This document shows positions 1-62,612 of a stretch of 62,612 bases of DNA, in pieces. The number at the start of each line of letters is the position of its first letter. The first letter of the stretch is position 1. The stretch comes from Streptomyces sp. NRRL WC-3742 (lineage in GTDB: Bacteria; Actinomycetota; Actinomycetes; Streptomycetales; Streptomycetaceae). The DNA lies in assembly GCF_000720635.1 (NCBI RefSeq), contig NZ_JOCF01000063.1, positions 1 to 62,612 of the forward strand, in the 5' to 3' direction. Below the pieces are notes generated by a model, which did no database searches, was not told the origin of the DNA, and worked only from the letters and a program-made list of their open reading frames with translations. The position numbers and the translations under genes were made by a program.

Positions 1-286
1 GGACCGGGGGGAGCGAGGGGGGCGGGGCGAGCCGGGTGGTCGGCGCGTCCTCGGGCTGGGCGGCGGGCTGGGCGACCGGCTCGACGGCGGGCTGGGGCGG
101 CGGGGTGGGCCGAGGAGCCGCCTGGGGGGCGGAGGCAGGCGCGGGCGCGGGTTCCGGGGCGGCCTTCGGTGCGGGCACCGGCGCCGCCTCCGCCGCGGGC
201 TGCTGCGCGTTGCGCACCCAGCCGCCCGCGCCACCGCGTGCGGTCGGGTCCCAGACCGCCGGTGCGGTGTTGTGCTGGTCCGTCAT
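1..286 (-). CDS. Pro/Ala-rich protein, N-terminal fragment (runs off window)
   Basis: The frame reads leftward from an ATG at 286 and is still open at the window edge, giving 95 visible codons. It starts MTDQHNTAPAVWDP. After about 30 residues it becomes almost pure Pro, Ala, Gln and Glu, a low-complexity linker. No domain, signal peptide or membrane segment is visible. Codon use is normal for the region. Such linkers precede kinase, FHA or membrane domains in actinobacteria, but nothing here decides between them. I do not recognise the protein. The 159 bp between it and the next gene hold no feature I can support. Confidence 0.5.
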   Translation of the reverse strand, partial: MTDQHNTAPAVWDPTARGGAGGWVRNAQQPAAEAAPVPAPKAAPEPAPAPASAPQAAPRPTPPPQPAVEPVAQPAAQPEDAPTTRLAPPPSLPPV

Positions 287-445
287 GTGCCGCTAGCCCC
301 CGCCGTCCGCCGATGATCTGCCTGCTGAGCTGCTTGCCGAGCTGCCTGCTGCGCCGACACCGTACCGTTCGAACCCACGCCCGACAGCCCCGGCACGACG
401 TTAGAGCATCGGTGCGGGGCTGCGCGGGGTTACCCGTCGGGAAGG

Positions 446-1216
<771 letters not shown>

Positions 1217-2557
1217 TCAGCCGGCGAGCAGGGCCGCGGCGATCCGGGCGCGGTGCGGGGCGATCTCGGCGGCGACGGCCGCGGCCTCCTCCGGCCCGGT
1301 CCGGACGGCGGCGGGCTGCTCCGGGCCGTGGCCGAGCAGGGCGAGCCGCAGGTGGGTCGGCGGGTGGGAGCCGTCCACGGCGGTGCGGTCGAGGGTGTTC
1401 CAGCGCAGTAGCCGGTCGCGCTCCACGGCCGGGATGGAGGCGAGGTGCTCGCGCATCCGCTCCCAGAGCAGGTCCGGGTTCGGGGCGTCGGTGCGAGCCG
1501 TCTCCGCGGACCGTACGCCGCGGCGGCGGACGATGCGCGGGCCCCGGCCGCCGCCCGAGCGGGCCCGGGTGAGCGCGACCTCGGCGGAGCCGCGAAGGAG
1601 CAGGGTCGTGAGCAGGCCCCGGGCGGCCTCTGTGCCGGCCGTGCGCGCGGCCAGGGAGTCCGCGAGGTACTCGGCCTGCTGGCCGGCCCGGGAGGTGAGG
1701 CCGTCGAGCAGCTGGACGGCCTGCAGCAGCAGCCAGGCCAGGGCCTTGAGCAGCAGGTCGGCGATCATCTCGCCGACCCGGACGAGCAGGGTTCTCACGC
1801 CGAGGTGGAGCCGACCCGGGCGGGCCAGGTCGTACCAGGTGGCGAGGGTGGAGATCGCGGTGCCGAGCCAGAACGAGCGGCGGTTGTCGCCGTTGACCCG
1901 GTGCCCGAACTCGTGGCCGAGCAGGGCGATGCGCTGCTGGTCGTCCAGGGCCTCCCACAGCGGCAGGCCGAGCGTCAGAACGGCCCTGCGGCGCAGCCCG
2001 ACGACGCCGAAGGAGGCGTTGAAGTCGTCGTCGAGGACGATGAGGTCCACGCGCGGGGCGCCGACCTCGGCGGCGACCCGGTCCGCCAGGCCGTACAGGG
2101 CGGGCGCCTGCTCGCGATCGAGGACGCCCTCACCGCGGGGCACCCGGCCGAACCGCGGCCGCAGGACGACCGCGAAGACCAGCAGGACGCCGCCCAGGCA
2201 GCGCTGGACCGTGTTGCCGGCGACGAGCAGGGCCAGCGAGCCGAGGAACAGGGCGGCGGTGGAGAGGTGGACCAGGGTCGCCGCGGCGGAGGCGAGCAGC
2301 CACTCGCGGCGCGCGGTGGGGGAGGTCCCGGCGGCGAGCTCCCGGTGGAGCCGGTCGGCCCGGGCGGCGGCCGCGCGTTCGTGCCGGGTGGGCTCGGGCC
2401 GCTCGGGGCCGACGTTCCAGTCGCAGGTCGGGCACCAGAACGCGAAGCGCGGGTCGGTGGTCAGGCCCGCGCCGCAGCGGGGGCAGGGCTCGGCGGCGGC
2501 GGCGTCGGCCGGGGCCGGGAGGACGGGGGAGCTGGGCTCGGTCACGACGGTGATCAT
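1217..2557 (-). CDS. M48-family zinc metalloprotease with N-terminal zinc ribbon
   Basis: The product has 446 residues. An N-terminal CPRC...CPTC zinc ribbon (residues about 20-45) is followed by one or two membrane helices (about 95-150) and an HtpX/Ste24-like catalytic part with GHEFGHRVNGD, giving the HExxH zinc site (about residue 240), plus a later hydrophobic stretch. The third ligand is probably the Glu in QQAEYLADSLAA. HtpX-like enzymes degrade damaged membrane proteins. The same frame stays open upstream to 3826, but that part is only antisense to the dehydrogenase. I start at ATG 2557 because homology-like sequence begins there and a divergent promoter region follows. Confidence 0.8.
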   Translation of the reverse strand: MITVVTEPSSPVLPAPADAAAAEPCPRCGAGLTTDPRFAFWCPTCDWNVGPERPEPTRHERAAAARADRLHRELAAGTSPTARREWLLASAAATLVHLSTAALFLGSLALLVAGNTVQRCLGGVLLVFAVVLRPRFGRVPRGEGVLDREQAPALYGLADRVAAEVGAPRVDLIVLDDDFNASFGVVGLRRRAVLTLGLPLWEALDDQQRIALLGHEFGHRVNGDNRRSFWLGTAISTLATWYDLARPGRLHLGVRTLLVRVGEMIADLLLKALAWLLLQAVQLLDGLTSRAGQQAEYLADSLAARTAGTEAARGLLTTLLLRGSAEVALTRARSGGGRGPRIVRRRGVRSAETARTDAPNPDLLWERMREHLASIPAVERDRLLRWNTLDRTAVDGSHPPTHLRLALLGHGPEQPAAVRTGPEEAAAVAAEIAPHRARIAAALLAG

Positions 2558-2605
2558 GGCAGTCGCGGCCGACACATGTCCTGGCGTCCTGCCGTTTCCG
2601 GTGAC

Positions 2606-2619
2606 TGGAACGCGTTCTA
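2606..2619. promoter_or_regulatory. KstR-like palindromic operator
   Basis: TGGAACGCGTTCTA fits the actinobacterial KstR consensus TNNAACNNGTTNNA at every fixed position. It lies in the 138-bp divergent region, 48 bp before the M48 start and 76 bp before the dehydrogenase start. KstR and relatives are TetR-family repressors of sterol and lipid catabolism genes, often including zinc alcohol dehydrogenases. Assignment to KstR itself is inference from the motif. Confidence 0.55.
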
Positions 2620-2695
2620 GTCCGTGCGCGGGCGGCGTGCCAGAATCGGCCCGACCCTCGCCCGACGCACACCAGGCACCCCCGGGAGCAGCCCC

Positions 2696-3778
2696 ATGCG
2701 CGCAGCCGTCCTGCACAAGACCGGCCAGGACATCCTCGACGTCCGCGAGGACGTGACGGCGGTCGGCTTCGGCCCGGGCACCGTACGGGTGCGGATGCGT
2801 GCCGCCAGCCTGTGCCACTCCGACCTGTCCGCGATGAGCGGCGTCCTGCCGCAGCCGGCGCCGTTCGTGCCCGGGCACGAGGGCGCGGGCGAGGTGGTCG
2901 AGGTCGGCGAGGGCGTCGCGGGCCTCGAACCCGGGGACCGGGTGGTGCTCTGCTGGATGGCCCCCTGCGGCCGCTGCGCCCACTGCGGGGCCGGCCGGGG
3001 CCACCTGTGCGTGGCCAGCCTGCGGCGGCTCGGCGCGCCCGGCTTCCAGCTGGCGGAGGACGGCACGCAGGCGTCCGGGTTCTACGGCACCGGGGCGTTC
3101 GCCGAGGAGGTGGTCGTCGCCGCCGACGCCGTCGTCAAGGTGCCGGCCGACCTTCCGTACGAGGTCGCCGCGCTGATCGGCTGCGGGGTGACCACGGGCA
3201 TCGGCGCGGCCGTCAACACCGCGCGGGTGGAGCCCGGTTCGTCCGTCGCCGTGATCGGCGCGGGCGGGGTCGGGGTGGCCACCGTCCAGGGCGCCAGGGT
3301 GTGCGGCGCCGCGCGGATCACCGTCGTCGACCCGGTCGCCTCGCGGCGCGAGCGGGCGCTGGCCTTCGGTGCCACCGAGGCCGTCGCGCCCGAGGAGCTC
3401 AAGGCCCTCGCCAAGTCCCTGCCCGGCGGCGGCTTCGACTACGTCTTCGAGGCGGTCGGCCGCTCGGCCACCGTCCGGGCCGGCTACGACGCGGCCCGGC
3501 GCGGCGGCGCGGTGGTCGTCATCGGCGCGGGGGCGCAGGACGACCTGGCGCAGTTCACCATGGGCGAGCTGTTCTTCAACGAGAAGCGCCTGCTGCCCTC
3601 GCTGTACGGCGGGGCGACGGTGGCGCGCACCATCGCCCTGGTCGTCGACCTGTGGCGGGCCGGGCGGATCGACCTCGACGGCATGATCACCCACCGGGTG
3701 GCGCTGGCGGACGTGAACGAGGCGATCGCGCAGATGCGCAGCGGCGAGGCGCTGCGGACGGTCGTGACCCTGGGCTGA
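2696..3778 (+). CDS. Zinc-dependent alcohol dehydrogenase (MDR superfamily)
   Basis: This is a 360-residue medium-chain dehydrogenase. The catalytic zinc ligands are in LCHSDLSA (Cys about 38) and PGHEGAGEV (His about 60). The structural zinc loop is CGRCAHCGAGRGHLC with four Cys (about 89-103). The nucleotide-binding loop is IGAGGVGVA (about 186). Length and order match class III-like ADHs that oxidise alcohols or formaldehyde adducts with NAD+. The ATG at 2696 places MRAAVLHKTG at the usual N-terminus; an upstream in-frame start would add meaningless sequence. The KstR-like palindrome upstream suggests lipid- or sterol-responsive expression. Transcription ends in the hairpin just after the stop codon. 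Confidence 0.85.
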   Translation: MRAAVLHKTGQDILDVREDVTAVGFGPGTVRVRMRAASLCHSDLSAMSGVLPQPAPFVPGHEGAGEVVEVGEGVAGLEPGDRVVLCWMAPCGRCAHCGAGRGHLCVASLRRLGAPGFQLAEDGTQASGFYGTGAFAEEVVVAADAVVKVPADLPYEVAALIGCGVTTGIGAAVNTARVEPGSSVAVIGAGGVGVATVQGARVCGAARITVVDPVASRRERALAFGATEAVAPEELKALAKSLPGGGFDYVFEAVGRSATVRAGYDAARRGGAVVVIGAGAQDDLAQFTMGELFFNEKRLLPSLYGGATVARTIALVVDLWRAGRIDLDGMITHRVALADVNEAIAQMRSGEALRTVVTLG

Positions 3779-3828
3779 ACGTGCGAGGGCCCGTCGGGAC
3801 ACCACAGTCCCGACGGGCCCTCGCACGT
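3779..3828. terminator. Bidirectional hairpin terminator, 22-bp stem
   Basis: The stem is perfect: it begins one base after the dehydrogenase stop codon and closes on the loop ACCACA (3801-3806). There is no U-tract, as is common in Streptomyces. It sits between the convergent dehydrogenase and the 47-codon gene, so it probably serves both. Confidence 0.85.
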
Positions 3829-3838
3829 GCCTCCCGGT

Positions 3839-3982
3839 TCAGCCCCGGTGGTCGGCGGCGCGGTGCCGGCCGTGCGGGTCGGACTGGGGGCTGTCGTCGG
3901 CGGCGGAGCCGCCACGGTGGCGACCGTGCGCCACGGTGTCCTCGGCGGTCTTCTCGTCGGCGTGGGTGAGGGTGTCGGACAT
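3839..3982 (-). CDS. Small conserved-looking hydrophilic protein, unknown function
   Basis: The protein has 47 residues and starts MSDTLTHADEKTAEDTVAHG. It is His-, Asp- and Gly-rich, and the segment HGRHR occurs twice (about residues 19-23 and 37-41). It lacks Cys and membrane segments. The ATG at 3982 is preferred over the further upstream in-frame start because homologue-like sequence begins there; a modest GGGGAC-type ribosome site lies about 8 bp upstream. It is convergent with the dehydrogenase and shares its terminator. I recall similar short proteins in other streptomycetes but cannot name a role. Confidence 0.5.
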   Translation of the reverse strand: MSDTLTHADEKTAEDTVAHGRHRGGSAADDSPQSDPHGRHRAADHRG

Positions 3983-4232
3983 TCGGAATCGTCCCCGTGT
4001 TTCGTGCGGATGGGTGCAGGTCATCGGCGCCCGACCGGCGCTGTGGCGCGCACGGCCAGGTCCCCGAGCGGGCGCTCGGTACGCGCCCGCAGCCGGTGAT
4101 CGCGGCCCTTGGAGCGGCCGGCGAACCCGGACACCATAACGGCCGGGCCGGACGAGATCCTATCGAGATCGCCCTACAGCCCCGGCGGAGCCTGAAAGGG
4201 CGTGTCACCGGCTGGGCCTCACGGCCGCGGGC

Positions 4233-6233
4233 TCAGCCCGGGCGGGCGGTGCGGAGGAAGGTGGCGAGGAGTTCGTGGAGGACGGCTCCGCCCTCCTCGG
4301 CGAGGAGTTCGTGGCCCGCGCCCGCTGCCTCGACGTAGCGGAAGTCCTCGCCCTCGACGCGGCCGATGCGGAGCAACTCGTGGCGCAGGGCGCGGGACTG
4401 GGTGACGGGTACGACCTGGTCGTGGTTGCCGTGCACGATCAGCAGGGGGGCGCCGATGCGGTGGGCGAGCTGCAGGACGTCGCGCGGGCCGCGGCCGTCG
4501 GTGACGGGGTCGCCGCCGCCGAGGCGGGTGGTGAGCGCCTGTACGGGGGGTGCGGCCTCGGCGAGCAGGCGGGCGCCGGACAGGAAGGGGGCGACCACCG
4601 CGCAGCGGGACACGTGCTCGGCGGGCGCGTGGGCGGAGGCGAGCAGGGCGAGGAAGGCGCCGTAGCTGACGCCGAAGAGGGCGGGGGGTTCGAGGCCGAG
4701 TGCGGCCCGCTGCCCGGCGATGCCGTCCAGGAGGTGGAGGACGTCGTCGAGGTCGGGCCCGCCCCAGGCGCCGCGGATGGCCAGGGCGTGGGCGACGCCG
4801 TAGCCGGTGGAGCCGCGCTGGTTGGGGGCAACCACGGCGAGTCCCTCGGCGGCCATCCGCTGCAGGGCCGGGTCGAACTCCAGCCGCCACGCGTCCGCCG
4901 GGCCGCCGTGCAGGGCCAGGACGAGGTGCGGGCTGCTCAGCCAGGCGTCCCCGCCGTACACCACGGCCTCCAACGGGCCTGCCGGGCCCGCGAGTTCGAG
5001 GCTCTGCGCCGGTCGCCAGCGGCCGCCGTCCCCGGGCGGGGTGCTGCCGTCCAGGCGCCAGCCGGCGGGCGCGGTACGGGCGGCAGCGGCGGTGCGCACG
5101 CCGCCGGGCTGCCAGGGCGGGACGGTGTTCCGCCAGGGGCCGGGAAGGCCGGAGCCGAGCGGGGCGAGCTGGAGCGGCAGGGGCATCGGCCCGGTGGCGG
5201 CCGGGGCGGGGCCGTGGGAGAGCAGCGCGTCCACGTCCAGGGTGGCCAGGGCGGCGGGGTGGTCGGGCGAGGAGTACGGCATCCGCAGCCCGGCGCCGCT
5301 CCAGTGCCCGACCGCGCCGAGCCGGCCGGGCGGCACCGGCAGCCGGTCCAGCCGGTTGAGGGTGGGCCGCCACAGGGCGAGCGCGGAGGCGGCGCCGTGG
5401 TCGATCTGCACCGCCACCCGGGGGCCGTCCGCGGCCTGCCGCAGCGCGACCGGCTGCAGGAACATGCCCGCCACGTGCAGGCATTCGGGGAAGCGCAGCG
5501 GCTCGCCGCCGCCGAGCACGCCCCAGCCGAGCCGGTCGGTGCCGGGGGCGTCGCTGCGGACCATCGCGAAGCGGCTGTCGGGGTCGAACAGGACCAGCCG
5601 GTCGTTGCTGCGCTCGCCGATCTCCAGCAGCGGGGTGGTGACGCCGCTGCGCAGGTCGAGCGCCACGCTGCGGACCAGGCCGTCGCCGATCCGGTCCAGG
5701 GCGAGCAGGGCGCCCGTGCGGTCCAGCCAGGTGCCGCCGCCGTGGAGCCCGGGGATCTCGGCGACCGGTTCGGGCGCGCTGCCGTCCGTCCGGATCAGCC
5801 AGGCGGTGGTGGCCGGGCGGGTGTCGCTGCCGAGCGCGACGGCGACGGGGGCGTGGGGGTCGGCCGGGGTGGGCGCCGGGAGCGGGAGGAGACGCAGCCC
5901 GGGGATGCGCAGCGTCGCCAACTGCTGCTCGAAGGCGGCCGGTTCGCCGTAGGAGAGGCGTACGAGGTCGTGCCGGTCGCCGTCGTGCCGGCAGACCAGC
6001 ACCGAGCCGTCGGCGAGCGCGACCAGTTGCGCGTGCAGGCTCTCCGAGCGGTGGCCGGCCAGCGGCAGCGCGGCCGGGACGGCCGGGCCGCCGTCCGCAG
6101 GGAGGCGCCAACTCTCCACGAACCAGCCGCCGTCGGCGGCGGAGGCGAGGCAGGCGGCGTGGCTGCCGTCGCCCGCGAAGCCGAAGCCGAGGCGGCGCAG
6201 GGCCTGGGCGGCCAGGGTGGTGGCCACGTTCAT
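4233..6233 (-). CDS. S9-family prolyl oligopeptidase-like serine peptidase
   Basis: The product has 666 residues. The N-terminal two thirds look like a beta-propeller of repeated short strands. The C-terminal alpha/beta hydrolase starts near LVLALHGGP (about residue 425). The nucleophile Ser is in GVSYGAF (about 505), the acid is the Asp in HGNHDQVVP (about 605), and the His is in GAGHELLAE (about 648). Family members cleave short peptides after Pro or hydrolyse acyl-peptides. No signal peptide is seen, so it is probably cytosolic. The start at ATG 6233 is preceded by an AAGGGACG ribosome site. The gene is monocistronic, divergent from the nif3-like operon. Confidence 0.82.
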   Translation of the reverse strand: MNVATTLAAQALRRLGFGFAGDGSHAACLASAADGGWFVESWRLPADGGPAVPAALPLAGHRSESLHAQLVALADGSVLVCRHDGDRHDLVRLSYGEPAAFEQQLATLRIPGLRLLPLPAPTPADPHAPVAVALGSDTRPATTAWLIRTDGSAPEPVAEIPGLHGGGTWLDRTGALLALDRIGDGLVRSVALDLRSGVTTPLLEIGERSNDRLVLFDPDSRFAMVRSDAPGTDRLGWGVLGGGEPLRFPECLHVAGMFLQPVALRQAADGPRVAVQIDHGAASALALWRPTLNRLDRLPVPPGRLGAVGHWSGAGLRMPYSSPDHPAALATLDVDALLSHGPAPAATGPMPLPLQLAPLGSGLPGPWRNTVPPWQPGGVRTAAAARTAPAGWRLDGSTPPGDGGRWRPAQSLELAGPAGPLEAVVYGGDAWLSSPHLVLALHGGPADAWRLEFDPALQRMAAEGLAVVAPNQRGSTGYGVAHALAIRGAWGGPDLDDVLHLLDGIAGQRAALGLEPPALFGVSYGAFLALLASAHAPAEHVSRCAVVAPFLSGARLLAEAAPPVQALTTRLGGGDPVTDGRGPRDVLQLAHRIGAPLLIVHGNHDQVVPVTQSRALRHELLRIGRVEGEDFRYVEAAGAGHELLAEEGGAVLHELLATFLRTARPG

Positions 6234-6594
6234 GACCCGTCCCTTCGTCGTCTCGGCTGCCGGACGCGAGCCCTGGGGGCCCGGGGGTCCGGGCCCCCAG
6301 GAGTCCGCGGCAACTTCCGTTCGCAGGACAGAAGTTAGTTTCGAGAGAATCGGCGGCTCAACGCAGATCCGGTCACTTCACTCGTAAGGGTGATCCGGGG
6401 GTGGTTTCGAATTCGTACGAGCACGTAACTGTGCGCATCGGGCGGCGGGCACCCCCGCGCACAGGTTGACGCCCCTCCCCGCGCCCCGCCGAGCACCCGT
6501 ACGCGCGGGGCACCCGCGTCCGAACGACGTCCGCCCGAGTCCCCCGGAATCGGCCGAGGCCCGACCGCCCCCACGCGCACGGTAGTCTCGACTG
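6234..6594. other. Divergent intergenic region with a GC hairpin
   Basis: These 361 bp separate the S9 peptidase from the Nif3 operon. A perfect 11-bp hairpin (6272-6282 with 6291-6301) lies in the S9 leader. A small inverted repeat TCACTC-4-GGGTGA occurs at 6378-6393. Frames across it look like noise and I see no gene. Promoters for both directions must lie here, but no clear -35/-10 pair stands out. Confidence 0.5.
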
Positions 6595-7431
6595 GTGCCG
6601 AAACTGTCCGACGTCATCGCCGCCCTCGAAGAGGTCTACCCCCCGCAGTGGGCGGAGTCCTGGGACGCCGTCGGCCTGGTCTGCGGAGACCCTCAGGCCG
6701 AGGTCGCCCGCGTGATCTTCGCCGTCGACCCCGTCCAGGCGGTCGTCGACGAGGCCGTGGCGTGGGGCGCGGACCTGGTGGTCACCCACCACCCCCTCTA
6801 CCTGCGCGGCACCACCAGCGTCGCCGCCACCACCTTCAAGGGCCGGGTGGTGCACACGCTGATCACCAACGGTGTCGCCCTGCACGTCGCGCACACCAAC
6901 GCCGACCACGCCGACCCGGGCGTCTCGGACGCCCTCGCCGAGGCGGTCGGCCTCGAGGTCACCGGCCCGCTGGTGCCGGACCCGACCGACCCGCTGGGCC
7001 GCCGGGGCAGCGGCCGCATCGGCCTGCTGGATCCCCCGCTGACCCTGACGGCCTTCGCCGCCCGCGTCGCCGAGGGCCTGCCCGCGACCGCCGCCGGCGT
7101 GCGCGTCTCCGGGGACCCGAACCGGCTGGTGAGCCGGGTCGCGGTGTGCGGAGGCTCCGGCGACTCCTTCCTCGCCGACGTACGGGCCGCCGGCGTCGAC
7201 GCCTACCTGACGGCCGACCTGCGCCACCACCCGGCCTCGGAGGCATCCGAGGCCGCGCCGGTCGCCCTGCTCGACGCCGCGCACTGGGCCACCGAGTGGC
7301 CCTGGCTCACCCTCGCCGAGCGCGCCCTGCGTGCCGCCGCCGACGAGCGCGGCTGGACGGTCGAGACCAAGGTGTCCCACCTGGTCACCGACCCGTGGAC
7401 CGCGCACGCCCCCATGTCCTTCCCCGCCTGA
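6595..7431 (+). CDS. Nif3-like dinuclear metal centre protein
   Basis: This 278-residue protein belongs to the NIF3/YbgI (GTP cyclohydrolase I type 2-like) family, which forms hexameric toroids with a two-metal site. Ligand-rich motifs are visible: ESWDAVGLVCGD near the N-terminus, VVTHHPLYL (about residues 60-68), HTNADHADPG (about 99-108) and LDAAHWATE near residue 228. Biochemical function in the family is unsettled; GTP cyclohydrolase activity has been proposed. The start is GTG 6595. It heads an operon with the zinc-ribbon protein (23-bp gap) and the RNase H fusion (4-bp gap), a set conserved in actinobacteria. Confidence 0.88.
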   Translation: MPKLSDVIAALEEVYPPQWAESWDAVGLVCGDPQAEVARVIFAVDPVQAVVDEAVAWGADLVVTHHPLYLRGTTSVAATTFKGRVVHTLITNGVALHVAHTNADHADPGVSDALAEAVGLEVTGPLVPDPTDPLGRRGSGRIGLLDPPLTLTAFAARVAEGLPATAAGVRVSGDPNRLVSRVAVCGGSGDSFLADVRAAGVDAYLTADLRHHPASEASEAAPVALLDAAHWATEWPWLTLAERALRAAADERGWTVETKVSHLVTDPWTAHAPMSFPA

Positions 7432-7454
7432 CCCGATTCACAGGAGCCTTCCGC

Positions 7455-8198
7455 TTGAACGCCGCGCCCGCCGACCAGATCCGCCTGCTCGACCTCCAGG
7501 CCATCGACTCCAAGCTCGACCAGCTGGCCCACCGGCGCCGGGGACTGCCCGAGCACGCCGAGATCGAGAAGGTCACCGCCGACCACACCGCGCTCAAGGA
7601 CCTCGTCGTCGCCGCCGAGGCCCAGCAGGGCGACACCACCCGTGAGCTGATCAAGGCCGAGCAGGACGTCGAGCAGGTCCGCGCCCGCTCCGCCCGCAAC
7701 CAGCAGCGCCTGGACTCCGGCGCGGTCACCTCGCCGAAGGACCTGGAGAACCTCCAGCACGAGATCGGCTCGCTGGCCAAGCGCCAGGGCGACCTGGAAG
7801 AGGTCGTGCTCGAGATCATGGAGCGCCAGGAGAGCGCCAGGACCCGCGTCGAGGAGCTGGGCGCCCGCCTGGAGCACTCCACCGTCGTGCTCAAGGAGGC
7901 GGAGGCCCGCCGCGACGCCGCCTTCGCCGAGATCGACGGCGAGGCCGAGAAGGTCCGGCGCGACCGCGAGGCCGTCGCCGCCGTCATCCCGGCCGACCTG
8001 CTCAAGGTCTACGCCAAGCTGCGCGAGACCCAGGGCGGCGTCGGCGCGGCCCGCCTCTACCAGCGCCGCTGCGAGGGCTGCCGCACCGAGTTCTCCATCA
8101 CCGAGCTGAACGCGATCAAGGCCGAGCCGGCCGACAAGGTCGTCCGCTGCGAGAACTGCTCGCGGATCCTGGTCCGCACCGCCGACTCGGGCGCCTGA
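7455..8198 (+). CDS. Coiled-coil protein with C4 zinc ribbon (DUF164 type)
   Basis: The product has 247 residues. A long alpha-helical coiled coil (about residues 10-185, rich in E, K, R and Q heptads) precedes a C-terminal zinc ribbon, CEGC...CENC (about 205-238). The likely start is TTG 7455 because AGGAG lies 8 bp upstream and LNAAPADQIRLLDLQ matches the usual beginning of the family. Members are thought to bind nucleic acid or act as chaperone-like adaptors; Helicobacter HP0958 is a distant relative. It is translated from the same mRNA as the Nif3 protein and the RNase H fusion. Confidence 0.85.
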   Translation: MNAAPADQIRLLDLQAIDSKLDQLAHRRRGLPEHAEIEKVTADHTALKDLVVAAEAQQGDTTRELIKAEQDVEQVRARSARNQQRLDSGAVTSPKDLENLQHEIGSLAKRQGDLEEVVLEIMERQESARTRVEELGARLEHSTVVLKEAEARRDAAFAEIDGEAEKVRRDREAVAAVIPADLLKVYAKLRETQGGVGAARLYQRRCEGCRTEFSITELNAIKAEPADKVVRCENCSRILVRTADSGA

Positions 8199-8202
8199 TC
8201 CC

Positions 8203-9336
8203 GTGGCGGCGCGCTTCGTCGTCGAGGCGGACGGCGGGTCCCGGGGCAACCCGGGGCCGGCCGGCTACGGCGCGGTGGTCCGGGACGGGGACACGGGGCA
8301 GGTCGTCGCCGAGGCCGCCGAGTTCATCGGCCACGCGACCAACAACGTGGCCGAGTACCGGGGCCTGATCGCGGGCCTGCGGGCCGCCCACGCCCTCGAC
8401 CCCGAGGCGAGCGTCGACGTCCGCATGGACTCCAAGCTGGTCGTCGAGCAGATGTCCGGCCGCTGGAAGATCAAGCACCCCGACATGCGCCCGCTCGCCG
8501 CCGAGGCCCGCGAGGTCTTCCCCGGCGGCCGCGTCACGTACGGCTGGATCCCGCGCGAGCGCAACAAGGACGCCGACCGGCTCGCCAACGAGGCCATGGA
8601 CGCCGGGCAGGCCGGGCGGCAGTGGGAGCCCCGAAAGCCCGTCGCGGTGCCCGGGGAACCGCAGCCGGAGACCGCCGCCCCCAAGGCCGGCTGGGCCGCC
8701 CCCGCCGACCTCGGCACCCCCACCACCTTCGTCCTGCTGCGCCACGGCGAGACCCCGCTCACCCCGGAGAAGCGCTTCTCCGGCAGCGGCGGCAGCGACC
8801 CGGAGCTCTCCGACAAGGGCCGCTGGCAGGCCGAGCGCGCCGCCGAGGCCCTGGCCGCGCGCGGCAGCGTCCAGGCCGTCGTCGCCTCCCCGATGCTCCG
8901 CACCCGGCAGACCGCCGAGATCGTCGCCGCCCGGCTCGGCCTGGACGTCCGCTACGAGGACGGGCTGCGCGAGGTCGACTTCGGCGACTGGGAGGGCCTC
9001 ACCTTCGCCGAGGTGCAGCAGCGCCACCCGGACGACCTGACGGCCTGGCTCGGCTCCACCAAGGCCAGGCCGACCGGCAGCACCGAGAGCTTCGCGAGCC
9101 TCACCCACCGGGCGGGTGTCGCCCGGGACAAGATCCTCGCCCGGTACGCGGGGAAGACGGTGCTGGTGGTCTCGCACGTCAGCCCCATCAAGACCCTGGT
9201 GCGACTGGCGCTGGGCGCCCCGCCGGACTCGCTGTTCCGGATGGAGCTGTCCGCCGCCTCGATCTGCGCCGTCCAGTACTACGCGGACGGCAACGCCTCG
9301 CTGCGGCTGCTGAACGACACCTCGCACCTGCGGTAA
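8203..9336 (+). CDS. Bifunctional RNase HI / histidine (acid) phosphatase
   Basis: The product has 377 residues in two domains. The RNase HI domain (1-135) shows the catalytic acids in VEADGGSRGNPG, NVAEYRGL, VRMDSKLVVE and NKDADRLAN. A Pro/Ala linker (about 140-170) leads to a phosphoglycerate-mutase-like domain (about 175-377) with LLRHGETPLTP and the second His in VVSHVSPIKT. The same fusion was characterised in S. coelicolor as an RNase H with acid phosphatase activity; the phosphatase half resembles CobC-type alpha-ribazole phosphatases. It therefore removes RNA from RNA-DNA hybrids and may also act in cobalamin metabolism. The start is GTG 8203, 4 bp after the previous stop. Confidence 0.9.
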   Translation: MAARFVVEADGGSRGNPGPAGYGAVVRDGDTGQVVAEAAEFIGHATNNVAEYRGLIAGLRAAHALDPEASVDVRMDSKLVVEQMSGRWKIKHPDMRPLAAEAREVFPGGRVTYGWIPRERNKDADRLANEAMDAGQAGRQWEPRKPVAVPGEPQPETAAPKAGWAAPADLGTPTTFVLLRHGETPLTPEKRFSGSGGSDPELSDKGRWQAERAAEALAARGSVQAVVASPMLRTRQTAEIVAARLGLDVRYEDGLREVDFGDWEGLTFAEVQQRHPDDLTAWLGSTKARPTGSTESFASLTHRAGVARDKILARYAGKTVLVVSHVSPIKTLVRLALGAPPDSLFRMELSAASICAVQYYADGNASLRLLNDTSHLR

Positions 9337-9369
9337 GCCTTCTCGGCTCGGCTTCGGCTCGGGTTCGGC

Positions 9370-10155
9370 TCAGTGCACCTCGGTGACCACCACGTCGAGC
9401 TGCCAGGCCCTGCGCGCCGTGCCCTCGGCCGCGAGCTCGACGTGGTGGCCCAGCTCCCGCAGGGCGTCCATCAGCTCGCCGGGCGTCTTCGGCTCGGCCC
9501 CGGCGGTCAGCAGGTCCCGGACGATCCGGCCCTTGGTCGCCTTGTTGAAGTGGCTGACCACCGTGCGCCTGCCGTCCCGCTCCTGGAGCACCCGGACGGT
9601 CGCCGTACGGGAGGCCACCTCGCCGGCCGGCTTCCACGCCGCCGCGTACGCGGAGCTGCGCAGGTCCAGCACCAGCCCGTCCGCGACCTCCGGAAGCACG
9701 GACGCCATCGCGCTCCGCCAGTACGCCCCGAGCGCCCCCGGGCCGGGGAGTTTCACGCCCATCGAGCAGCGGTACGACGGAATCCGGTCCGAGACGCGCA
9801 CCGCGCCCCAGAGACCGGAGAAGACCAGCAGCGAGCGCGCCGCCCGGTCCTGGGCGGCGTCGTCGAGGGTGGCCAGGCCGAGGTTGTCGAACAGCACCCC
9901 GGTGTACACCTCGGCCGCCGGACGGGCCCCGGCCGTGAGCAGCCCGGCGTTCTTCGCGATCTCGCCCCGCAGCCCGGGCGTCAGCCCCAGCACCCCGGCG
10001 GCGGCGTCCTCGTCACCCCGGCAGAGCTCCACCAGCGCGTCCAGCACCGCCGCCCGCGCCGCCGTCAGCCCCGGCAGCGACAGGGCGCCGAGCGCGACCG
10101 GCGCACCGTCCCCGGGCGCGGCCTTGCCCTCCGACGGCGGCAACAGCACCAGCAC
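9370..10155 (-). CDS. yaaA: YaaA-family peroxide stress protein (DUF328)
   Basis: This 261-residue cytosolic protein begins with the family signature MLVLLPPSEGKAAPGDG. Later family features include VFSGLWGAVRVSDRIP (about residues 112-127) and SHFNKATKGRIVRDLL (about 200). In E. coli, YaaA lowers intracellular free iron and limits oxidative DNA damage; newer work describes it as a DNA-binding fold. It is convergent with the RNase H operon, with only 33 bp between the stops. The 149-codon membrane protein gene lies immediately upstream on the same strand. Confidence 0.85.
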   Translation of the reverse strand: MLVLLPPSEGKAAPGDGAPVALGALSLPGLTAARAAVLDALVELCRGDEDAAAGVLGLTPGLRGEIAKNAGLLTAGARPAAEVYTGVLFDNLGLATLDDAAQDRAARSLLVFSGLWGAVRVSDRIPSYRCSMGVKLPGPGALGAYWRSAMASVLPEVADGLVLDLRSSAYAAAWKPAGEVASRTATVRVLQERDGRRTVVSHFNKATKGRIVRDLLTAGAEPKTPGELMDALRELGHHVELAAEGTARRAWQLDVVVTEVH

Positions 10156-10164
10156 AGCGGCTCC

Positions 10165-10614
10165 TCAACAATTCGTGGCAGCAGAACCCCGCCACCCTAC
10201 TGCCGCCGCGCCGGCCCCCAGAGCCAGACAGAGCGGCGAGTAGTAGCGCCGGTCAAGCCGCCGGAACCGCTCCGAGCGCTCGACCACCGTCCCGAACAGC
10301 GTCAGTCCGCCGACCCCGCGCGCCAGCATCACCGCCGACACCGCCCGCACCCCGGCCCGCCGCATCCGCGCCGGCCCCACGGCGGGCACCACCCCGGCCT
10401 CCGCCGCCACCAGGTACGAGGCCGCCCCCAGCAACCCCGCCACCCCCAGGCAGGCCGCCGCCGGCGGCACCCCCTCGCCCGCTCCCACCACCGCGTCCGC
10501 GAACTCCTCCGGCGTCCGCAGCGGCCACGGCGTCACCGCCCACACCCCGTGCAGCGCCCCCACCACCGCCAGCGCTCCCGACACCGCGACCCCGCCCGCC
10601 CTGACCACGTCCAT
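10165..10614 (-). CDS. DUF3995-like small integral membrane protein
   Basis: The product has 149 residues and about four hydrophobic helices (residues 8-28, 55-75, 88-105, 125-142). It includes the GALHGVWAVTPWPL segment typical of DUF3995 proteins, a family of unknown function. I chose ATG 10614 (MDVVRAGG) because AAGGGGG lies about 10 bp upstream. A GTG at 10644 would add ten residues and is also possible. The gene lies 9 bp upstream of yaaA on the same strand and probably shares its transcript. Confidence 0.65.
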   Translation of the reverse strand: MDVVRAGGVAVSGALAVVGALHGVWAVTPWPLRTPEEFADAVVGAGEGVPPAAACLGVAGLLGAASYLVAAEAGVVPAVGPARMRRAGVRAVSAVMLARGVGGLTLFGTVVERSERFRRLDRRYYSPLCLALGAGAAAVGWRGSAATNC

Positions 10615-10737
10615 CGCCCGGAAACCCCCTTCGTCCACGGTCACCCACCCCCACCGTACGAGCCCTTACGCCCGGCAAACCCGTTGGGCCGCGCACCCCC
10701 GCGCCACTACCGTGAGCTAGCGAGGAGAGTGAACGCC

Positions 10738-11037
10738 ATGACCCTGCGCCCCCTGAACCTGGTGCCCGGCGACGACGACGCCGTGGAGGAGTCCCTGCCC
10801 GTGCGGCTGCCCGCCGGCCTGCCCGCCGAGACGCGGCAGGCGCTGGAGTTCGCCGTGCGCGCCGCCGCCGAGGCCGTGATGGCGGGCCGGGTGCGGGTGA
10901 CGGAGGCGCCGGCCGGGTCGGACACCACCGAACTCGCCTTCGACGTCCGACAGTCCGAGCTCCCCGAAGCCCTCACCGACCCCCGGCCCACCCGCGCCGA
11001 CCGCCGCGCCGCGATGGTGGTCCGCATCCGCGCGTAA
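10738..11037 (+). CDS. Small acidic protein, unknown function
   Basis: The product has 99 residues (MTLRPLNLVPGDDDAVEE), is acidic in the first half and has no Cys or membrane helix. An amphipathic segment at about 30-50 (RQALEFAVRAAAEAVMAG) is followed by strand-like sequence. The ribosome site GAGGAG lies about 10 bp upstream of ATG 10738. It is not a family I can name, but codon bias and RBS support a real gene. The RNB-type gene follows after 63 bp on the same strand. Just after the stop, the bases TCCGCGCGTAAG occur as a near-tandem copy. Confidence 0.55.
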   Translation: MTLRPLNLVPGDDDAVEESLPVRLPAGLPAETRQALEFAVRAAAEAVMAGRVRVTEAPAGSDTTELAFDVRQSELPEALTDPRPTRADRRAAMVVRIRA

Positions 11038-11100
11038 GGTCCGCGCGTAAGCGTCCGCGCCTCCGTCCGGAATCACCCGATTCGCCCTACGCTGGCGTCC

Positions 11101-12559
11101 ATGCCTCGCCGAAAACTGCGCGTCAAGGCCGCCGACTCCGCCCGGATCAACACCGAGCTCGCGGAGCTCCGCACCCGCCTGGAGATCCACACCGAGTGGC
11201 CCGAGGCGGTGCTGGCCGAGGCGGAGGAGGCGGCCGAGCGCCCCCGGACGCCCGAGCTGGACGCCACCGACCTGCCGCTGTTCACCGTCGACCCGCCCGG
11301 CTCCCGCGACCTCGACCAGGCCATGCACCTCACCCACCGCCCCGGCGGCGGCTTCCGGGTGTACTACGCGATCGCCGACGTCGCGGCCTTCGTCCACCCC
11401 GGCGGCGCCATCGACACCGAGGCCCGCCGCCGCGTCGAGACCCTCTACTTCCCGGACCACCGCATCCCCCTGCACCCCGCCCGGATCTCCGAGGACGCCG
11501 CCAGCCTGCTGCCCGGGCGAGCCCCGCCCGGCCCTGCTGTGGCAGCTCGACCTCGACGCCGAGGGCGCCCTCGTCCTCGCCGACCTGCGCCGCGCCATGG
11601 TCCGCTCCCACCGCCGCCTGGACTACGCCGCCGTACAGCGCGCCGTCGACCTCGGCGGCGCCGACGAGCAGCTCGCCCTCCTCGCCACCGTCGGGGGCCT
11701 GCGCGAGCAGCGGGAGCGCGAACGCGGCGGCGTGAGCCTGCCCGTGCCGGAGCAGGAGGTCGAGGAGACCCTGCACGGCTACGTCCTCGGCTACCGCGCC
11801 CCGAGCCCCGCGGACGGCTGGAACGCCCAGATCTCCCTGCTCACCGGCATGGCCGCCGCCGAGATGATGCTCGACGCGGGCATCGGCCTGCTGCGCACCC
11901 TGCCCGCCGCGCCCCCCGCCGCGTACGAGCGGCTGCGCCGCATCGCCGCCGCCCTGGACGTGGACTGGCCGCAGGCGCTCCCGTACCCGGAGCTGATCCG
12001 CTCCCTCGACCCGGACGCCCCGCTCGACGCCGCCTTCCTCAACGCCTGTACGGGCCTGCTGCGCGGCGCCGGCTACCAGGCGTTCGACGAGTCCCGGGGC
12101 CTGCCCGCCCCCGCCGACCCGGGCCACGCGGCGATCGCCGCGCCGTACGCGCACTGCACCGCTCCGCTGCGCCGTCTCGGCGACCGGTTCACCCAGGAGG
12201 TGTGCGCGGCGGTCGCGGCGGGGGAGGAGGTGCCGGCCTGGGCGCGCGAGGCGCTGCCGGCCGTACCGGCGCTGATGGCGAGCGGGGACCGCAGGGCCGC
12301 CGAGGTCGAACGGGCCTGCGTGGACCTGGTGGAGGCGGAGCTGCTGGCGGGCCGGGAGGGCGAGGGCTTCTCGGCGGTGGTGATCGACGTGGACGGGAAG
12401 CGGCCCGGCACCGGCACCGTCCAGCTGCGCGAGCCCGCCGTCCGGGCCCGCTGCGACGGTGCGCCGGCGGGCGCGGCGCTGCCGCTCGGCCGGGTCATCG
12501 ACGTCCGGCTGACGACGGCCGACCCGGCCACCCGGACGGTCCGCTTCGCCGCCGTCTGA
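11101..12559 (+). pseudogene. RNB-domain exoribonuclease (RNase II/R-like), frameshifted
   Basis: Two frames together encode one RNase II/R-type protein of about 485 residues. The first runs from ATG 11101 with the RNB signature DPPGSRDLDQAMHL (catalytic Asp cluster) and YYAIADVAAFV. It loses homology after SLLPG near 11515. From there the +1 frame continues correctly (PALLWQLDLDAEG, then HRRLDYAAVQ) to the stop at 12559. One extra G in the GGG at 11515-11517 explains the break. A late motif, YAHCTAPLRRLGDRF, is the conserved RNB C-terminal signature. Family members degrade RNA 3' to 5'. Either the gene is freshly inactivated or this is an assembly error; everything else looks intact. Confidence 0.8.
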
Positions 12560-12586
12560 ACCGGACGGGAGTGGGAGGATCTGCCT

Positions 12587-14062
12587 GTGCCCGACGCTCC
12601 CGCCACCCCACGCCGCCGCTTCCTCGTCCTCGCGATCTGCTGTCTGAGCCTGTTCATCGTCGGCCTGGACAACACCGTCGTGAACATCGCCCTGCCCTCG
12701 ATCCAGAAGGACCTGGACGCCCCCGCCTCCGGGCTCCAGTGGATCATCGACGCCTACACCCTGGTCCTGGCCTCGCTGCTGATGCTGTTCGGTTCGGTGG
12801 CCGACCGCTTCGGCCGCCGCCGGGTGTTCCTGATCGGCCTGTCCTGCTTCGCGCTCGGCTCCCTGCTGTGCAGCCTCGCCCCGAGCCTGGAGTGGCTGGT
12901 GGCCTTCCGCGCGGTGCAGGCGGTCGGCGGCTCGATGCTCAACCCGGTGGCGATGTCGATCATCACCAACACCTTCACCGACCCGAGGGAACGGGCCCGG
13001 GCGATCGGCGTCTGGGGCGGGGTGGTCGGCATCTCGATGGCGCTCGGTCCGCTGGTCGGCGGCTTCCTGGTGGACGGCGCCGGCTGGCCGTCCATCTTCC
13101 TGATCAACGTTCCGGTCGCCCTGCTGGCCATGGCGCTGACCCTCCGTTACGTCCCCGAGTCCCGCTCGCCCCGCCCGCGCCGGCTGGACCCGGTGGGCCA
13201 GCTGCTGATGGTCGTCCTGCTCGGCTGCGGCACCGCCGCCATCATCGAGGGCCCCGGCAACGGCTGGACCTCCCCGCTGATCCTCGTCCTCGCCTCGGCC
13301 GCCGTTGCCGCGCTGATCGCCTTCCCGCTGTGGGAACGCAGGGTCGCCGAACCGCTGGTCGACCCCCGCTTCTTCGCCAGCGCGCCGTTCACCGGCGCCA
13401 CCGTCACCGCGGTCTGCGCCTTCTCGGCGCTCGGCGGCTTCCTCTTCCTCAACACCCTCTACCTCCAGGACGTCCGCCACTACGGCCCGGTCGAGGCGGG
13501 CCTGTGGACGCTGCCGATGGCCGGGATGATGCTGGTCTGCGCGCCGCTGTCCGGACGGATCGTCGGCGGCTGGGGCCCGCGCCTGCCGCTGGTCGCCGCG
13601 GGCCTGGGCCTCGCCGCCAGCGGCCTGCTGCTCACCCGCCTCACCGCCGACTCCCCGGCGGCGCTGCTGCTGGCCGCGTACGCGCTGTTCGGCTTCGGCT
13701 TCGGCATGGTGAACGCGCCGATCACCAACGCCGCCGTCTCCGGCATGCCCCGCGCCCAGGCCGGCGTGGCCGCCGCGGTCGCCTCCACCAGCCGCCAGGT
13801 CGGCCAGTCGCTGGGCGTCGCGGTGATCGGCACGGTCGTCACCTCCGCCGTGGTCGGCCCGATGGCGACGGGCTTCGCGCCGGCCAGCCACGCCGGCTGG
13901 TGGATCCTGGTCGGCCTCGGCGCCGCCGTCCTCGCCCTCGGCCTGCTCACCACCACCCCCTGGGCCACCGCCACCGCCGCCCGGGTCGCCGCCCGCCTCG
14001 GCGGCGAGCCTCCCGTCGCCCGCCCCGACGTACGGCAGGCCCCGCCCGAGCGGCTACGATGA
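12587..14062 (+). CDS. MFS exporter, DHA2 (EmrB/QacA) family
   Basis: The product has 491 residues with 14 predicted membrane helices. Family motifs are LDNTVVNIALPSIQ (motif D1, about residue 28), the loop DRFGRRRVF (motif A, about 75-85) and GPLVGGFLVD (motif C, about 155). Such proton antiporters export drugs, dyes or secondary metabolites. No regulator gene is adjacent, so the substrate is open. The likely start is GTG 12587, 27 bp after the RNB gene, so both may share a transcript. The last codons overlap the probable -10 box of rnpB. Confidence 0.83.
   Translation: MPDAPATPRRRFLVLAICCLSLFIVGLDNTVVNIALPSIQKDLDAPASGLQWIIDAYTLVLASLLMLFGSVADRFGRRRVFLIGLSCFALGSLLCSLAPSLEWLVAFRAVQAVGGSMLNPVAMSIITNTFTDPRERARAIGVWGGVVGISMALGPLVGGFLVDGAGWPSIFLINVPVALLAMALTLRYVPESRSPRPRRLDPVGQLLMVVLLGCGTAAIIEGPGNGWTSPLILVLASAAVAALIAFPLWERRVAEPLVDPRFFASAPFTGATVTAVCAFSALGGFLFLNTLYLQDVRHYGPVEAGLWTLPMAGMMLVCAPLSGRIVGGWGPRLPLVAAGLGLAASGLLLTRLTADSPAALLLAAYALFGFGFGMVNAPITNAAVSGMPRAQAGVAAAVASTSRQVGQSLGVAVIGTVVTSAVVGPMATGFAPASHAGWWILVGLGAAVLALGLLTTTPWATATAARVAARLGGEPPVARPDVRQAPPERLR
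14055..14060 (+). promoter_or_regulatory. Probable rnpB -10 box inside the MFS 3' end
   Basis: TACGAT sits 10 bp before the first paired base of rnpB and overlaps the stop codon region of the exporter gene. The spacing fits a start at about 14067-14071. The -35 region is weak. This is the only place an rnpB promoter can lie, unless rnpB is processed from the exporter transcript. Confidence 0.4.
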
Positions 14063-14070
14063 CCACTACG

Positions 14071-14474
14071 GCGGAAGAGCCGGCCGGGCGGTCGCGACGG
14101 GTCCCAGACCCGCCGAGGAACGTCCGGGCTCCACAGAGCAGGGTGGTGGGTAACGCCCACCCGGGGTGACCCGCGGGACAGTGCCACAGAAAACAGACCG
14201 CCCACCGCTCAGGCGCGTGGGTAAGGGTGAAACGGTGGTGTAAGAGACCACCAGCGACCGGGGTGACCCGGCCGGCTAGGTAAACCCCACCTGGAGCAAG
14301 GTCAAGATCGGTGCCCTCGGGCGCCGTGCGCGGATGTTCGAGGGCTGCTCGCCCGAATTCGCGGGTAGACCGCACGAGGCTGTCGGCAACGGCAGCCCTA
14401 GATGGATGGCCGTCTCCCCGGGCCGCGCAAGCGACCCGGGTGACAGAACCCGGCGTACAGGCCGACTCTTCCGC
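14071..14474 (+). ncRNA. rnpB: RNase P RNA, bacterial class A
   Basis: This is the catalytic RNA that trims tRNA 5' leaders. It is recognised by GAGGAACGTCCGGGCTCCAC near 14114, the CACAGAAAACAGACCGCC block near 14172, AGGGTGAAACGGTGGTGTAAG near 14225, GGCTAGGTAAACCCC near 14273 and ACAGAACCCGGCGTACAGGC near 14442. Ends are set by helix P1: 14071-14079 pairs with 14466-14474. The length of about 404 nt is normal for actinobacteria. It starts 9 bp after the MFS gene and is followed by a strong terminator. Confidence 0.95.
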
Positions 14475-14498
14475 CCCCTGGACGCTTCTGAACGATCG

Positions 14499-14545
14499 AA
14501 GGCCCTCCGGCCCGCGCACCTCGCGCGGGCCGGAGGGCCTTTTTT
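14499..14545 (+). terminator. rnpB intrinsic terminator with U-tract
   Basis: A perfect 19-bp GC-rich stem (14499-14517 with 14523-14541) encloses a 5-base loop and ends in six Ts. It is unusually canonical for this genome and probably also blocks transcripts arriving from the convergent 85-codon gene. Confidence 0.95.
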
Positions 14546-14552
14546 CACGCCC

Positions 14553-14810
14553 TTACGCCGGGTGGGCGCCGATGGCGTCGCGGATCTGGGTGCCGAGGCC
14601 GCCGTTGACGCGGGCGCAGTTGGCGCAGCAGAAGAACATGCCGGCGACTTCGACGCCGTGGCCGACGATGCGGACGTTGCAGTGTTCGCAGCGGGGGGCG
14701 AGCTTCTCCATGGCGCATTCGAAGCTGTCGAAGGTGTAGGTGTCGCCGGTGATCGTCTTGATCTCGAAGGCGAGCCAGTAGTCGTTCCCGCAGGTGACGC
14801 AGGTGGCCAT
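14553..14810 (-). CDS. Small Cys-rich zinc-binding protein (prokaryotic metallothionein-like)
   Basis: The product has 85 residues with four Cys pairs or clusters: CVTC at 4-7, a single Cys at about 32, CEHC at about 41-44 and CCANC at about 61-65. The segment GHGVEVAGMFFCCANC resembles proteins annotated as prokaryotic metallothionein-like or YHS/TRASH-type metal binders. It is probably a zinc structural or sensing protein; function is otherwise unknown. The ATG at 14810 is the first start. It is convergent with rnpB and abuts its terminator. Similar small proteins are widespread in streptomycetes. Confidence 0.7.
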   Translation of the reverse strand: MATCVTCGNDYWLAFEIKTITGDTYTFDSFECAMEKLAPRCEHCNVRIVGHGVEVAGMFFCCANCARVNGGLGTQIRDAIGAHPA

Positions 14811-14880
14811 CGGGGGTGCTTCCCTTCCAGTGGGTGCAGCGGCTGGTCCCAGTGTCGGAGGGGGAGCGGCGGGCGGCCAC

Positions 14881-15279
14881 TCAGACGGAGCGGGTGGAGA
14901 GGTCCTCCAGGGCGCGGACGGCGCGGTCGGCGTCGTCGGCGTTGACGAAGAGGTGGTCGTGGTGGAAGCCGGCCACCACGTTGCAGCTGATGCCGTCCTC
15001 GGCGAGCCGGGTGGCGACGGCGGCGGTGAGGCCGACGGCCTCCAGGGCGGAGTGGATCTGCAGGGTGATCCAGGCGGCGACGTACTCGTAGCGCAGGCCC
15101 AGCGCGTCCGCCTCCTCCTGGGCGACCACGACGGTGACCCCTTCGGGCTCGGCGACGGTCACCACCGGGCGCATTCCGGCGGGCACCTTCGCGGGGAGCG
15201 TGCAGTAGACGTACCGCCCGGGGTTCAGCAACGGGCGCATGCCGCGCAGGAGTAGCGCGAGATCTCTTTCACCGGCCAT
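14881..15279 (-). CDS. ACT-domain protein
   Basis: The product has 132 residues. The second half holds an ACT-like fold, AWITLQIHSALEAVGLTAAVATRLAE..., with the typical GLTAAVA and CNVVAGFHHDHLFV strands, preceded by another beta-rich repeat (RYVYCTLP...TVAEPEGVTVVV). This matches stand-alone double-ACT (CASTOR-like) proteins, thought to bind amino acids. I prefer ATG 15279 (MAGERDLALLL); a GTG nine bases upstream is possible. The gene faces away from the PadR regulator, sharing a roughly 170-bp divergent region. Confidence 0.7.
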   Translation of the reverse strand: MAGERDLALLLRGMRPLLNPGRYVYCTLPAKVPAGMRPVVTVAEPEGVTVVVAQEEADALGLRYEYVAAWITLQIHSALEAVGLTAAVATRLAEDGISCNVVAGFHHDHLFVNADDADRAVRALEDLSTRSV

Positions 15280-15319
15280 GCCCGTCACCGTAGCCGCTGC
15301 GCGGCGGCGGCGCGCGGAT

Positions 15320-15369
15320 CGACGACATATCGGTAGCGTTGACGGCGAGCGCTCACCGATATATCGTCG
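15320..15369 (+). promoter_or_regulatory. PadR promoter with long inverted-repeat operator
   Basis: Arms at 15320-15334 and 15355-15369 match at 14 of 15 positions (CGACGACATATCGGT against ACCGATATATCGTCG). Between and inside them lies a good promoter: TTGACG (15339-15344), 17 bp, TATCGT (15362-15367). The right arm covers the -10 box, so a bound dimer would block the PadR-type gene downstream. AT-rich ATATATCG cores are typical of actinobacterial PadR operators. Confidence 0.65.
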
Positions 15370-15452
15370 AGCTATCGAGACAGTGACTCGACTGTTTCGG
15401 GAAGAGCTGTACGAGCTGAACGAGCCGTACGAGAAAACGGGAGGTGGGCGCA

Positions 15453-16109
15453 GTGCGCTCAGGAATGCGATTTCGTGGAGAGGGCCCGCGCGGCGGAAGG
15501 CGCCGCGGTCCGGGGCCCGAGTTCCGGGGGATGACGGGGATGCCCGGGGAGGGGTTCGACGGACGCGAGGCGTTCGGCGGCTTCGGCCCGCCCCGCGGCG
15601 GCCCGTACGGGCACGGGTTCGGCGGGCACGGCGGCCGGCGCGGGGGACCGCACGGGCGACGGGGCGGCCGGGCGCGGCGCGGGGACGTGCGCGCCTCGCT
15701 GCTGGCGCTGCTCAAGGAGCGGCCGATGCACGGCTACGAGATGATCGCCGAGATCGCCGAGCGGACCGGCGGGGCCTGGCGGCCCAGCCCCGGCTCGATC
15801 TACCCGAACCTCCAACTGCTGGAGGAGGAGGGCCTGATCACCTCGGAGACGGTCGGCGGCAAGCGGCTGGTCTCGCTCACCGAGGCGGGCCGGGCCGAGG
15901 CCGACGCCGGTCAGGCGGAGCCGTGGGCCGAGGCGGGCCGGGAGGTCGACTGGGCGGCCGTCCAGGAGGTCGGCCAGGCGCTGGCCGCCGTGGACCAGGC
16001 GATCCGGCAGGTCATGACCACCGGCACCGAGGCGCAGCGCACCAAGGGGCTCGCGGTGCTGACCGAGGCCCGCAAGAAGCTGTACCTGATCCTCGCCGAG
16101 GACGACTGA
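15453..16109 (+). CDS. PadR-family transcriptional regulator with Gly/Arg-rich N-terminus
   Basis: The product has 218 residues. Residues 1-80 are disordered and rich in Gly, Arg and Pro. The winged-helix PadR domain follows (about 82-155): DVRASLLALLKERPMHGYEM, then the GSIYPNLQLLEEEGLI recognition region and GGKRLVSLTEAG wing. A C-terminal helical dimerisation part ends at 218. GTG 15453 is chosen because GGAGG lies 8 bp upstream. Family members repress single target genes, frequently their own plus an efflux system. The inverted repeat over its promoter indicates autoregulation. The basic tail may add nonspecific DNA contacts (inference). Confidence 0.85.
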   Translation: MRSGMRFRGEGPRGGRRRGPGPEFRGMTGMPGEGFDGREAFGGFGPPRGGPYGHGFGGHGGRRGGPHGRRGGRARRGDVRASLLALLKERPMHGYEMIAEIAERTGGAWRPSPGSIYPNLQLLEEEGLITSETVGGKRLVSLTEAGRAEADAGQAEPWAEAGREVDWAAVQEVGQALAAVDQAIRQVMTTGTEAQRTKGLAVLTEARKKLYLILAEDD

Positions 16110-16130
16110 CCCCGGAACGGGTCCGACGGG

Positions 16131-16190
16131 GTGTCAGCGGGGATCGGCGGGTGTCAGCGGGTGTCAGCGGGGATCGGCGGTGTCAGCCGG
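16131..16190. repeat. Short tandem repeat between convergent genes
   Basis: The decamer GTGTCAGCGG occurs at 16131, 16151 and 16161. The 20-mer formed with GGATCGGCGG is present twice (16131-16150 and 16161-16180), and a further degenerate copy runs into the stop of the next gene. This looks like replication slippage in noncoding DNA. Confidence 0.75.
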
Positions 16191-16392
16191 AGGCGGCCTC
16201 GTCGTACTCGTAGCGCCAGAACCAGCTGAGGCCCCGCACCTGCTTGCTGCGGACGTACACCAGCGTGCGCTCGGGGGAGTCGCCGTGCGCGGGGACGGGG
16301 ACCTTGTACTTCTTGGGCACACCGAGCATCGGGCCCAGGGGGATGGGGAGGACCTTCCCGTCCAGGGGGCCGCCCACGAATTCGGTGTCCAC
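16183..16392 (-). CDS. Small conserved-looking protein, unknown function
   Basis: The product has 69 residues, DTEFVGGPLDGKVLPIPLG at the N-terminus and a Trp/Tyr-rich end (GLSWFWRYEYDEAASG). No Cys, no membrane helix. GTG 16392 is chosen because GGAGG is 10 bp upstream; a GTG at 16401 is too close to it (2 bp). The FVGGPLDG start resembles small actinobacterial proteins of unknown role. Its stop lies inside the tandem repeat shared with the convergent PadR gene. Confidence 0.6.
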   Translation of the reverse strand: MDTEFVGGPLDGKVLPIPLGPMLGVPKKYKVPVPAHGDSPERTLVYVRSKQVRGLSWFWRYEYDEAASG

Positions 16393-16830
16393 ACTCTTCA
16401 CCCCTCCAGGGTCTCATCCCGCGCGAAACGCGAAGGCCCCGTGGGGCTCGGGGGGAGCCGGCGCGGAGCTCGGGGGGAGGGAGTGTGACCGGAGAGGCAC
16501 CGCCCCCGGTCATCCGGAGGCGCCGCGCACCCTTATCCTTCCTGTTACGCCCTCGGGGTTCACCCCGGGTCAGCGGGCCCGTACGGGCCGGGCGGGGCGC
16601 GCGTCGGCGCGCCCTCCGGCCGTCACCGGCGCGGACAGCGTGCTGCCGCGACAGGCGTACCGAGACCCGGGCGTCGGCCGTCCGGTGACCCCGGTCAGCG
16701 GCCGGCGGGGCGCGGACAGCAGGGCCGAGCACCGCTTCGGGAAGCACCGGCGGGTGCCGTGCGTTGCGTTCCAGTGGTACGTCGAACGCCGTCTCGCACG
16801 GGGGCACGGCAGTTGCGCGGAAGGGGCCCG
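16393..16830. other. 438-bp intergenic region without recognisable gene
   Basis: Open frames cross this stretch on both strands but read as Arg/Pro/Gly noise with no domain or good start. I see no tRNA or strong terminator. It should hold the divergent promoters of the 69-residue protein and the prim-pol gene. Confidence 0.5.
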
Positions 16831-17523
16831 ATGGAAGCCGGCAACAGGTGGACGACCTGGTGGCAGAAGCGTGATCGTCAGCGGACCGGGGACGCGGACG
16901 GGCCGGCCGCCCGGCTGGACCAGCTGCTCGGCGCGGTGCGCGCGGGCTTCCCCGTCGCCCCCGCCGCCCACCCGGCCGGATACCGCTGTTCCTGCGACCG
17001 GGTGGCCTGTCCGGCCCCGGCGCGGCACCCGGTCTCCTTCGCCTGGCAGACGCAGGCCACCACCGATCCCGAACAGGTCTCCCGCTGGCTCGCCCGCGAC
17101 CCGCAGGCCAACTTCGTCACCGCCACCGGCCGGGTCCACGACGTGCTGGACGTCCCGGCGGAGGCCGGACGGCTGGCGCTGGAACGGCTGACGGCGCTGG
17201 GCGTCGAGGGCCCGGTCGCCGCGGTCGGCGAGGACCGCTACCTGTTCTTCACCACCACCCGCACCCCGCAGGACGAGGACGAGTGGTGGGACAGCGCGCT
17301 GGACTCCACCCCCGACACCGACTCCGAGCACCCCGGCATGCGCTGGCACTGCCGCGGCTCGTACACCCTGCTGCCCCCGGCCGCCCTCCCGGACGGCTCC
17401 CAGGTGCGCTGGCTGCGCGGGCCCGACCTGCCCCTGCCGGACCCGCTGCGCGTCCTCGACGTGCTGACCGACGCCTGCACCGAGACGGGCGCCGTCGCCG
17501 AGGAGCAGTGGATCATCGGCTAG
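16831..17523 (+). CDS. Bifunctional primase/polymerase (prim-pol) N-domain-like protein
   Basis: The product has 230 residues. After a basic start (MEAGNRWTTWWQKR) it has the layout of prim-pol N-terminal-domain proteins common in streptomycetes: RAGFPVAPAA, a Cys-rich CSCDRVACPAPARHPVSFAWQ block and RWLARDPQANFVTATGRVHDVLDVP. In canonical prim-pols the last motif carries catalytic acids (DxD or DVD); here it reads DVLDVP, so activity is uncertain. Length is short for a full replicase, so a regulatory or repair role is possible. ATG 16831 has GGAAGGGG upstream. It is convergent with map, stop to stop in 18 bp. Confidence 0.7.
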   Translation: MEAGNRWTTWWQKRDRQRTGDADGPAARLDQLLGAVRAGFPVAPAAHPAGYRCSCDRVACPAPARHPVSFAWQTQATTDPEQVSRWLARDPQANFVTATGRVHDVLDVPAEAGRLALERLTALGVEGPVAAVGEDRYLFFTTTRTPQDEDEWWDSALDSTPDTDSEHPGMRWHCRGSYTLLPPAALPDGSQVRWLRGPDLPLPDPLRVLDVLTDACTETGAVAEEQWIIG

Positions 17524-17541
17524 GGCGCCCACCGGGTGGGG

Positions 17542-18387
17542 TCACGGCAGGGTGAGGATCTCCGCGCCGTCCGCCGTGACCACCAGGGTGTGCTCGAACT
17601 GGGCGGTGCGCTTGCGGTCCTTGGTGACGACCGTCCAGCCGTCCGGCCAGATCTCGTAGTCGTACGTGCCCAGGGTGAGCATCGGCTCGATGGTGAAGGT
17701 CATGCCCGGCTTGATGACCTCGGTGGCCCGCTCGCTGTCGTAGTGAGGGATGATCAGGCCGGAGTGGAACGACGTGTTGATGCCGTGTCCGGTGAAGTCC
17801 CGCACCACGCCGTAGTCGAAGCGCTTGGCGTAGGACTCGATCACCCGGCCGATGACGTTGATCTGACGGCCCGGCTTGACGGCCTTGATCGCCCGGTTGA
17901 GGGACTCCCGGGTGCGCTCGACCAGCAGTCGCGACTCCTCGTCCACATCGCCCACCAGGTAGGTGGCGTTGAGGTCGCCGTGCACCCCGTGGATGAACGC
18001 GGTGACGTCGATGTTGACGATGTCGCCGTCCTGCAGCACGGTCGAGTCCGGGATGCCGTGGCAGATGACCTCGTTGATCGAGGTGCAGACGGACTTGGGG
18101 AAGCCCCGGTAGCCGAGGTCGGACGGGTAGGCGTCGTGGTCGCACATGTACGCGTGGGCGACGGCGTCCAGCTCGTCCGTGGTCACGCCGGGGGCGATCA
18201 GCTTGGCCGCCTCCTCCATCGCCCGGGCGGCGATCCCGCCCGCGATCCGCATCTTCTCGATCGTCTCGGCGGTCTGCACCTCGGGCCCGGTGTACGGCGT
18301 CGGCGCGGGCTTGCCGACGTACTCGGGGCGCGCGATGTGCGCCGGGACCTTGCGGGTGGGGGACTGGATGCCGGGTTCGAGAGCCAT
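17542..18387 (-). CDS. map: Type I methionine aminopeptidase
   Basis: The product has 281 residues and removes initiator Met from nascent proteins. The metal-binding set is visible: Asp pair in [22 protein letters not shown] region, His in DFTGHGIN, Glu in FTIEPML and Glu in QFEHTLVV. A roughly 40-residue Pro-rich N-terminal extension ([22 protein letters not shown] and on) marks the actinobacterial MetAP1c form, which may contact the ribosome. The start is ATG 18387. The same frame remains open upstream through 20121 without a stop, into the MFS gene, but the Map N-terminus is clear. Confidence 0.92.
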
Positions 18388-18492
18388 GGCGGCGAGTCTA
18401 GTCGTGACGCTCGGGCCGCCCGGGCGGTGTGCGGAGGGGCTCGCGCCGGGGAATGATCGGTAGCGACCCCTATGTCTGGACGGGAGAGCGCC

Positions 18493-18717
18493 ATGCCCCT
18501 CGGATTCCACCGCAGGACCACCGGCAAGCCGGGCGAGTGGTTCTACTGCATCAAGCACGCCAAGGTCGAGGAGGGCCCCGAGTGCCCCGCCAAGGACCGC
18601 CTCGGCCCCTACTCCACCCCCGAGGAGGCCGCCCGCGCCCTGGAGACGGCCGCCGAACGCAACGAGGAGTGGCGCGAGGACCCGCGCTGGAACGACGAGG
18701 GCCCGAAGCAGCCCTAG
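18493..18717 (+). CDS. Small protein of unknown function, genus-typical
   Basis: The product has 74 residues ([20 protein letters not shown]), with C at about 19 and 32 and a helical acidic C-terminal half ([18 protein letters not shown]). The pattern is a compact zinc-knuckle-like or SPOR-like N-half and an amphipathic helix. I do not recognise a family. ATG 18493 has GGGAG 8 bp upstream; an ATG at 18472 has no such site. It lies divergent from map and antisense to the open-ended extension of the MFS frame. Confidence 0.65.
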
Positions 18718-18719
18718 TG

Positions 18720-18822
18720 CCGCGTCAGGCAACCTTCGCCCCGTCGCGACGCCCGGCACGCACTCTCGCCGCACCGGCCGAAAGCCCAAGTACGTCCAGT
18801 ACGAGGACTTCTCGTCGTAGGC
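18720..18822. repeat. Repeat-like noncoding block at the MFS 3' end
   Basis: This block between the 74-codon gene and the MFS body starts TAGTGCCGCGTCAGGCAACC and ends in an imperfect palindrome, AAGCCCAAGTAC...GTACGAGGACTT (18783-18811). I recall near-identical blocks scattered in other Streptomyces genomes, which suggests a small interspersed repeat, but I cannot confirm this here. It replaces the expected C-terminus of the MFS protein. Confidence 0.35.
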
Positions 18823-20064
18823 GAGGAGCTTCGGCAGGGCGGCGGCGACGGCGAGGACGGCGGCGACGCAGGCGAGGCCGCCGGTCCAGACGGCGGCGCG
18901 GGCGCCGACGAGGCCGGCCATGGTGCCGGCGCGGACCTGGCCGAGCTGGGGGCCGACGGAGAAGCTGAGGAGCTCGACGCCGGCCATCCGGCCTCGGACC
19001 TCGTCCGGGATGGACTGGTTCCACATGGTGGAGCGGGCGATCCCGCTGATCTCGTCCGCGCCGCCGGCCAGGGCCAGGCCGAGCAGCACCACCCAGATGT
19101 TCCCGGTCAGCCCGGCCAGCGTCATCGAGGCGCCCCAGGCGACGGCCGCGACCACCAGCAGGCGGCCGTGCCGGTGGACCCGGGAGGTCCAGCCGCTGGT
19201 CGCCCCGATCAGCAGGGCGCCCACGGCGGAGGCCGCGTACATCGGGCCGAGCGCCCAGTCGGCGCCCAACTCCGAGGCCAGGAAGGGGAAGACGGCCACG
19301 GGGAAGGCGAACAGCATGGCGCAGACGTCGATCGCGTAGGTGCCCAGCAGATCCTTGCGGCTCCACGCGTACCGGATGCCCGTCAACACGGCCCGTACGG
19401 ACGGCCGTTCGGCCCCGGTGGCGGGCGGTACGGCCTTGATGCGGACGAGCAGCAGCAGCGAGACGGCGAAGGTCAGCACGTCCAGCGCGTACGCGGTCTG
19501 CACCCCGGAGAAGGCCACCACCACACCGGCCAGCGCCGGTCCGGCGATCGAAGCCACGTTGTGGTACAGCGACTTGAGGGCGAAGGCGGCGCTCAGGTGC
19601 TCGTGGGCGACGAGCCTCGGCAGCAGCGAGTCCAGGGCCGGGCGCTGGAGGCCGTCGCAGGCCGCGACCAGGGCGGCGACGACGTAGATCGGCCAGAGCA
19701 CCGGGTGCGGCAGCAGGGCGTTGAGCAGCAGCAGGCCCGCGAGCAGGCCCAGCGCGGCCTCGGAGCGCAGCACCAGTTTGCGGCGGTCCAGGGCGTCGGC
19801 CAGGGCCCCGCCCCAGAGGCCGAAGACGATCAGCGGAACGAGCTCGACGGCGCCGATCAGGCCGACGGCGAACGAGGAGTCGGTGAGCTCCTTGATCTGC
19901 ATCGGCACGGCGACGAAGGTCAGGAAGCTGCCGAAGCTGGTCACGCAGCCGGAGATCCACAGGTGGCGGAAGTCGCGGGAGGCGCGCCAGGGGGACAGGT
20001 CCGGGGCGAGGGAGCGCAGCGTCGTGCGCAGGCGACCGGTATGGGGCGGTTCGTCGTCGTTCAC
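18720..20064 (-). CDS. MFS transporter (enterobactin-exporter-like), 3' end disturbed
   Basis: The product has about 420 residues with some 12 membrane helices, [16 protein letters not shown] at the start, [14 protein letters not shown] as the motif A loop and [18 protein letters not shown] late. This matches MFS_3 (EntS-like) exporters. GTG 20064 is chosen because GAGGA lies 9 bp upstream. After [10 protein letters not shown] the frame enters the repeat-like block and has no stop until the end of map at 17542. The intended C-terminus is therefore missing or altered; I end the feature at the edge of the block. A native protein should end within a few residues of this point. Confidence 0.65.
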
Positions 20065-20140
20065 GAACGACCATCCTCGGACGGCGGTTCCGCCGCCCGC
20101 AACGGGTTTTTCGCCAACCACTGACTCACCAACTACTGAC

Positions 20141-20746
20141 TCACCAGCGGCTGATCGCCGGCCCCGCCGTCAGCCGCCCCGCCACCTCGGCGAGCCTGCC
20201 GAGCGCCGACCGGCGGGCGGGCGGCTCCCCGGCGGCGGCGCTGACCAGGTGCTGGGCGAGGTCGAAGGGCTCCTCGGCGGCGGTGCCCACCCCCAGCCGC
20301 TCGTGCGCCAGGCCCCCGAGGTCGCCCGGCTCGCCGGGGGCCGCGCCGTCCAGCGCCAGGACGGTCGCGCCCTGGCGCCGGGCGTCCTGCACCCGCTCCA
20401 GCAGCGGCACGCCCGCCGTCGAGGGGGCCACCACCAGGACGGTCGCCCCGCGCCCGGCCGCGGCGAGCCGGCCCAGGCCGTACGCCAGGTGCGCGGGGGC
20501 GCCGGCGGGCGGACGGTGGCGCAGCAGGGTGGGCGCCAGCCGGGGGACGGCCGACCAGGCGGCCTCGTCCTCCAGGTGGGCGGCCAGGTGCCAGGGCTCG
20601 TACGCCTCGGTGCCGACCAGCAGCAGATCGCCCGCGCCGCGCCGCTCCACCGAGCGCCGCAGCGAGCCGGCGAAGCCGCCGACCGTCTCCAGCCAGCCGG
20701 TTCCGGCCAGCCGTTCCCGCAGTGCGGTGACCCTGAGCGCGTCCAT
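20141..20746 (-). CDS. Unknown protein with Rossmann/SIS-like core
   Basis: The product has 201 residues. An N-terminal helix ([13 protein letters not shown]) is followed by two alpha/beta units: [22 protein letters not shown] and [20 protein letters not shown]...GATVLALDG. The second unit resembles the sugar-isomerase (SIS) fold, but no full SIS motif is present. I do not recognise it as a named family. ATG 20746 lies 47 bp from the divergent npdG start. Being paired with an F420 enzyme gene may indicate a shared promoter region only. Confidence 0.6.
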
Positions 20747-20793
20747 GCGGCCCAGGATGTCGCGCCCGGCACGGGGTTTGGGAGGATCGGGCC

Positions 20794-21507
20794 ATGACTT
20801 CCCTCGATTCAGCGACAAACGCCCCGAAGCCCTCCGCCCGCGAACTCCCGGACGTCTCCCAGCTGGTGGTCGGCGTTCTCGGCGGCACCGGCGACCAGGG
20901 CCGGGGCCTGGCCCTGCGGCTGGCCAGGGCCGGCCAGCAGGTGATCATCGGCTCCCGCGACGCCGCCCGGGCCGAGGCTTCGGCGGCCGAGCTCGGCGGC
21001 GGAAGCCTCGGCGTGCGCGGCGCCGACAACGCCACCGTCGCCCGGGAGAGCGACGTGGTGATCGTCGCGGTGCCCTGGGACGGCCACGCGGCCACGCTGA
21101 GCGCGCTGCGCGAGGAGCTGGCGGGCAAGATCGTCGTCGACTGCGTCAACCCGCTCGGCTTCGACAAGCAGGGCGCCTACGCGCTCAAGCCGGAGGAGGG
21201 CAGCGCCGCCCAGCAGGCCGCCGCCCTGCTGCCGGACTCCCGGGTCACGGCCGCCTTCCACCACCTCTCGGCGGTGCTGCTCCAGGACGAGTCGGTGGAG
21301 CGCATCGACACCGACGTCCTGGTGCTCGGCGAGGAGCGGGCTGCCACCGACGTGGTGCAGGCGCTGGCGGAGCGCATCCCCGGCATGCGGGGCGTCTTCG
21401 CGGGCCGGCTGCGCAACGCCCACCAGGTGGAGGCGCTGGTGGCCAACCTGATCTCGGTCAACCGCCGCTACAAGGCCCACGCGGGGCTGCGGATCACCGA
21501 CGTGTGA
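20794..21507 (+). CDS. npdG: NADPH-dependent F420 reductase
   Basis: The product has 237 residues. It transfers hydride between NADPH and coenzyme F420. After a 25-residue lead it shows the Rossmann motif VGVLGGTGDQGRGLALRLA (about 27-45), the phosphate-binding IIGSRDAARA, VIVAVPWDGHAATL and the F420-site region VDCVNPLGFDKQGAY. TAAFHHLSAVLLQ near residue 150 is also typical of the family. GGAGG is 8-10 bp upstream of ATG 20794. F420 supply supports many actinobacterial reductions, including antibiotic tailoring. Confidence 0.9.
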   Translation: MTSLDSATNAPKPSARELPDVSQLVVGVLGGTGDQGRGLALRLARAGQQVIIGSRDAARAEASAAELGGGSLGVRGADNATVARESDVVIVAVPWDGHAATLSALREELAGKIVVDCVNPLGFDKQGAYALKPEEGSAAQQAAALLPDSRVTAAFHHLSAVLLQDESVERIDTDVLVLGEERAATDVVQALAERIPGMRGVFAGRLRNAHQVEALVANLISVNRRYKAHAGLRITDV

Positions 21508-21640
21508 CAGGACGTGCGACACCCGCGGGGTGTGTCGGCCTCACCCCTGGACGGGCTCCGGGGGTGAGGTCGGCGACAATGGGTCCCGGCCGTGACCCGG
21601 CCGATCGACCCGGCCGACCCCCGCCCGAGGAGCCCCCGCC

Positions 21641-21835
21641 ATGCCCCGCACGTCCCTGTTCGCCCTGACCGTCGTCGTCCTCGCGCTGGCGGCGACCGTG
21701 ATCTCGGCGCTGAACGCGTTCTGGCTCGGCCTGGTGCTGTGGCCGCTGCTCGCGGGCGTGGCGAGCAACGTGATCTGGCTCAACCGCCGCCGGACCAGGA
21801 TCCTCGAGGCGTCCGCCGCGGCCCAGCAGGGCTAG
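21641..21835 (+). CDS. Small two-helix membrane protein
   Basis: The product has 64 residues with two hydrophobic helices (about 6-25 and 28-47) and a basic end (NRRRTRILEAS). GAGGAG lies 9 bp upstream of ATG 21641. There is no recognised domain. It is convergent with the site-2 protease; a small hairpin lies between the stops. Confidence 0.6.
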   Translation: MPRTSLFALTVVVLALAATVISALNAFWLGLVLWPLLAGVASNVIWLNRRRTRILEASAAAQQG

Positions 21836-21850
21836 ATCCCAGCAGGGCTG

Positions 21851-21874
21851 GGCCGTGAGCCGAAAGACACGGCC
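21851..21874. terminator. Short bidirectional hairpin
   Basis: GGCCGTG pairs with CACGGCC across a 10-base loop. It sits between two convergent genes and its right arm touches the stop codon of the site-2 protease gene. Confidence 0.5.
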
Positions 21875-22650
21875 TAGACCTGGGTCCAGAAGCGGAACAG
21901 CTGGTAGCCGAAGCTCGCGAAGGCCCCGTTCGCGCCGAACAGGTCCATCACGCCGTACACGGCGTCGTAGAAGACGCTGCGCACCTGCGGCTGCCACAGC
22001 AGCGCGAATACCGCGATCACGCCGTACGGCGCGAAGGGCTCGATCGCGCGCCGGGTCTGGTACGACAGCCAGGGCTCGACGATCCCGTAGCCGTCCAGGC
22101 CGGGCACCGGCAGCAGGTTCAGCAGCGCGGCGCTGATCTGCAGCAGGCCGAGGAAGGACATCGCGGAGACCAGGCCCAGGCCCGTCACCCAGCCCGCGCC
22201 GACCGGGATCAGCAGCGCCGCCGCGAAGACCAGGTTGGTCAGCGGCCCGGCCGCCGAGATCAGGCTGTGCTTGAGCCGCCCCTGGATGCGGTGGCGCTCG
22301 ATCCACACCGCGCCGCCGGGCAGGCCGATGCCGCCGAGGATCACCATCACGATCGGCAGCACGATGCTGAACAGCAGGTTGGTGTACTTGAGCGGGTTGA
22401 GCGTGAGGTAGCCCTTGGCGCCGACGCTGATGTCGCCGCCGTGCAGCGCGGTGCGCGCGTGGGCGTACTCGTGCAGGCACAGCGAGACGACCCAGCCGGA
22501 CACCACGAACAGGAAGACCCCGAAGCGCAGGTTGCCGTAGCCGGTGGACACGGCCCAGGCGGAGGTGCCGAGGACGGCGAGCAGCACCCAGAACACCGGG
22601 CTGATCCGGCGGTCCTCGCTGCGGGAGCGCTGCGTGGAGGCGAAGGTCAT
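21874..22650 (-). CDS. Site-2 protease family (M50) membrane metalloprotease
   Basis: The product has 258 residues with about six membrane helices. The zinc motif HEYAHA (about residue 60, in SLCLHEYAHARTA) and the third ligand in LLPVPGLDGYG (about 180) are both present, so it should be active. Family members cut membrane anchors of anti-sigma factors or other proteins inside the bilayer. No PDZ domain is present, so it belongs to the minimal type. ATG 22650 is used. It is divergent from the SARP regulator across 174 bp. Confidence 0.87.
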   Translation of the reverse strand: MTFASTQRSRSEDRRISPVFWVLLAVLGTSAWAVSTGYGNLRFGVFLFVVSGWVVSLCLHEYAHARTALHGGDISVGAKGYLTLNPLKYTNLLFSIVLPIVMVILGGIGLPGGAVWIERHRIQGRLKHSLISAAGPLTNLVFAAALLIPVGAGWVTGLGLVSAMSFLGLLQISAALLNLLPVPGLDGYGIVEPWLSYQTRRAIEPFAPYGVIAVFALLWQPQVRSVFYDAVYGVMDLFGANGAFASFGYQLFRFWTQV

Positions 22651-22824
22651 CTCTGGGGGCTCCGGGTGCGGGGTGACGGGGGTCGGGTTCGATCATGCCG
22701 GGCGGCGTGGGGGCCGGACAAGCCGTTCCCGGTGAACGTCCGAGGCCCCCGCCGGGTTCCGCCCGCGACGAGGGGCACGCACAATTGTGCGCCCGCATGC
22801 CCGCGGATCGACCAGAATGGTCCG

Positions 22825-25800
22825 GTGCACTACGGCATCCTCGGCACCACCACGGCCCACCACGACGACGGCACACCGGTGCCGCTGGGCGGCGCCCGGC
22901 TGCGCGCCCTGCTCACCGCACTGGCCCTGCGGCAGGGCCGGCCCGTCCCGGCGGACGTCCTGGCCGACGAGGTGTGGGAGGCGGAACCGCCGCAGGACGC
23001 CTCCGCCGCCCTGCAGACCCTGGTAGGCCGGCTGCGCCGCACCATCGGCCGTGACGAGGTCGGCTCCGGCCCGGCCGGCTACTGGCTGACCTCCTCCGCC
23101 ACCGACCTCGCCGAGTTCCAGCGGCTGGGCACCGAGGGCCGCCGGGCCCTCGAGGCGGGCGACCACGCCCTCGCCGCCGAGCGGCTGCGCGCCGCCCTCG
23201 CCCTGTGGCGCGGCCCGGCCCTGGCCGACCTGCCCGACCGCTCCGGCCCGGCCGCCCGCCTGGAGGCCCAGCGGGAGGAGGCCCGCCGCCACCGGATCAC
23301 CGCCGACCTCGAGCTCGGCCGCGCCGCCGACCTGGTGGCCGAACTCGCCGAACTCTGCGACCGCCGGCCCTCGGACGAGCCGCTGCAGCAGCTGATGCTC
23401 CGGGCGCTGCACCTCAGCGGCCGCACCGCCGAGGCGCTGCGCCACTACGAGCGCACCCGGCACGCCCTCGCCGAGGAGCTCGGCGTCGACCCTGGGCGCC
23501 AACTCCAGGACCTGCACGCCGAGTTGCTCGCCTCCACCGAGATGACGGGCGCCGAGAGGGCGGGCGCCGAGAGGATGGGAGCTGAGAAGACGGGCGCCGA
23601 GAGGGCGGGCGCCGAGGAGCCGCTCCCCGCCGGCGGGCCGGTCGGCCGGCGGATCGAACCGCCCGCCGCGCCCAAGCCCCCGCGCCCGGTGGGCAATCTG
23701 CGCGGCCGGCTGACCAGCTTCGTCGGCCGCGAGGCCGATCTCGCCACCGTACGGAGCCTGCTGGCGGACCGTCGGCTGGTGACCCTCATCGGCCCCGGCG
23801 GCTCCGGCAAGACCAGCCTCTCCGTCGAGGCAGGCCGCGCCGAACAGCCCGGCGGCGCCTGGCCGGACGGCGTGTGGATCGCCGAACTCGCCCCGCTGGA
23901 GAGCCCGGAGGCCGTCCCCGCCGCCGTGGTCGCCGCGCTCGGCCTGCGCGACCTGGTGCTGCACACCAGCGTGGTCTCCGAGGTGATGGAGAAGCGCCCC
24001 GAGGACCCGGTGCGCCGCCTGGTCGAGCACTGCGGCCACCGCCGGATGCTGCTCGTCCTCGACAACTGCGAGCACCTGATCCAGGCCGCCGCCGAGCTCG
24101 TCGCCGTCCTGCTCGCCGAGTGCCCGGGCCTGGCCGTGCTCGCCACCAGCCGGGAGCCGCTCGGCGTGCCCGGCGAGACGGTGCTGCCGGTCGAGCCGCT
24201 GCCCGACCCGGTGGCCCTGCGGCTGCTGACCGAGCGCGCCGCCGCCGCCCGTCCCGGCTTCGACCCGGAGAGCGACCCGCAGGCGTGCGCCGAGATCTGC
24301 CGCCGCCTGGACGGGCTGCCGCTGGCCATCGAACTGGCCGCAGCCCGGCTGCGGGTGATGACGGCCCGCCAGATCGCCGACCGGCTCGACGGCCGCTTCG
24401 CCCTGCTCACCGCCGGAAGCCGCACCCTGCTGCCGCGCCAGCAGACCCTGCGCGCGGTGGTCGACTGGAGCTGGGACCTCCTGGGCAAGCGCGAGCGCGC
24501 GGTGCTGCGCCGCCTCGCGGTGTTCACCGGCGGCTGGCAGCTGGAGGACGCCGAGGCGGTCTGCGCGGACGACTCCGAGGTGGCCCCGGAGGACGTCGCC
24601 GACGTGCTGCTCTCCCTGGTCGACAAGTCCCTGCTGGTCGCCGACCTGGACGACGGCGGTGGCCTGCCGCGCTACCGGATGCTGGAGACCATCCACGAGT
24701 ACGCGGCCGAGCGCCTCGCCGAGTCCCCCGCCGAGCGCGCCGCGACCGAGGCCCGCCACCTGCACCGCTTCCGTACGGTCGTCGCCAGCGCCGACCAGGC
24801 CGTCCACGGCCACGGGCAGCTGCGCTGGCTCGGTGTGCTCGACCGCGAGCAGGACAACATCCGCGCCGCCCTGCGCCGCGCGATCGACCTGCGCGACGAG
24901 CAGCAGGCGCTCGTCCTCGTCCTCGGCCTGGCCTGGTACTGGGGGCTGCGCGGCTACACCCGGGAGGCCCGGGGCTGGTACGAGGCCGTCACCGCGCTCG
25001 GCGGCGACCCGTTCGCCGACGACGCGCCGACACCGGTGCCGCTGGACCGCAACGTCCTGGAGTACGAGCTGCCGATGCCCGCAGGCGTGGTCGAGGAGGC
25101 CCGCCGCCTGCTGGCCATGTTCCGGCTGATAGGGCTGTTCGAGGGCAACCTCGAGGTGCTCGGGGACCCGAAGGCGGTCCGCCTCGCCCGCCGCCTGCTG
25201 GAGGTGTACGGGCCGGAGCTGCCGCAGTCCTACCGCTTCCCGGCGCTGATGCGGGTGTTCGCGGCGTTCCTGGCCGGCCGGCTGGAGCTGATGCGGGACC
25301 TCCTGGACGACGCCGTGCGCGGCAGCGAGATCCACGGGAAGCCGCACGACCTGGCCTTCGTCCTCCAGGTGCGGGCCAAGGCCCTCAACGACTGGCCCGA
25401 CGGGCAGGACCAGAGCCTGCGCGACCTCGACCGCTCGCTGGAGATCTTCGAGCGGGCCGGAAACCTCTGGGGGATCTCCCAGGCGCTCTCGGCCCGCGGC
25501 GAGGCGCTGGCGAACCGGGGAGACACCGAGGGGGCGACCGCCGCGTACGAGCGGGCCATCGAGATCGCCGAGCGGCTGGGCGCGCCCCAGGAGGTGCCGA
25601 TCCTGCGGGTGCAGCTGGCCAGTGTCCTGGTGGAGCGGGACATGGCGGCCGGGGAGCGGATGATCCGGGAGACCATGGCCGGGCTGGCGGGGCCGGCGGC
25701 GGACCAGGCCACCGTGGGCGCCGTCCTGCTCGGCCACCTGACGCTGTGCGGCATCCACGCCTACCGCGGCGAGTTCACCGAGGCGCTGGCGGAGCTGGAG

Positions 25801-26256
25801 TCGCTGGAGGTGACCAGGGTCGGGTTCTTCGCCCCGGGCCTGACGGCCGGACTGCTGACCACCGCGAAGGGCTGGGTCACCGCCCGGTCGGGCGACGCCG
25901 ACACCGGCTTCGCGCTGCTGCGCGAGGGCTGGCGGCTGGTCCGCAGCGTGGACTCGGTCTCCGGCTTCGCGGAGCAGATGACGGTGATGCTGGTCCCGGC
26001 CGTGATCGGGGTACTGCGCGCCCTCGCCGAGGCCCATGAGGACGATGAGCGGGCCCGGACGGCGGCGCTCCTGATCGGCGCCCAGAGCGGGATGAAGGGC
26101 CCCAAGGGCGGCTACCTGGAGCGGCACGAGCGCGACCGCGCCATCGCGGGCCTGCGCGCCCGGCTGGGGGAGGGGACCTTCGAGGCGGTCCGCGCGGAGG
26201 GCTCCGTCCTGAACCACCGGCAGACCCAGGAGTTGCTGGCGGAGATCCTCGACTGA
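22825..26256 (+). CDS. SARP/AfsR-type regulator with BTAD, NB-ARC and TPR-like region
   Basis: The product has 1143 residues. An OmpR-type winged helix (1-85: GARLRALLTALALRQGRPVP... LQTLVGRLRRTIG) is followed by a BTAD helical domain (about 95-235), a repetitive linker (238-265) and an NB-ARC ATPase (about 290-600) with Walker A GPGGSGKTS at 323 and Walker B LLVLDNCEH at about 409. TPR-like helices fill the rest. AfsR-like SARPs bind direct repeats with 11-bp periodicity, which occur in front of the convergent ABC exporter. GTG 22825 gives the normal SARP N-terminus; upstream in-frame sequence is not SARP-like. Probable pathway: nucleotide-gated activator of the exporter (inference). Confidence 0.88.
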   Translation: MHYGILGTTTAHHDDGTPVPLGGARLRALLTALALRQGRPVPADVLADEVWEAEPPQDASAALQTLVGRLRRTIGRDEVGSGPAGYWLTSSATDLAEFQRLGTEGRRALEAGDHALAAERLRAALALWRGPALADLPDRSGPAARLEAQREEARRHRITADLELGRAADLVAELAELCDRRPSDEPLQQLMLRALHLSGRTAEALRHYERTRHALAEELGVDPGRQLQDLHAELLASTEMTGAERAGAERMGAEKTGAERAGAEEPLPAGGPVGRRIEPPAAPKPPRPVGNLRGRLTSFVGREADLATVRSLLADRRLVTLIGPGGSGKTSLSVEAGRAEQPGGAWPDGVWIAELAPLESPEAVPAAVVAALGLRDLVLHTSVVSEVMEKRPEDPVRRLVEHCGHRRMLLVLDNCEHLIQAAAELVAVLLAECPGLAVLATSREPLGVPGETVLPVEPLPDPVALRLLTERAAAARPGFDPESDPQACAEICRRLDGLPLAIELAAARLRVMTARQIADRLDGRFALLTAGSRTLLPRQQTLRAVVDWSWDLLGKRERAVLRRLAVFTGGWQLEDAEAVCADDSEVAPEDVADVLLSLVDKSLLVADLDDGGGLPRYRMLETIHEYAAERLAESPAERAATEARHLHRFRTVVASADQAVHGHGQLRWLGVLDREQDNIRAALRRAIDLRDEQQALVLVLGLAWYWGLRGYTREARGWYEAVTALGGDPFADDAPTPVPLDRNVLEYELPMPAGVVEEARRLLAMFRLIGLFEGNLEVLGDPKAVRLARRLLEVYGPELPQSYRFPALMRVFAAFLAGRLELMRDLLDDAVRGSEIHGKPHDLAFVLQVRAKALNDWPDGQDQSLRDLDRSLEIFERAGNLWGISQALSARGEALANRGDTEGATAAYERAIEIAERLGAPQEVPILRVQLASVLVERDMAAGERMIRETMAGLAGPAADQATVGAVLLGHLTLCGIHAYRGEFTEALAELESLEVTRVGFFAPGLTAGLLTTAKGWVTARSGDADTGFALLREGWRLVRSVDSVSGFAEQMTVMLVPAVIGVLRALAEAHEDDERARTAALLIGAQSGMKGPKGGYLERHERDRAIAGLRARLGEGTFEAVRAEGSVLNHRQTQELLAEILD
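23539..23620 (+). repeat. In-frame 15-bp minisatellite in the SARP linker
   Basis: About five copies of a 15-bp unit (consensus GGCGCCGAGAGGGCG) encode GAERA, GAERM, GAEKT, GAERA and GAEEP. The phase is kept, so length changes would not break the frame. It falls exactly between the BTAD and NB-ARC domains. Confidence 0.8.
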
Positions 26257-26425
26257 CGGCCCGTCGAGGCGCCCGGGGTCTGCCCGGGAACGACGAAGGG
26301 CCGACCGGTGCCCGTCCCCAGGGTTCACCGGCCGGCCGTACCTCCGGCGGGCGGCCTGTCCCGGGCCGCCCGCCGATCCCGTCGGTCACACCCCCGTGAG
26401 GCGGCCGACGGAGGTTCACAGGGGG

Positions 26426-27243
26426 TCAGGTCCGCTTGCGGAACCGGGCCACCGCCAGCGGGGCGAAGATCGCCGTCGAGACCGCCGACCAGATCACCAC
26501 CACCATCACCGGGTGGGCCACCGCCCCGTGGCCGTTGAGCAGGGCCCGGGAGGCGTCGGCCAGCGCGGACAGCGGGTTGACCTTGGTGAACGCCTGCAGC
26601 CAGCCCGGCATGGTGTCGGTCGGCGCGAAGATCGAGCTGCCGAACTGCATCGGCAGCAGCACCAGCATGGAGACGCCCTGGACGGCCTGGGCGCTGCGCA
26701 GCGCCATGCCCAGCAGCATCGAGATCCAGACGATCGACATGCCGAACACCATCGACAGGCCGACGGTGGCCAGCAGCTCCGGCACACCGGTCTTCAGCTC
26801 GAAGCCGAGCAGGAAGCCGAAGGTCAGCAGGATCGCCGTGGACAGCAGGGCCCGGAGCGACTCGGCCACGATCTTGGACAGCAGGACGGAGGCCCGCCCG
26901 ATCGGCAGGGTCCGGAAGCGGTCCATCACCCCGGTCTGGAAGTCGCTGTTCAGGCCGGTGCCCACGGCCAGCGCCAGGGTCATCCCGGTCTGCCCGATCA
27001 GCCCCGGGATCATGTACTGCTTGTAGGCGTCCTGGTCCCCGGCGAACATCGCGCCGCCGAAGACGTAGACGAAGAGCACGGTGAAGACGATCGGCATCAG
27101 CACGGCGTCGAACATCGACTCCGGGTCGGCCTTGATCCTCATCAGGTTGCGCCTGGTCAGCGCGCCGACGTGGCGCAGGTTGGCGGCCAGGCCGATCCGG
27201 GACTCGTCGCCCCGGGCGTGGGCGGGGGCGAGCGTGGCGGCGG

Positions 27244-27247
<4 letters not shown>
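26426..27247 (-). CDS. ABC-2 type permease (DrrB-like)
   Basis: The product has 273 residues with about six membrane helices and the ABC-2 signature region ...MDRFRTLPIGRASVLLSKIV (about residues 115-135), typical of DrrB/NodJ permeases. It partners the ATPase encoded just upstream; ATG 27247 overlaps the ATPase stop by 4 bp (ATGA), a sign of translational coupling. Together they would export a lipophilic drug or metabolite. It is convergent with the SARP gene; the 170 bp between them hold no clear gene. Confidence 0.87.
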
Positions 27248-28269
<1,022 letters not shown>

Positions 28270-28291
28270 GCCTCCAAGGTGCCCGCCCCGC

Positions 28292-28351
28292 CTGTCGCCC
28301 CCCTGTCACGCCGCCGGGCCCCCTGTCAGGCCGCTGTCACCCGGCTGTCAC
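28292..28351 (-). promoter_or_regulatory. SARP-type operator: TGACAG direct repeats at 11-bp steps
   Basis: On the + strand, CTGTC begins at 28292, 28303, 28323, 28334 and 28345. Read on the exporter strand this is (T/C)GACAG, with spacings of 11, 20, 11 and 11 bp. SARP regulators bind short direct repeats one helical turn apart, next to the -10 region. The array lies 23-82 bp before the exporter start, and a SARP gene lies 0.2 kb beyond the exporter operon. Confidence 0.7.
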
Positions 28352-28410
28352 CGCTTGAGGGCGCTTCTCGGGCACACATCATTTCAGCGCCCAGAAGAGA
28401 TTCGGAAAAA

Positions 28411-28444
28411 CAGGGGCGCCTCCTCGATCGAGGAGGCGCCCCTG
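28411..28444 (-). terminator. Perfect 34-bp palindrome terminator
   Basis: Two perfect 17-base arms meet with no spacer around TCGATCGA. On the minus strand the stem is followed by GTTTTTCC-like sequence, so it ends the transcript of the frameshifted gene at 28466 (and perhaps of the XRE regulator) before the exporter region. The surrounding 28380-28410 is unusually AT-rich for the genome. Confidence 0.9.
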
Positions 28445-28465
28445 AAACAAGAATCAATTTTGAAG

Positions 28466-28824
28466 TCAGAGCACTCGCTCGATGTCCTCGAAAATGTCGG
28501 CGTCCGTTTCCTTCTGCCAGTCCGGCAGGGCGTCCCAGTCGGCGACATAGCCCGGCTTGGGGTCGGCGATGTGCTTGTAGATCTGAGCGATCCAGCACAG
28601 GGCGACGAAGCGGCCCTTCTGCTCGCGGCTGAGCTTGGCCGTCGTCCCGCCGCTCACGGTGATGAAGTCACGAACTTGACCGAACACAGCGGCCGCGGAC
28701 TGACGCTCCCAGTCCGGAGTCTCCTCCCAGGGCGTGATGGACCCCGGCTTCGGGTCACCCGGAAAGTGCCGCTCACCCCGGCGATCCACGCCTCGCGGAA
28801 GATCCGGCCGTCCTCGTGCTCCAT
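28466..28824 (-). pseudogene. Two-repeat protein of unknown function, frameshifted
   Basis: The start MEHEDGRIFREAWIAGV (ATG 28824) is in one frame. From about 28772 the continuation ERHFPGDPKPGSITPW... is in another and runs to the stop at 28466. One missing base in GGGGTGAGCGG repairs it, giving about 118 residues. The protein contains the same unit twice: DPKPGSITPWEETPDWERQ (first) and DPKPGYVADWDALPDWQKE (second), each followed by a helix. I recall intact relatives in many streptomycetes but no assigned function. It lies at the edge of the accessory island and is probably dead. Confidence 0.65.
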
Positions 28825-28846
28825 CCTCAGGCCTCTCATCGTCCGT

Positions 28847-29890
28847 TCAGGTCGGAATCGCAGGCAGGCTTGCGATCTGACTGCTCAGGGCCGAGATCCG
28901 CCGGTCGGCGCCGAACGGTTCGAGGCGCCCTTGAAGCTCCCTCAACTTGCGGCCGACGTACCCCGACCCGCTCTGCTGGGCAAGCAACAGGGCTTCACCG
29001 GCATACGACAGTAGGCGATCGCTGTCCTTCTGTTGAATCCCGAGTATGGCGAGATCAGTGAGAACGCTCCCCCTGCGGCGTGCCGAGAGCGGCTGGTCCA
29101 ATGCCTCGACCAGGGCTCCCTCCGCAAGATCGGGTCTCCCGAGCCGGGTGTAGCAGGTGCCCCGTTCCTCGGCCGGCCGAGAGCCGTCGAAGCGCAGCCA
29201 GCCGCCGTTGTGAACCTGTCCTGCCAGTGAGTGGACCTGACCTGCTAGATCCAGCGCCCTGTTGCACGAGTCGAGGTCTCCCAAGCCGGCGAACGCCTGG
29301 GCTTGAACGGCCGCCACCCAGTGGCGGGTCGAGAGCTCACGATTCCCGTGCCCGGCCAGCTCCGAAGCCGCCTTCAACATGGGCACCGTCGTGGCGAACC
29401 GCCTCTCGTACAGGCCGATGAAAGCGTGCCGGGCCAGGGCACACGCCCAGAGGTCATAGGCACTGGCCTCCCGAGCGGCGCTGACGGCGAGGGCATAGCA
29501 CTGCGCGGCATCGGTGTAGCGATTTCCGTCGAAGAAGATCTCGCCTGCCAGTTGCAGCAGATCCGCCGTTGTCTCGCAGAGCCGCCTGCGCTGAGTCTCG
29601 GTCGGAGCCCGCGAGACTGCGGATCCGGTTGGGGCGATGATCGCGATCTGCGGTTCACATGTCGCCGGAGCAGCACCGGTCGGGTGCAACTCCAGTAGAC
29701 CGTCGAGTTCCACAACAGAGAGTTTCAACAGCCTGGCGAGCCTGGGCCGGATGTGCGGCTGCGGCTCGGAGTCGCCACGCTCCCAACGGCTGACCGTGGA
29801 CCGGTCGACGTCGAGTGCTTCGGCGAACCCGTCCTGACTGCAGCCGAGTGCCTTCCGGCGCCGCGCCAGATGCGGCCTGGTGGCCTTCAT
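28847..29890 (-). CDS. XRE-family regulator with C-terminal TPR-like domain
   Basis: The product has 347 residues. The HTH is at about 5-60 (RRRKALGCSQDGFAEALDVD, then RSTVSRWERGDSEPQP). The rest is all-helical with TPR-like pairs. A short internal duplication, AGQVHS-LAGQVHN, lies near residue 235. ATG 29890 is chosen because GAAGGG lies about 10 bp upstream and the HTH begins there. Regulators of this architecture sit beside accessory metabolite genes in streptomycetes. It is divergent from the HATPase/radical-SAM operon with a palindrome between, so it most likely controls that operon and itself. Confidence 0.8.
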   Translation of the reverse strand: MKATRPHLARRRKALGCSQDGFAEALDVDRSTVSRWERGDSEPQPHIRPRLARLLKLSVVELDGLLELHPTGAAPATCEPQIAIIAPTGSAVSRAPTETQRRRLCETTADLLQLAGEIFFDGNRYTDAAQCYALAVSAAREASAYDLWACALARHAFIGLYERRFATTVPMLKAASELAGHGNRELSTRHWVAAVQAQAFAGLGDLDSCNRALDLAGQVHSLAGQVHNGGWLRFDGSRPAEERGTCYTRLGRPDLAEGALVEALDQPLSARRRGSVLTDLAILGIQQKDSDRLLSYAGEALLLAQQSGSGYVGRKLRELQGRLEPFGADRRISALSSQIASLPAIPT

Positions 29891-29937
29891 GCCACTGCCC
29901 TTCGCTCTGCTGATGCATTGATCCAGGTCAGAGCTCG

Positions 29938-29958
29938 TGGTGCATCGAGTATGCACCA
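29938..29958. promoter_or_regulatory. Palindromic XRE-type operator
   Basis: TGGTGCAT-CGAGT-ATGCACCA is a perfect 8-bp inverted repeat with a 5-bp spacer. It lies in the divergent region, 48 bp before the XRE start and 124 bp before the HATPase start. Further TGCA half-sites occur at 29914 and 29963. Confidence 0.6.
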
Positions 29959-30081
29959 GAACTGCACCCGGACTGCTCTGGTTTGCCCCAACTCACCCTT
30001 GTTTCCTGGGTGGTGCGGCGCACGAACGCCGCACCGAAGAGGCGTGCGATCGCCGAGACCTCGGCTTGGAGTGGAACAACC

Positions 30082-30690
30082 ATGACTCCGCTGAACACCC
30101 CGACAGCGCCGGTGCTCTGCACCTTGGACATCGAAGCCGGTGTTGCCGCAGTACCCCCGGCCCGCCGTGAGGTCGGGCAGACCGTCCTGGCCTTGAACCT
30201 CCCTCTGTCGAACGAGGCGTTGGGAGACGTGGAGTTGTGTGTCGGTGAGTTGCTCGCCAACGCCGTCGAGCATGTCGGGGAGCGTTGCCGCGTCGTGGTT
30301 CGGTGGACCGGCGTTCGTGTGCGCGTGGAGGTCGCTGACGGGAGCCCGTTGCCGCCGACGCGAACCAGCGCCGACGATCTGGCCTCTGGTGGGCGCGGTC
30401 TCCTGCTCGTCGAGGCGCTGGCCCACTCCTGGGGCTGGTACCCGGAGGAGGGCGAGAAGGTGGTGTGGTGCGAAGTGGCGCCCGGGCAGGGCGATCAGCC
30501 CCGGTACGAGGTCCGGGTGATCGACTCCCGCAGCCCTCACTTTGTCCTCTTGGAGTGCTGGGGCATCTACGACCGTGAACGGCACGACTACCTGCGGGTT
30601 CCGGGTTCGTCGGACCGGATCAGGCGCTTCTACACGAAGGCCGCCGCCGCGGCCCATCTGAGCCGGGAGGTGGGGAAGTGCACGACCTGA
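30082..30690 (+). CDS. HATPase_c (anti-sigma/histidine-kinase-like) ATP-binding protein
   Basis: The product has 202 residues. An N-box is visible in ELLANAVEH (about 62-70), a G1-type VEVADGSPLPP (about 88) and G2-type SGGRGLLLVEALAHSWGW (about 104-121). These place it in the single-domain GHKL ATPases that streptomycetes carry in large numbers. The last 60 residues (from about PRYEVRVIDSRS) are extra and contain conserved-looking aromatic residues. ATG 30082 has GGAG upstream; GTG 30071 is an alternative in-frame start. It overlaps the next gene by 13 bp, so it is the first gene of the radical-SAM operon. Its job there is unknown. Confidence 0.78.
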   Translation: MTPLNTPTAPVLCTLDIEAGVAAVPPARREVGQTVLALNLPLSNEALGDVELCVGELLANAVEHVGERCRVVVRWTGVRVRVEVADGSPLPPTRTSADDLASGGRGLLLVEALAHSWGWYPEEGEKVVWCEVAPGQGDQPRYEVRVIDSRSPHFVLLECWGIYDRERHDYLRVPGSSDRIRRFYTKAAAAAHLSREVGKCTT

Positions 30691-30968
30691 TCGCGAGCCC
30701 CTTCCTCAACGGCTTCGTCGTCCTGCGGCCGGGCCGGTTGGAGGGCCTCACGTTGTCCGAGCGGCGGTTCCGGGATCTGGAACTCGCCCACGACTCGGGC
30801 GCCGACCTTCCGTTGTGGCTGGCGAGGGCCGTCCGCGCCCGCTGGGGTGTCGACCTGGTGATCCGGTCGGCGAGTGACGCCGTCCTGATCCGCGACGCCC
30901 CGCCGTACGGTCACGGCCGGGCGAGCTGGGAGATCAACCTGGGCTGCGACCTCGGCTGCATTCATTAG
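30678..30968 (+). pseudogene. Radical SAM maturase, N-terminal half (gene interrupted)
   Basis: GTG 30678 with GGGAGGTGG upstream starts a 96-codon frame: a roughly 80-residue N-terminal domain, then SWEINLGCDLGCIH, which is the beginning of the CxxxCxxC iron-sulfur motif. The frame stops right after the His, before the third Cys. The sequence expected next (CYL..., then GGE and SPASM) appears at 37280-38086. The two parts together give about 364 residues, the size of a SPASM-type RiPP maturase, with about 10-12 residues lost at the junction. Alone this half cannot bind the cluster. Confidence 0.82.
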
Positions 30969-31015
30969 GCAAATTGAGTGTCGGGTTCAAAGGTGTCGGC
31001 TTTGGACCCGTACCG

Positions 31016-32341
31016 TCAGCTCGCTTTGAGGCGGTCCATGAGGTCGGCGACGCCATCAACCTGGCGGTAGGGCTTGAACGCCGGAGCGAGCTCGCGTACC
31101 AAGGTGACGCACCGTTCGGCGCCGATCCGGGTCGCCAGGTCGAGCGACTGATTCGTGACAGCGAGGGCCTGTTCGACCTCGCGGGCCTGCAAGAGGCTAC
31201 GGGCCTCGTACGTCAGGAAGATCCCCCGCGTCTTGTCACGGGAACGCGGCAGCAGGCTCATGCCCTCGCCGATACGGGCGTGGGCCTCCTCGGTGCGGCC
31301 TAGGTCGAGCATGCACTGGCCGGAGTCGACAGCCAGGTCCGCCGTACTCATCCACCGGCACCAGGCCGGGGCGGGGTCGGGACTGTCGGTCAGCAGCGCG
31401 CTCTCGGCGGCGGCCAGGTCCCGGTGGCAGTCGGAGGCGGCGCCGAGGGCGGCGTGCGCGCGGGCCCGGCGGAGGTGAAGCAGGGAGCGGGCGGTGGGGT
31501 GCTGGGTGTGGATGAGAGCCTGGCTGAGCGGTTCGACGGCGGCGCCGGGTTGGGTGAGCCAGATCGACTGGTAGGCGAAGTCGGAGAGGACGCCGGCGTC
31601 GAAGTCGCGGTCGCGGGCGGCGTGCGCGTTGGTGAGGGCCGCGTTCCAGAGCTTGCCCGCCGCGAAGTGCTGGCCCTGGTCGAAGTGATGCCACCCGCAG
31701 GTGCTGGCCAGGGAGGCAGCGAGCAGGTGGAGTCGCCGGCCGACGGGTTCGGTGTAGCGGCCTTGTTCCAGCAGGTCGGTGACCGTGTCCAGCTGGGCGT
31801 CCATCAGCTTCGCGGTGTGCTGGCGCTGTTCGGTGGGCAGCGCGGTGAGCTTGGCGCAGGTGTCCTCTAGCCAGTCGACCAGTTCGGCATCGACGTGCTT
31901 GCCGCTCAGGGCGGCGGTGAGCCGGTCAGGTTCGAGGGCGGTCCACTGGGTGGAGAGCCCGGCCAGCGCGAGCGCGCTGAAGGTCATGAAGGTGCGTCGG
32001 CGGTGGTCCATAGCGGCTCTCTGTGCATCTCGAAGGGCGAGGACGGTGAACGCCGACCCGAGTGGAACGGGCTGTTCCTGCCCTGGCAGCCAGTGAGGCC
32101 ACTCGAAGGCTTCCAGGTCGGCGATCGGGACGTCGAAGGCTTCGGCGATCAGGAGTTGGGATTCGATGCTGGGCGTCTTGCGCCAGTTCTCCCACTTGCT
32201 GACGGCGGCCTTGTCGGTGCCGGAGCGAAGGCCCTCGGGCCGGTGCCGAGCGGCGTGGTGGATGCGGGCCGCGAGGTCGGTCTGGGACCAGCCGCGAAGC
32301 GCGCGGGCGTACGCGAGGGGGTGCCGGATCTGGTCGTCCAC
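31016..32341 (-). CDS. XRE-family regulator with TPR-like domain (cargo regulator)
   Basis: The product has 441 residues. The HTH part reads LAYARALRGWSQTDLAARIH and KAAVSKWENWRKTPSIES (about 8-70). A segment FMTFSALALAGLS (about 120) and long TPR-like helical repeats follow to the end. This architecture is the same as the regulator at 28847 but sequence is clearly different. GTG 32341 is the only reasonable start; its ribosome site is weak. It is divergent from the oxidoreductase operon, with a repeated GGTGACCGTGAG motif between, so it probably controls that operon. Confidence 0.78.
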   Translation of the reverse strand: MDDQIRHPLAYARALRGWSQTDLAARIHHAARHRPEGLRSGTDKAAVSKWENWRKTPSIESQLLIAEAFDVPIADLEAFEWPHWLPGQEQPVPLGSAFTVLALRDAQRAAMDHRRRTFMTFSALALAGLSTQWTALEPDRLTAALSGKHVDAELVDWLEDTCAKLTALPTEQRQHTAKLMDAQLDTVTDLLEQGRYTEPVGRRLHLLAASLASTCGWHHFDQGQHFAAGKLWNAALTNAHAARDRDFDAGVLSDFAYQSIWLTQPGAAVEPLSQALIHTQHPTARSLLHLRRARAHAALGAASDCHRDLAAAESALLTDSPDPAPAWCRWMSTADLAVDSGQCMLDLGRTEEAHARIGEGMSLLPRSRDKTRGIFLTYEARSLLQAREVEQALAVTNQSLDLATRIGAERCVTLVRELAPAFKPYRQVDGVADLMDRLKAS

Positions 32342-32362
32342 GGGGCCAATCCCATCATCGAC

Positions 32363-32438
32363 GGTGACCGTGAGCCTACTGCGCGTACGGGCGGGACTAC
32401 CCCGGGACTACGGACAACGCCTGGTTGGTGACCGTGAG
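32363..32438. promoter_or_regulatory. Repeated GGTGACCGTGAG motif in the divergent region
   Basis: The 12-mer occurs at 32363-32374 and 32427-32438, 64 bp apart. The first copy contains the perfect palindrome ACGGT-G-ACCGT (32361-32371). The pair is the best candidate operator for the XRE regulator at 31016 and for the metabolic operon starting at 32497. Confidence 0.5.
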
Positions 32439-32496
32439 TTGGGCTCTACTCGTCGTGCACCGACAAGTTTCGTCACCAAGCGGAAGGAGTCCGCGC

Positions 32497-33489
32497 ATGA
32501 AACGACGAGCTGCGGTTATCGGCCTCGGCCACCAGGCGCTCGAAGACCACCTGCCCGGCCTGCTCGCCTCCAGCAAGGCCGAGCTCGTCGCCGTCTGCGA
32601 CAGCAACCCCGACACCCTGCGCGAGCGACAAGACCGGCTCCAGGTCCCGGGATTCACCCGCGCCGGTGAGCTGCTGGACGCCGTGAAGCCGGACTTCGTG
32701 GTCGTCGCCGTCCCGCATCACGCCGGTCGGGAGGTCGTCCAGGAGTGCGCCGACCGGGGCGTTCACGTCCTCAAGGAGAAGCCCTTCGCCACCAGCGTGC
32801 AGGAGGCCCGGGACCTCGTCCAGGTCTGCCAGGCTGGGCGGGTCGAGCTGATGGTCACCCTCCAGCGGCGGTTCAACCCGATCTATGCCAGCGTCGCCGG
32901 GCTGCTGGACCAGATCGGCACACCGTTCCTGATCGACGGTCAGTACACCTTCCACACCGACGACCCCGGTGGCGGCTGGCGCGGGGACGTCCGGCAGGCC
33001 GGGGGCGGCTGCATCATCGACATGGGCTACCACCTGATCGACCTGCTGCTGTGGTACTTCGGCCTGCCCAGCCGGGTCATCGCGGAGTTCTCCACCACCG
33101 CCGTCCCCGGCGGCGGGTACGACGCGGAGGACACCGCCGTCATCCAGCTCGGCTACGGCAGCGACCTGTACGGCTCGGTGCTGTTGTCCAGGTGGGTGGC
33201 CCCGAAGACTGAGCGACTGCATGTGGTCGGCACCCGAGGCTCGGTGCTGCTGACCAAGGGCCAGGTCCAGCGCCTTGACCTGGGCGGCACGGTCGTGGAG
33301 GAGCTGACCCGCCCGCACGCCCCGGCCTCGGCGTCGGCCGCGCAGATCGACTACTTCTGCCGGGTTCTGGACGGCGAGAGGCCCAACACCTCCGGACCGG
33401 AGCAGCACCTCGCGCACGCCGCGTTCATCGCCTCCTGCTACCGGTCCAAGGCAGCGGGGCGCTACATCGACCCGAAGGAGATGCTGTGA
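32497..33489 (+). CDS. Gfo/Idh/MocA-family NAD(P)-dependent oxidoreductase
   Basis: The product has 330 residues. The Rossmann part starts AAVIGLGHQALEDHLPGLL. The family motif EKPFA (in VHVLKEKPFATS, about residue 93) holds the catalytic Lys, and GGGCIIDMGYHLIDLLLWYFG (about 168-188) is the His-containing C-terminal signature. Such enzymes oxidise a hydroxyl on sugars, sugar phosphates or inositols. ATG 32497 has AAGGAG 8 bp upstream. The stop overlaps the aminotransferase start by 4 bp. With the aminotransferase it would turn a hydroxyl into an amine via a ketone (inference). Confidence 0.87.
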   Translation: MKRRAAVIGLGHQALEDHLPGLLASSKAELVAVCDSNPDTLRERQDRLQVPGFTRAGELLDAVKPDFVVVAVPHHAGREVVQECADRGVHVLKEKPFATSVQEARDLVQVCQAGRVELMVTLQRRFNPIYASVAGLLDQIGTPFLIDGQYTFHTDDPGGGWRGDVRQAGGGCIIDMGYHLIDLLLWYFGLPSRVIAEFSTTAVPGGGYDAEDTAVIQLGYGSDLYGSVLLSRWVAPKTERLHVVGTRGSVLLTKGQVQRLDLGGTVVEELTRPHAPASASAAQIDYFCRVLDGERPNTSGPEQHLAHAAFIASCYRSKAAGRYIDPKEML

Positions 33490-34739
33490 CCAGCCCTCTC
33501 GCCCTGCTCGGCGGCAAGCCCGCCGTCACCGCCACTGGCCCGCACTTCAGCTGGCCGCCGATCGACGACACCACCCGCGCCAAGGTCGCCGCCCAGCTGG
33601 AGGAGTCGATCTCCATCCCCGGCCGGTCCGGCATCGTCGCCGAGCTGGAGGACGGACTGCAGGAGTACTTCGGCGTCCGTCACGCGGTCACCACCAGCTC
33701 CGGCACGGCCGCTCTGCACGCCACCTACTGGGCCGCGAGGATCAAGCCCGGCGACGAGGTGATCGTCCCGGCTTGGACCTTTCACGCCACCGCCTCCCCG
33801 CTGTTCCATCTCCGTGCGGTGCCGGTGCTCTGCGAGACCGGGCCGGACGGCAACATCGACCCGAACGGGGTCGAGGAGCTGATCACCCCGCGCACCCGCG
33901 CGATCATGGTCACCCACCTGTGGGGCAAGCCCGCCGACATGACTGACATCGTCGCCGTGGCGAACGCGCACGACCTTCTCGTACTGGAGGACGGCTCCCA
34001 CGCCCACGGCGCCAGCATCGCGGGGCAGAAGGTCGGCACCTTCGGCCTGGCCTCGGCGTTCTCCCTCAACGGACCCAAGCCGCTGTCCGGCGGCGAGGGC
34101 GGGTTCGTCCTTACGGACGACGACGACACCTACCACCGGGTCATCACGCTCGCGCACTACAACAAGCGGGCCAAGTCGGAGATCCCGGAAGGCCATCCGC
34201 TCGCGCGGTACGCGGTCACCGGGGCCGGCCTCAAGCTCCGCATCCACCCGCTCGCCGCCGCCATCGCCCACGACCAGCTCACCCGCCTCGACGGCTACCT
34301 CGCCGGACGGGCGGAGATCGCCCGCTACCTCACCGGTGCACTCGCCGGGGTACCCGGCCTGGAGGTCACCAGCATGCCCGAAGGGGTGGTCCCGTCCTGG
34401 TACGGGTTGACGCTCACCTACCGGCCGGACGAGCTCGGCGGGCTGCCGATCGAGCGGTTCCACCAGGCGCTGGTCGCCGAGGGCGCCACCGAGTTCGACC
34501 GCCCGGGCTCCACCTGCCCGCTCAACCAATTCCCGCTGTACCAGCACCCCGGACCGTTGTTCCCGGGGCACCCGCACTCCCACCGCCGTTACACGAGCGG
34601 TGACTTCCCGGTCGCGGAGCAGGCTCACGCGCACACGATCAAGCTCCCGGTCTGGCATCGTGAACAGGATCTCGAACTGGCCGAGCAGTACGTCCGCGCG
34701 GCCATCAAGATCAGCGACCATCACAAGGAGCTTCTGTGA
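33486..34739 (+). CDS. DegT/DnrJ/EryC1/StrS-family PLP aminotransferase
   Basis: The product has 417 residues. Cofactor motifs are TSSGTAALHATYWAARIKPGDEV (phosphate binding, about 68), VIVPAWTFHATA, LEDGSHAHGA (PLP-pairing Asp, about 168) and SAFSLNGPKPLSGGEGG with the expected Schiff-base Lys (about 199). Family members aminate keto-sugars or keto-inositols with Glu or Gln as donor. GTG 33486 overlaps the previous stop; its own stop overlaps the Nudix start, so all three genes are translationally coupled. The pair oxidoreductase plus aminotransferase resembles NtdC/NtdA (kanosamine) or inosamine enzymes, but the substrate is unproven. Confidence 0.9.
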   Translation: MTSPLALLGGKPAVTATGPHFSWPPIDDTTRAKVAAQLEESISIPGRSGIVAELEDGLQEYFGVRHAVTTSSGTAALHATYWAARIKPGDEVIVPAWTFHATASPLFHLRAVPVLCETGPDGNIDPNGVEELITPRTRAIMVTHLWGKPADMTDIVAVANAHDLLVLEDGSHAHGASIAGQKVGTFGLASAFSLNGPKPLSGGEGGFVLTDDDDTYHRVITLAHYNKRAKSEIPEGHPLARYAVTGAGLKLRIHPLAAAIAHDQLTRLDGYLAGRAEIARYLTGALAGVPGLEVTSMPEGVVPSWYGLTLTYRPDELGGLPIERFHQALVAEGATEFDRPGSTCPLNQFPLYQHPGPLFPGHPHSHRRYTSGDFPVAEQAHAHTIKLPVWHREQDLELAEQYVRAAIKISDHHKELL

Positions 34740-35170
34740 CCGTCACCTCCCCCGAGTTCGTGGCTGGCCTGGCGGCCGACGCTGAAGCCGCCGGCATCAC
34801 CGGCTTCGTCGCGGCCGCCGTGATCAACCACGACGGCCGGGTCCTGCTCGTACGGCGCAACCCCGACGACTACATGGGCGGGATGTGGGAGATCCCCTCC
34901 GGAACGGTCGAGACCGGGGAGACGATCCTGGACGCAATGTACCGGGAGACCGCCGAGGAGACCGGCCTGACCGTCGACCAGGTCAGCGGCTACATCGGGC
35001 ACTTCGACTACCAGAACAGCCGCGGTGGCACGACCCGCCAGTTCAACTTCGCGGTCACCGTGGAGAAGACCGAACCGGTCGTCCTCACCGAACACGACGC
35101 CCACCAGTGGGCACTCCCCGGCGAGCTGCCCGAGGTCAGCGACGCGGTCCGCAAGCTGATCGCCCGTTGA
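34736..35170 (+). CDS. Nudix hydrolase
   Basis: The product has 144 residues. The Nudix box reads GTVETGE-TILDAMY-RETAEETGL, complete for GX5EX7REUXEEXGU (about 60-82). It hydrolyses nucleoside diphosphates linked to another group. Placed third in a coupled operon, it could release a sugar phosphate from a nucleotide sugar or clean up a product (inference). GTG 34736 overlaps the aminotransferase stop by 4 bp. The last third is antisense to the over-long end of the coiled-coil gene. A perfect hairpin 10 bp after the stop ends the operon. Confidence 0.88.
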   Translation: MTVTSPEFVAGLAADAEAAGITGFVAAAVINHDGRVLLVRRNPDDYMGGMWEIPSGTVETGETILDAMYRETAEETGLTVDQVSGYIGHFDYQNSRGGTTRQFNFAVTVEKTEPVVLTEHDAHQWALPGELPEVSDAVRKLIAR

Positions 35171-35649
35171 GGTGGTGAGAGTGTGGCGGGGGCCTCGGAT
35201 TCCCCCAGGCCCCCGCCACACCATGGTCGAGATGACCTGCTGCGGCTCAAGGGGGTAACTGCCGATGCGCTGCCGAGCTCCTGCTTTGCCTGGTCCAACT
35301 CCAGCGACAGCTCTACGGCGATCTTCGTCAGGACCTTGCTCTTCTCACGTTCGATAGCTAGGTCTGCCTTGAGGGCCTTGATCTCCTCCTTCAGGAGCCT
35401 GTTCTGCTCGTGGACCTTCTCCACAGCGGCAGGTGCCGAGCTCTGTGCCTTCACCCGGGCCTGGAACTCGTGCACGAGGTCCTTGTGATCGCCGTAGACC
35501 ACATCGCGGCGAAGCCCCGACTCGGTGATCAGCTCCGATCCGGTGAGCTTGCCGCTGGCCGACCGCAGCGGTGTACCCGCCAGCAGCCGTTCTGCGGCAG
35601 CCTGGAGCGCCGCCCGCTCGGCTTCGCGATCGCGGGGCTTGCGGGTCAT
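35008..35649 (-). CDS. Integrase-associated coiled-coil/HTH protein (TnpC-like), over-long C-terminus
   Basis: ATG 35649 overlaps the integrase stop by 4 bp. Residues 1-75 look like a small HTH module (SASGKLTGSELITESGLRRD, DVVYGDHKDLVHEF). A coiled coil follows at about 85-135. Proteins of this layout partner large tyrosine recombinases in Tn554-like and related modules. The normal length is about 140 residues, ending shortly after VTPL. Here the frame runs on for some 75 more codons, antisense through the Nudix gene, to a stop at 35008. The change coincides with the 16-bp repeat, so the native stop was probably lost in a rearrangement. Confidence 0.6.
   Translation of the reverse strand: MTRKPRDREAERAALQAAAERLLAGTPLRSASGKLTGSELITESGLRRDVVYGDHKDLVHEFQARVKAQSSAPAAVEKVHEQNRLLKEEIKALKADLAIEREKSKVLTKIAVELSLELDQAKQELGSASAVTPLSRSRSSRPWCGGGLGESEAPATLSPPQRAISLRTASLTSGSSPGSAHWWASCSVRTTGSVFSTVTAKLNWRVVPPRLFW
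35181..35221 (+). terminator. Perfect 15-bp hairpin after the Nudix operon
   Basis: GTGTGGCGGGGGCCT (35181-35195) pairs perfectly with 35207-35221 across an 11-base loop. It lies 10 bp after the Nudix stop and immediately before the 16-bp direct repeat copy. Confidence 0.88.
35222..35237 (+). repeat. 16-bp exact direct repeat, copy 1
   Basis: CATGGTCGAGATGACC occurs here and again, same orientation, at 38094-38109, where it forms codons near the start of the candidate precursor peptide. This copy is followed by TGCTGCGGCTCAAGG, unlike the second. It marks the left edge of integrase-module DNA and may be a leftover attachment site or a fragment of a second precursor start. Confidence 0.55.
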
Positions 35650-37280
35650 TCGCTGTTCTCCCTGGTGGTAGCGGTGCCTACGTGCCGGTGCAGGACCTTG
35701 CGGACCTGAACAGCCTGGGCTTTGGCGCGATCCCGAAGCGGATGAGGGGCGAGTGGGTCGGCAACCGCCGCCTCCAACGCAGAGAGCCTTTCCTGTAGTT
35801 GGGCGACATCGCGGTCGGTGTACGCGAGGTTTTGGCAGGTCGACTGGCACTCGGCCTCGATCGGTGCGTCACCGACCGGCAGCCCCTGGGCGATCCGGGC
35901 GTTGCGGCATGCAACTGTCTCCGCCTGCCAGACACAGGTCATGCCGTCGCCATGGTGGATGCTGGGGTCGACCTGGGAGACCAGCCGCTCGACGTTGCGG
36001 ACGCGGTTGACGACACGACCGGCGAACCGGTGGGCACGCGCCACCCTCGACCTGTATTCCGGAGCTGCCGGGCCGCTGATTCGTTCGCCCTGCTCCAGGA
36101 GCGACCAGTCCCGCTCGCTCTGCTCAACGATCAACTCCAGCCGCTCGACGGCCACGTCCTCCAGCCAGGAGGCGTTCGCCTGCCCCGCGTAGCTCAAGGT
36201 GACCTTGGTTGAGACGTGTGCGTACTGAAGTGCTGCCGCGATCAGGCCGCGGGGCCTGCGGACGATGAAGTAGGCCAAAGTCCGTCTGAACCTGGACGGG
36301 TGGATGTTGCGGGTCGGGTCGGCCGGGACGACCGGCTGACCGTCGGAAGCTGCTGTTCAGCCAGCCGATGAACTTGTCCAGGTCACGGGTCATATATCGG
36401 GCGACACGGGCATGCTCATGGGCGGGTCGGCGTGCGTGGGCGGACACGAGGCTGGAAGGAAAGAGGAACGGGGAGTCGGACAGCGATTCGAGTATGGCGA
36501 TGGCGTCGTGGACCGGTTGCACGACGACCCACGAGCGGCCCCACTCGTCCTCGCCCGCGCTCGGGCGGGGAGATCGCCCGGCCCCCTTGCCGTGACGGCC
36601 GTCAACGAAGAGCTGTCCAGTGGTCTCGTCGCGTCGTCGGCAGCCGCGTCTGAGGTTGAGCGCCTCGCCCGGCCGCATGCCGGAGAGGTAGCTGATCACC
36701 ACGAAACAGGCGGCGGCCAGGTGCGAGACCAGCTCGGGAAGCTCCTTGACCGTGATGGGATGCTCGCGCCAGGCGTGCCCGTCGATGAGGCCGCAAACTT
36801 CCCCCAGGAATGAGCCTCGGGCGATCGGGAGGCCGCTGTCCACGACTGTCTGGCGCACCTTCGGCTGTGAGGTGGTCAGCTTCATGCCAAGGAGTCGGGA
36901 GAGATGACGCCAATTCAGCTGATACGTGCCGTCGTCGGCTTGTATCCCCGGAAGAGCGGCTCCCTCGGCTTCGGCGCGGGCGAGGAGATCTCCACGCGCT
37001 GGCGGACGGGCAGTCCGTGGAAGTCTGCCTGGCGAGGGTGGGTCTTCGCTTCGAGCTGTTGGAACTCGTGTTGGGCAGCGACGATGTCCGGACCGATGTC
37101 CTCGATCATCCGCAGGCTCCAGGCCAGCAGGGCCTCCATCGTGGCGGGGGCGATCCGGGGAGTCTTGTTCTCCCGGCCGGGGGCAGGCGTCTGGGCGAGT
37201 TGGTGCATGCTCGCCCCATCCCAGAGGCTGTCGGTCGACAGCCGGCACTCGGGCGGCAGGTGCACCTGGTAGTCCCACAT
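35646..37280 (-). pseudogene. Large tyrosine site-specific integrase, truncated and frameshifted
   Basis: Three frame segments make one protein: 37280 to about 36990 (VHLPPECRLSTDSLW... ENKTPRIAP), about 36990 to 36355 (DLLARAEAEGAALPG... SGMRPGEALNLRRG, catalytic Arg I) and about 36355 to 35646 (NIHPSRFRRTLAYF with His-x-x-Arg, then the Tyr in STKVTLSYAG and a Cys-containing tail). A missing G in GTGGAG-GATCTC and a second one-base slip explain the breaks. Full-length relatives (TnpB-like) carry roughly 200 more N-terminal residues, absent here because the gene begins at the radical SAM junction. The enzyme is almost certainly inactive. Confidence 0.78.
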
Positions 37281-38086
37281 GGCTGGACGAGAAGGGCAAG
37301 CGCCGCCTGCTGCGCACCCTGCGGGACGCCGGAGTGCTGTGGCTCCAGGTCACGGGCGGCGAGGCCCTGATCGATCCCCACTTCGCCGCCTCGTGCCGGC
37401 TCGCGCACGACCTCGGGATGATGATCGAGGTCCTCACCAACGGCACCCGTCTGTCGAACCCCGCCACCTTGGCGGCCCTGGCTGCGTGCAGGCCGTACAG
37501 GGTCACCGTCTCCCTCTACGGCGCGACCCCGGAGACGTACGACGCGTTCACCCGTCGCCGAGGCGCCTTCGCGCGGGTCACCCGGGGGCTGGCCGCCGGC
37601 GTCGAGGCCGGTCTGCCCCTGCGACTGGCGCTGATCGTCACCGCGCAGAACGCCCACGAGCACGACCGGATGCGCGAGTTGGCCAACGGGCTCGGGCTGC
37701 CGTTCAAGGAGTACACCCACATGTCGCCGACGATCTACGGCGGCGCCGAGTCCCTCGCCTCCCAGTCCCCGGCCCACCTGAAACCCCTCGAACGCTTCAC
37801 GGGCTGCAACGCGGGACACACCTTCCTCCACGTCGACCCGCACGGACGGGCCTCGATCTGCAAGGTCGGCCGCGACGAACAGATCGACGTCCTGGCCGAA
37901 GGCGTCCAGGGTCTCGCCCGGCTCGGCACGATCGCCGACCGCCTCATGCTTCGCACCGGTGGCTGCTCCGGCTGCCTGCTCTCCGAGAACTGCTCGGTGT
38001 GCAGGCCACTGGCCAAGCGGTACCAGGAGGCGAAGGCACCACTGAACACCTACTGCCAACACGGCCGGAAAGGAACCACAGGATGA
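37280..38086 (+). pseudogene. Radical SAM/SPASM maturase, C-terminal half
   Basis: From WLDEKGKRRLLRTLRDAG the frame carries the rest of a radical SAM protein (about 268 residues): VTGGEAL (SAM-binding GGE), VSLYGATPETYDAFTRR, then SPASM Cys: CNAGHTFLHVDPHGRASIC (CX12GX4C), CSGCLLSENCSVC and a last Cys in NTYCQH. It lacks the start and the first iron-sulfur motif, found at 30678-30968. No good start codon or ribosome site exists at its beginning. SPASM enzymes crosslink peptides. The stop overlaps the precursor start by 4 bp. Confidence 0.83.
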
Positions 38087-38217
38087 CCGCTGTCATGGTC
38101 GAGATGACCACCACCCGCACGAAGAGCGACGACGACGAGATCAGGTTCGTCGACGACATGGAGGACTTCGGGGCCGACGCCCTCCCCGGATGCAGCGACG
38201 ACAACCCGTACCGGTAG
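38083..38217 (+). CDS. Candidate RiPP precursor peptide (44 aa)
   Basis: ATG 38083 overlaps the maturase stop (ATGA) with AAGGA 8 bp upstream, so it is translationally coupled. The 44-residue product starts MTAVMVEMTTTRTK, has an acidic middle (DDDEIRFVDDMEDFG) and ends ADALPGCSDDNPYR. A short acidic peptide with one Cys and one Tyr in its tail beside a SPASM radical SAM gene is the standard layout of a RiPP precursor. The core is likely the last 10-14 residues. Function and product are unknown. Because the maturase is broken, the peptide is now probably unmodified. Confidence 0.7.
   Translation: MTAVMVEMTTTRTKSDDDEIRFVDDMEDFGADALPGCSDDNPYR
38094..38109 (+). repeat. 16-bp exact direct repeat, copy 2
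   Basis: CATGGTCGAGATGACC lies within codons 4-9 of the candidate precursor. It matches 35222-35237 exactly; see that entry. Confidence 0.55.
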
Positions 38218-38223
38218 CACGCC

Positions 38224-38261
38224 CCCGGAGGCCGACCGCGTCGATGCGGTCGGCCTCCGGG
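38224..38261 (+). terminator. Perfect 16-bp hairpin after the precursor gene
   Basis: CCCGGAGGCCGACCGC pairs with 38246-38261 across GTCGAT, 7 bp after the precursor stop. It separates the RiPP operon from the phosphotransferase gene. Confidence 0.9.
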
Positions 38262-38284
38262 CTGATTCTGGGAGCCTGTAGGTC

Positions 38285-39088
38285 GTGACCACCACGCGCA
38301 TCCACTGGGCGGATCTGCCCGCAGCCGTGCACCAGGCTGTTTCTGTACGGCTTGGAGGTCCGATTCTTCGGGCGGAGACGGTCTCGGCCGGGTTCAACTC
38401 CGAGATCGCCGTCAGGCTCGCCACCGAAGAGGGCAGCGTCTTCGTCAAGGGCATGCGGCTCAGCCACCCGCGTGTGTGGACACAGCAGCGCGAGGCGGAG
38501 ATCAACCCGTCCCTGCACGGCCTCGCGCCGACGGTGCTGTGGCACATGGAAGTCGAAGGATGGAGCCTGCTCGCGTTCGAGCACATCCGGGCCCGGCACG
38601 CCGACTACAAAGCGGTCGGGGACCTGGAGTCGATGGTTGACGTGCTGACCCGGCTCGGCCGTGTCCCGTGCCCCCGGATCGAACTCCGTCAGGCGGAGCA
38701 GCGATGGGCTGCGTATGTGGACGAGCCGCAGTCGGCGGCCCGGTTCGCGGGCGATGCGCTGCTGCACACGGACCTGAACAGCGAAAACGTGCTGGTTCAG
38801 GGAGAACGGACGGTTCTGGTGGACTGGGCGTGGGCCACGCGCGGCGCGGCCTGGATCGACCCGGCTCTCTGGGTGATCTGGCTGATCGCCGCGGGCGGCC
38901 ACAGCCCGGCTTCGGCGGAGGGCTGGGCTGCCAGGATTCCCGCCTGGAGTCTCGGCGATCCTGCACTGCTGGACGTCTTCGCGAAGGCTCAGGCCCGCAT
39001 GTGGGCCGACATCGCGGGGAGCGAGCCGGACGCGTGGACGGCCGGGCTGAGCAGGGCGGCTCAGCGGTGGGCCCGCTTCCGAGGGTGA
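38285..39088 (+). CDS. APH-family phosphotransferase
   Basis: The product has 267 residues. The catalytic loop HTDLNSENVLV (about 163-173; HxDxxxxN) and metal-binding DWAWAT (about 181) match aminoglycoside/choline-kinase-like enzymes. The N-lobe has AGFNSEIAVRLATEEGSVFVKG with the probable ATP-binding Lys. GTG 38285 gives VTTTRIHWADLP. The family phosphorylates hydroxyls of small molecules. It may act on a RiPP or cargo-pathway product, or be unrelated; a terminator separates it from the precursor. It is convergent with panB across a shared hairpin. Confidence 0.83.
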   Translation: MTTTRIHWADLPAAVHQAVSVRLGGPILRAETVSAGFNSEIAVRLATEEGSVFVKGMRLSHPRVWTQQREAEINPSLHGLAPTVLWHMEVEGWSLLAFEHIRARHADYKAVGDLESMVDVLTRLGRVPCPRIELRQAEQRWAAYVDEPQSAARFAGDALLHTDLNSENVLVQGERTVLVDWAWATRGAAWIDPALWVIWLIAAGGHSPASAEGWAARIPAWSLGDPALLDVFAKAQARMWADIAGSEPDAWTAGLSRAAQRWARFRG

Positions 39089-39121
39089 CGTCGCCGCTTC
39101 GGCGGGGCCGAAGCGGCGACG
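39089..39121. terminator. Bidirectional hairpin between convergent genes
   Basis: A perfect 15-bp stem (39089-39103 with 39107-39121) with a GGG loop starts right after the phosphotransferase stop and ends 6 bp before the panB stop. Confidence 0.9.
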
Positions 39122-39127
39122 GGGCCG

Positions 39128-39997
39128 TCAGTGGAAGGTGTGCTGCTCCGCCGGGAAGGCGCCGGTGCGGACCTCTTCGGCGAACTCGCGGGCGGCGTCG
39201 CCGAGGACGGAGCGCAGGTTCGCGTACTGCTTGACGAACTTGGGCACCCGGCCCGCGGTCATGCCGGCCATGTCCGTCCAGACCAGCACCTGGGCGTCGG
39301 TGTCGGCGCCGCCGCCGATGCCCACGGTCGGGATCGCCAGCTGCTCGGTGACCTGGGCGGCCAGCTCGGCGGGGACGGCTTCCAGGACGACGGCGAAGGC
39401 GCCGGCCTGCTGCACGGCCTTGGCGTCGCGCAGCATCTGGTGCGCCGCCTCGTCGCCGCGACCCTGGACGGGGTAGCCGCCGAAGGCGTGCACGGACTGC
39501 GGGGTGAGGCCGATGTGGGCCATCACCGGGACGCCGGCCTCGACCAGCAGCTCGATCGAGCGGGCGCTGCGCTCCCCGCCCTCCAGCTTGACGGCGCCGA
39601 CCCCGGCGTCCTTCATCAGCCGGGCGGCGTTGTGCATGGCCTGCGCGGGGGACTCCTGGTACGAGCCGAAGGGCAGGTCGGCGACGACCATGGCGCGCTT
39701 GGTGCCGCGGACGACGGCGGCGGAGAGCATCACCATCTGATCCATGGTCACGGGCACGGTGGTCTCGTAGCCGAGGTGGCAGTTGCCGGCCGAGTCGCCG
39801 ACGAGCAGGACGGGGATGCCGGCCTCGTCGAACACCCCGGCGGTGAGGGCGTCGTAGGCGGTGAGCATGGCCCACTTCTCGCCGCGCTGCTTGGCGGCGG
39901 CGAGGTCGCGGACGGTGACCCGTCGGTTGGTGACCCCGCCGTAGAGGGAGGTGGTCGACGCCTGGTTCTGGGCAGGCGAAGGCGAAGAAGCGTTCAT
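39128..39997 (-). CDS. panB: 3-methyl-2-oxobutanoate hydroxymethyltransferase
   Basis: The product has 289 residues and catalyses the first committed step of pantothenate synthesis, adding hydroxymethyl from methylene-THF to 2-oxoisovalerate. Mg ligands and family motifs are seen in LLVGDSAGN (about 67), VVADLPFGSYQ (about 108), VKLEGGE (Lys, about 138) and MAHIGLTPQSVHAFGGY (about 160). IGGGADTDAQVLVWTDMAGM is the usual C-terminal signature region. The start ATG 39997 gives a 25-residue Ser/Ala-rich lead as in other streptomycetes. It marks the return to conserved chromosome. Confidence 0.95.
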   Translation of the reverse strand: MNASSPSPAQNQASTTSLYGGVTNRRVTVRDLAAAKQRGEKWAMLTAYDALTAGVFDEAGIPVLLVGDSAGNCHLGYETTVPVTMDQMVMLSAAVVRGTKRAMVVADLPFGSYQESPAQAMHNAARLMKDAGVGAVKLEGGERSARSIELLVEAGVPVMAHIGLTPQSVHAFGGYPVQGRGDEAAHQMLRDAKAVQQAGAFAVVLEAVPAELAAQVTEQLAIPTVGIGGGADTDAQVLVWTDMAGMTAGRVPKFVKQYANLRSVLGDAAREFAEEVRTGAFPAEQHTFH

Positions 39998-40146
39998 CGA
40001 ACGGACTCCTGAAGGGTTGTCGTCTCGTGGCGCCGTGCGGCGTCCCCGGATCACCTCCATGCTTGCACGCCCCGGCGTGGCCGCAAAGAGGGGGGAGCAC
40101 GCACGGGTGCGATCCGGGACACACCGGAGCTTTTATGAAACGGATT

Positions 40147-40198
40147 CGTCTCGTATCGAAAATGGGGCTAGGCTGACGTCCGGGGGTAATACGAGACG
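40147..40198 (+). promoter_or_regulatory. Promoter region of the DHA2 exporter with 10-bp inverted repeat
   Basis: CGTCTCGTAT (40147-40156) and ATACGAGACG (40189-40198) are perfect inverted copies. Between them TAGGCT (40169-40174) is a plausible -10 box. The TetR gene two genes on is a natural candidate for binding here. Confidence 0.55.
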
Positions 40199-40254
40199 CA
40201 CACGGCTCGGAACCGCCCCGTACACCGCACCACCGAACCGGACGGGGAAGACCA

Positions 40255-41907
40255 ATGACCACCGCAGCCGCGCCACCACGGGTACCGGAAGCCATCCACC
40301 GCCGCCGCTGGGCGATCCTGAGCACCCTGGTGCTCGCCCTGCTCGTCGTCGTGCTCGACAACTCGATCCTCAACGTCGCGATGAAGACCATCGCGACCCC
40401 GGCCCCGGTCGGCCTGGGCGCCACCCAGAGCGACCTGGAATGGGCGATCAACTCGTACACCCTGGTGTTCGCGGGGCTGCTCTTCACCTCGGGCCTGCTC
40501 GGCGACCGCTTCGGCCGCAAGCGCGCGCTGCTGGCGGGCATGGTCGTCTTCGGCATCGCCTCGCTGCTCTCCGCGATGGCCGGCTCGCCCGGTGAACTCG
40601 TGGGCTACCGCGCCCTGATGGGCGTCGGCGGCGCGCTGGCGATGCCCGCCACGCTGGCGATCATCATGAACGTCTTCGAGCGCTCCGAGCAGCCCAAGGC
40701 GATAGGCATCTGGGCCGGTGCGGTCGGCCTGGCCATCGCCATCGGCCCGATCACCGGCGGCCTGCTGATCGAGCACTTCTGGTGGGGCTCGGTCTTCCTG
40801 GTCAACGTCCCGATCGTGATCGTCGCCGTCGTCGCGATGGCGATCCTGGTGCCCGAGTCCAAGGACCCGAACCCCGGCAGGATGGACCCGGTCGGCGTGC
40901 TGCTGTCGATCATCGGCCTGGTCGCGCTGATCTACGGCATCATCAAGGGCGGCGAGCTGGCCGACTTCACCGACGTCCAAGCCTGGCTGCCGACCCTGAT
41001 CGGTGTGGCCGCCCTGGTGGCCTTCGTCCTGTTCGAGCGCCGCACCCGCTTCCCCGCGCTGGACATCAGCTGGTTCCGCAACAAGGTCTTCAGCGCCTCG
41101 GTCGTGGTCGTCGGCGTGATCTTCTTCGCGCTGATGGGCGTCTCCTTCTTCGGCGTCTTCTACATCCAGAGCGTGCGCGGCTACAGCGCCCTCCAGGCCG
41201 GCATGCTGATGCTGCCGATGGCCGCCGCCCAGCTGGTGTTCGCCCCGCGGGCCCGCCTGGTCGTCGACCGCCTCGGCGTCGCCGCCACCGCCGCGGCCGG
41301 CATGATGCTCGTCGCCCTCGGCTTCGTCGGGTACGGCGTGATCAGCGCGACCTCGCCGATCTGGGTGCTGATCATCCTCGGCCTGGTCATGGGCGCGGGC
41401 ATGGCGCACGTCATGCCGCCCGTCACCGTCGCCATCATGGGCTCGCTGCCGCGCGAGAAGGCGGGCGCGGGCTCGGCCGTCAACAACACCTTCCGCCAGG
41501 TCGGCGGCTCGCTGGGCGTCGCCGTCCTGGGCGCGGTGCTCTCCACCGTCTACCGCGACGGCATGTCCGACACCCTCCAGCAGCTGCCGCCCGAGTACCG
41601 GGACAAGGCCGGCGAGTCGCTGGAGGCCACCATGGCCGTCGCCGAGCATCTCGGAGACAAGGGCAAGGGCCTGATCGCCCCCGCCTTCGACTCCTTCATG
41701 CACGCCATGCACGTCGTCTCCTGGTTCTCCGTGGCCATCTCGGTGGTCGGCGCGCTCGTCGCCTGGTTCCTGCTGCCGCGCCGCACCGCCGCCCCCGGCG
41801 GCCCGGCCGGCCAGGTGCCGCCGCAGGCCGACCGGGCGTCCGCCCAGGACGGCCAGGCTTCCGTCCAGGACGGCCAGGCCCGCGAGGCCGCGGCCGCGGA
41901 CGCCTGA
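40255..41907 (+). CDS. MFS exporter, DHA2 (EmrB/QacA) family
   Basis: The product has 550 residues with 14 membrane helices. Motifs: [16 protein letters not shown] (D1), [11 protein letters not shown] (A), [12 protein letters not shown] (C). The last 45 residues are a hydrophilic tail with a near-tandem repeat, [14 protein letters not shown]. It exports drugs or metabolites by proton antiport. ATG 40255 has GGGGAAG upstream. The TetR gene follows on the same strand after 126 bp; a regulator-exporter pair of this type is common in streptomycetes, with drug-induced derepression. Confidence 0.87.
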
Positions 41908-42033
41908 CCAGCGGCGAAGCACATGCGGACTGAGTGACAATGGCCCTGTCGACCGGACGCCGTCCGGCCGGCGGGGCCATCGGCGGCAGGACGGGCCCCA
42001 GCGCCCGGGCAGAGCGAGGGAGAGTACCGGGGA

Positions 42034-42693
42034 ATGAAGACGGACACCCCGACGGCCGGGCCCCAGGCCCCCGACTGCGGCGAGCGGGACTGCGGCGCCG
42101 CCGGTGCGGGACGGCGCGGGCGGCCGCGCAGCGAGGCCGCCGAGCAGGCCATCTTCACCGCCGTCGAGGGCATGATGGCCGCCGGCACGATGATGTCCGA
42201 CCTGACCATCGAGGGCATCGCCGCCGCCGCCGGCGTCGGCAAGGCCACCATCTACCGGCGCTGGCCCAACAAGGAGGCCCTGCTCGTCGACGTGGTCAGC
42301 CGGCTGGAGGCCCCCGCGCCCGAGCCGAGCGGCCTGGGCGTGCGCGAGGACCTGGTCGAGATGGTCGACTACATGCGCCGCCGCGGCCTCGCCAAGCGCA
42401 CCCGCTGGGTGCTCAAGGCCGCCCTCGGCCAGATGCAGAGCCAGCCCGAGCTGTACGCCGCGTACCGCGAACGGGTGATCAAGCCGCGCCGCGAGGCCGC
42501 GCTGACCCTGATCCGCCAGGCCGTCCAGGAGGGCGTGCTCCGCTCCGACCTCGACGTGGAGCTCCTCGGCGACCTGATCCTCGGCCCGATCCTCTACCGC
42601 GCCATCCTCTGGGACGACTCCGACCTGGAGGCCCCCGACCTCGCCCGTACGATGGTCGACTCCCTCCTCGACGGCCTCGCCCCGCCCTCCTGA
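42034..42693 (+). CDS. TetR/AcrR-family transcriptional repressor
   Basis: The product has 219 residues. After a 30-residue Pro/Gly lead, the HTH domain (about 33-80) reads LTIEGIAAAAGVGKATIYRRWPNKEALL. The C-terminal ligand domain is of the TetR_C_16-like type (WVLKAALGQMQSQPELYAAYRER). Its place after the exporter and the inverted repeat at the exporter promoter suggest it represses the exporter gene. The start ATG 42034 has GAGGGAGAG about 12 bp upstream. Confidence 0.87.
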   Translation: MKTDTPTAGPQAPDCGERDCGAAGAGRRGRPRSEAAEQAIFTAVEGMMAAGTMMSDLTIEGIAAAAGVGKATIYRRWPNKEALLVDVVSRLEAPAPEPSGLGVREDLVEMVDYMRRRGLAKRTRWVLKAALGQMQSQPELYAAYRERVIKPRREAALTLIRQAVQEGVLRSDLDVELLGDLILGPILYRAILWDDSDLEAPDLARTMVDSLLDGLAPPS

Positions 42694-42932
42694 CGCGCCG
42701 GCGCGCTGACCTGCCGGCGCGCTGACCCGCCGACCCGCTGACGCGCACCCTCGCCGACGTGGCCTCGCTCACGGAACCGGCCGCGCCGGAACCCTCACCG
42801 CGGGGCCCCACGTCTGTCCCGGCATAGGCTGAGCCGGGAATCCGATCGAACCGGCACCAGTCCGGCATTTCGTCCGCGCACCGTACGGACGGGGCCGGAC
42901 CGGCGGACGGCACGAGCGAACGGGAGCCACGG

Positions 42933-43961
42933 ATGGCGCAGGCGGGCACGACCGAGGAACGGACCCCGGCCCCACCGGCCCGAGGCGGCGGCTTCCTGGG
43001 ACTGCGCCACTGGGGCCGCGACCGGCGCGGCGCCACCACCTGGCGGCGGGGCCTGCTGCTCGCCGCCCTCGCCGTCCTCGTCGCCCTGCTGCTGGCCTTC
43101 CACGCCGAGGTGCCCAACGGCGTCGGCAACCTCGGCAGCCTGCTGGAGACCTTCCTGCCCTGGCTGGGCCTGGCCGTCCCCGTGCTGCTGGCGGCCGCGC
43201 TGCTGCGCCGCTCCGCCACCGCGCTGCTCGCCCTGCTGCTGCCCGCCGCGCTCTGGGCCAACCTGTTCGGGGGCCTGGTCACCGACCGCAGCGGCGGCGG
43301 CCACGGCGACTGGACGGTGGTCAGCCACAACGTCGCCGCCGGGAACACCGACGTGCCCGGCACGATCCGGGGCCTGGTGGGCTCCGGCGCCCAGATCGTC
43401 GCCCTCCAGGAGCTGGCCGGTTCGGCGCTGCGCTCGTACGAGACCGGGCTCGCCGGGGCCTACCCGTACCACGCGGTGGAGGGCACGGTCGGGCTCTGGT
43501 CGAAGTACCCGATCGGCGAGGTCTCCCCGGTGGACCTGAGGATGGGCTGGACCAGGGCCTTCCGCGCCGAGGTCACCACCCCGCAGGGCCCGCTCGCCGT
43601 GTACGTGGCGCACCTGCCCTCCGTCCGGCTCAAGGCCGAGGGCGGCTTCACCGTCGACCAGCGGGACGTCAGCGCGCAGGCGCTCGGGAACGCGATCCAG
43701 GCCGAGCGGGTGAAGAAGGTCCTGCTGCTCGGCGACCTCAACGGCACCATGAACGACCGCAGCCTGGCGCCCGTCACCTCGCAGATGCGCTCGGCCCAGG
43801 GCGCCGCCGGGGACGGCTTCGGGTTCAGCTGGCCGGCCGCCTTCCCGATGGCGCGGATCGACCAGATCATGAGCAAGGGCGGGCTGACCCCGGTGGACTC
43901 CCGCACCCTGCCCCGGGACGGCAGCGACCACCTCCCGGTGGCCGCCACCTACCGGTACTAG
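42933..43961 (+). CDS. Membrane-anchored endonuclease/exonuclease/phosphatase (EEP) protein
   Basis: The product has 342 residues. Residues 1-40 are cytosolic, then three hydrophobic helices (about 41-60, 70-88, 92-110) anchor it. The EEP domain from about 125 shows VVSHNVAAG, LQELAG (Glu), VAHLPS, LLGDLNGTMND (Asp, Asn) and GSDHLPV (Asp-His). It should cleave phosphodiesters, perhaps of lipids or extracellular nucleic acid. ATG 42933. It is convergent with nadE, the stops overlapping by 4 bp. Confidence 0.82.
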   Translation: MAQAGTTEERTPAPPARGGGFLGLRHWGRDRRGATTWRRGLLLAALAVLVALLLAFHAEVPNGVGNLGSLLETFLPWLGLAVPVLLAAALLRRSATALLALLLPAALWANLFGGLVTDRSGGGHGDWTVVSHNVAAGNTDVPGTIRGLVGSGAQIVALQELAGSALRSYETGLAGAYPYHAVEGTVGLWSKYPIGEVSPVDLRMGWTRAFRAEVTTPQGPLAVYVAHLPSVRLKAEGGFTVDQRDVSAQALGNAIQAERVKKVLLLGDLNGTMNDRSLAPVTSQMRSAQGAAGDGFGFSWPAAFPMARIDQIMSKGGLTPVDSRTLPRDGSDHLPVAATYRY

Positions 43962-45709
43962 CCCCGCCTCCACCGGTTGGTGATCGGCAGGCGGCGGTCC
44001 CGGCCGAAGTTCTTCACCGAGATCTTCGGGCCCGGCGGGTACTGGCGGCGCTTGTACTCGGCGGTGTCGACCAGCCGGACCACCCGGTCCACCACCGCCG
44101 GGTCGAAGCCGGCCGCGACGATCGCGTCCCGGCCCTCGTCGCCCTCGATGTAGCGGGTCAGCACCTCGTCCAGCAGGTCGTAGTCGGGCAGCGAGTCGGT
44201 GTCCACCTGGTCCGGCCGCAGCTCGGCGGACGGCGGCTTGCTGATCGTGTTCTCCGGGATCGGCGGCTCCTCGCCGCGCCGGAGGGCCTCCTCGTTGCGC
44301 CAGCGGGCCAGGCGGAAGATCAGCGACTTGTAGACGTCCTTGATCGGGCCGTACGCGCCCACCGAGTCGCCGTACAGGGTCGAGTAGCCGACGGCCAGTT
44401 CGCTCTTGTTGCCGGGGGCGAGGACGAGGTGGCCCTCCTGGTTGGAGACCGCCATCAGCAGGGTGCCGCGCAGCCGGGACTGCAGGTTCTCCTCGGCCAG
44501 GCCCGTCAGCTCGGTCGCGGCCATGTAGGCGTCGAACATCGGGGCGATGGGCACGGTGCGGAAGTTCAGCCCGGTGCGGCGGGCCAGCTCGGCCGCGTCG
44601 TCCCGGGAGTGCTGGGAGGAGTAGCGGCTCGGCATCGAGACGCAGTACACGTTCTCCGCGCCGATCGCGTCCACGGCGATCGAGGCCACCAGCGCCGAGT
44701 CGATGCCGCCGGACAGGCCGATCAGCACCGACCGCATGCCGTTCTTCTCCACGTACGCCCGGGTACCGGACACCAGGGCGGCCCAGATCTCCGCCTCGTC
44801 GGAGATCCTCGGCGCGACCTCGGCGCTCAGCCGCTCGGCCGGCTCCCCAGGCTCCCCGCCCAGCTCGGTACGCACCAGGTGCAGGCCGTCGGCGAGCAGC
44901 AGGCCGTCCGTGTGGTCGCTGCTGGCGGCCGGAAGGTCGAGGTCGAGGACCATCAGGTGCTCCTCGAACTGCGGGGAGCGGGCGAGGACCTCGCCGTCCG
45001 CGGCGACCACGATCGAGTCGCCGTCGAAGACCAGCTCGTCCTGGCCGCCGACCATGTTGACGTACGCCAGGGCGCAGCCCGCCTCGACCGCGCGCCGGCG
45101 GACCAGCTCCAGGCGCTGGTCGTCCTTGTCGCGCTCGTACGGGGAGCCGTTGATCACCAGCAGCAGCCCGGCCTCGGCCTCGGCGGCGGCGGTCACCCGG
45201 CCGCCGTCCTGCCAGATGTCCTCGCAGATCGCCAGGGCCACGTCCACCCCGTGCACCCGCAGCACCGGCAGCTGGTCGCCGGGGACGAACCAGCGGAACT
45301 CGTCGAAGACCCCGTAGTTGGGCAGGTGGTGCTTGGCGAAGCGGGTCACCACCTCGCCCCGGTGCAGTACGGCCGCGCAGTTCTGCGGGGACCCTGCGGG
45401 GCGGCCCAGCCGCGGCGAGGCGTGCTCCGAACGCCCGAGGTAGCCCACCACGACGGGCACCTCGCCCAGCCCCTCCCGCGCCAGCCGCCCCGCGAGCTCG
45501 ACCAGGGCGGCGCGGGACGCCTCCACGAAGGAGTGCCGCAGCGCGAGGTCCTCCACCGGGTACCCGGTCAGGGCCATCTCGGGGAACGCGACCAGCTGCG
45601 CACCGGCCTCCAGGGCCTGCCTGGTCCAGCGCACCACCTCATCGCCGTTGCGTGCGAGGTCACCGACCCACGGGTCGGTCTGACAGAGGGCGAGACGGAG
45701 ATTGGGCAT
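43958..45709 (-). CDS. nadE: Glutamine-dependent NAD+ synthetase
   Basis: The product has 583 residues. The N-terminal nitrilase-type glutaminase domain (1-270) has the triad Glu in VAFPEMALTGYP, Lys in AKHHLPNYGVFDE and Cys in LAICEDIW. The C-terminal synthetase domain (from about 290) has the PP-loop IGLSGGIDSALVAS and LAPGNKSELAVGYSTLYGD. It converts deamido-NAD to NAD with Gln as ammonia donor. ATG 45709 gives MPNLRLALCQTDPWVGD, the normal start. It is divergent from glnA2 by 185 bp. Confidence 0.95.
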   Translation of the reverse strand: MPNLRLALCQTDPWVGDLARNGDEVVRWTRQALEAGAQLVAFPEMALTGYPVEDLALRHSFVEASRAALVELAGRLAREGLGEVPVVVGYLGRSEHASPRLGRPAGSPQNCAAVLHRGEVVTRFAKHHLPNYGVFDEFRWFVPGDQLPVLRVHGVDVALAICEDIWQDGGRVTAAAEAEAGLLLVINGSPYERDKDDQRLELVRRRAVEAGCALAYVNMVGGQDELVFDGDSIVVAADGEVLARSPQFEEHLMVLDLDLPAASSDHTDGLLLADGLHLVRTELGGEPGEPAERLSAEVAPRISDEAEIWAALVSGTRAYVEKNGMRSVLIGLSGGIDSALVASIAVDAIGAENVYCVSMPSRYSSQHSRDDAAELARRTGLNFRTVPIAPMFDAYMAATELTGLAEENLQSRLRGTLLMAVSNQEGHLVLAPGNKSELAVGYSTLYGDSVGAYGPIKDVYKSLIFRLARWRNEEALRRGEEPPIPENTISKPPSAELRPDQVDTDSLPDYDLLDEVLTRYIEGDEGRDAIVAAGFDPAVVDRVVRLVDTAEYKRRQYPPGPKISVKNFGRDRRLPITNRWRRG

Positions 45710-45894
45710 GGCTCGAAGTGTAATCGTCGATCTGACGCAATGTCCCGCCAGGGGCCCCTGGACGGGGGTTCCGGGGGGTCGGCACTGCCGGGCGGGGCGG
45801 CGATCGGCCATGATGGGGTCAGGCGTTCGGTGGGGGCTTTCGGCGGCCTTCCGGGCGTAACACGAGCGTAAAGAGCAGAGGTGAGACTGTCCCC

Positions 45895-47256
45895 ATGGGC
45901 AAGCAGCAGCAGTTCGTGCTTCGGACGCTCGAGGAGCGTGACATCCGGTTCGTCCGGCTGTGGTTCACCGATGTTCTCGGGTTCCTCAAGTCGGTCGCGG
46001 TGGCGCCGGCCGAGTTGGAACAGGCGTTCGAGGAGGGCATCGGGTTCGACGGGTCGGCGATCGAGGGGTTCGCCCGGGTGTACGAGTCCGACATGATCGC
46101 CAAGCCGGACCCGACGACCTTCCAGATCCTGCCCTGGCGCTCGGAGACCCCGGGCACCGCCCGCATGTTCTGCGACATCCTGATGCCGGACGGCTCGCCC
46201 TCCTACGCCGACCCCCGGTTCGTGCTCAAGCGCACGCTGGAGAAGGCGTCCGAACAGGGGTTCACGTTCTACACCCACCCGGAGATCGAGTTCTTCCTGC
46301 TGAAGAACCTCCCCGGCGACGGCACCCCGCCGATCCCCGCCGACCAGTCCGGCTACTTCGACCACACCCCGCGCGGGGTGGGCCACGACTTCCGCCGACA
46401 GGCCATCACCATGCTGGAGTCGATGGGCATCTCGGTGGAGTTCTCGCACCACGAGGGCGCCCCCGGCCAGCAGGAGATCGACCTGCGCTATGCCGACGCG
46501 CTCTCCACCGCCGACAACATCATGACCTTCCGCCTGGTCATGAAGGAGGTCGCGCTGGAGCAGGGCGTGCACGCCAGCTTCATGCCCAAGCCGTTCTCCG
46601 AGCACCCCGGCAGCGGCATGCACACCCACGTCTCCCTCTTCGAGGGCGACCGCAACGCCTTCCACGAGTCCGGCGCCGAGTACCAGCTCTCCAAGGTGGG
46701 CCGCTCCTTCATCGCGGGCCTGCTGCGCCACGCCGCCGAGACGGCCGCCGTCACCAACCAGTGGGTGAACTCCTACAAGCGCATCTGGGGCGGCTCCCAG
46801 CGCACCGCCGGAGCCGGCGGCGAGGCCCCCTCGTACATCTGCTGGGGCCACAACAACCGCTCGGCCCTGATCCGCGTGCCGATGTACAAGCCCGGCAAGC
46901 AGGGCTCCACCCGCATCGAGGTCCGCTCCCTGGACACCGGCTGCAACCCGTACCTCGCCTACGCCGTCACCCTCGCCGCGGGCCTCAAGGGCATCCAGGA
47001 GGGCTACGAGCTCCCGCCCGGCGCCGACGACGACGTCTGGGCCCTGTCCGACTCCGAGCGCCGCGCCCTGGGCATCCAGCCGATGCCGCAGAACCTCGGC
47101 GAGGCCATCGACCTGATGCAGCGCAGCGAACTCGTCGCCGAGACCCTGGGCGAGCACGTCTTCGACTTCTTCCTGCGCAACAAGCGCCAGGAGTGGGAGG
47201 AGTACCGCTCCGAGGTCACGCCCTTCGAGCTGCGCAAGAACCTGCAGGTGCTGTAG
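45895..47256 (+). CDS. glnA2: GlnA2-type glutamine synthetase-like enzyme (gamma-glutamylpolyamine synthetase)
   Basis: The product has 453 residues, equal in length to S. coelicolor GlnA2, which is reported to ligate Glu to polyamines rather than ammonia. GS I landmarks: RFVRLWFTDVLGFLKSV, GIGFDGSAIEGF (latch), THPEIEFFLLK (metal Glu), PGQQEIDLRYADAL, PGSGMHTHVSLF and APSYICWGHNNRSALIRVP. The Tyr loop for adenylylation (NLYDLPP in GlnA) is altered to EGYELPPGADD, so GlnE control is doubtful. It is followed by a hairpin terminator. Housekeeping glnA is not in this window. Confidence 0.87.
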   Translation: MGKQQQFVLRTLEERDIRFVRLWFTDVLGFLKSVAVAPAELEQAFEEGIGFDGSAIEGFARVYESDMIAKPDPTTFQILPWRSETPGTARMFCDILMPDGSPSYADPRFVLKRTLEKASEQGFTFYTHPEIEFFLLKNLPGDGTPPIPADQSGYFDHTPRGVGHDFRRQAITMLESMGISVEFSHHEGAPGQQEIDLRYADALSTADNIMTFRLVMKEVALEQGVHASFMPKPFSEHPGSGMHTHVSLFEGDRNAFHESGAEYQLSKVGRSFIAGLLRHAAETAAVTNQWVNSYKRIWGGSQRTAGAGGEAPSYICWGHNNRSALIRVPMYKPGKQGSTRIEVRSLDTGCNPYLAYAVTLAAGLKGIQEGYELPPGADDDVWALSDSERRALGIQPMPQNLGEAIDLMQRSELVAETLGEHVFDFFLRNKRQEWEEYRSEVTPFELRKNLQVL

Positions 47257-47280
47257 CGGCGGGTTCCGCGTAAACGGGTC

Positions 47281-47318
47281 GGGGTCCGTCGTCGTCCGGG
47301 AGGGTGACGGCGGACCCC
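47281..47318 (+). terminator. glnA2 terminator hairpin
   Basis: GGGGTCCG-T-CGTC pairs with GACG-G-CGGACCCC (one T-G wobble) over a 12-base loop. It starts 24 bp after the glnA2 stop. Confidence 0.75.
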
Positions 47319-47434
47319 TCCGTCTGGGTGGATCTGAGGCGAATCGTTCCTCCGATGGCGGTTTGTGACGATGATGTGACGGAACGTCGTGGTCCGATTG
47401 GCGGGCTTCGTCCGCTACGTCCCCGAGAGGCACC

Positions 47435-48649
47435 ATGCGCTCCTCCACCGTCAGCCGCGCCGCCGCCGCCCGTCTGCTCGCCCGCCGGACCGGCGTCGCG
47501 GGCGCCGCGCTCGTCGCCGTCGCCGGCCAGCTCCTCATCGCCCCCACCGTGGCCGACGCCCGCGGCTCCGGCTCCTCGAAGCCGCACACGCGCGCCGAGA
47601 CCATCTCCGAGAACCGGCTGCCGTTCACCACCCGCTTCCAGGGCGACTTCCACGGCTCCATCACCCGGATCAGCAACTCGCTGATGACCTGTGACGAGAC
47701 CAAGGCGCCGCTGGACCCGGCACAGGTGCCCTGCGAGGACGCCCGCAAGGGCCTCGGGCCCATGCCGATCAACAACAAGTACGAGATGAAGTACATCAAC
47801 ATCGACCCGGGCACGATCGGCCCGCTCGGCGACCCGATCTACTCCGCCAGCTCAGCGGACCTCGGGCTGATCGACGGCTCCAACGTCAAGTACGCCCGGC
47901 TGTACTGGGGCGGCACCCGGGGCATCGGTGACACCGTGCTCCCGGAGAGCCAGATCGACGAGGTGTACCTGAAGGTCCCGGGCGAGAAGCAGTACCGCAA
48001 CATCGCCAACGACCAGCCGTCCATCGGCTACATCACCACCGACGTGGAGAGCAGCTACCAGGCGTCCGCCGACATCACCGACCTGGTCAAGAACGCCGGA
48101 AACGGCACCTACACCGTCGCCAACATGGACTCGGTGGTGAAGCCGCACAGCTGGGGCGGCTGGACGATCGTCGTCGCGTACCAGAACGACTGCAAGCCGA
48201 TGCGCCACATCCACCTGTGGGACGGCTTCCAGGTCGAACTGCCCGACAGCCCGCAGCTGGACATCAAGCTGAGCGGGCTGCAGACCCCGCAGAGCGGACC
48301 GGTCGGCGGCAAGCTCGGCTTCGTCGTCTACGACGGCGACCTCAAGTGGACGGGCGACACCCTGTCGGTCAAGTCCACCAACGGGCCCTCGACGCTGTTC
48401 GAGGACGTCAACCACGCGCCGAACGACGCGTTCAACTCCACCATCGAGGAGCTGACCCCGGCCGACCAGTTCGCCCGGAACCCGTACAACCGCAACAACT
48501 TCGGCTACGACTCCAACCGCTGGGACATCTCGCCGTTCCTGCGCAACGGGGACACCGACCTGACCGCCACCTTCAACACCCAGAAGGACGGCTACGACAT
48601 CGGGGTGTTCTACTCCTACGTCAACCTGGACGGCTCCACGGAGGTCTGA
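47435..48649 (+). CDS. Secreted DUF3344-like surface protein
   Basis: The product has 404 residues. A twin-Arg-like basic N-region, a hydrophobic core (GVAGAALVAVAGQLLIAP) and a cut near VADA-RG form a signal peptide of about 43 residues. The mature part is beta-rich with KYARLYWGGTRG, YTVANMD, GGWTIVVAYQND and a late DRWDISPFL-like region (NRWDISPFLRNG), the pattern of DUF3344 proteins. No LPXTG motif or membrane anchor is seen at the C-terminus. Function unknown. It overlaps the acyltransferase gene end by 34 bp, convergently. Confidence 0.72.
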   Translation: MRSSTVSRAAAARLLARRTGVAGAALVAVAGQLLIAPTVADARGSGSSKPHTRAETISENRLPFTTRFQGDFHGSITRISNSLMTCDETKAPLDPAQVPCEDARKGLGPMPINNKYEMKYINIDPGTIGPLGDPIYSASSADLGLIDGSNVKYARLYWGGTRGIGDTVLPESQIDEVYLKVPGEKQYRNIANDQPSIGYITTDVESSYQASADITDLVKNAGNGTYTVANMDSVVKPHSWGGWTIVVAYQNDCKPMRHIHLWDGFQVELPDSPQLDIKLSGLQTPQSGPVGGKLGFVVYDGDLKWTGDTLSVKSTNGPSTLFEDVNHAPNDAFNSTIEELTPADQFARNPYNRNNFGYDSNRWDISPFLRNGDTDLTATFNTQKDGYDIGVFYSYVNLDGSTEV

Positions 48650-49797
48650 TCCCGCTGGTCCCGGGAAGCCTCCCGGCGCCGCTGCCGCACCACTCGCGGC
48701 AGCGGCGCCGCCGCGTTCCGGGCCGCCCCGCGCAGCAGCCGCTCGCAGGGGCGCTCCACCCGGCCGTACAGGGCGCCGGCGGCGAGCAGGGAGGCCCCGG
48801 CCAGCAGCAGCCAGACGGCCGCCGTGTCGGCGCCCGGCGCGGGGCGGCCCCGGAGGGCCAGCCAGCAGCGCAGGCCGATCTCGTGCACCAGGTACCAGGC
48901 GTAGGACCACTCGCCGAGCCGCACCGCCGTCCGCCCGGCCAGCAGGCGGGGCGCCGAGCCCCGTACGTCCCGCGCGGCGGCGGCCGCGAGCAGGGCGGCG
49001 AACAGCGGCGCGGGCACCAACTGGGCGGCGCTGTACGGGCCGTACCAGAGCGCGTCGGGCACGGCGGCGTGCCAGGGGAGCAGCGCCAGGTGCCAGGCCG
49101 CCACGGCGAGGACGGCCGGGGCGAGCCGCAGCCGGGGGAGCGGCCCGTGGCACGGCAGCCCGTGGCGTACGGCGAGGCCCGTGACCACGCCGAGGAGGAA
49201 CTGCGGGGTGCGGGTCAGCGGCAGGTAGTCCAGCAGGAAGCCGCGAAGCACCGGGTCGGACGGCAGCAGGGCGCCCGCCGCCCACAGGACCGGGCCGAGG
49301 GCCGCGCAGAGCGCCGCGAGGGGCAGCCAGGTGCGCGGGCGGGGCCTCAACACCCGTAGCAGGTACGGGAACAGCAGGTAGAACCAGGCTTCGGCGCCCA
49401 GCGACCAGGAGGCCGGGTTGCCCCCGTACACCGTCCCCGGCGCCCAGGTGTGCAGCAGGGCCAGCGACCAGATCGCCGCCGCGAGGGGCAGGGCCGCGCC
49501 GATCGCCGCGTCGACGCCGAGGGAGAGCGCGGTGGTCAGCGCGTGCAGCGGCCAGATCCGGGCGAAGCGGCGGCGGGCGAAGGCCGCGGCGCGGGTGGGG
49601 GAGGCGGGGGAGGCGTCGTACGTCCAGGCGAGGACGAAGCCGGAGAGGACGAAGAAGAAGGTGACGCCCGAACGCCCGTACCAGGCAAGGGGACTGAGCA
49701 GCGGCACCTCGCCGACCTTGCGGGAGAGGTGGTACAGCACCACGAGCAGGGCGGCCCAGAAGCGCAGCCCGGTCAGCGAGGGCAGGCGGCTGGGCAT
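48616..49797 (-). CDS. Acyltransferase-3 (OafA/YrhL) membrane protein
   Basis: The product has 393 residues with about ten membrane helices. The N-terminal signature SLTGLRFWAALLVVLYHLS with the conserved Arg and His, and RSGVTFFFVLSGFVLAWTY, identify the family, which O-acylates sugars, lipids or antibiotics. SYAWYLVHEIGLRCW near residue 310 is the usual late motif. The tail after 360 is basic and hydrophilic. No cluster surrounds it, so the target may be a cell-wall glycan (inference). Confidence 0.85.
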   Translation of the reverse strand: MPSRLPSLTGLRFWAALLVVLYHLSRKVGEVPLLSPLAWYGRSGVTFFFVLSGFVLAWTYDASPASPTRAAAFARRRFARIWPLHALTTALSLGVDAAIGAALPLAAAIWSLALLHTWAPGTVYGGNPASWSLGAEAWFYLLFPYLLRVLRPRPRTWLPLAALCAALGPVLWAAGALLPSDPVLRGFLLDYLPLTRTPQFLLGVVTGLAVRHGLPCHGPLPRLRLAPAVLAVAAWHLALLPWHAAVPDALWYGPYSAAQLVPAPLFAALLAAAAARDVRGSAPRLLAGRTAVRLGEWSYAWYLVHEIGLRCWLALRGRPAPGADTAAVWLLLAGASLLAAGALYGRVERPCERLLRGAARNAAAPLPRVVRQRRREASRDQRDQTSVEPSRLT

Positions 49798-49939
49798 CGG
49801 GCGGCTCCGGAGCGTAACTGGGGTGGGGAGGAAGGGGGAGTGAGGTGGAGGATGGGCGCCGGGTGAACGAGCCCGCCCGGCTGGTGGTCACGCCCGGCAC
49901 GGGGTCGCGCGGGCGCGTAGCCTGCTGGGGGGAGACGGG

Positions 49940-52900
49940 ATGGAGGGGCCGATGGCGGTGGAGGATCAGCGGACCGGCGGCCGGGTGAGCCGGCCGGAGA
50001 TGCGGCTGGTCAGGCGCGGGTTCACCGACCCGGCGCAGGCGGTGCGGCTGCTGGACGGCCCCGGGCTGGAGGGCCTCGCCGACGATCCCGTGCTGCTGGA
50101 CGCGCTCGGCGCCACCGCCGACCCGGACCTCGCCCTGCTCGGCCTGGCCCGCCTCCTGGAGGCGTCCGACCAGGCCGACCGCCACACCCTGCGCGACACC
50201 CTCACCACCTCCAAGCCGCTGCGCGACCGGCTGCTCGGCGTCCTCGGCGTCTCCGCCGCCCTCGGCGACCACCTGGCCCGGCACCCGCACGACTGGCACG
50301 TGCTCGTCACCTTCGAGCTGCGCGACATGCACCCCGGCCCCGAGGACTTCCGCCGCGCCCTCGCCGAGGGCGTCCGCGACCACCGCCACGACCCCGCCGA
50401 CGCGCTGCGCATCGCCTACCGCCGCTGCCTGCTGGCCGTCGCCGCCCGCGACCTCACCGGCACCACCGACCTCGCCCAGACCGCCGCCGAACTCGCCGAC
50501 CTGGCCGGCGCCACCCTCCAGACCGCCCTGGACCTCGCCGCCGACCGGGACCCGGAGGCGGCCGCCGCCTGCCGCCTGGCCGTCATCGGGATGGGCAAGT
50601 GCGGCGGCCGGGAGCTCAACTACGTCTCCGACGTGGACGTGGTCTTCGTCGCCGAGCCCCGCGAGGGCGTCGACGAGCACGAGGCGGTCAAGGCGGCCAC
50701 CCGGCTCGCCGCCGCCCTCACCCGCCTCTGCGCCGACACCACCGGCGAGGGCACCATCTGGCCGGTGGACGCCAACCTGCGCCCCGAGGGCCGTCACGGC
50801 CCGCTGGTGCGCACCCTGGCCAGCCACCTCGCCTACTACCAGCGCTGGGCCAAGACCTGGGAGTTCCAGGCCCTGCTCAAGGCCCGCCCCGTCGCCGGGG
50901 ACGCCGAGCTCGGCGCCGCGTACGTGGAGGCGCTCGCCCCGATGGTCTGGCAGGCCGCCGCCCGGGAGAACTTCGTCGCCGACGTGCAGCAGATGCGCCG
51001 CCGGGTGATCGACTCCATCCCCGCCACCGAACTGGACCGCCAGCTCAAGCTCGGCCCCGGCGGGCTGCGCGACGTCGAGTTCTCCGTGCAGCTGCTCCAG
51101 CTGGTGCACGGCCGCACCGACCAGGCGCTTCGCAGCGGCAACACCCTGGAGGCGCTGGCCGCGCTCTCCCGAGGCGGGTACGTCGGCCGGGCGGACGCCG
51201 CCGCGCTCGACGCCGCCTACCGGTTCCTGCGCTCGCTGGAGCACCACATCCAGCTCTACCGGCTGCGCCGCACCCACCTGATGCCCACCGGGGACGAGGA
51301 CCAGCGCCGCCTGGCCCGCTCGCTGGCGCCGCTGATCAACGGCGACACCCGCACCGACCCGGTGGCCGCGCTGCGCCGCGAGTGGCGGCGCCACGCCGTC
51401 GAGGTGCGGCGGCTGCACGAGAAGCTGTTCTACCGCCCGCTGCTCGACGCCGTCGCCGAACTGCCGCCCGGCGCCGCAGGGTTGACCCCGGACGCGGCCA
51501 GGGCCCGGCTGGAGGCGCTCGGCTACACGGACCCGGCCGCCGCCCTGCGCCACCTCAGCGCGCTCGCCTCCGGGGTGAGCCGCAAGGCCGCGATCCAGCG
51601 CACCCTGCTGCCGGTGCTGCTCGGCTGGTTCGCCGACTCGGCCGACCCGGACGCCGGGCTGCTCAACTTCCGCCAGGTCTCCGACGCCCTCGGCCGCACC
51701 CCCTGGTACCTGCGGCTGCTGCGCGACGAGTCCGCCGCCGCCGAGCAGCTCGCCCGGGTGCTCTCGGCCGGCCGGCTGGCCCCCGACCTGCTGCTTCGCG
51801 CCCCCGAGGCCGTCGCCATGCTGGGCGACCCGCAGGGCCTGGCGCCGCGCGGCCGGGCGGCTCTGGAGTCGGAGATACTGGCCGCCGTCGGCCGGGCCGG
51901 GAACACCGCCGCCGCCGTGGCCGCCGCCCGGTCGGTCCGGCGCCGGGAGCTGTTCCGCACCTCCGCCGCGGACGTGCTCGGGCGGCTCGCGGACGACCCG
52001 TCCGAGGCGCTGGACCTCGCCGGGGAGGCGCTGACCTCGCTCAACGCCGCGACCCTCCAGGGCGCCCTGCGCGCCTGCGTCGCGGGCTGGGAGGCCCAGC
52101 ACGGGGGCCTGCCGACCAGGATCGCGGTCATCGCGATGGGCCGCTTCGGCGGCCACGAGCTGGGCTACGGCTCCGACGCCGACGTCCTCTTCGTCCACGA
52201 GCCGCTGCTCGGCTCCCTGGACGAGGACGCCGCCCGGGCCGCCCAGGCCGTCTGCAACGAACTGCGCACCCTGCTGGCCGCGCCCTCCACCGAACCGCCG
52301 CTGCTGGTGGACGCCGACCTGCGGCCGGAGGGGCGCAGCGGCCCGCTGGTGCGCACCCTCGCCTCGTACGAGGCGTACTACCGGCGCTGGTCGCACGCCT
52401 GGGAGAGCCAGGCGCTGCTGAGGGCCGAGCCGGTGGCGGGGGACGAGGAGCTGGGCGAGCGGTTCCGGCGGCTGATCGACCCGCTGCGCTACCCGGGCAC
52501 GGGCGTGCCGGAGCGGGACCTGATGGAGATCCGCCGGATCAAGGCCCGGATCGAGGCCGAACGCCTGCCGCGCGGGGCCGACCCGACCACCCACACCAAG
52601 ATCGGCCGGGGCGGGCTGGCGGACGTGGAGTGGACGGTGCAGCTGCTGCAGCTGCGGCACGGGCACGAGGTGCCGGCCCTGCGCACCACCCGGACCAGGG
52701 CCGCGCTGGCCGCCGCCGTCGCGGCCGGGCTGGTCGAGGAGGCGGACGCGCGGGTGCTGGACGCGGCCTGGCTGCTGGCCTCCCGGGTGCGCTCGGCGGT
52801 GATGCTGGTGCGCGGCCGGCCGGGCGACAGCTTCCCCGGGGAGGCCAGGGAGCTGGCCGGGGTGGCGCGCTACCTCGGGTACGGCGCCGGGCACAGCGGG

Positions 52901-52978
52901 GAGCTGGTGGACGACTACCGGCGCACCACCCGGCGGGCCAGGGCGGTCGTGGACCGGCTGTTCTACGGGTACAGCTGA
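49940..52978 (+). CDS. glnE: Glutamine synthetase adenylyltransferase/adenylyl-removing enzyme
   Basis: The product has 1012 residues. Two nucleotidyltransferase domains are clear: KCGGRELNYVSDVDVVF (about 220-236, deadenylylating half) and RFGGHELGYGSDADVLF (about 735-751, adenylylating half). Each is followed by its helical domain (WEFQALLKARPVAGD and WESQALLRAEPVAGD). The enzyme adenylylates GlnA in response to nitrogen state. ATG 49940 has GGGGAG upstream; ATG 49952 is an alternative. Nitrogen genes glnA2 and nadE lie within 6 kb. A U-tract terminator follows. Confidence 0.95.
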   Translation: MEGPMAVEDQRTGGRVSRPEMRLVRRGFTDPAQAVRLLDGPGLEGLADDPVLLDALGATADPDLALLGLARLLEASDQADRHTLRDTLTTSKPLRDRLLGVLGVSAALGDHLARHPHDWHVLVTFELRDMHPGPEDFRRALAEGVRDHRHDPADALRIAYRRCLLAVAARDLTGTTDLAQTAAELADLAGATLQTALDLAADRDPEAAAACRLAVIGMGKCGGRELNYVSDVDVVFVAEPREGVDEHEAVKAATRLAAALTRLCADTTGEGTIWPVDANLRPEGRHGPLVRTLASHLAYYQRWAKTWEFQALLKARPVAGDAELGAAYVEALAPMVWQAAARENFVADVQQMRRRVIDSIPATELDRQLKLGPGGLRDVEFSVQLLQLVHGRTDQALRSGNTLEALAALSRGGYVGRADAAALDAAYRFLRSLEHHIQLYRLRRTHLMPTGDEDQRRLARSLAPLINGDTRTDPVAALRREWRRHAVEVRRLHEKLFYRPLLDAVAELPPGAAGLTPDAARARLEALGYTDPAAALRHLSALASGVSRKAAIQRTLLPVLLGWFADSADPDAGLLNFRQVSDALGRTPWYLRLLRDESAAAEQLARVLSAGRLAPDLLLRAPEAVAMLGDPQGLAPRGRAALESEILAAVGRAGNTAAAVAAARSVRRRELFRTSAADVLGRLADDPSEALDLAGEALTSLNAATLQGALRACVAGWEAQHGGLPTRIAVIAMGRFGGHELGYGSDADVLFVHEPLLGSLDEDAARAAQAVCNELRTLLAAPSTEPPLLVDADLRPEGRSGPLVRTLASYEAYYRRWSHAWESQALLRAEPVAGDEELGERFRRLIDPLRYPGTGVPERDLMEIRRIKARIEAERLPRGADPTTHTKIGRGGLADVEWTVQLLQLRHGHEVPALRTTRTRAALAAAVAAGLVEEADARVLDAAWLLASRVRSAVMLVRGRPGDSFPGEARELAGVARYLGYGAGHSGELVDDYRRTTRRARAVVDRLFYGYS

Positions 52979-52986
52979 GCGATGCG

Positions 52987-53023
52987 AAGGGGCCCCTCTC
53001 CGGACGGAGAAGGGCCCCTTTTT
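52987..53023 (+). terminator. glnE terminator with U-tract
   Basis: AAGGGGCCCCTCTCCG pairs with 53005-53020 (one C-A mismatch), followed by TTTTT. It lies 8 bp after the glnE stop. Confidence 0.9.
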
Positions 53024-53047
53024 CGTATGTTCAGCTTTTTCGTACGT

Positions 53048-54076
53048 TCAGCGCCGGCCGCTGCTGACCGCCGGCTCGCTCCACTGCTCGGGCACGGTGA
53101 TCGGCGCCTCGGCCTGCTCCCGGGCGGGCACCTGCGGCAGCTTGTAGACCCACTCGTGGTAGAGCCAGCGGGCGGCCAGGAAACCCCCGGCCAGGCAGAT
53201 CTCGCCGCCGACCGCGTCCAGCCAGAAGTGGTTGGCCGTCGAGACGATGACCAGCAGCGTGGCGGCCGGGTACATCAGGCCGAGCACCTTGACCCACCTG
53301 CGGCGGGCCAGGAAGAAGATCGCCAGGCCGCACCACATCGACCAGCCGATGTGCATGGAGGGCATCGCCGCGTACAGGTTGGAGACGTGCGCGGCCGGGC
53401 CGGAGGCGAAGGAGCCCCAGGTGCCGTGGTCCTTCACCGTGTCGACGAAGCCGCCGTCCGTCATCAGCCGGGGCGGGGCCAGCGGGAAGGAGTAGAAGCC
53501 GACCAGGGCGATCAGGGTGGTGACGAACAGCACGGTGCGGGCGGCCACGTAGCGGCCGGGGTGGCTGCGGTAGAGCCAGACCAGCACACCGATGGTGACG
53601 ACGAAGTGCAGCGTCGCGTAGTAGTAGTTCATCCCGGTGATGAGCCACCCGACGCCGTCCATGGCGTGGTTGACCGAGCGCTCGACGGCGATGCCGAGGT
53701 TCTGCTCGAGCCTCCAGATCCAGCTCGCGTGCTTCTGGGCTATCGATTCCTGTTCCGGAACCGCGTTGCGCACGACCGAGTAGATCCAGTAGCTGACACC
53801 GATGAGGGCGAGCTCGATCCAGAGCCGGGGCCTGGCCGGGGAGCGGCGCTGGTCGCGGATGCGGCTGCGCAGCGCGGCGGTACGGGACTGGGCGGCACGG
53901 GTGGCTCCCTCGGGCACGCGGACCGAGGTGGCCGTCGCCGTTGTGGAACCGCCACCGTGGGCCGCTTCGGCGCGCACGGTGTCGCCCTGCTGGATCTCGG
54001 TCGGTTCCCCCATGGACGAGAAGTCTGCCAGACGGCTCGTCGCCGTCCGCTCATCCTCCGGAAGTGGATTCTTCAC
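53048..54076 (-). CDS. PAP2-family (inositolphosphotransferase-like) membrane enzyme
   Basis: The product has 342 residues. An Ala/Thr-rich cytosolic lead (1-75) is followed by about six helices. The active-site motifs are AAMPSMHIGWSMW (PSxH, His about 275) and TANHFWLDAVGG (NHxxxD, about 310), the form found in the PAP2_3 group (inositol phosphoceramide synthase-like). It would hydrolyse or transfer lipid phosphates at the membrane. GTG 54076 has AAGGGGGA about 7 bp upstream; upstream in-frame sequence is not protein-like. Confidence 0.82.
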   Translation of the reverse strand: MKNPLPEDERTATSRLADFSSMGEPTEIQQGDTVRAEAAHGGGSTTATATSVRVPEGATRAAQSRTAALRSRIRDQRRSPARPRLWIELALIGVSYWIYSVVRNAVPEQESIAQKHASWIWRLEQNLGIAVERSVNHAMDGVGWLITGMNYYYATLHFVVTIGVLVWLYRSHPGRYVAARTVLFVTTLIALVGFYSFPLAPPRLMTDGGFVDTVKDHGTWGSFASGPAAHVSNLYAAMPSMHIGWSMWCGLAIFFLARRRWVKVLGLMYPAATLLVIVSTANHFWLDAVGGEICLAGGFLAARWLYHEWVYKLPQVPAREQAEAPITVPEQWSEPAVSSGRR

Positions 54077-54270
54077 CAGCTGTCCCCCTTGAGGCGTACA
54101 GCCTGTCCTAGGGGGTGGCTCCCACCGGAGTAGGGGGTGCGGACGGGTCTGGTGCTCACCGGTGGGACTGGCATACGTCCCATTGTCACGCCGACCGCCC
54201 CGGGCGCGTAATCGGGGTGGCCGTGACCGCTGTCGGCCTGCATTTTCCCGGCAGGAAACCGTTTCTGCAT

Positions 54271-54301
54271 CTTGCTGAAACATATTGCAGGCCGCTAGCT
54301 T
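54271..54301 (+). promoter_or_regulatory. Amylase-type promoter with CTTGCTG/ATTGCAG repeats
   Basis: CTTGCTG (54271-54277) and ATTGCAG (54284-54290) are near direct repeats 13 bp apart. Such TTGC(A/T)G repeats overlap the -35 region of Streptomyces amylase promoters and are targets of the MalR/Reg1 repressor. TTGCTG could be the -35 box and TAGCTT (54296-54301) the -10 box, 18 bp apart. Confidence 0.5.
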
Positions 54302-54342
54302 CCAGGCAACCCGACCGCCCCTCCCCCCTAGGGAGCCCCTCA

Positions 54343-57300
54343 GTGGCCGATTCGCCGCTCCGCCCTCCGCCGAGCACCCCCCGCCGCAGATCCGGCCGTA
54401 CGGCCGCGCTGCTCGCCGCCGCCCTCTCCGCGGTCCTCACCGCCGCGAGCCTCGGCGGCGCCCCCGCGGCCCTGGCCGCAGCCCCGCCCGCCCCGCCCTC
54501 CGACGCCGCGCTCGCGGCCACCGCCGGGCGCCACGACCTCAGCCGCGAGCAGTTCTACTTCGTCCTGCCCGACCGGTTCGCGAACGGCGACACCGCCAAC
54601 GACACCGGCGGCATCACCGGCGGGCGGCTGGAGAACGGCCTCGACCCCGCCGACAAGGGCTTCTACCACGGCGGCGACCTCGCCGGGCTGATCCAGAAGC
54701 TCGACTACATCCAGAACCTGGGCACCACGGCGATCTGGATGGCGCCGATCTTCAAGAACAAGCCGGTGCAGGGCACCGGGGACCAGGCTTCGGCCGGCTA
54801 CCACGGGTACTGGATCACCGACTTCACCCAGGTCGACCCGCACTTCGGCACCAACGAGCAGCTCAAGGAGCTGATAGCCAAGGCGCACGCGCGCGGCCTC
54901 AAGGTCTTCTTCGACGTCATCACCAACCACACCGCCGACGTCGTCGACTACGCGGAGCAGCAGCACACCTACCGCTCCGCGGGCGCCTACCCGACGCTCG
55001 ACGCGGACGGGAACCCCGTCGACGAGACGGCCGTCGCCGACGCGCGCGCCCCCTGGCCGAACCTGACCAGGGACTCCTTCCCCTACACCCCGGTCCTCCG
55101 CACCCCGGCCGACGCCAAGGCCAAGAGCCCGGACTGGCTCAACGACCCGTCGCTCTACCACAACCGGGGCGACTCCACCTTCGTCGGCGAGTCCGCCACC
55201 GAGGGCGACTTCAGCGGGCTGGACGACCTCGACACCCAGAACCCCCGGGTGGTGAAGGGCTTCGAGAAGGTCTACCAGCAGTGGGTGAAGGACGCCGGGG
55301 TGGACGGCTTCCGCATCGACACCGTCAAGCACGTCAACCTCGCCTTCTGGCAGCAGTGGGCGCCCGCGCTCAAGGAGTTCGCCGCCGAGCAGGGCAACAG
55401 GAAGTTCTTCATGTTCGGCGAGGTCTACTCCGGCGACCCGGCCGTCACCTCGCCCTACGTCACCAAGGGAAAGCTCCAGGCCACCCTGGACTTCCCCTTC
55501 CAGGGCGCGGCCCGCTCGTACGTCTCCCAGGGCGGCACCGCCAAGGCCCTCGCCGACGTGTACGCCCAGGACTACCGCTACACCAGCGCCGACACCGACG
55601 CCTACGAGCTGCCCACCTTCCTCGGCAACCACGACATGGGCCGCTTCGGCTCCTTCCTGCTCGCCGACAACCCGGGCGCCGACGAGGCCACCCTGCTGAG
55701 GAAGGACCGGCTCGGCAACGAGCTGCAGTTCCTCACCCGCGGCCAGCCCGTCGTCTACTACGGCGACGAGCAGGGCTTCACCGGCGCGGGCGGCGACAAG
55801 GACGCCCGGCAGGACATGTTCGCCTCGAGGACCGCCTCCTACAACGCCGACCGCGTCCTCGGCGGCCCCTCCGGCCCGGCCGACCGGTACGGGCAGGGCG
55901 GCGGGCTCTACCAGGGCCTCGCCTCGCTGGCCGAACTGCGGCGCGAGAACCCGGCGCTGGCCGACGGCGCGCAGATCGAGCGGTACGCCGCCGACGGCGC
56001 GGGCGTGTACGCCTTCTCCCGGATCGACGCCGGGCAGCAGGTCGAGTACCTGGTGGCCGTGAACAACGCGGCCGAGGCGAAGACCGTCACCCTGGACACC
56101 TTCTCGGCGGGGACGGGCTTCGACCGGATCTACCCGTCGGCGGGCTCCACCCTGACCTCCGGCGCCGACCGCAGGGTGACGGTGACCGTACCGGCGCTGT
56201 CCTCCGTGGTGTTCAGGGCGAACGCAAAGGTGGCCTCCGGCGCCGCCGCCCCGCAGCTGTCGGTGCAGCCGCCCGCGGACGGCTCCACCGGTCTCGTCAC
56301 CGTCGGGGCGAAGACGGACGGCGGCTTCAACCGGGTGAGCTTCGCCGCGCAGATCGGCGACGGGCCCTGGCAGACCCTGGGCACCGCCGACAACGGGAAG
56401 TACGCCGTCACCCAGGACCTGGGCGCCGCGGCCCCCGGAACGGTGGTGCGCTACAAGGCCGTCGTCCAGGACCCCGCCGGCCACCTGCGCTCCGCCACCG
56501 CGAGCTTCACCACCGGCACCCCCGCCCCCAAGCCGGTGCCCACCGCCGGCTCCCGCCCGTACGCCGTCGTCCACTACAACCGCACCGACGGCGACTACGA
56601 CGGCTGGAACCTCTACGCCTGGGGCGACCTCGCCGACGGCGAGGGCACCCAGTGGCCCGCCGGGCACCCGTTCACTGGCCGGGACGCGTACGGCGCCTTC
56701 GCGTACGTGAAGCTCAAGCCGGGCGCCTCGGACCTCGGCTTCGTCGTGGAGAGGAACGGCGTCAAGGACGTCGACGCCGACCGCCACCTCGACGTCGGCG
56801 CCACCGGCGAGGTGTGGCTCAAACAGGGCGATCCCACCGTCCGCACCGCGAACCCGGGCCCGCCCAACAGCCAGCCCGCCAACACCGCCGTCCTCCACTA
56901 CAACCGGGCCGACGGCAACTACGACGGCTGGGGCCTGCACGACTGGACCGGCGCCGCCACCCCCACCGACTGGGGCAAGCCGCTGACGCCGGTGCGCCGC
57001 GACGCCTTCGGCGCCGTCTTCGAGGTGCCGCTGGCCCCCGGAGCGACCAGCCTCAGCTACATCCTGCACCGCGGCGACGAGAAGGACCTTCCCGCCGACC
57101 AGTCCCTGAACCTCACCGCCGACGGCCGGGAGGTGTGGATCCTCGGCGGCCGCGAGGGCTACCTGCTGCCGCAGAACCCGGGCTCCGCCTCGCAGTTGGA
57201 CCTCTCCACCGCCAAGGCCCAGTGGATCGACGCCCGGACGGTCGTCGTCCCGCCCGGCTACGGCGCCACCGACGCGGCCCTGGCCGGCGGCGCGAGCGCC

Positions 57301-59856
57301 CAACTGGTCTACGACCCCGAGGGCGGCATCCGCGCCGACAAGGGCGTGCTGACCAGGCCCGGCCACTGGCTGCGGCTCAGCCCCGTGCCCGGCGGCCTCA
57401 CCGACGCGCAGAAGGCCAAGTACCCGCACCTGTCCGGCTACCGGGCCTTCACCCTCGACGCCAGGGACACCGCCCGCGTCCCGGCCGCGCTGCGCGGCCA
57501 ACTGCTCTTCACCGAGCACCTCCCGAACGGCGCCGCGCTGGCCGCCACCGGCGTCCAGATCCCCGGCGTACTGGACGACCTGTACGCCCGCCGCACCGGA
57601 AAGGTGGACTTCGGCCCGGCCTACTACGACGGCAAGGTGGCGCTCTCGCTCTGGGCGCCGACCGCGCAGCAGGTCTCCGTCCAGGTCTTCGACTCCGCCA
57701 CCGGCGGCAGCCCGAAGACCCTGCCGCTCACGCAGGACGAGGAGACCGGCGTCTGGGAACTCGTCCGTGACAAGCGCGAGTTGGACGGCAAGTACTACCT
57801 CTACCAGGTCAAGGTCTGGGCGCCCTCGGTACAGCAGACGGTCGTCAACACCGTCACCGACCCGTACTCCGTCGCCCTCTCCACCGACTCCCGGCGCAGC
57901 CTGGTCGCCGACCTGGACGCCAAGGAGCTCAAGCCCGCCGGCTGGGACGACCAGCCCCGCCCCCAGGCCGTACCGCCGGGCAGGCAGCAGATCCAGGAAC
58001 TGCACGTCCGGGACTTCTCGGTGGAGGACTCCACCGTCCCGGCCGCCGAACGCGGCACCTATCTGGCGTTCACCGAATCGGACTCGGCCGGTATGCGGCA
58101 CCTGCGCGAACTCGCCGGGGCCGGGGTGACCACGATCCACCTGCTGCCGACCTTCGACCTCGCGACCGTCCGCGAGAACCGGGCGGAGCAGAAGCTGCCC
58201 GCCTGCGACCTCAAGTCCCTTCCCCCGGACGGCCCGAAGCAGCAGGAGTGCGTGGCGGCCGTCGCCGCCGACGACGCGTACAACTGGGGCTACGACCCGC
58301 TGCACTACAACGTGCCGGAGGGCTCGTACGCCACTGAGCCCAACGGCACCGCCCGTACCCTGCAGTTCCGCCGGATGGTGCAGGCGATCCACGCCGCCGG
58401 GCTGAGGGTGGTGCTGGACGTGGTCTACAACCACACCGCCGCCAGTGGCCAGGCCGACCACTCGGTGCTGGACAAGGTGGTGCCCGGCTACTACCACCGC
58501 CTGGACGCCAACGGCAACGTGACGACGGACAGTTGCTGCGCCGACACCGCGCCCGAGCACGCCATGATGAACCGGCTGGTGGTCGACTCGGTGTCGCTGT
58601 GGGCCCGGGAGTACCAGGTCGACGGCTTCCGCTTCGACCTGATGGGCATCGACCCGAAGTCCACCGTGCTCGACGTGCAGTCCGCGCTGCGCAGGATGAC
58701 CCCGGCCTCGGACGGCGTCGACGGCAAGAACGTCCTCCTGTACGGCGAGGGCTGGAACTTCGGCGTCGTCGCGAACAACGCCCGCTTCGAACAGGCCACC
58801 CAGCTCAACCTGGCCGGCACCGGCATCGCCACCTTCGACGACCGGCTCCGCGACGCCGCCCGCGGCGGCAACTTCATGCTGAACTCCGCGCCGCAGCAGG
58901 GCTTCTCCTCCGGCCTGTTCACCGACCCCAACGGCTCGGCGGCCAACGGCACCCCCGAGGAGCAGAAGGCCCGACTGCTGCACCAGATGGACCAGTTGAA
59001 GGTCGGGCTGGCGGGCAACCTGGCCGGCTACTCCTTCACCGACAGCTCGGGCAGGGCCGTCACCGGCGCCCAGGTCGACTACAACGGCTCCCCGACCGGG
59101 TACGCGGCCAGGCCGGGCGAGTCGGTGGAGTACGTGGACGCCCACGACAACACCGACCTGTTCGACGCGCTCGCGTACAAGCTGCCGACGGCCACCGCGC
59201 CCGCCGACCGGGCCCGGATGCAGGCGCTCGGGCTGTCGCTGACCGCGCTCACCCAGGGCGTGGGCTTCGCCCAGGCGGGCAGCGACCTGCTGCGCTCCAA
59301 GTCGCTGGACTCCAACGCCTACGACTCCGGCGACTGGTTCAACGCCATCCACTGGGACCCGTCGCAGGGGAACGGCTGGGGCCGCGGGCTGCCCATGGCG
59401 AAGGACAACCAGGAGATGTGGCCGACCGCCCGACTCCTCCTGGGGAACCCGAAGTTGACCGTGGGCGCGACCGACATCCGGGCCACCTCCGCGCAGTACC
59501 GGGAGTTCCTGCGCATCAAGCAGTCCTCGCCGCTGTTCGCCCTGCCCACCCTGGCCGAGGTCCAGCAGCGGCTGTCGTACCCGCTCTCCGGAACGCCCGG
59601 CGAGACGCCCGGGGTCATCACCCTGCACCTGGACGGCACGGGCCTGGCGGGCGCGGAGAAGGGCGTCACCGCGGTCTTCAACGCCACGCCCACCGCGCAG
59701 ACGCAGGCGGTTCCGGGCCTGCGGGGGACGGACCAGGCGCTGCACCCCGTCCAGGCGGGCGGTGCGGACGCGGTGGTGAAGGCGGCCGCCTTCGACGCCG
59801 CGACCGGGACGTTCACCGTGCCGGGCCGGACGGTGGCGGTCTTCGTCCAGAGGTAG
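54343..59856 (+). CDS. Secreted bifunctional alpha-amylase-pullulanase
   Basis: The product has 1837 residues. A signal peptide (about 1-48: basic, then [18 protein letters not shown], cut after ALA) is followed by a GH13 alpha-amylase domain (about 60-620) with nucleophile Asp in GFRIDTVK (326), acid Glu in FGEVY (360) and Asp in NHDMG (431). Next come two starch-binding PUD/CBM41-like repeats ([12 protein letters not shown] and [12 protein letters not shown]). The pullulanase domain (about 1090-1700) has YNWGYDP (1313), GFRFDLMG (1432), YGEGWNFG (1469) and AHDN (1602). It cuts both alpha-1,4 and alpha-1,6 links of starch. GTG 54343 has GGGAG upstream. Confidence 0.92.
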
Positions 59857-59886
59857 CCGGGTCGATCGCCCACGATCGCAACCACC

Positions 59887-59923
59887 GGGCCCCGCACCGC
59901 CGTTCAGGCGGTGCGGGGCCCGT
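59887..59923 (+). terminator. Perfect 16-bp hairpin after the pullulanase gene
   Basis: The stem 59887-59902 pairs with 59908-59923 across GTTCA, 31 bp after the stop. Confidence 0.88.
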
Positions 59924-60445
59924 AGCGTTCTCGCCACCAGATGGCCGGAAATCGCCGATGGCACGGCCGTGGCACGGCTGCGGCACGGCAGTGCCGCAGC
60001 CGCCGGTAAGCCCGCCCTACCCAGCGGTACGAACCGCACCCCTGAGTGCTGGTCAGTGACTTTCGGCGGTGATCGAACTTCATCGGGGGCATGAAAACCG
60101 TGTTCACAAGTTGGTCCCGCGGTAACACAACTGATGAACAGTCGTGCATACGGTTTCGGTAATGAACCGGCCAATCAGTGGCATGCATCTGTCATTGACG
60201 CGCCGTTTACTGCCACGATTCGTCCGGCTGCAGACGTGGGGGCCCCACCTCCCGGAGCAGCCGCTCCAGTTCAGGTGCAGCGCGACCGACCCTGCAGCTC
60301 GTCCGTACCGCCGCATTCCCACCGCGCCACAGCACCGCCGCACCTCCGCCGTGTACCCCGGCGGGGGCCCCCACTGCGCCGCAACCCCGCGGCCCAGCGT
60401 CTCTCCACCGTGTGCGAACCGGCACCGGTCGGAAAAGGAGTCCGC
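59924..60445 (+). other. Long 5' region of the M4 protease gene
   Basis: These 522 bp hold no gene. A perfect 11-bp hairpin lies at 59976-60001. TTGACG at 60195-60200 could be a -35 box, with ATTCGT or a nearby hexamer as a poor -10 box. If so, the protease has an untranslated leader of about 220 nt. TTCAT and ATGAA half-sites flank 60082-60095. The stretch 60060-60200 is less GC-rich than its surroundings, as expected for a promoter. Confidence 0.5.
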
Positions 60446-62612
60446 ATGTCACGTTACGCCCACGCCCGGAAGGCGGCGGTCGTCCTGGCCGCTTCCACCG
60501 CGCTGCTGGTCACCGGCATACCGGTCATCGCGCAGGCCGCCACCCCGGACGCCCCGACCGCCGTCGCCAACCAGCAGACCAGCCGGGCAGCGCTGATCTC
60601 CTCCGCGAACCAGCAGTCCGCCGGGTTCGCCCAGGCGCTCGGGCTGAGCGGCCAGGAGAAGCTCGTCACCAAGGACGTCGTCCAGGACGCGAACGGTGCC
60701 CGCCACCTGCGCTACGAGCGCACGTACGCCGGACTGCCCGTCCTCGGCGGCGACCTGATCGTCCACCTGGACCCCTCCGGCGCCACCAAGAACGTGACCA
60801 AGGCCAGCGAGGCCAACCTCGCCGGCGTGGACACCACCCCCGCCCTGACCGCGCCCAAGGCTCAGGAGGCCGCGCTGGCCGCCGAGCAGGGCACCCTCCA
60901 GGCCGCCCCGCGCCTGGTCGTCTGGGCCGCCGACGGCACCCCGAAGCTCGCCTACGAGACCGTCATCAGTGGCAAGGAGTCGGACGGCACGCCGAGCGCG
61001 CTGCACGTCGTCACCGACGCCAAGACCGGTGCGGTGCTGAGCAAGACGGAGGGCATCAAGCGCGGCTCCGGCAACGGCGTCTTCGTCGGCAACGTGCCGC
61101 TGACCACCACCCAGAGCGGCTCGCAGTTCCAGCTCAAGGACGGCACCCGCGGTGGCCAGTACACCACCGACATGAACAACGGGACGACCGGCAACGGCAC
61201 CCTGTTCGCCAAGTCCAGCGACACCTGGGGCAACGGCCAGGCCAGCAACCGCGAGTCGGCCGCCGTGGACGCCCAGTACGGTGCGGCCGCCACCTGGGAC
61301 TTCTACAAGAACACCTTCGGCCGCAACGGCATCAAGAACGACGGCGTCGGCGCCATGAGCCGGGTCCACTACGACACCGGCTACGTCAACGCCTTCTGGG
61401 ACGACGGCTGCTTCTGCATGACCTACGGCGACGGCTCCGGCGACACCCACCCGCTCACCGAACTCGACGTCTCCGGCCACGAGATGACCCACGGCGTCAC
61501 CTCGGCCACCGCCAACCTGAACTACTCGGGCGAGTCCGGCGGCCTCAACGAGGCCACCTCGGACATCATGGGCACGATGGTCGAGTTCTACGCGAACCTG
61601 CCCGCCGACAACCCGGACTACCTCATCGGCGAGCTCATCAACATCAACGGCAACGGCACGCCGCTGCGCTACATGGACAAGCCCTCCAAGGACGGCGGCT
61701 CGGCCGACTCCTGGTACTCGGGCGTCGGCAACCTGGACGTCCACTACTCGTCCGGCGTCGCCAACCACTTCTTCTACCTGCTGGCCGAGGGCAGCGGCGC
61801 CAAGGTGATCAACGGCGTCAGCTACAACAGCCCGACGGCCAACAACATCACCGTCTCCGGCATCGGCCGGGACAAGGCGGCGCAGGTCTGGTACAAGGCG
61901 CTGACCGCGCACATGACCTCCACCACCGACTACGCCGGCGCCCGTACCGCGACCCTGGACGCGGCCACCGACCTGTACGGCGCCAACAGCGCCGAGTACA
62001 ACGCGGTCGCCACCGCCTGGGCCGCCGTGAACGTCGGCTCGCTGCCCAACCCGGGCGGCGTCTCCGTCACCAACCCGGGCAGCCAGTCCACCGGTGTCGG
62101 CACCGCCGTCAACCTGCAGATCAAGGCCACCGGCGGCACCGCGCCGCTGTCCTACTCGGCCACGGGCCTGCCGGCCGGCCTGGCGATCAACGCCAACACC
62201 GGCGTGATCACCGGCACCCCGACCACCGCGGGCACCTCCAACGTGACCGTCACGGTGAAGGACTCGGCGGCCAAGACCGGGACGACCAGCTTCTCCTGGA
62301 CGGTCACCCCTCCCGGCGGCGGTAACTGCACCCCGGCGCAGCTGCTCGGCAACCAGGGCTTCGAGACGGGCACGGCCGCCCCGTGGACGGCCAGCTCGGG
62401 CGTCGTGGACAACAGCTCCTCCCAGGCGGCGCACAGCGGCTCCTGGAAGTCGTGGATGAACGGCTACGGCAGCACCCACACCGACACCCTCTCCCAGACG
62501 GTGACCATCCCGACCGGCTGCAAGGCGACGCTGAGCTTCTGGCTGCACATCGACACCGCCGAGACGGGCACCACCGCGTACGACAAGCTGACGGTCTCCG
62601 TCAACGGCACCA
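60446..62612 (+). CDS. Secreted M4 (thermolysin-type) neutral metalloprotease, 3' end outside window
   Basis: The visible part has 722 codons from ATG 60446 with AAAAGGAG 7-8 bp upstream. A signal peptide (about 1-32) leads into an FTP/PepSY propeptide (about 50-195) and the catalytic domain, with SGHEMTHGV (zinc His 345 and 349) and GGLNEATSDIMG (third ligand Glu). Then follow a putative Ig-like (He_PIG) domain (about 535-625, ATGLPAGLAINANTGVITG) and the start of a jelly-roll carbohydrate-binding-like domain (NQGFETGTAAPW). It degrades extracellular protein and is self-activating by family precedent. The end is cut by the window. Confidence 0.92.
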   Translation, partial: MSRYAHARKAAVVLAASTALLVTGIPVIAQAATPDAPTAVANQQTSRAALISSANQQSAGFAQALGLSGQEKLVTKDVVQDANGARHLRYERTYAGLPVLGGDLIVHLDPSGATKNVTKASEANLAGVDTTPALTAPKAQEAALAAEQGTLQAAPRLVVWAADGTPKLAYETVISGKESDGTPSALHVVTDAKTGAVLSKTEGIKRGSGNGVFVGNVPLTTTQSGSQFQLKDGTRGGQYTTDMNNGTTGNGTLFAKSSDTWGNGQASNRESAAVDAQYGAAATWDFYKNTFGRNGIKNDGVGAMSRVHYDTGYVNAFWDDGCFCMTYGDGSGDTHPLTELDVSGHEMTHGVTSATANLNYSGESGGLNEATSDIMGTMVEFYANLPADNPDYLIGELININGNGTPLRYMDKPSKDGGSADSWYSGVGNLDVHYSSGVANHFFYLLAEGSGAKVINGVSYNSPTANNITVSGIGRDKAAQVWYKALTAHMTSTTDYAGARTATLDAATDLYGANSAEYNAVATAWAAVNVGSLPNPGGVSVTNPGSQSTGVGTAVNLQIKATGGTAPLSYSATGLPAGLAINANTGVITGTPTTAGTSNVTVTVKDSAAKTGTTSFSWTVTPPGGGNCTPAQLLGNQGFETGTAAPWTASSGVVDNSSSQAAHSGSWKSWMNGYGSTHTDTLSQTVTIPTGCKATLSFWLHIDTAETGTTAYDKLTVSVNGT

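Follow-up and report, generated by a model that had tools for sequence, protein, structure and literature searches.

An SE-like recombinase element very probably split a radical SAM maturase gene of Streptomyces within its iron-sulfur motif

Known targets of site-specific elements are tRNA genes and particular genes or gene ends. Strand-biased circularizing integrative elements (SEs) encode, in the order intA-tfp-intB-srap, a catalytic recombinase, a fold protein without catalytic residues, a large catalytic recombinase and a small auxiliary protein, and have imperfect inverted ends, a 6-bp footprint and cargo at the distal end; in the parts of PMC10214605 devoted to them, their synteny block is reported only in Gammaproteobacteria. 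GInts (ginA-ginB-ginC-ginD) combine three recombinase-type genes with a small TnpC-like protein and variable cargo, and are characterized by a 6-nt staggered exchange, imperfect flanking repeats and one recombinase, the third-placed GinC, that lacks the first Arg; they reside at the ends of ssb genes, at either end (5' or 3') of genes or between genes, and the sections of PMC5385486 on their sites name no catalytic motif. Tn554, itself site-specific, and its actinobacterial relatives pair a long and an ordinary tyrosine recombinase with a TnpC-like partner; the shorter of these two recombinases has about 350 aa, and no active-site targets are described in the relevant parts of PMC3414803. RITs consist of three adjacent recombinase genes and in some cases interrupt genes such as radC, the archetype having recombinases of 315-410 aa, all with the catalytic Tyr, and no fourth gene or cargo in the excerpted descriptions (PMC3414803, PMC10214605).

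The elements analyzed here resemble each of these groups. The element of Streptomyces adelaidensis (locus L104) has the gene order Rec1-Rec2-Rec3-TnpC, which corresponds to that of SEs, a likeness drawn from gene order rather than from protein alignment, and ends, footprint and cargo position correspond as well. Unlike the SEs treated in those parts of PMC10214605, however, members occur in Actinomycetota and occupy active-site codons in several enzyme families; because all 41 records retrieved with an alignment of five relatives carry actinobacterial names, we file the family as SE-like and not as SE. It differs from GInts in that the degenerate protein is second instead of third, and from Tn554-type elements in having three recombinase-type genes (approximately 550, 600-660 and 700 aa). 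Our literature search listed neither a report on SE-like elements from Actinobacteria nor one on active-site targeting; Tn554-like transposons have already been reported in Actinobacteria, according to the portion of PMC3414803 concerned.

The window, i.e., the whole 62,612-nucleotide stretch of Streptomyces sp. NRRL WC-3742 that was analyzed, contains a radical SAM (rSAM) maturase gene in two parts: an N-terminal part (30678..30959, plus strand), whose last codon encodes the second Cys of CxxxCxxC, and a C-terminal part with a Cys-rich end (37283..38086, plus strand). A sequence-only reading of the window had proposed one ancestral gene of about 375 codons, to be checked by a search for single proteins covering both halves. 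Both halves are matched, in the same order, by 119 of the 120 homologues listed, the sole exception being the window's own fragment, and this homology indicates that the two halves once formed a single gene, of about 373 codons. Between the halves, which do not abut, 12 residues are absent relative to 98 of the 99 countable homologues, that is, those whose alignment reaches the junction (20 further ones are not countable), and 14 relative to the remaining one; the lost 12 codons (36 bp) include the third Cys of CxxxCxxC. The same reading placed the break after GCDLGCIH and the resumption at a Trp codon at 37280. The gene is indeed broken at the second Cys and its C-terminal half is present, but its own sequence stops at the Cys codon 30957-30959; the apparent Ile-His-stop (30960-30968) is contributed by the element's end, TTCATTAG, and the preceding 6-bp segment, and the Trp codon (37280-37282) belongs to the insert, the gene resuming at 37283. 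Empty sites with an uninterrupted maturase gene are present in the same genus (L004-L007), and intact relatives also in named Kitasatospora and Streptomyces, as had been anticipated for other streptomycetes.

The insert, 6.3 kb long, belongs to a family of four-gene tyrosine-recombinase elements; it has decayed and carries biosynthetic cargo. A 6-bp overlap or footprint, GCTGCA (30955..30960; ACTGCG in the intact orthologue L004), adjoins the element's left terminus TTCATTAGGCAAATTGAGTGTCGG (30961..30984, plus strand), which supplies an in-frame TAG stop. The cargo comprises genes for an NsdA-family regulator (31016..32341, minus strand; NF053720, 1.3e-94) and, on the plus strand, a Gfo/Idh oxidoreductase (32497..33489; PF01408, 1e-21), a DegT/DnrJ/EryC1 aminotransferase (33486..34739; PF01041, 3.4e-73) and a Nudix hydrolase (34736..35170; PF00293, 3.1e-19). 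All that is left of the core genes lies on the minus strand: the gene for the TnpC/Srap-like small protein (35008..35649), with a frame extending beyond the relatives' stop position, and a remnant of the large recombinase Rec3 (35646..37280), N-terminally truncated, its first residue corresponding to residue 177 in the L104 frame, and changing frame twice, near 36950 and near 36330. At the deletion junction (37282..37283), Rec1, Rec2, the Rec3 start and the element's right end, about 4 kb, are absent together with the 36 bp of the maturase gene. Because the right end of the window copy is missing, its original insertion is deduced from relatives.

Motifs and gene order together suggest that Rec1-Rec3 are recombinases, the catalytic motifs having been placed by our own assignment. 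In 11 sequences, R247, H432, R435, H482 and Y492 of Rec1 are invariant and R365, H521 and Y530 of Rec3 are kept, and all 11 rows of Rec2 read TGQN or TAEN at the presumed first-Arg position. Rec1 of L104 has weak integrase-domain matches; Rec2 and Rec3 of L104 gave no Pfam or NCBIfam match and no solid match among solved structures, nor did the Rec1 profile yield a solid structural match. Close-relative scans that used only the C-terminus of the window's Rec3 gave no match, and the five-relative alignment found 41 loci; distant Rec1 matches lie also on alphaproteobacterial plasmids (140 plasmid records listed, the best 6 of which were opened). Imperfect terminal inverted repeats, TTCATTAGGC..TGTCGG versus TTCTCTAGGC or TTCTTTAGGC..TGTCG, delimit all eight two-ended elements printed. 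The 6-bp flanks are identical in seven of these eight, and also in L177 and L181; they differ in L104, L159 and L182, as expected for carry-over.

The left end TTCATTAGGCAA..TGTCGG immediately follows the same Cys codon in G045, S. adelaidensis and G714, which with the window are the only four rSAM cases with this terminus. The G045 copy shares cargo and left end with the window copy and likewise lacks the right end, but it interrupts a different rSAM family, intact members of which are found in G028 and G008 (L166 and L168; Pfam was run on L166). The S. adelaidensis element is complete and no target sequence is lost, its flanking halves overlapping by one residue relative to 118 of 118 countable homologues, and both element ends are present in G714, the fourth rSAM case. 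Of 394 family genomes, 11 contain the exact left-end pattern, at 12 places in total, versus 0 for the reversed control; when one mismatch was allowed across the genus, the reversed control was matched once, and one match of the terminus lies in G021.

We consider it very probable that an element of SE/GInt/Tn554 type integrated behind the second Cys codon of the maturase CxxxCxxC and then lost its right part by deletion. Directly observed are the split, the terminus common to four rSAM genes, the complete, target-preserving S. adelaidensis element and the fixed insertion columns in the tested Nudix, SNase and rSAM targets. An element composed of Rec1, the degenerate Rec2, the large Rec3, the small TnpC/Srap-like protein and cargo would have entered a RiPP-type rSAM maturase gene in the DNA that encodes CxxxCxxC, immediately after that codon, its recombinases presumably recognizing the motif DNA as attB and exchanging strands across the 6-bp overlap. 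The maturase is probably dead, because TTCATTAG adds a stop. A later deletion of about 4 kb, plus 36 bp of target, would have taken Rec1, Rec2, the Rec3 start and the right end, leaving the cargo frozen in place.

A random insertion or rearrangement that fell by chance in the Fe-S motif, next to an incidental recombinase remnant, could be imagined for the window copy, decayed, without a right end and with 36 bp of the gene lost. This is very unlikely, however: the same end stands at the same codon of three other rSAM genes, Nudix and SNase genes each have one fixed column, and such recurrence, seen also at the active-site motifs of further families, means that its place in the Fe-S motif is no accident. 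The sequence-only reading had overlooked a mobile element with a defined terminus as the cause of the interruption. Developmental elements in sporulation genes provide a precedent for programmed excision, and an element whose excision restores the maturase gene at some stage would agree with two open halves, with a C-terminal half 85-89% identical to four close homologues (P0001, P0002, P0003 and P0007, at 84-88% against one another's query) and with the full target retained at the L104 insertion. Excision cannot restore the window gene, however: the element no longer has Rec1, Rec2 or a right end, its Rec3 is disrupted, and the gene itself is short of 12 codons, one of them for a cluster Cys. 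Moreover, SEs as described in the consulted part of PMC10214605 leave no empty site, and this explanation is very unlikely. That two separate genes of different rSAM families were brought together, for which one could adduce two open halves 6.3 kb apart, can be practically dismissed given the 119 homologues that contain both in order.

Fixed insertion positions of SE-like elements are seen in other enzymes as well. The C-terminal half starts at PF04055 column 11 in the two rSAM targets tested, at PF00293 column 35 in all eight Nudix targets tested and at PF00565 column 7 in all four SNase targets tested, and further relatives are inserted in APH-kinase and ligA genes. By motif reading, 21 of 22 ends lie inside catalytic motifs. 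The ends of L148 and L181 carry no motif assignment, and the L177 insertion is in another reading phase. Nudix and APH labels were assigned by motif reading for L110, L114, L147, L151, L152, L153, L155, L156, L157, L178, L179 and L180. Pfam found no domain in the N-terminal halves of L107, L110, L112 and L156, and for L151 only a methyltransferase domain, which lies in the open frame's upstream portion. Among the distant relatives L121-L140, targets were resolved for ligA in L133 and, by motif, L137 only. Loci L086-L089, with no nearby rSAM motif, had been taken as counterexamples to rSAM targeting and were rejected as such: G089, G075 and G151 sit in a Nudix box, and G199 likewise in a Nudix-type AGH site. 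Target choice tracks recombinase phylogeny: the target labels cluster on the Rec3 tree, and none of 200 shuffles gave a value as low. Ranked against the positions of the 62.6-kb window only, the four rSAM arms fall in the top 0.4-2.6% in the comparison with Nudix half-sites (10-bp matrix; 0.1-5.2% with a 12-bp matrix), and at 10 bp one AGH arm is in the top 0.5% and the APH arm in the top 1.4%; two AGH arms and the SNase arm rank unremarkably. This ranking hints that the Nudix half-site may resemble the rSAM half-site.

It seems likely that a large SE-like family, best seen in Actinomycetota, integrates at DNA encoding enzyme active-site motifs (the rSAM Fe-S motif, the Nudix box, the SNase DAPE motif, the APH HGD loop, ligA and possibly an exonuclease motif), that lineages switch enzyme superfamily, as in the clade with rSAM and SNase targeters, and that the end of the element is so constructed that it stops the target protein in frame. 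If so, rSAM genes would be permanent landing sites for biosynthetic cargo that moves horizontally, and the conservation of catalytic-motif codons across paralogues and species would explain how the elements locate a target in many genomes. It would become possible to predict split rSAM, Nudix and kinase genes, recombinases with new natural targets would be supplied, and 'truncated' rSAM genes met in RiPP mining may be element insertions.

Around the split gene, the arrangement described by the sequence-only reading is present, including order and strand of both halves. An XRE/TPR regulator gene (28847..29956, minus strand; HTH_3 and an NsdA-family TPR region) is divergent from the maturase operon, and a HATPase gene (30082..30690, plus strand; PF13581, 1.5e-12; start codon of our choice) is coupled by overlap to the maturase start. 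The maturase end shares a 4-bp overlap with a candidate RiPP precursor gene of 44 codons (38083..38217, plus strand; C-terminus CSDDNPYR), which is followed by a kinase-like gene (38285..39088, plus strand), APH-like by our reading, with weak matches only to kinase models. PF04055, CxxxCxxC, a Cys-rich C-terminus and an adjoining conserved peptide gene, judged with the intact relatives, are those of an rSAM RiPP maturase, and a RiPP pathway is a plausible interpretation of the maturase and candidate precursor locus. A comparison of neighborhoods, as that reading had suggested, places the HATPase gene upstream in five of six close orthologous loci (it was not found upstream in L007) and the kinase gene downstream in all six; the kinase gene is a conserved neighbor in L104 too. 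The conserved DDNP C-terminus of the peptide recurs in 14 of the 18 loci examined, two of these peptides being identical.

The two maturase frames of the window, putatively of a RiPP-type radical SAM (rSAM) enzyme, are parts of what the sequence-only reading took to be one former gene. The first (30678-30968) terminates with ...GCDLGC-IH-stop, and the second starts at 37283 and overlaps a 44-codon gene by 4 bp at its 3′ end. The claim is borne out by a homologue search with an intact relative, in which both halves, each searched separately, matched 119 of the best 120 of 1237 hits, the sole exception being the window's own maturase fragment. The gap between the two half-matches is 12 residues in 98 of the 99 homologues with alignments reaching the junction and 14 in one, 20 homologues not being countable. 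Orthologues with at least 80% identity occur in 7 of 70 genus genomes, and four of these (L004-L007) are the intact relatives that had been expected, a fifth being the split copy of the window; no further close copy was found in the window's genome, where the best remaining rSAM matches have 38% and 31% identity. At the Gly of GCDLGC in the window, all four intact orthologues carry Asp, an exchange that fits a 6-bp footprint (ACTGCG to GCTGCA).

The two remaining orthologues are also damaged. In G044 (L008, ~1491-1500), an in-frame deletion takes out the entire CxxxCxxC motif (EINLG-MLLVLRDAG), and the motif has thus been lost a second way within the genus. The orthologue in G069 (L018, G069:C4:254335-255131) lies in two overlapping frames, probably because of a frameshift.

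Between the two maturase halves, a cargo lies within 30961-35170, encoding an NsdA-family regulator, a Gfo/Idh oxidoreductase, a DegT aminotransferase and a Nudix hydrolase. This block (31016-35170) is 77-91% identical over 4.1-4.3 kb in the 13 other family genomes from which it was retrieved; no recombinase similarity was detected in the retrieved flanks, and the element end lies beside the cargo in the G045 copy only, being absent in the other 12. On the minus strand, 35008-37280 codes for a small TnpC-like protein and for a large tyrosine recombinase of which remnants persist in two frames, one with the presumed catalytic Arg and the other with what we take to be the HxxR and Tyr motifs.

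In G045 this cargo is preceded by the same left end, TTCATTAGGCAA, here behind ...QPTTFCNLNC, which opens a protein of a different rSAM family with intact members in G028 and G008; G045 still has an intact orthologue of the window maturase (L005). No rSAM C-half was seen beside this copy (L070), which stops inside tnpC and joins an apparent GNAT acetyltransferase gene fragment (L070 9331-9880); the acetyltransferase gene is also present whole at L070 2158-2826.

A scan for recombinase relatives yielded 41 loci, among them a complete 7.25-kb element in Streptomyces adelaidensis (L104; recombinase C-terminus 75% identical). Its left end stands directly behind ...ELNKGCNFSC and is followed by the cargo, which on our reading of the sequence is dienelactone-hydrolase-like, TnpC, the large recombinase Rec3, Rec2, Rec1 and the right end AGCCTAGAGAA, past which CRMCYLALRKF... 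continues the same interrupted rSAM gene. Aligned to homologues, the two parts of the target share one residue in 118 of 118 that could be counted, with one further homologue excluded, so that no target sequence was lost. An in-frame ATG lies 8 bases past GAGAA after the right end, from which the C-half might be translated. The first Rec3 residue of the window corresponds to residue 177 in the L104 frame, and the window would have lost the counterpart of about 4 kb of L104, up to the right end, together with 36 bp of the maturase gene. In a fourth rSAM case, G714, ...TERCNLDC precedes the element and C-VHCF... follows it, and the recombinase genes are interrupted in places.

In complete elements, Rec1 has an intact RHRHY set, Rec2 lacks the first Arg, and Rec3, with Arg, His and Tyr present, is accompanied by a small fourth protein. 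The ends are imperfect inverted repeats, and the two borders share one 6-bp segment in 7 of 8 two-ended elements compared, the exception being L104; the segments are unequal in L159 and L182 as well. Strand-biased circularizing integrative elements (SEs) are described as likewise having a recombinase set with a degenerate second member, a small fourth protein, imperfect inverted ends and a 6-bp border segment (PMC10214605). GInts share the features of the present elements, but differ in gene order, according to their description (PMC5385486), which places them in many bacterial groups and whose main text lacks the words 'Actinobacteria' and 'Streptomyces'. The Tn554-like transposons of Actinobacteria are described with two recombinases (PMC3414803), and AICEs mostly use tRNA sites (PMC3218068). 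In the literature searched, largely outside subscription papers, we found no report of SE-like elements in Actinobacteria, of such elements inside rSAM or Nudix genes, or of the RiPP type of the window locus.

The exact terminus pattern TTCATTAGGCAAN{3,9}TGTCGG occurs at 12 places in 11 of 394 family genomes and at 5 places in 4 of 394 class genomes, three of the five already being in the family count; the reversed control gave none in either set. A shorter pattern with one mismatch allowed was found in 4 of 70 genus genomes (reversed control, 1 hit). The 22 distinct left ends, labelled in part by motif reading alone, comprise 4 rSAM motifs, 12 Nudix boxes (mostly ..LPG/G), 3 of a related Nudix site (..HFLA/GH), 1 SNase motif (RVRLLGI/DAPE), 1 APH-like loop (IHGDLQ) and 1 without assigned motif (L148). 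A TAG stop is read in the frame used in 21 of the 22 (exception L114), the frame of L148 being tied to no target. Pfam matches of the C-halves begin at fixed columns, which confirms their identities: Nudix from column 35 (8/8), SNase from column 7 (4/4) and rSAM from column 11 (2/2).

Rec1 matched 140 plasmid records; among the best 6 of them, the element on a [Kitasatospora] papulosa plasmid (L182, NZ_CP108282.1 123178-148698) splits a phosphotransferase gene across the HGD loop, both halves being APH by Pfam and annotated as phosphotransferase. Three further copies, read at their right ends only, are by motif APH-like (two) and Nudix (one); L177 (NZ_CP058639.1) has identical 6-bp flanks at a site that reads as an exonuclease-like AYNAxFD motif, in a reading phase different from other targets, and the site of L181 is assigned to no motif. 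The family may extend beyond Actinomycetota, as the genus tally of the 140 records includes alphaproteobacterial plasmids (Sphingobium 16, Agrobacterium 15, also Rhizobium and Sinorhizobium), these genera being known from the tally and none from the 40 rows listed. Two distant relatives interrupt genes for NAD-dependent DNA ligase where the OB-fold region begins (L133 in ligA, identified with Pfam; L137 by motif).

On a Rec3 tree of 28 rows, with the window present only as a 223-residue C-terminal piece, the window and L104 pair weakly (81/60), and both join G714 and the SNase targeters in a clade (98/97) separate from the Nudix targeters. The five target labels require 4 changes, compared with an average of 10.9 after shuffling (no value as low in 200 shuffles), a result to which near-copies contribute; the rSAM label alone clusters no better than chance (as few changes in 58 of 500 shuffles).

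The maturase is a member of a broad rSAM family of Actinobacteria, and its C-half and two intact relatives fall short of the cut-off of the listed NCBIfam models. A small gene follows the maturase in 14 of 18 loci examined, encoding a peptide that ends in CSDDNPYR, CNAGDDNPF or similar (two of the 14 are identical), and no such gene was found in the other four; the RiPP function is putative. The window strain has kept the regulator, HATPase, peptide and kinase genes, together with a maturase without its cluster motif.
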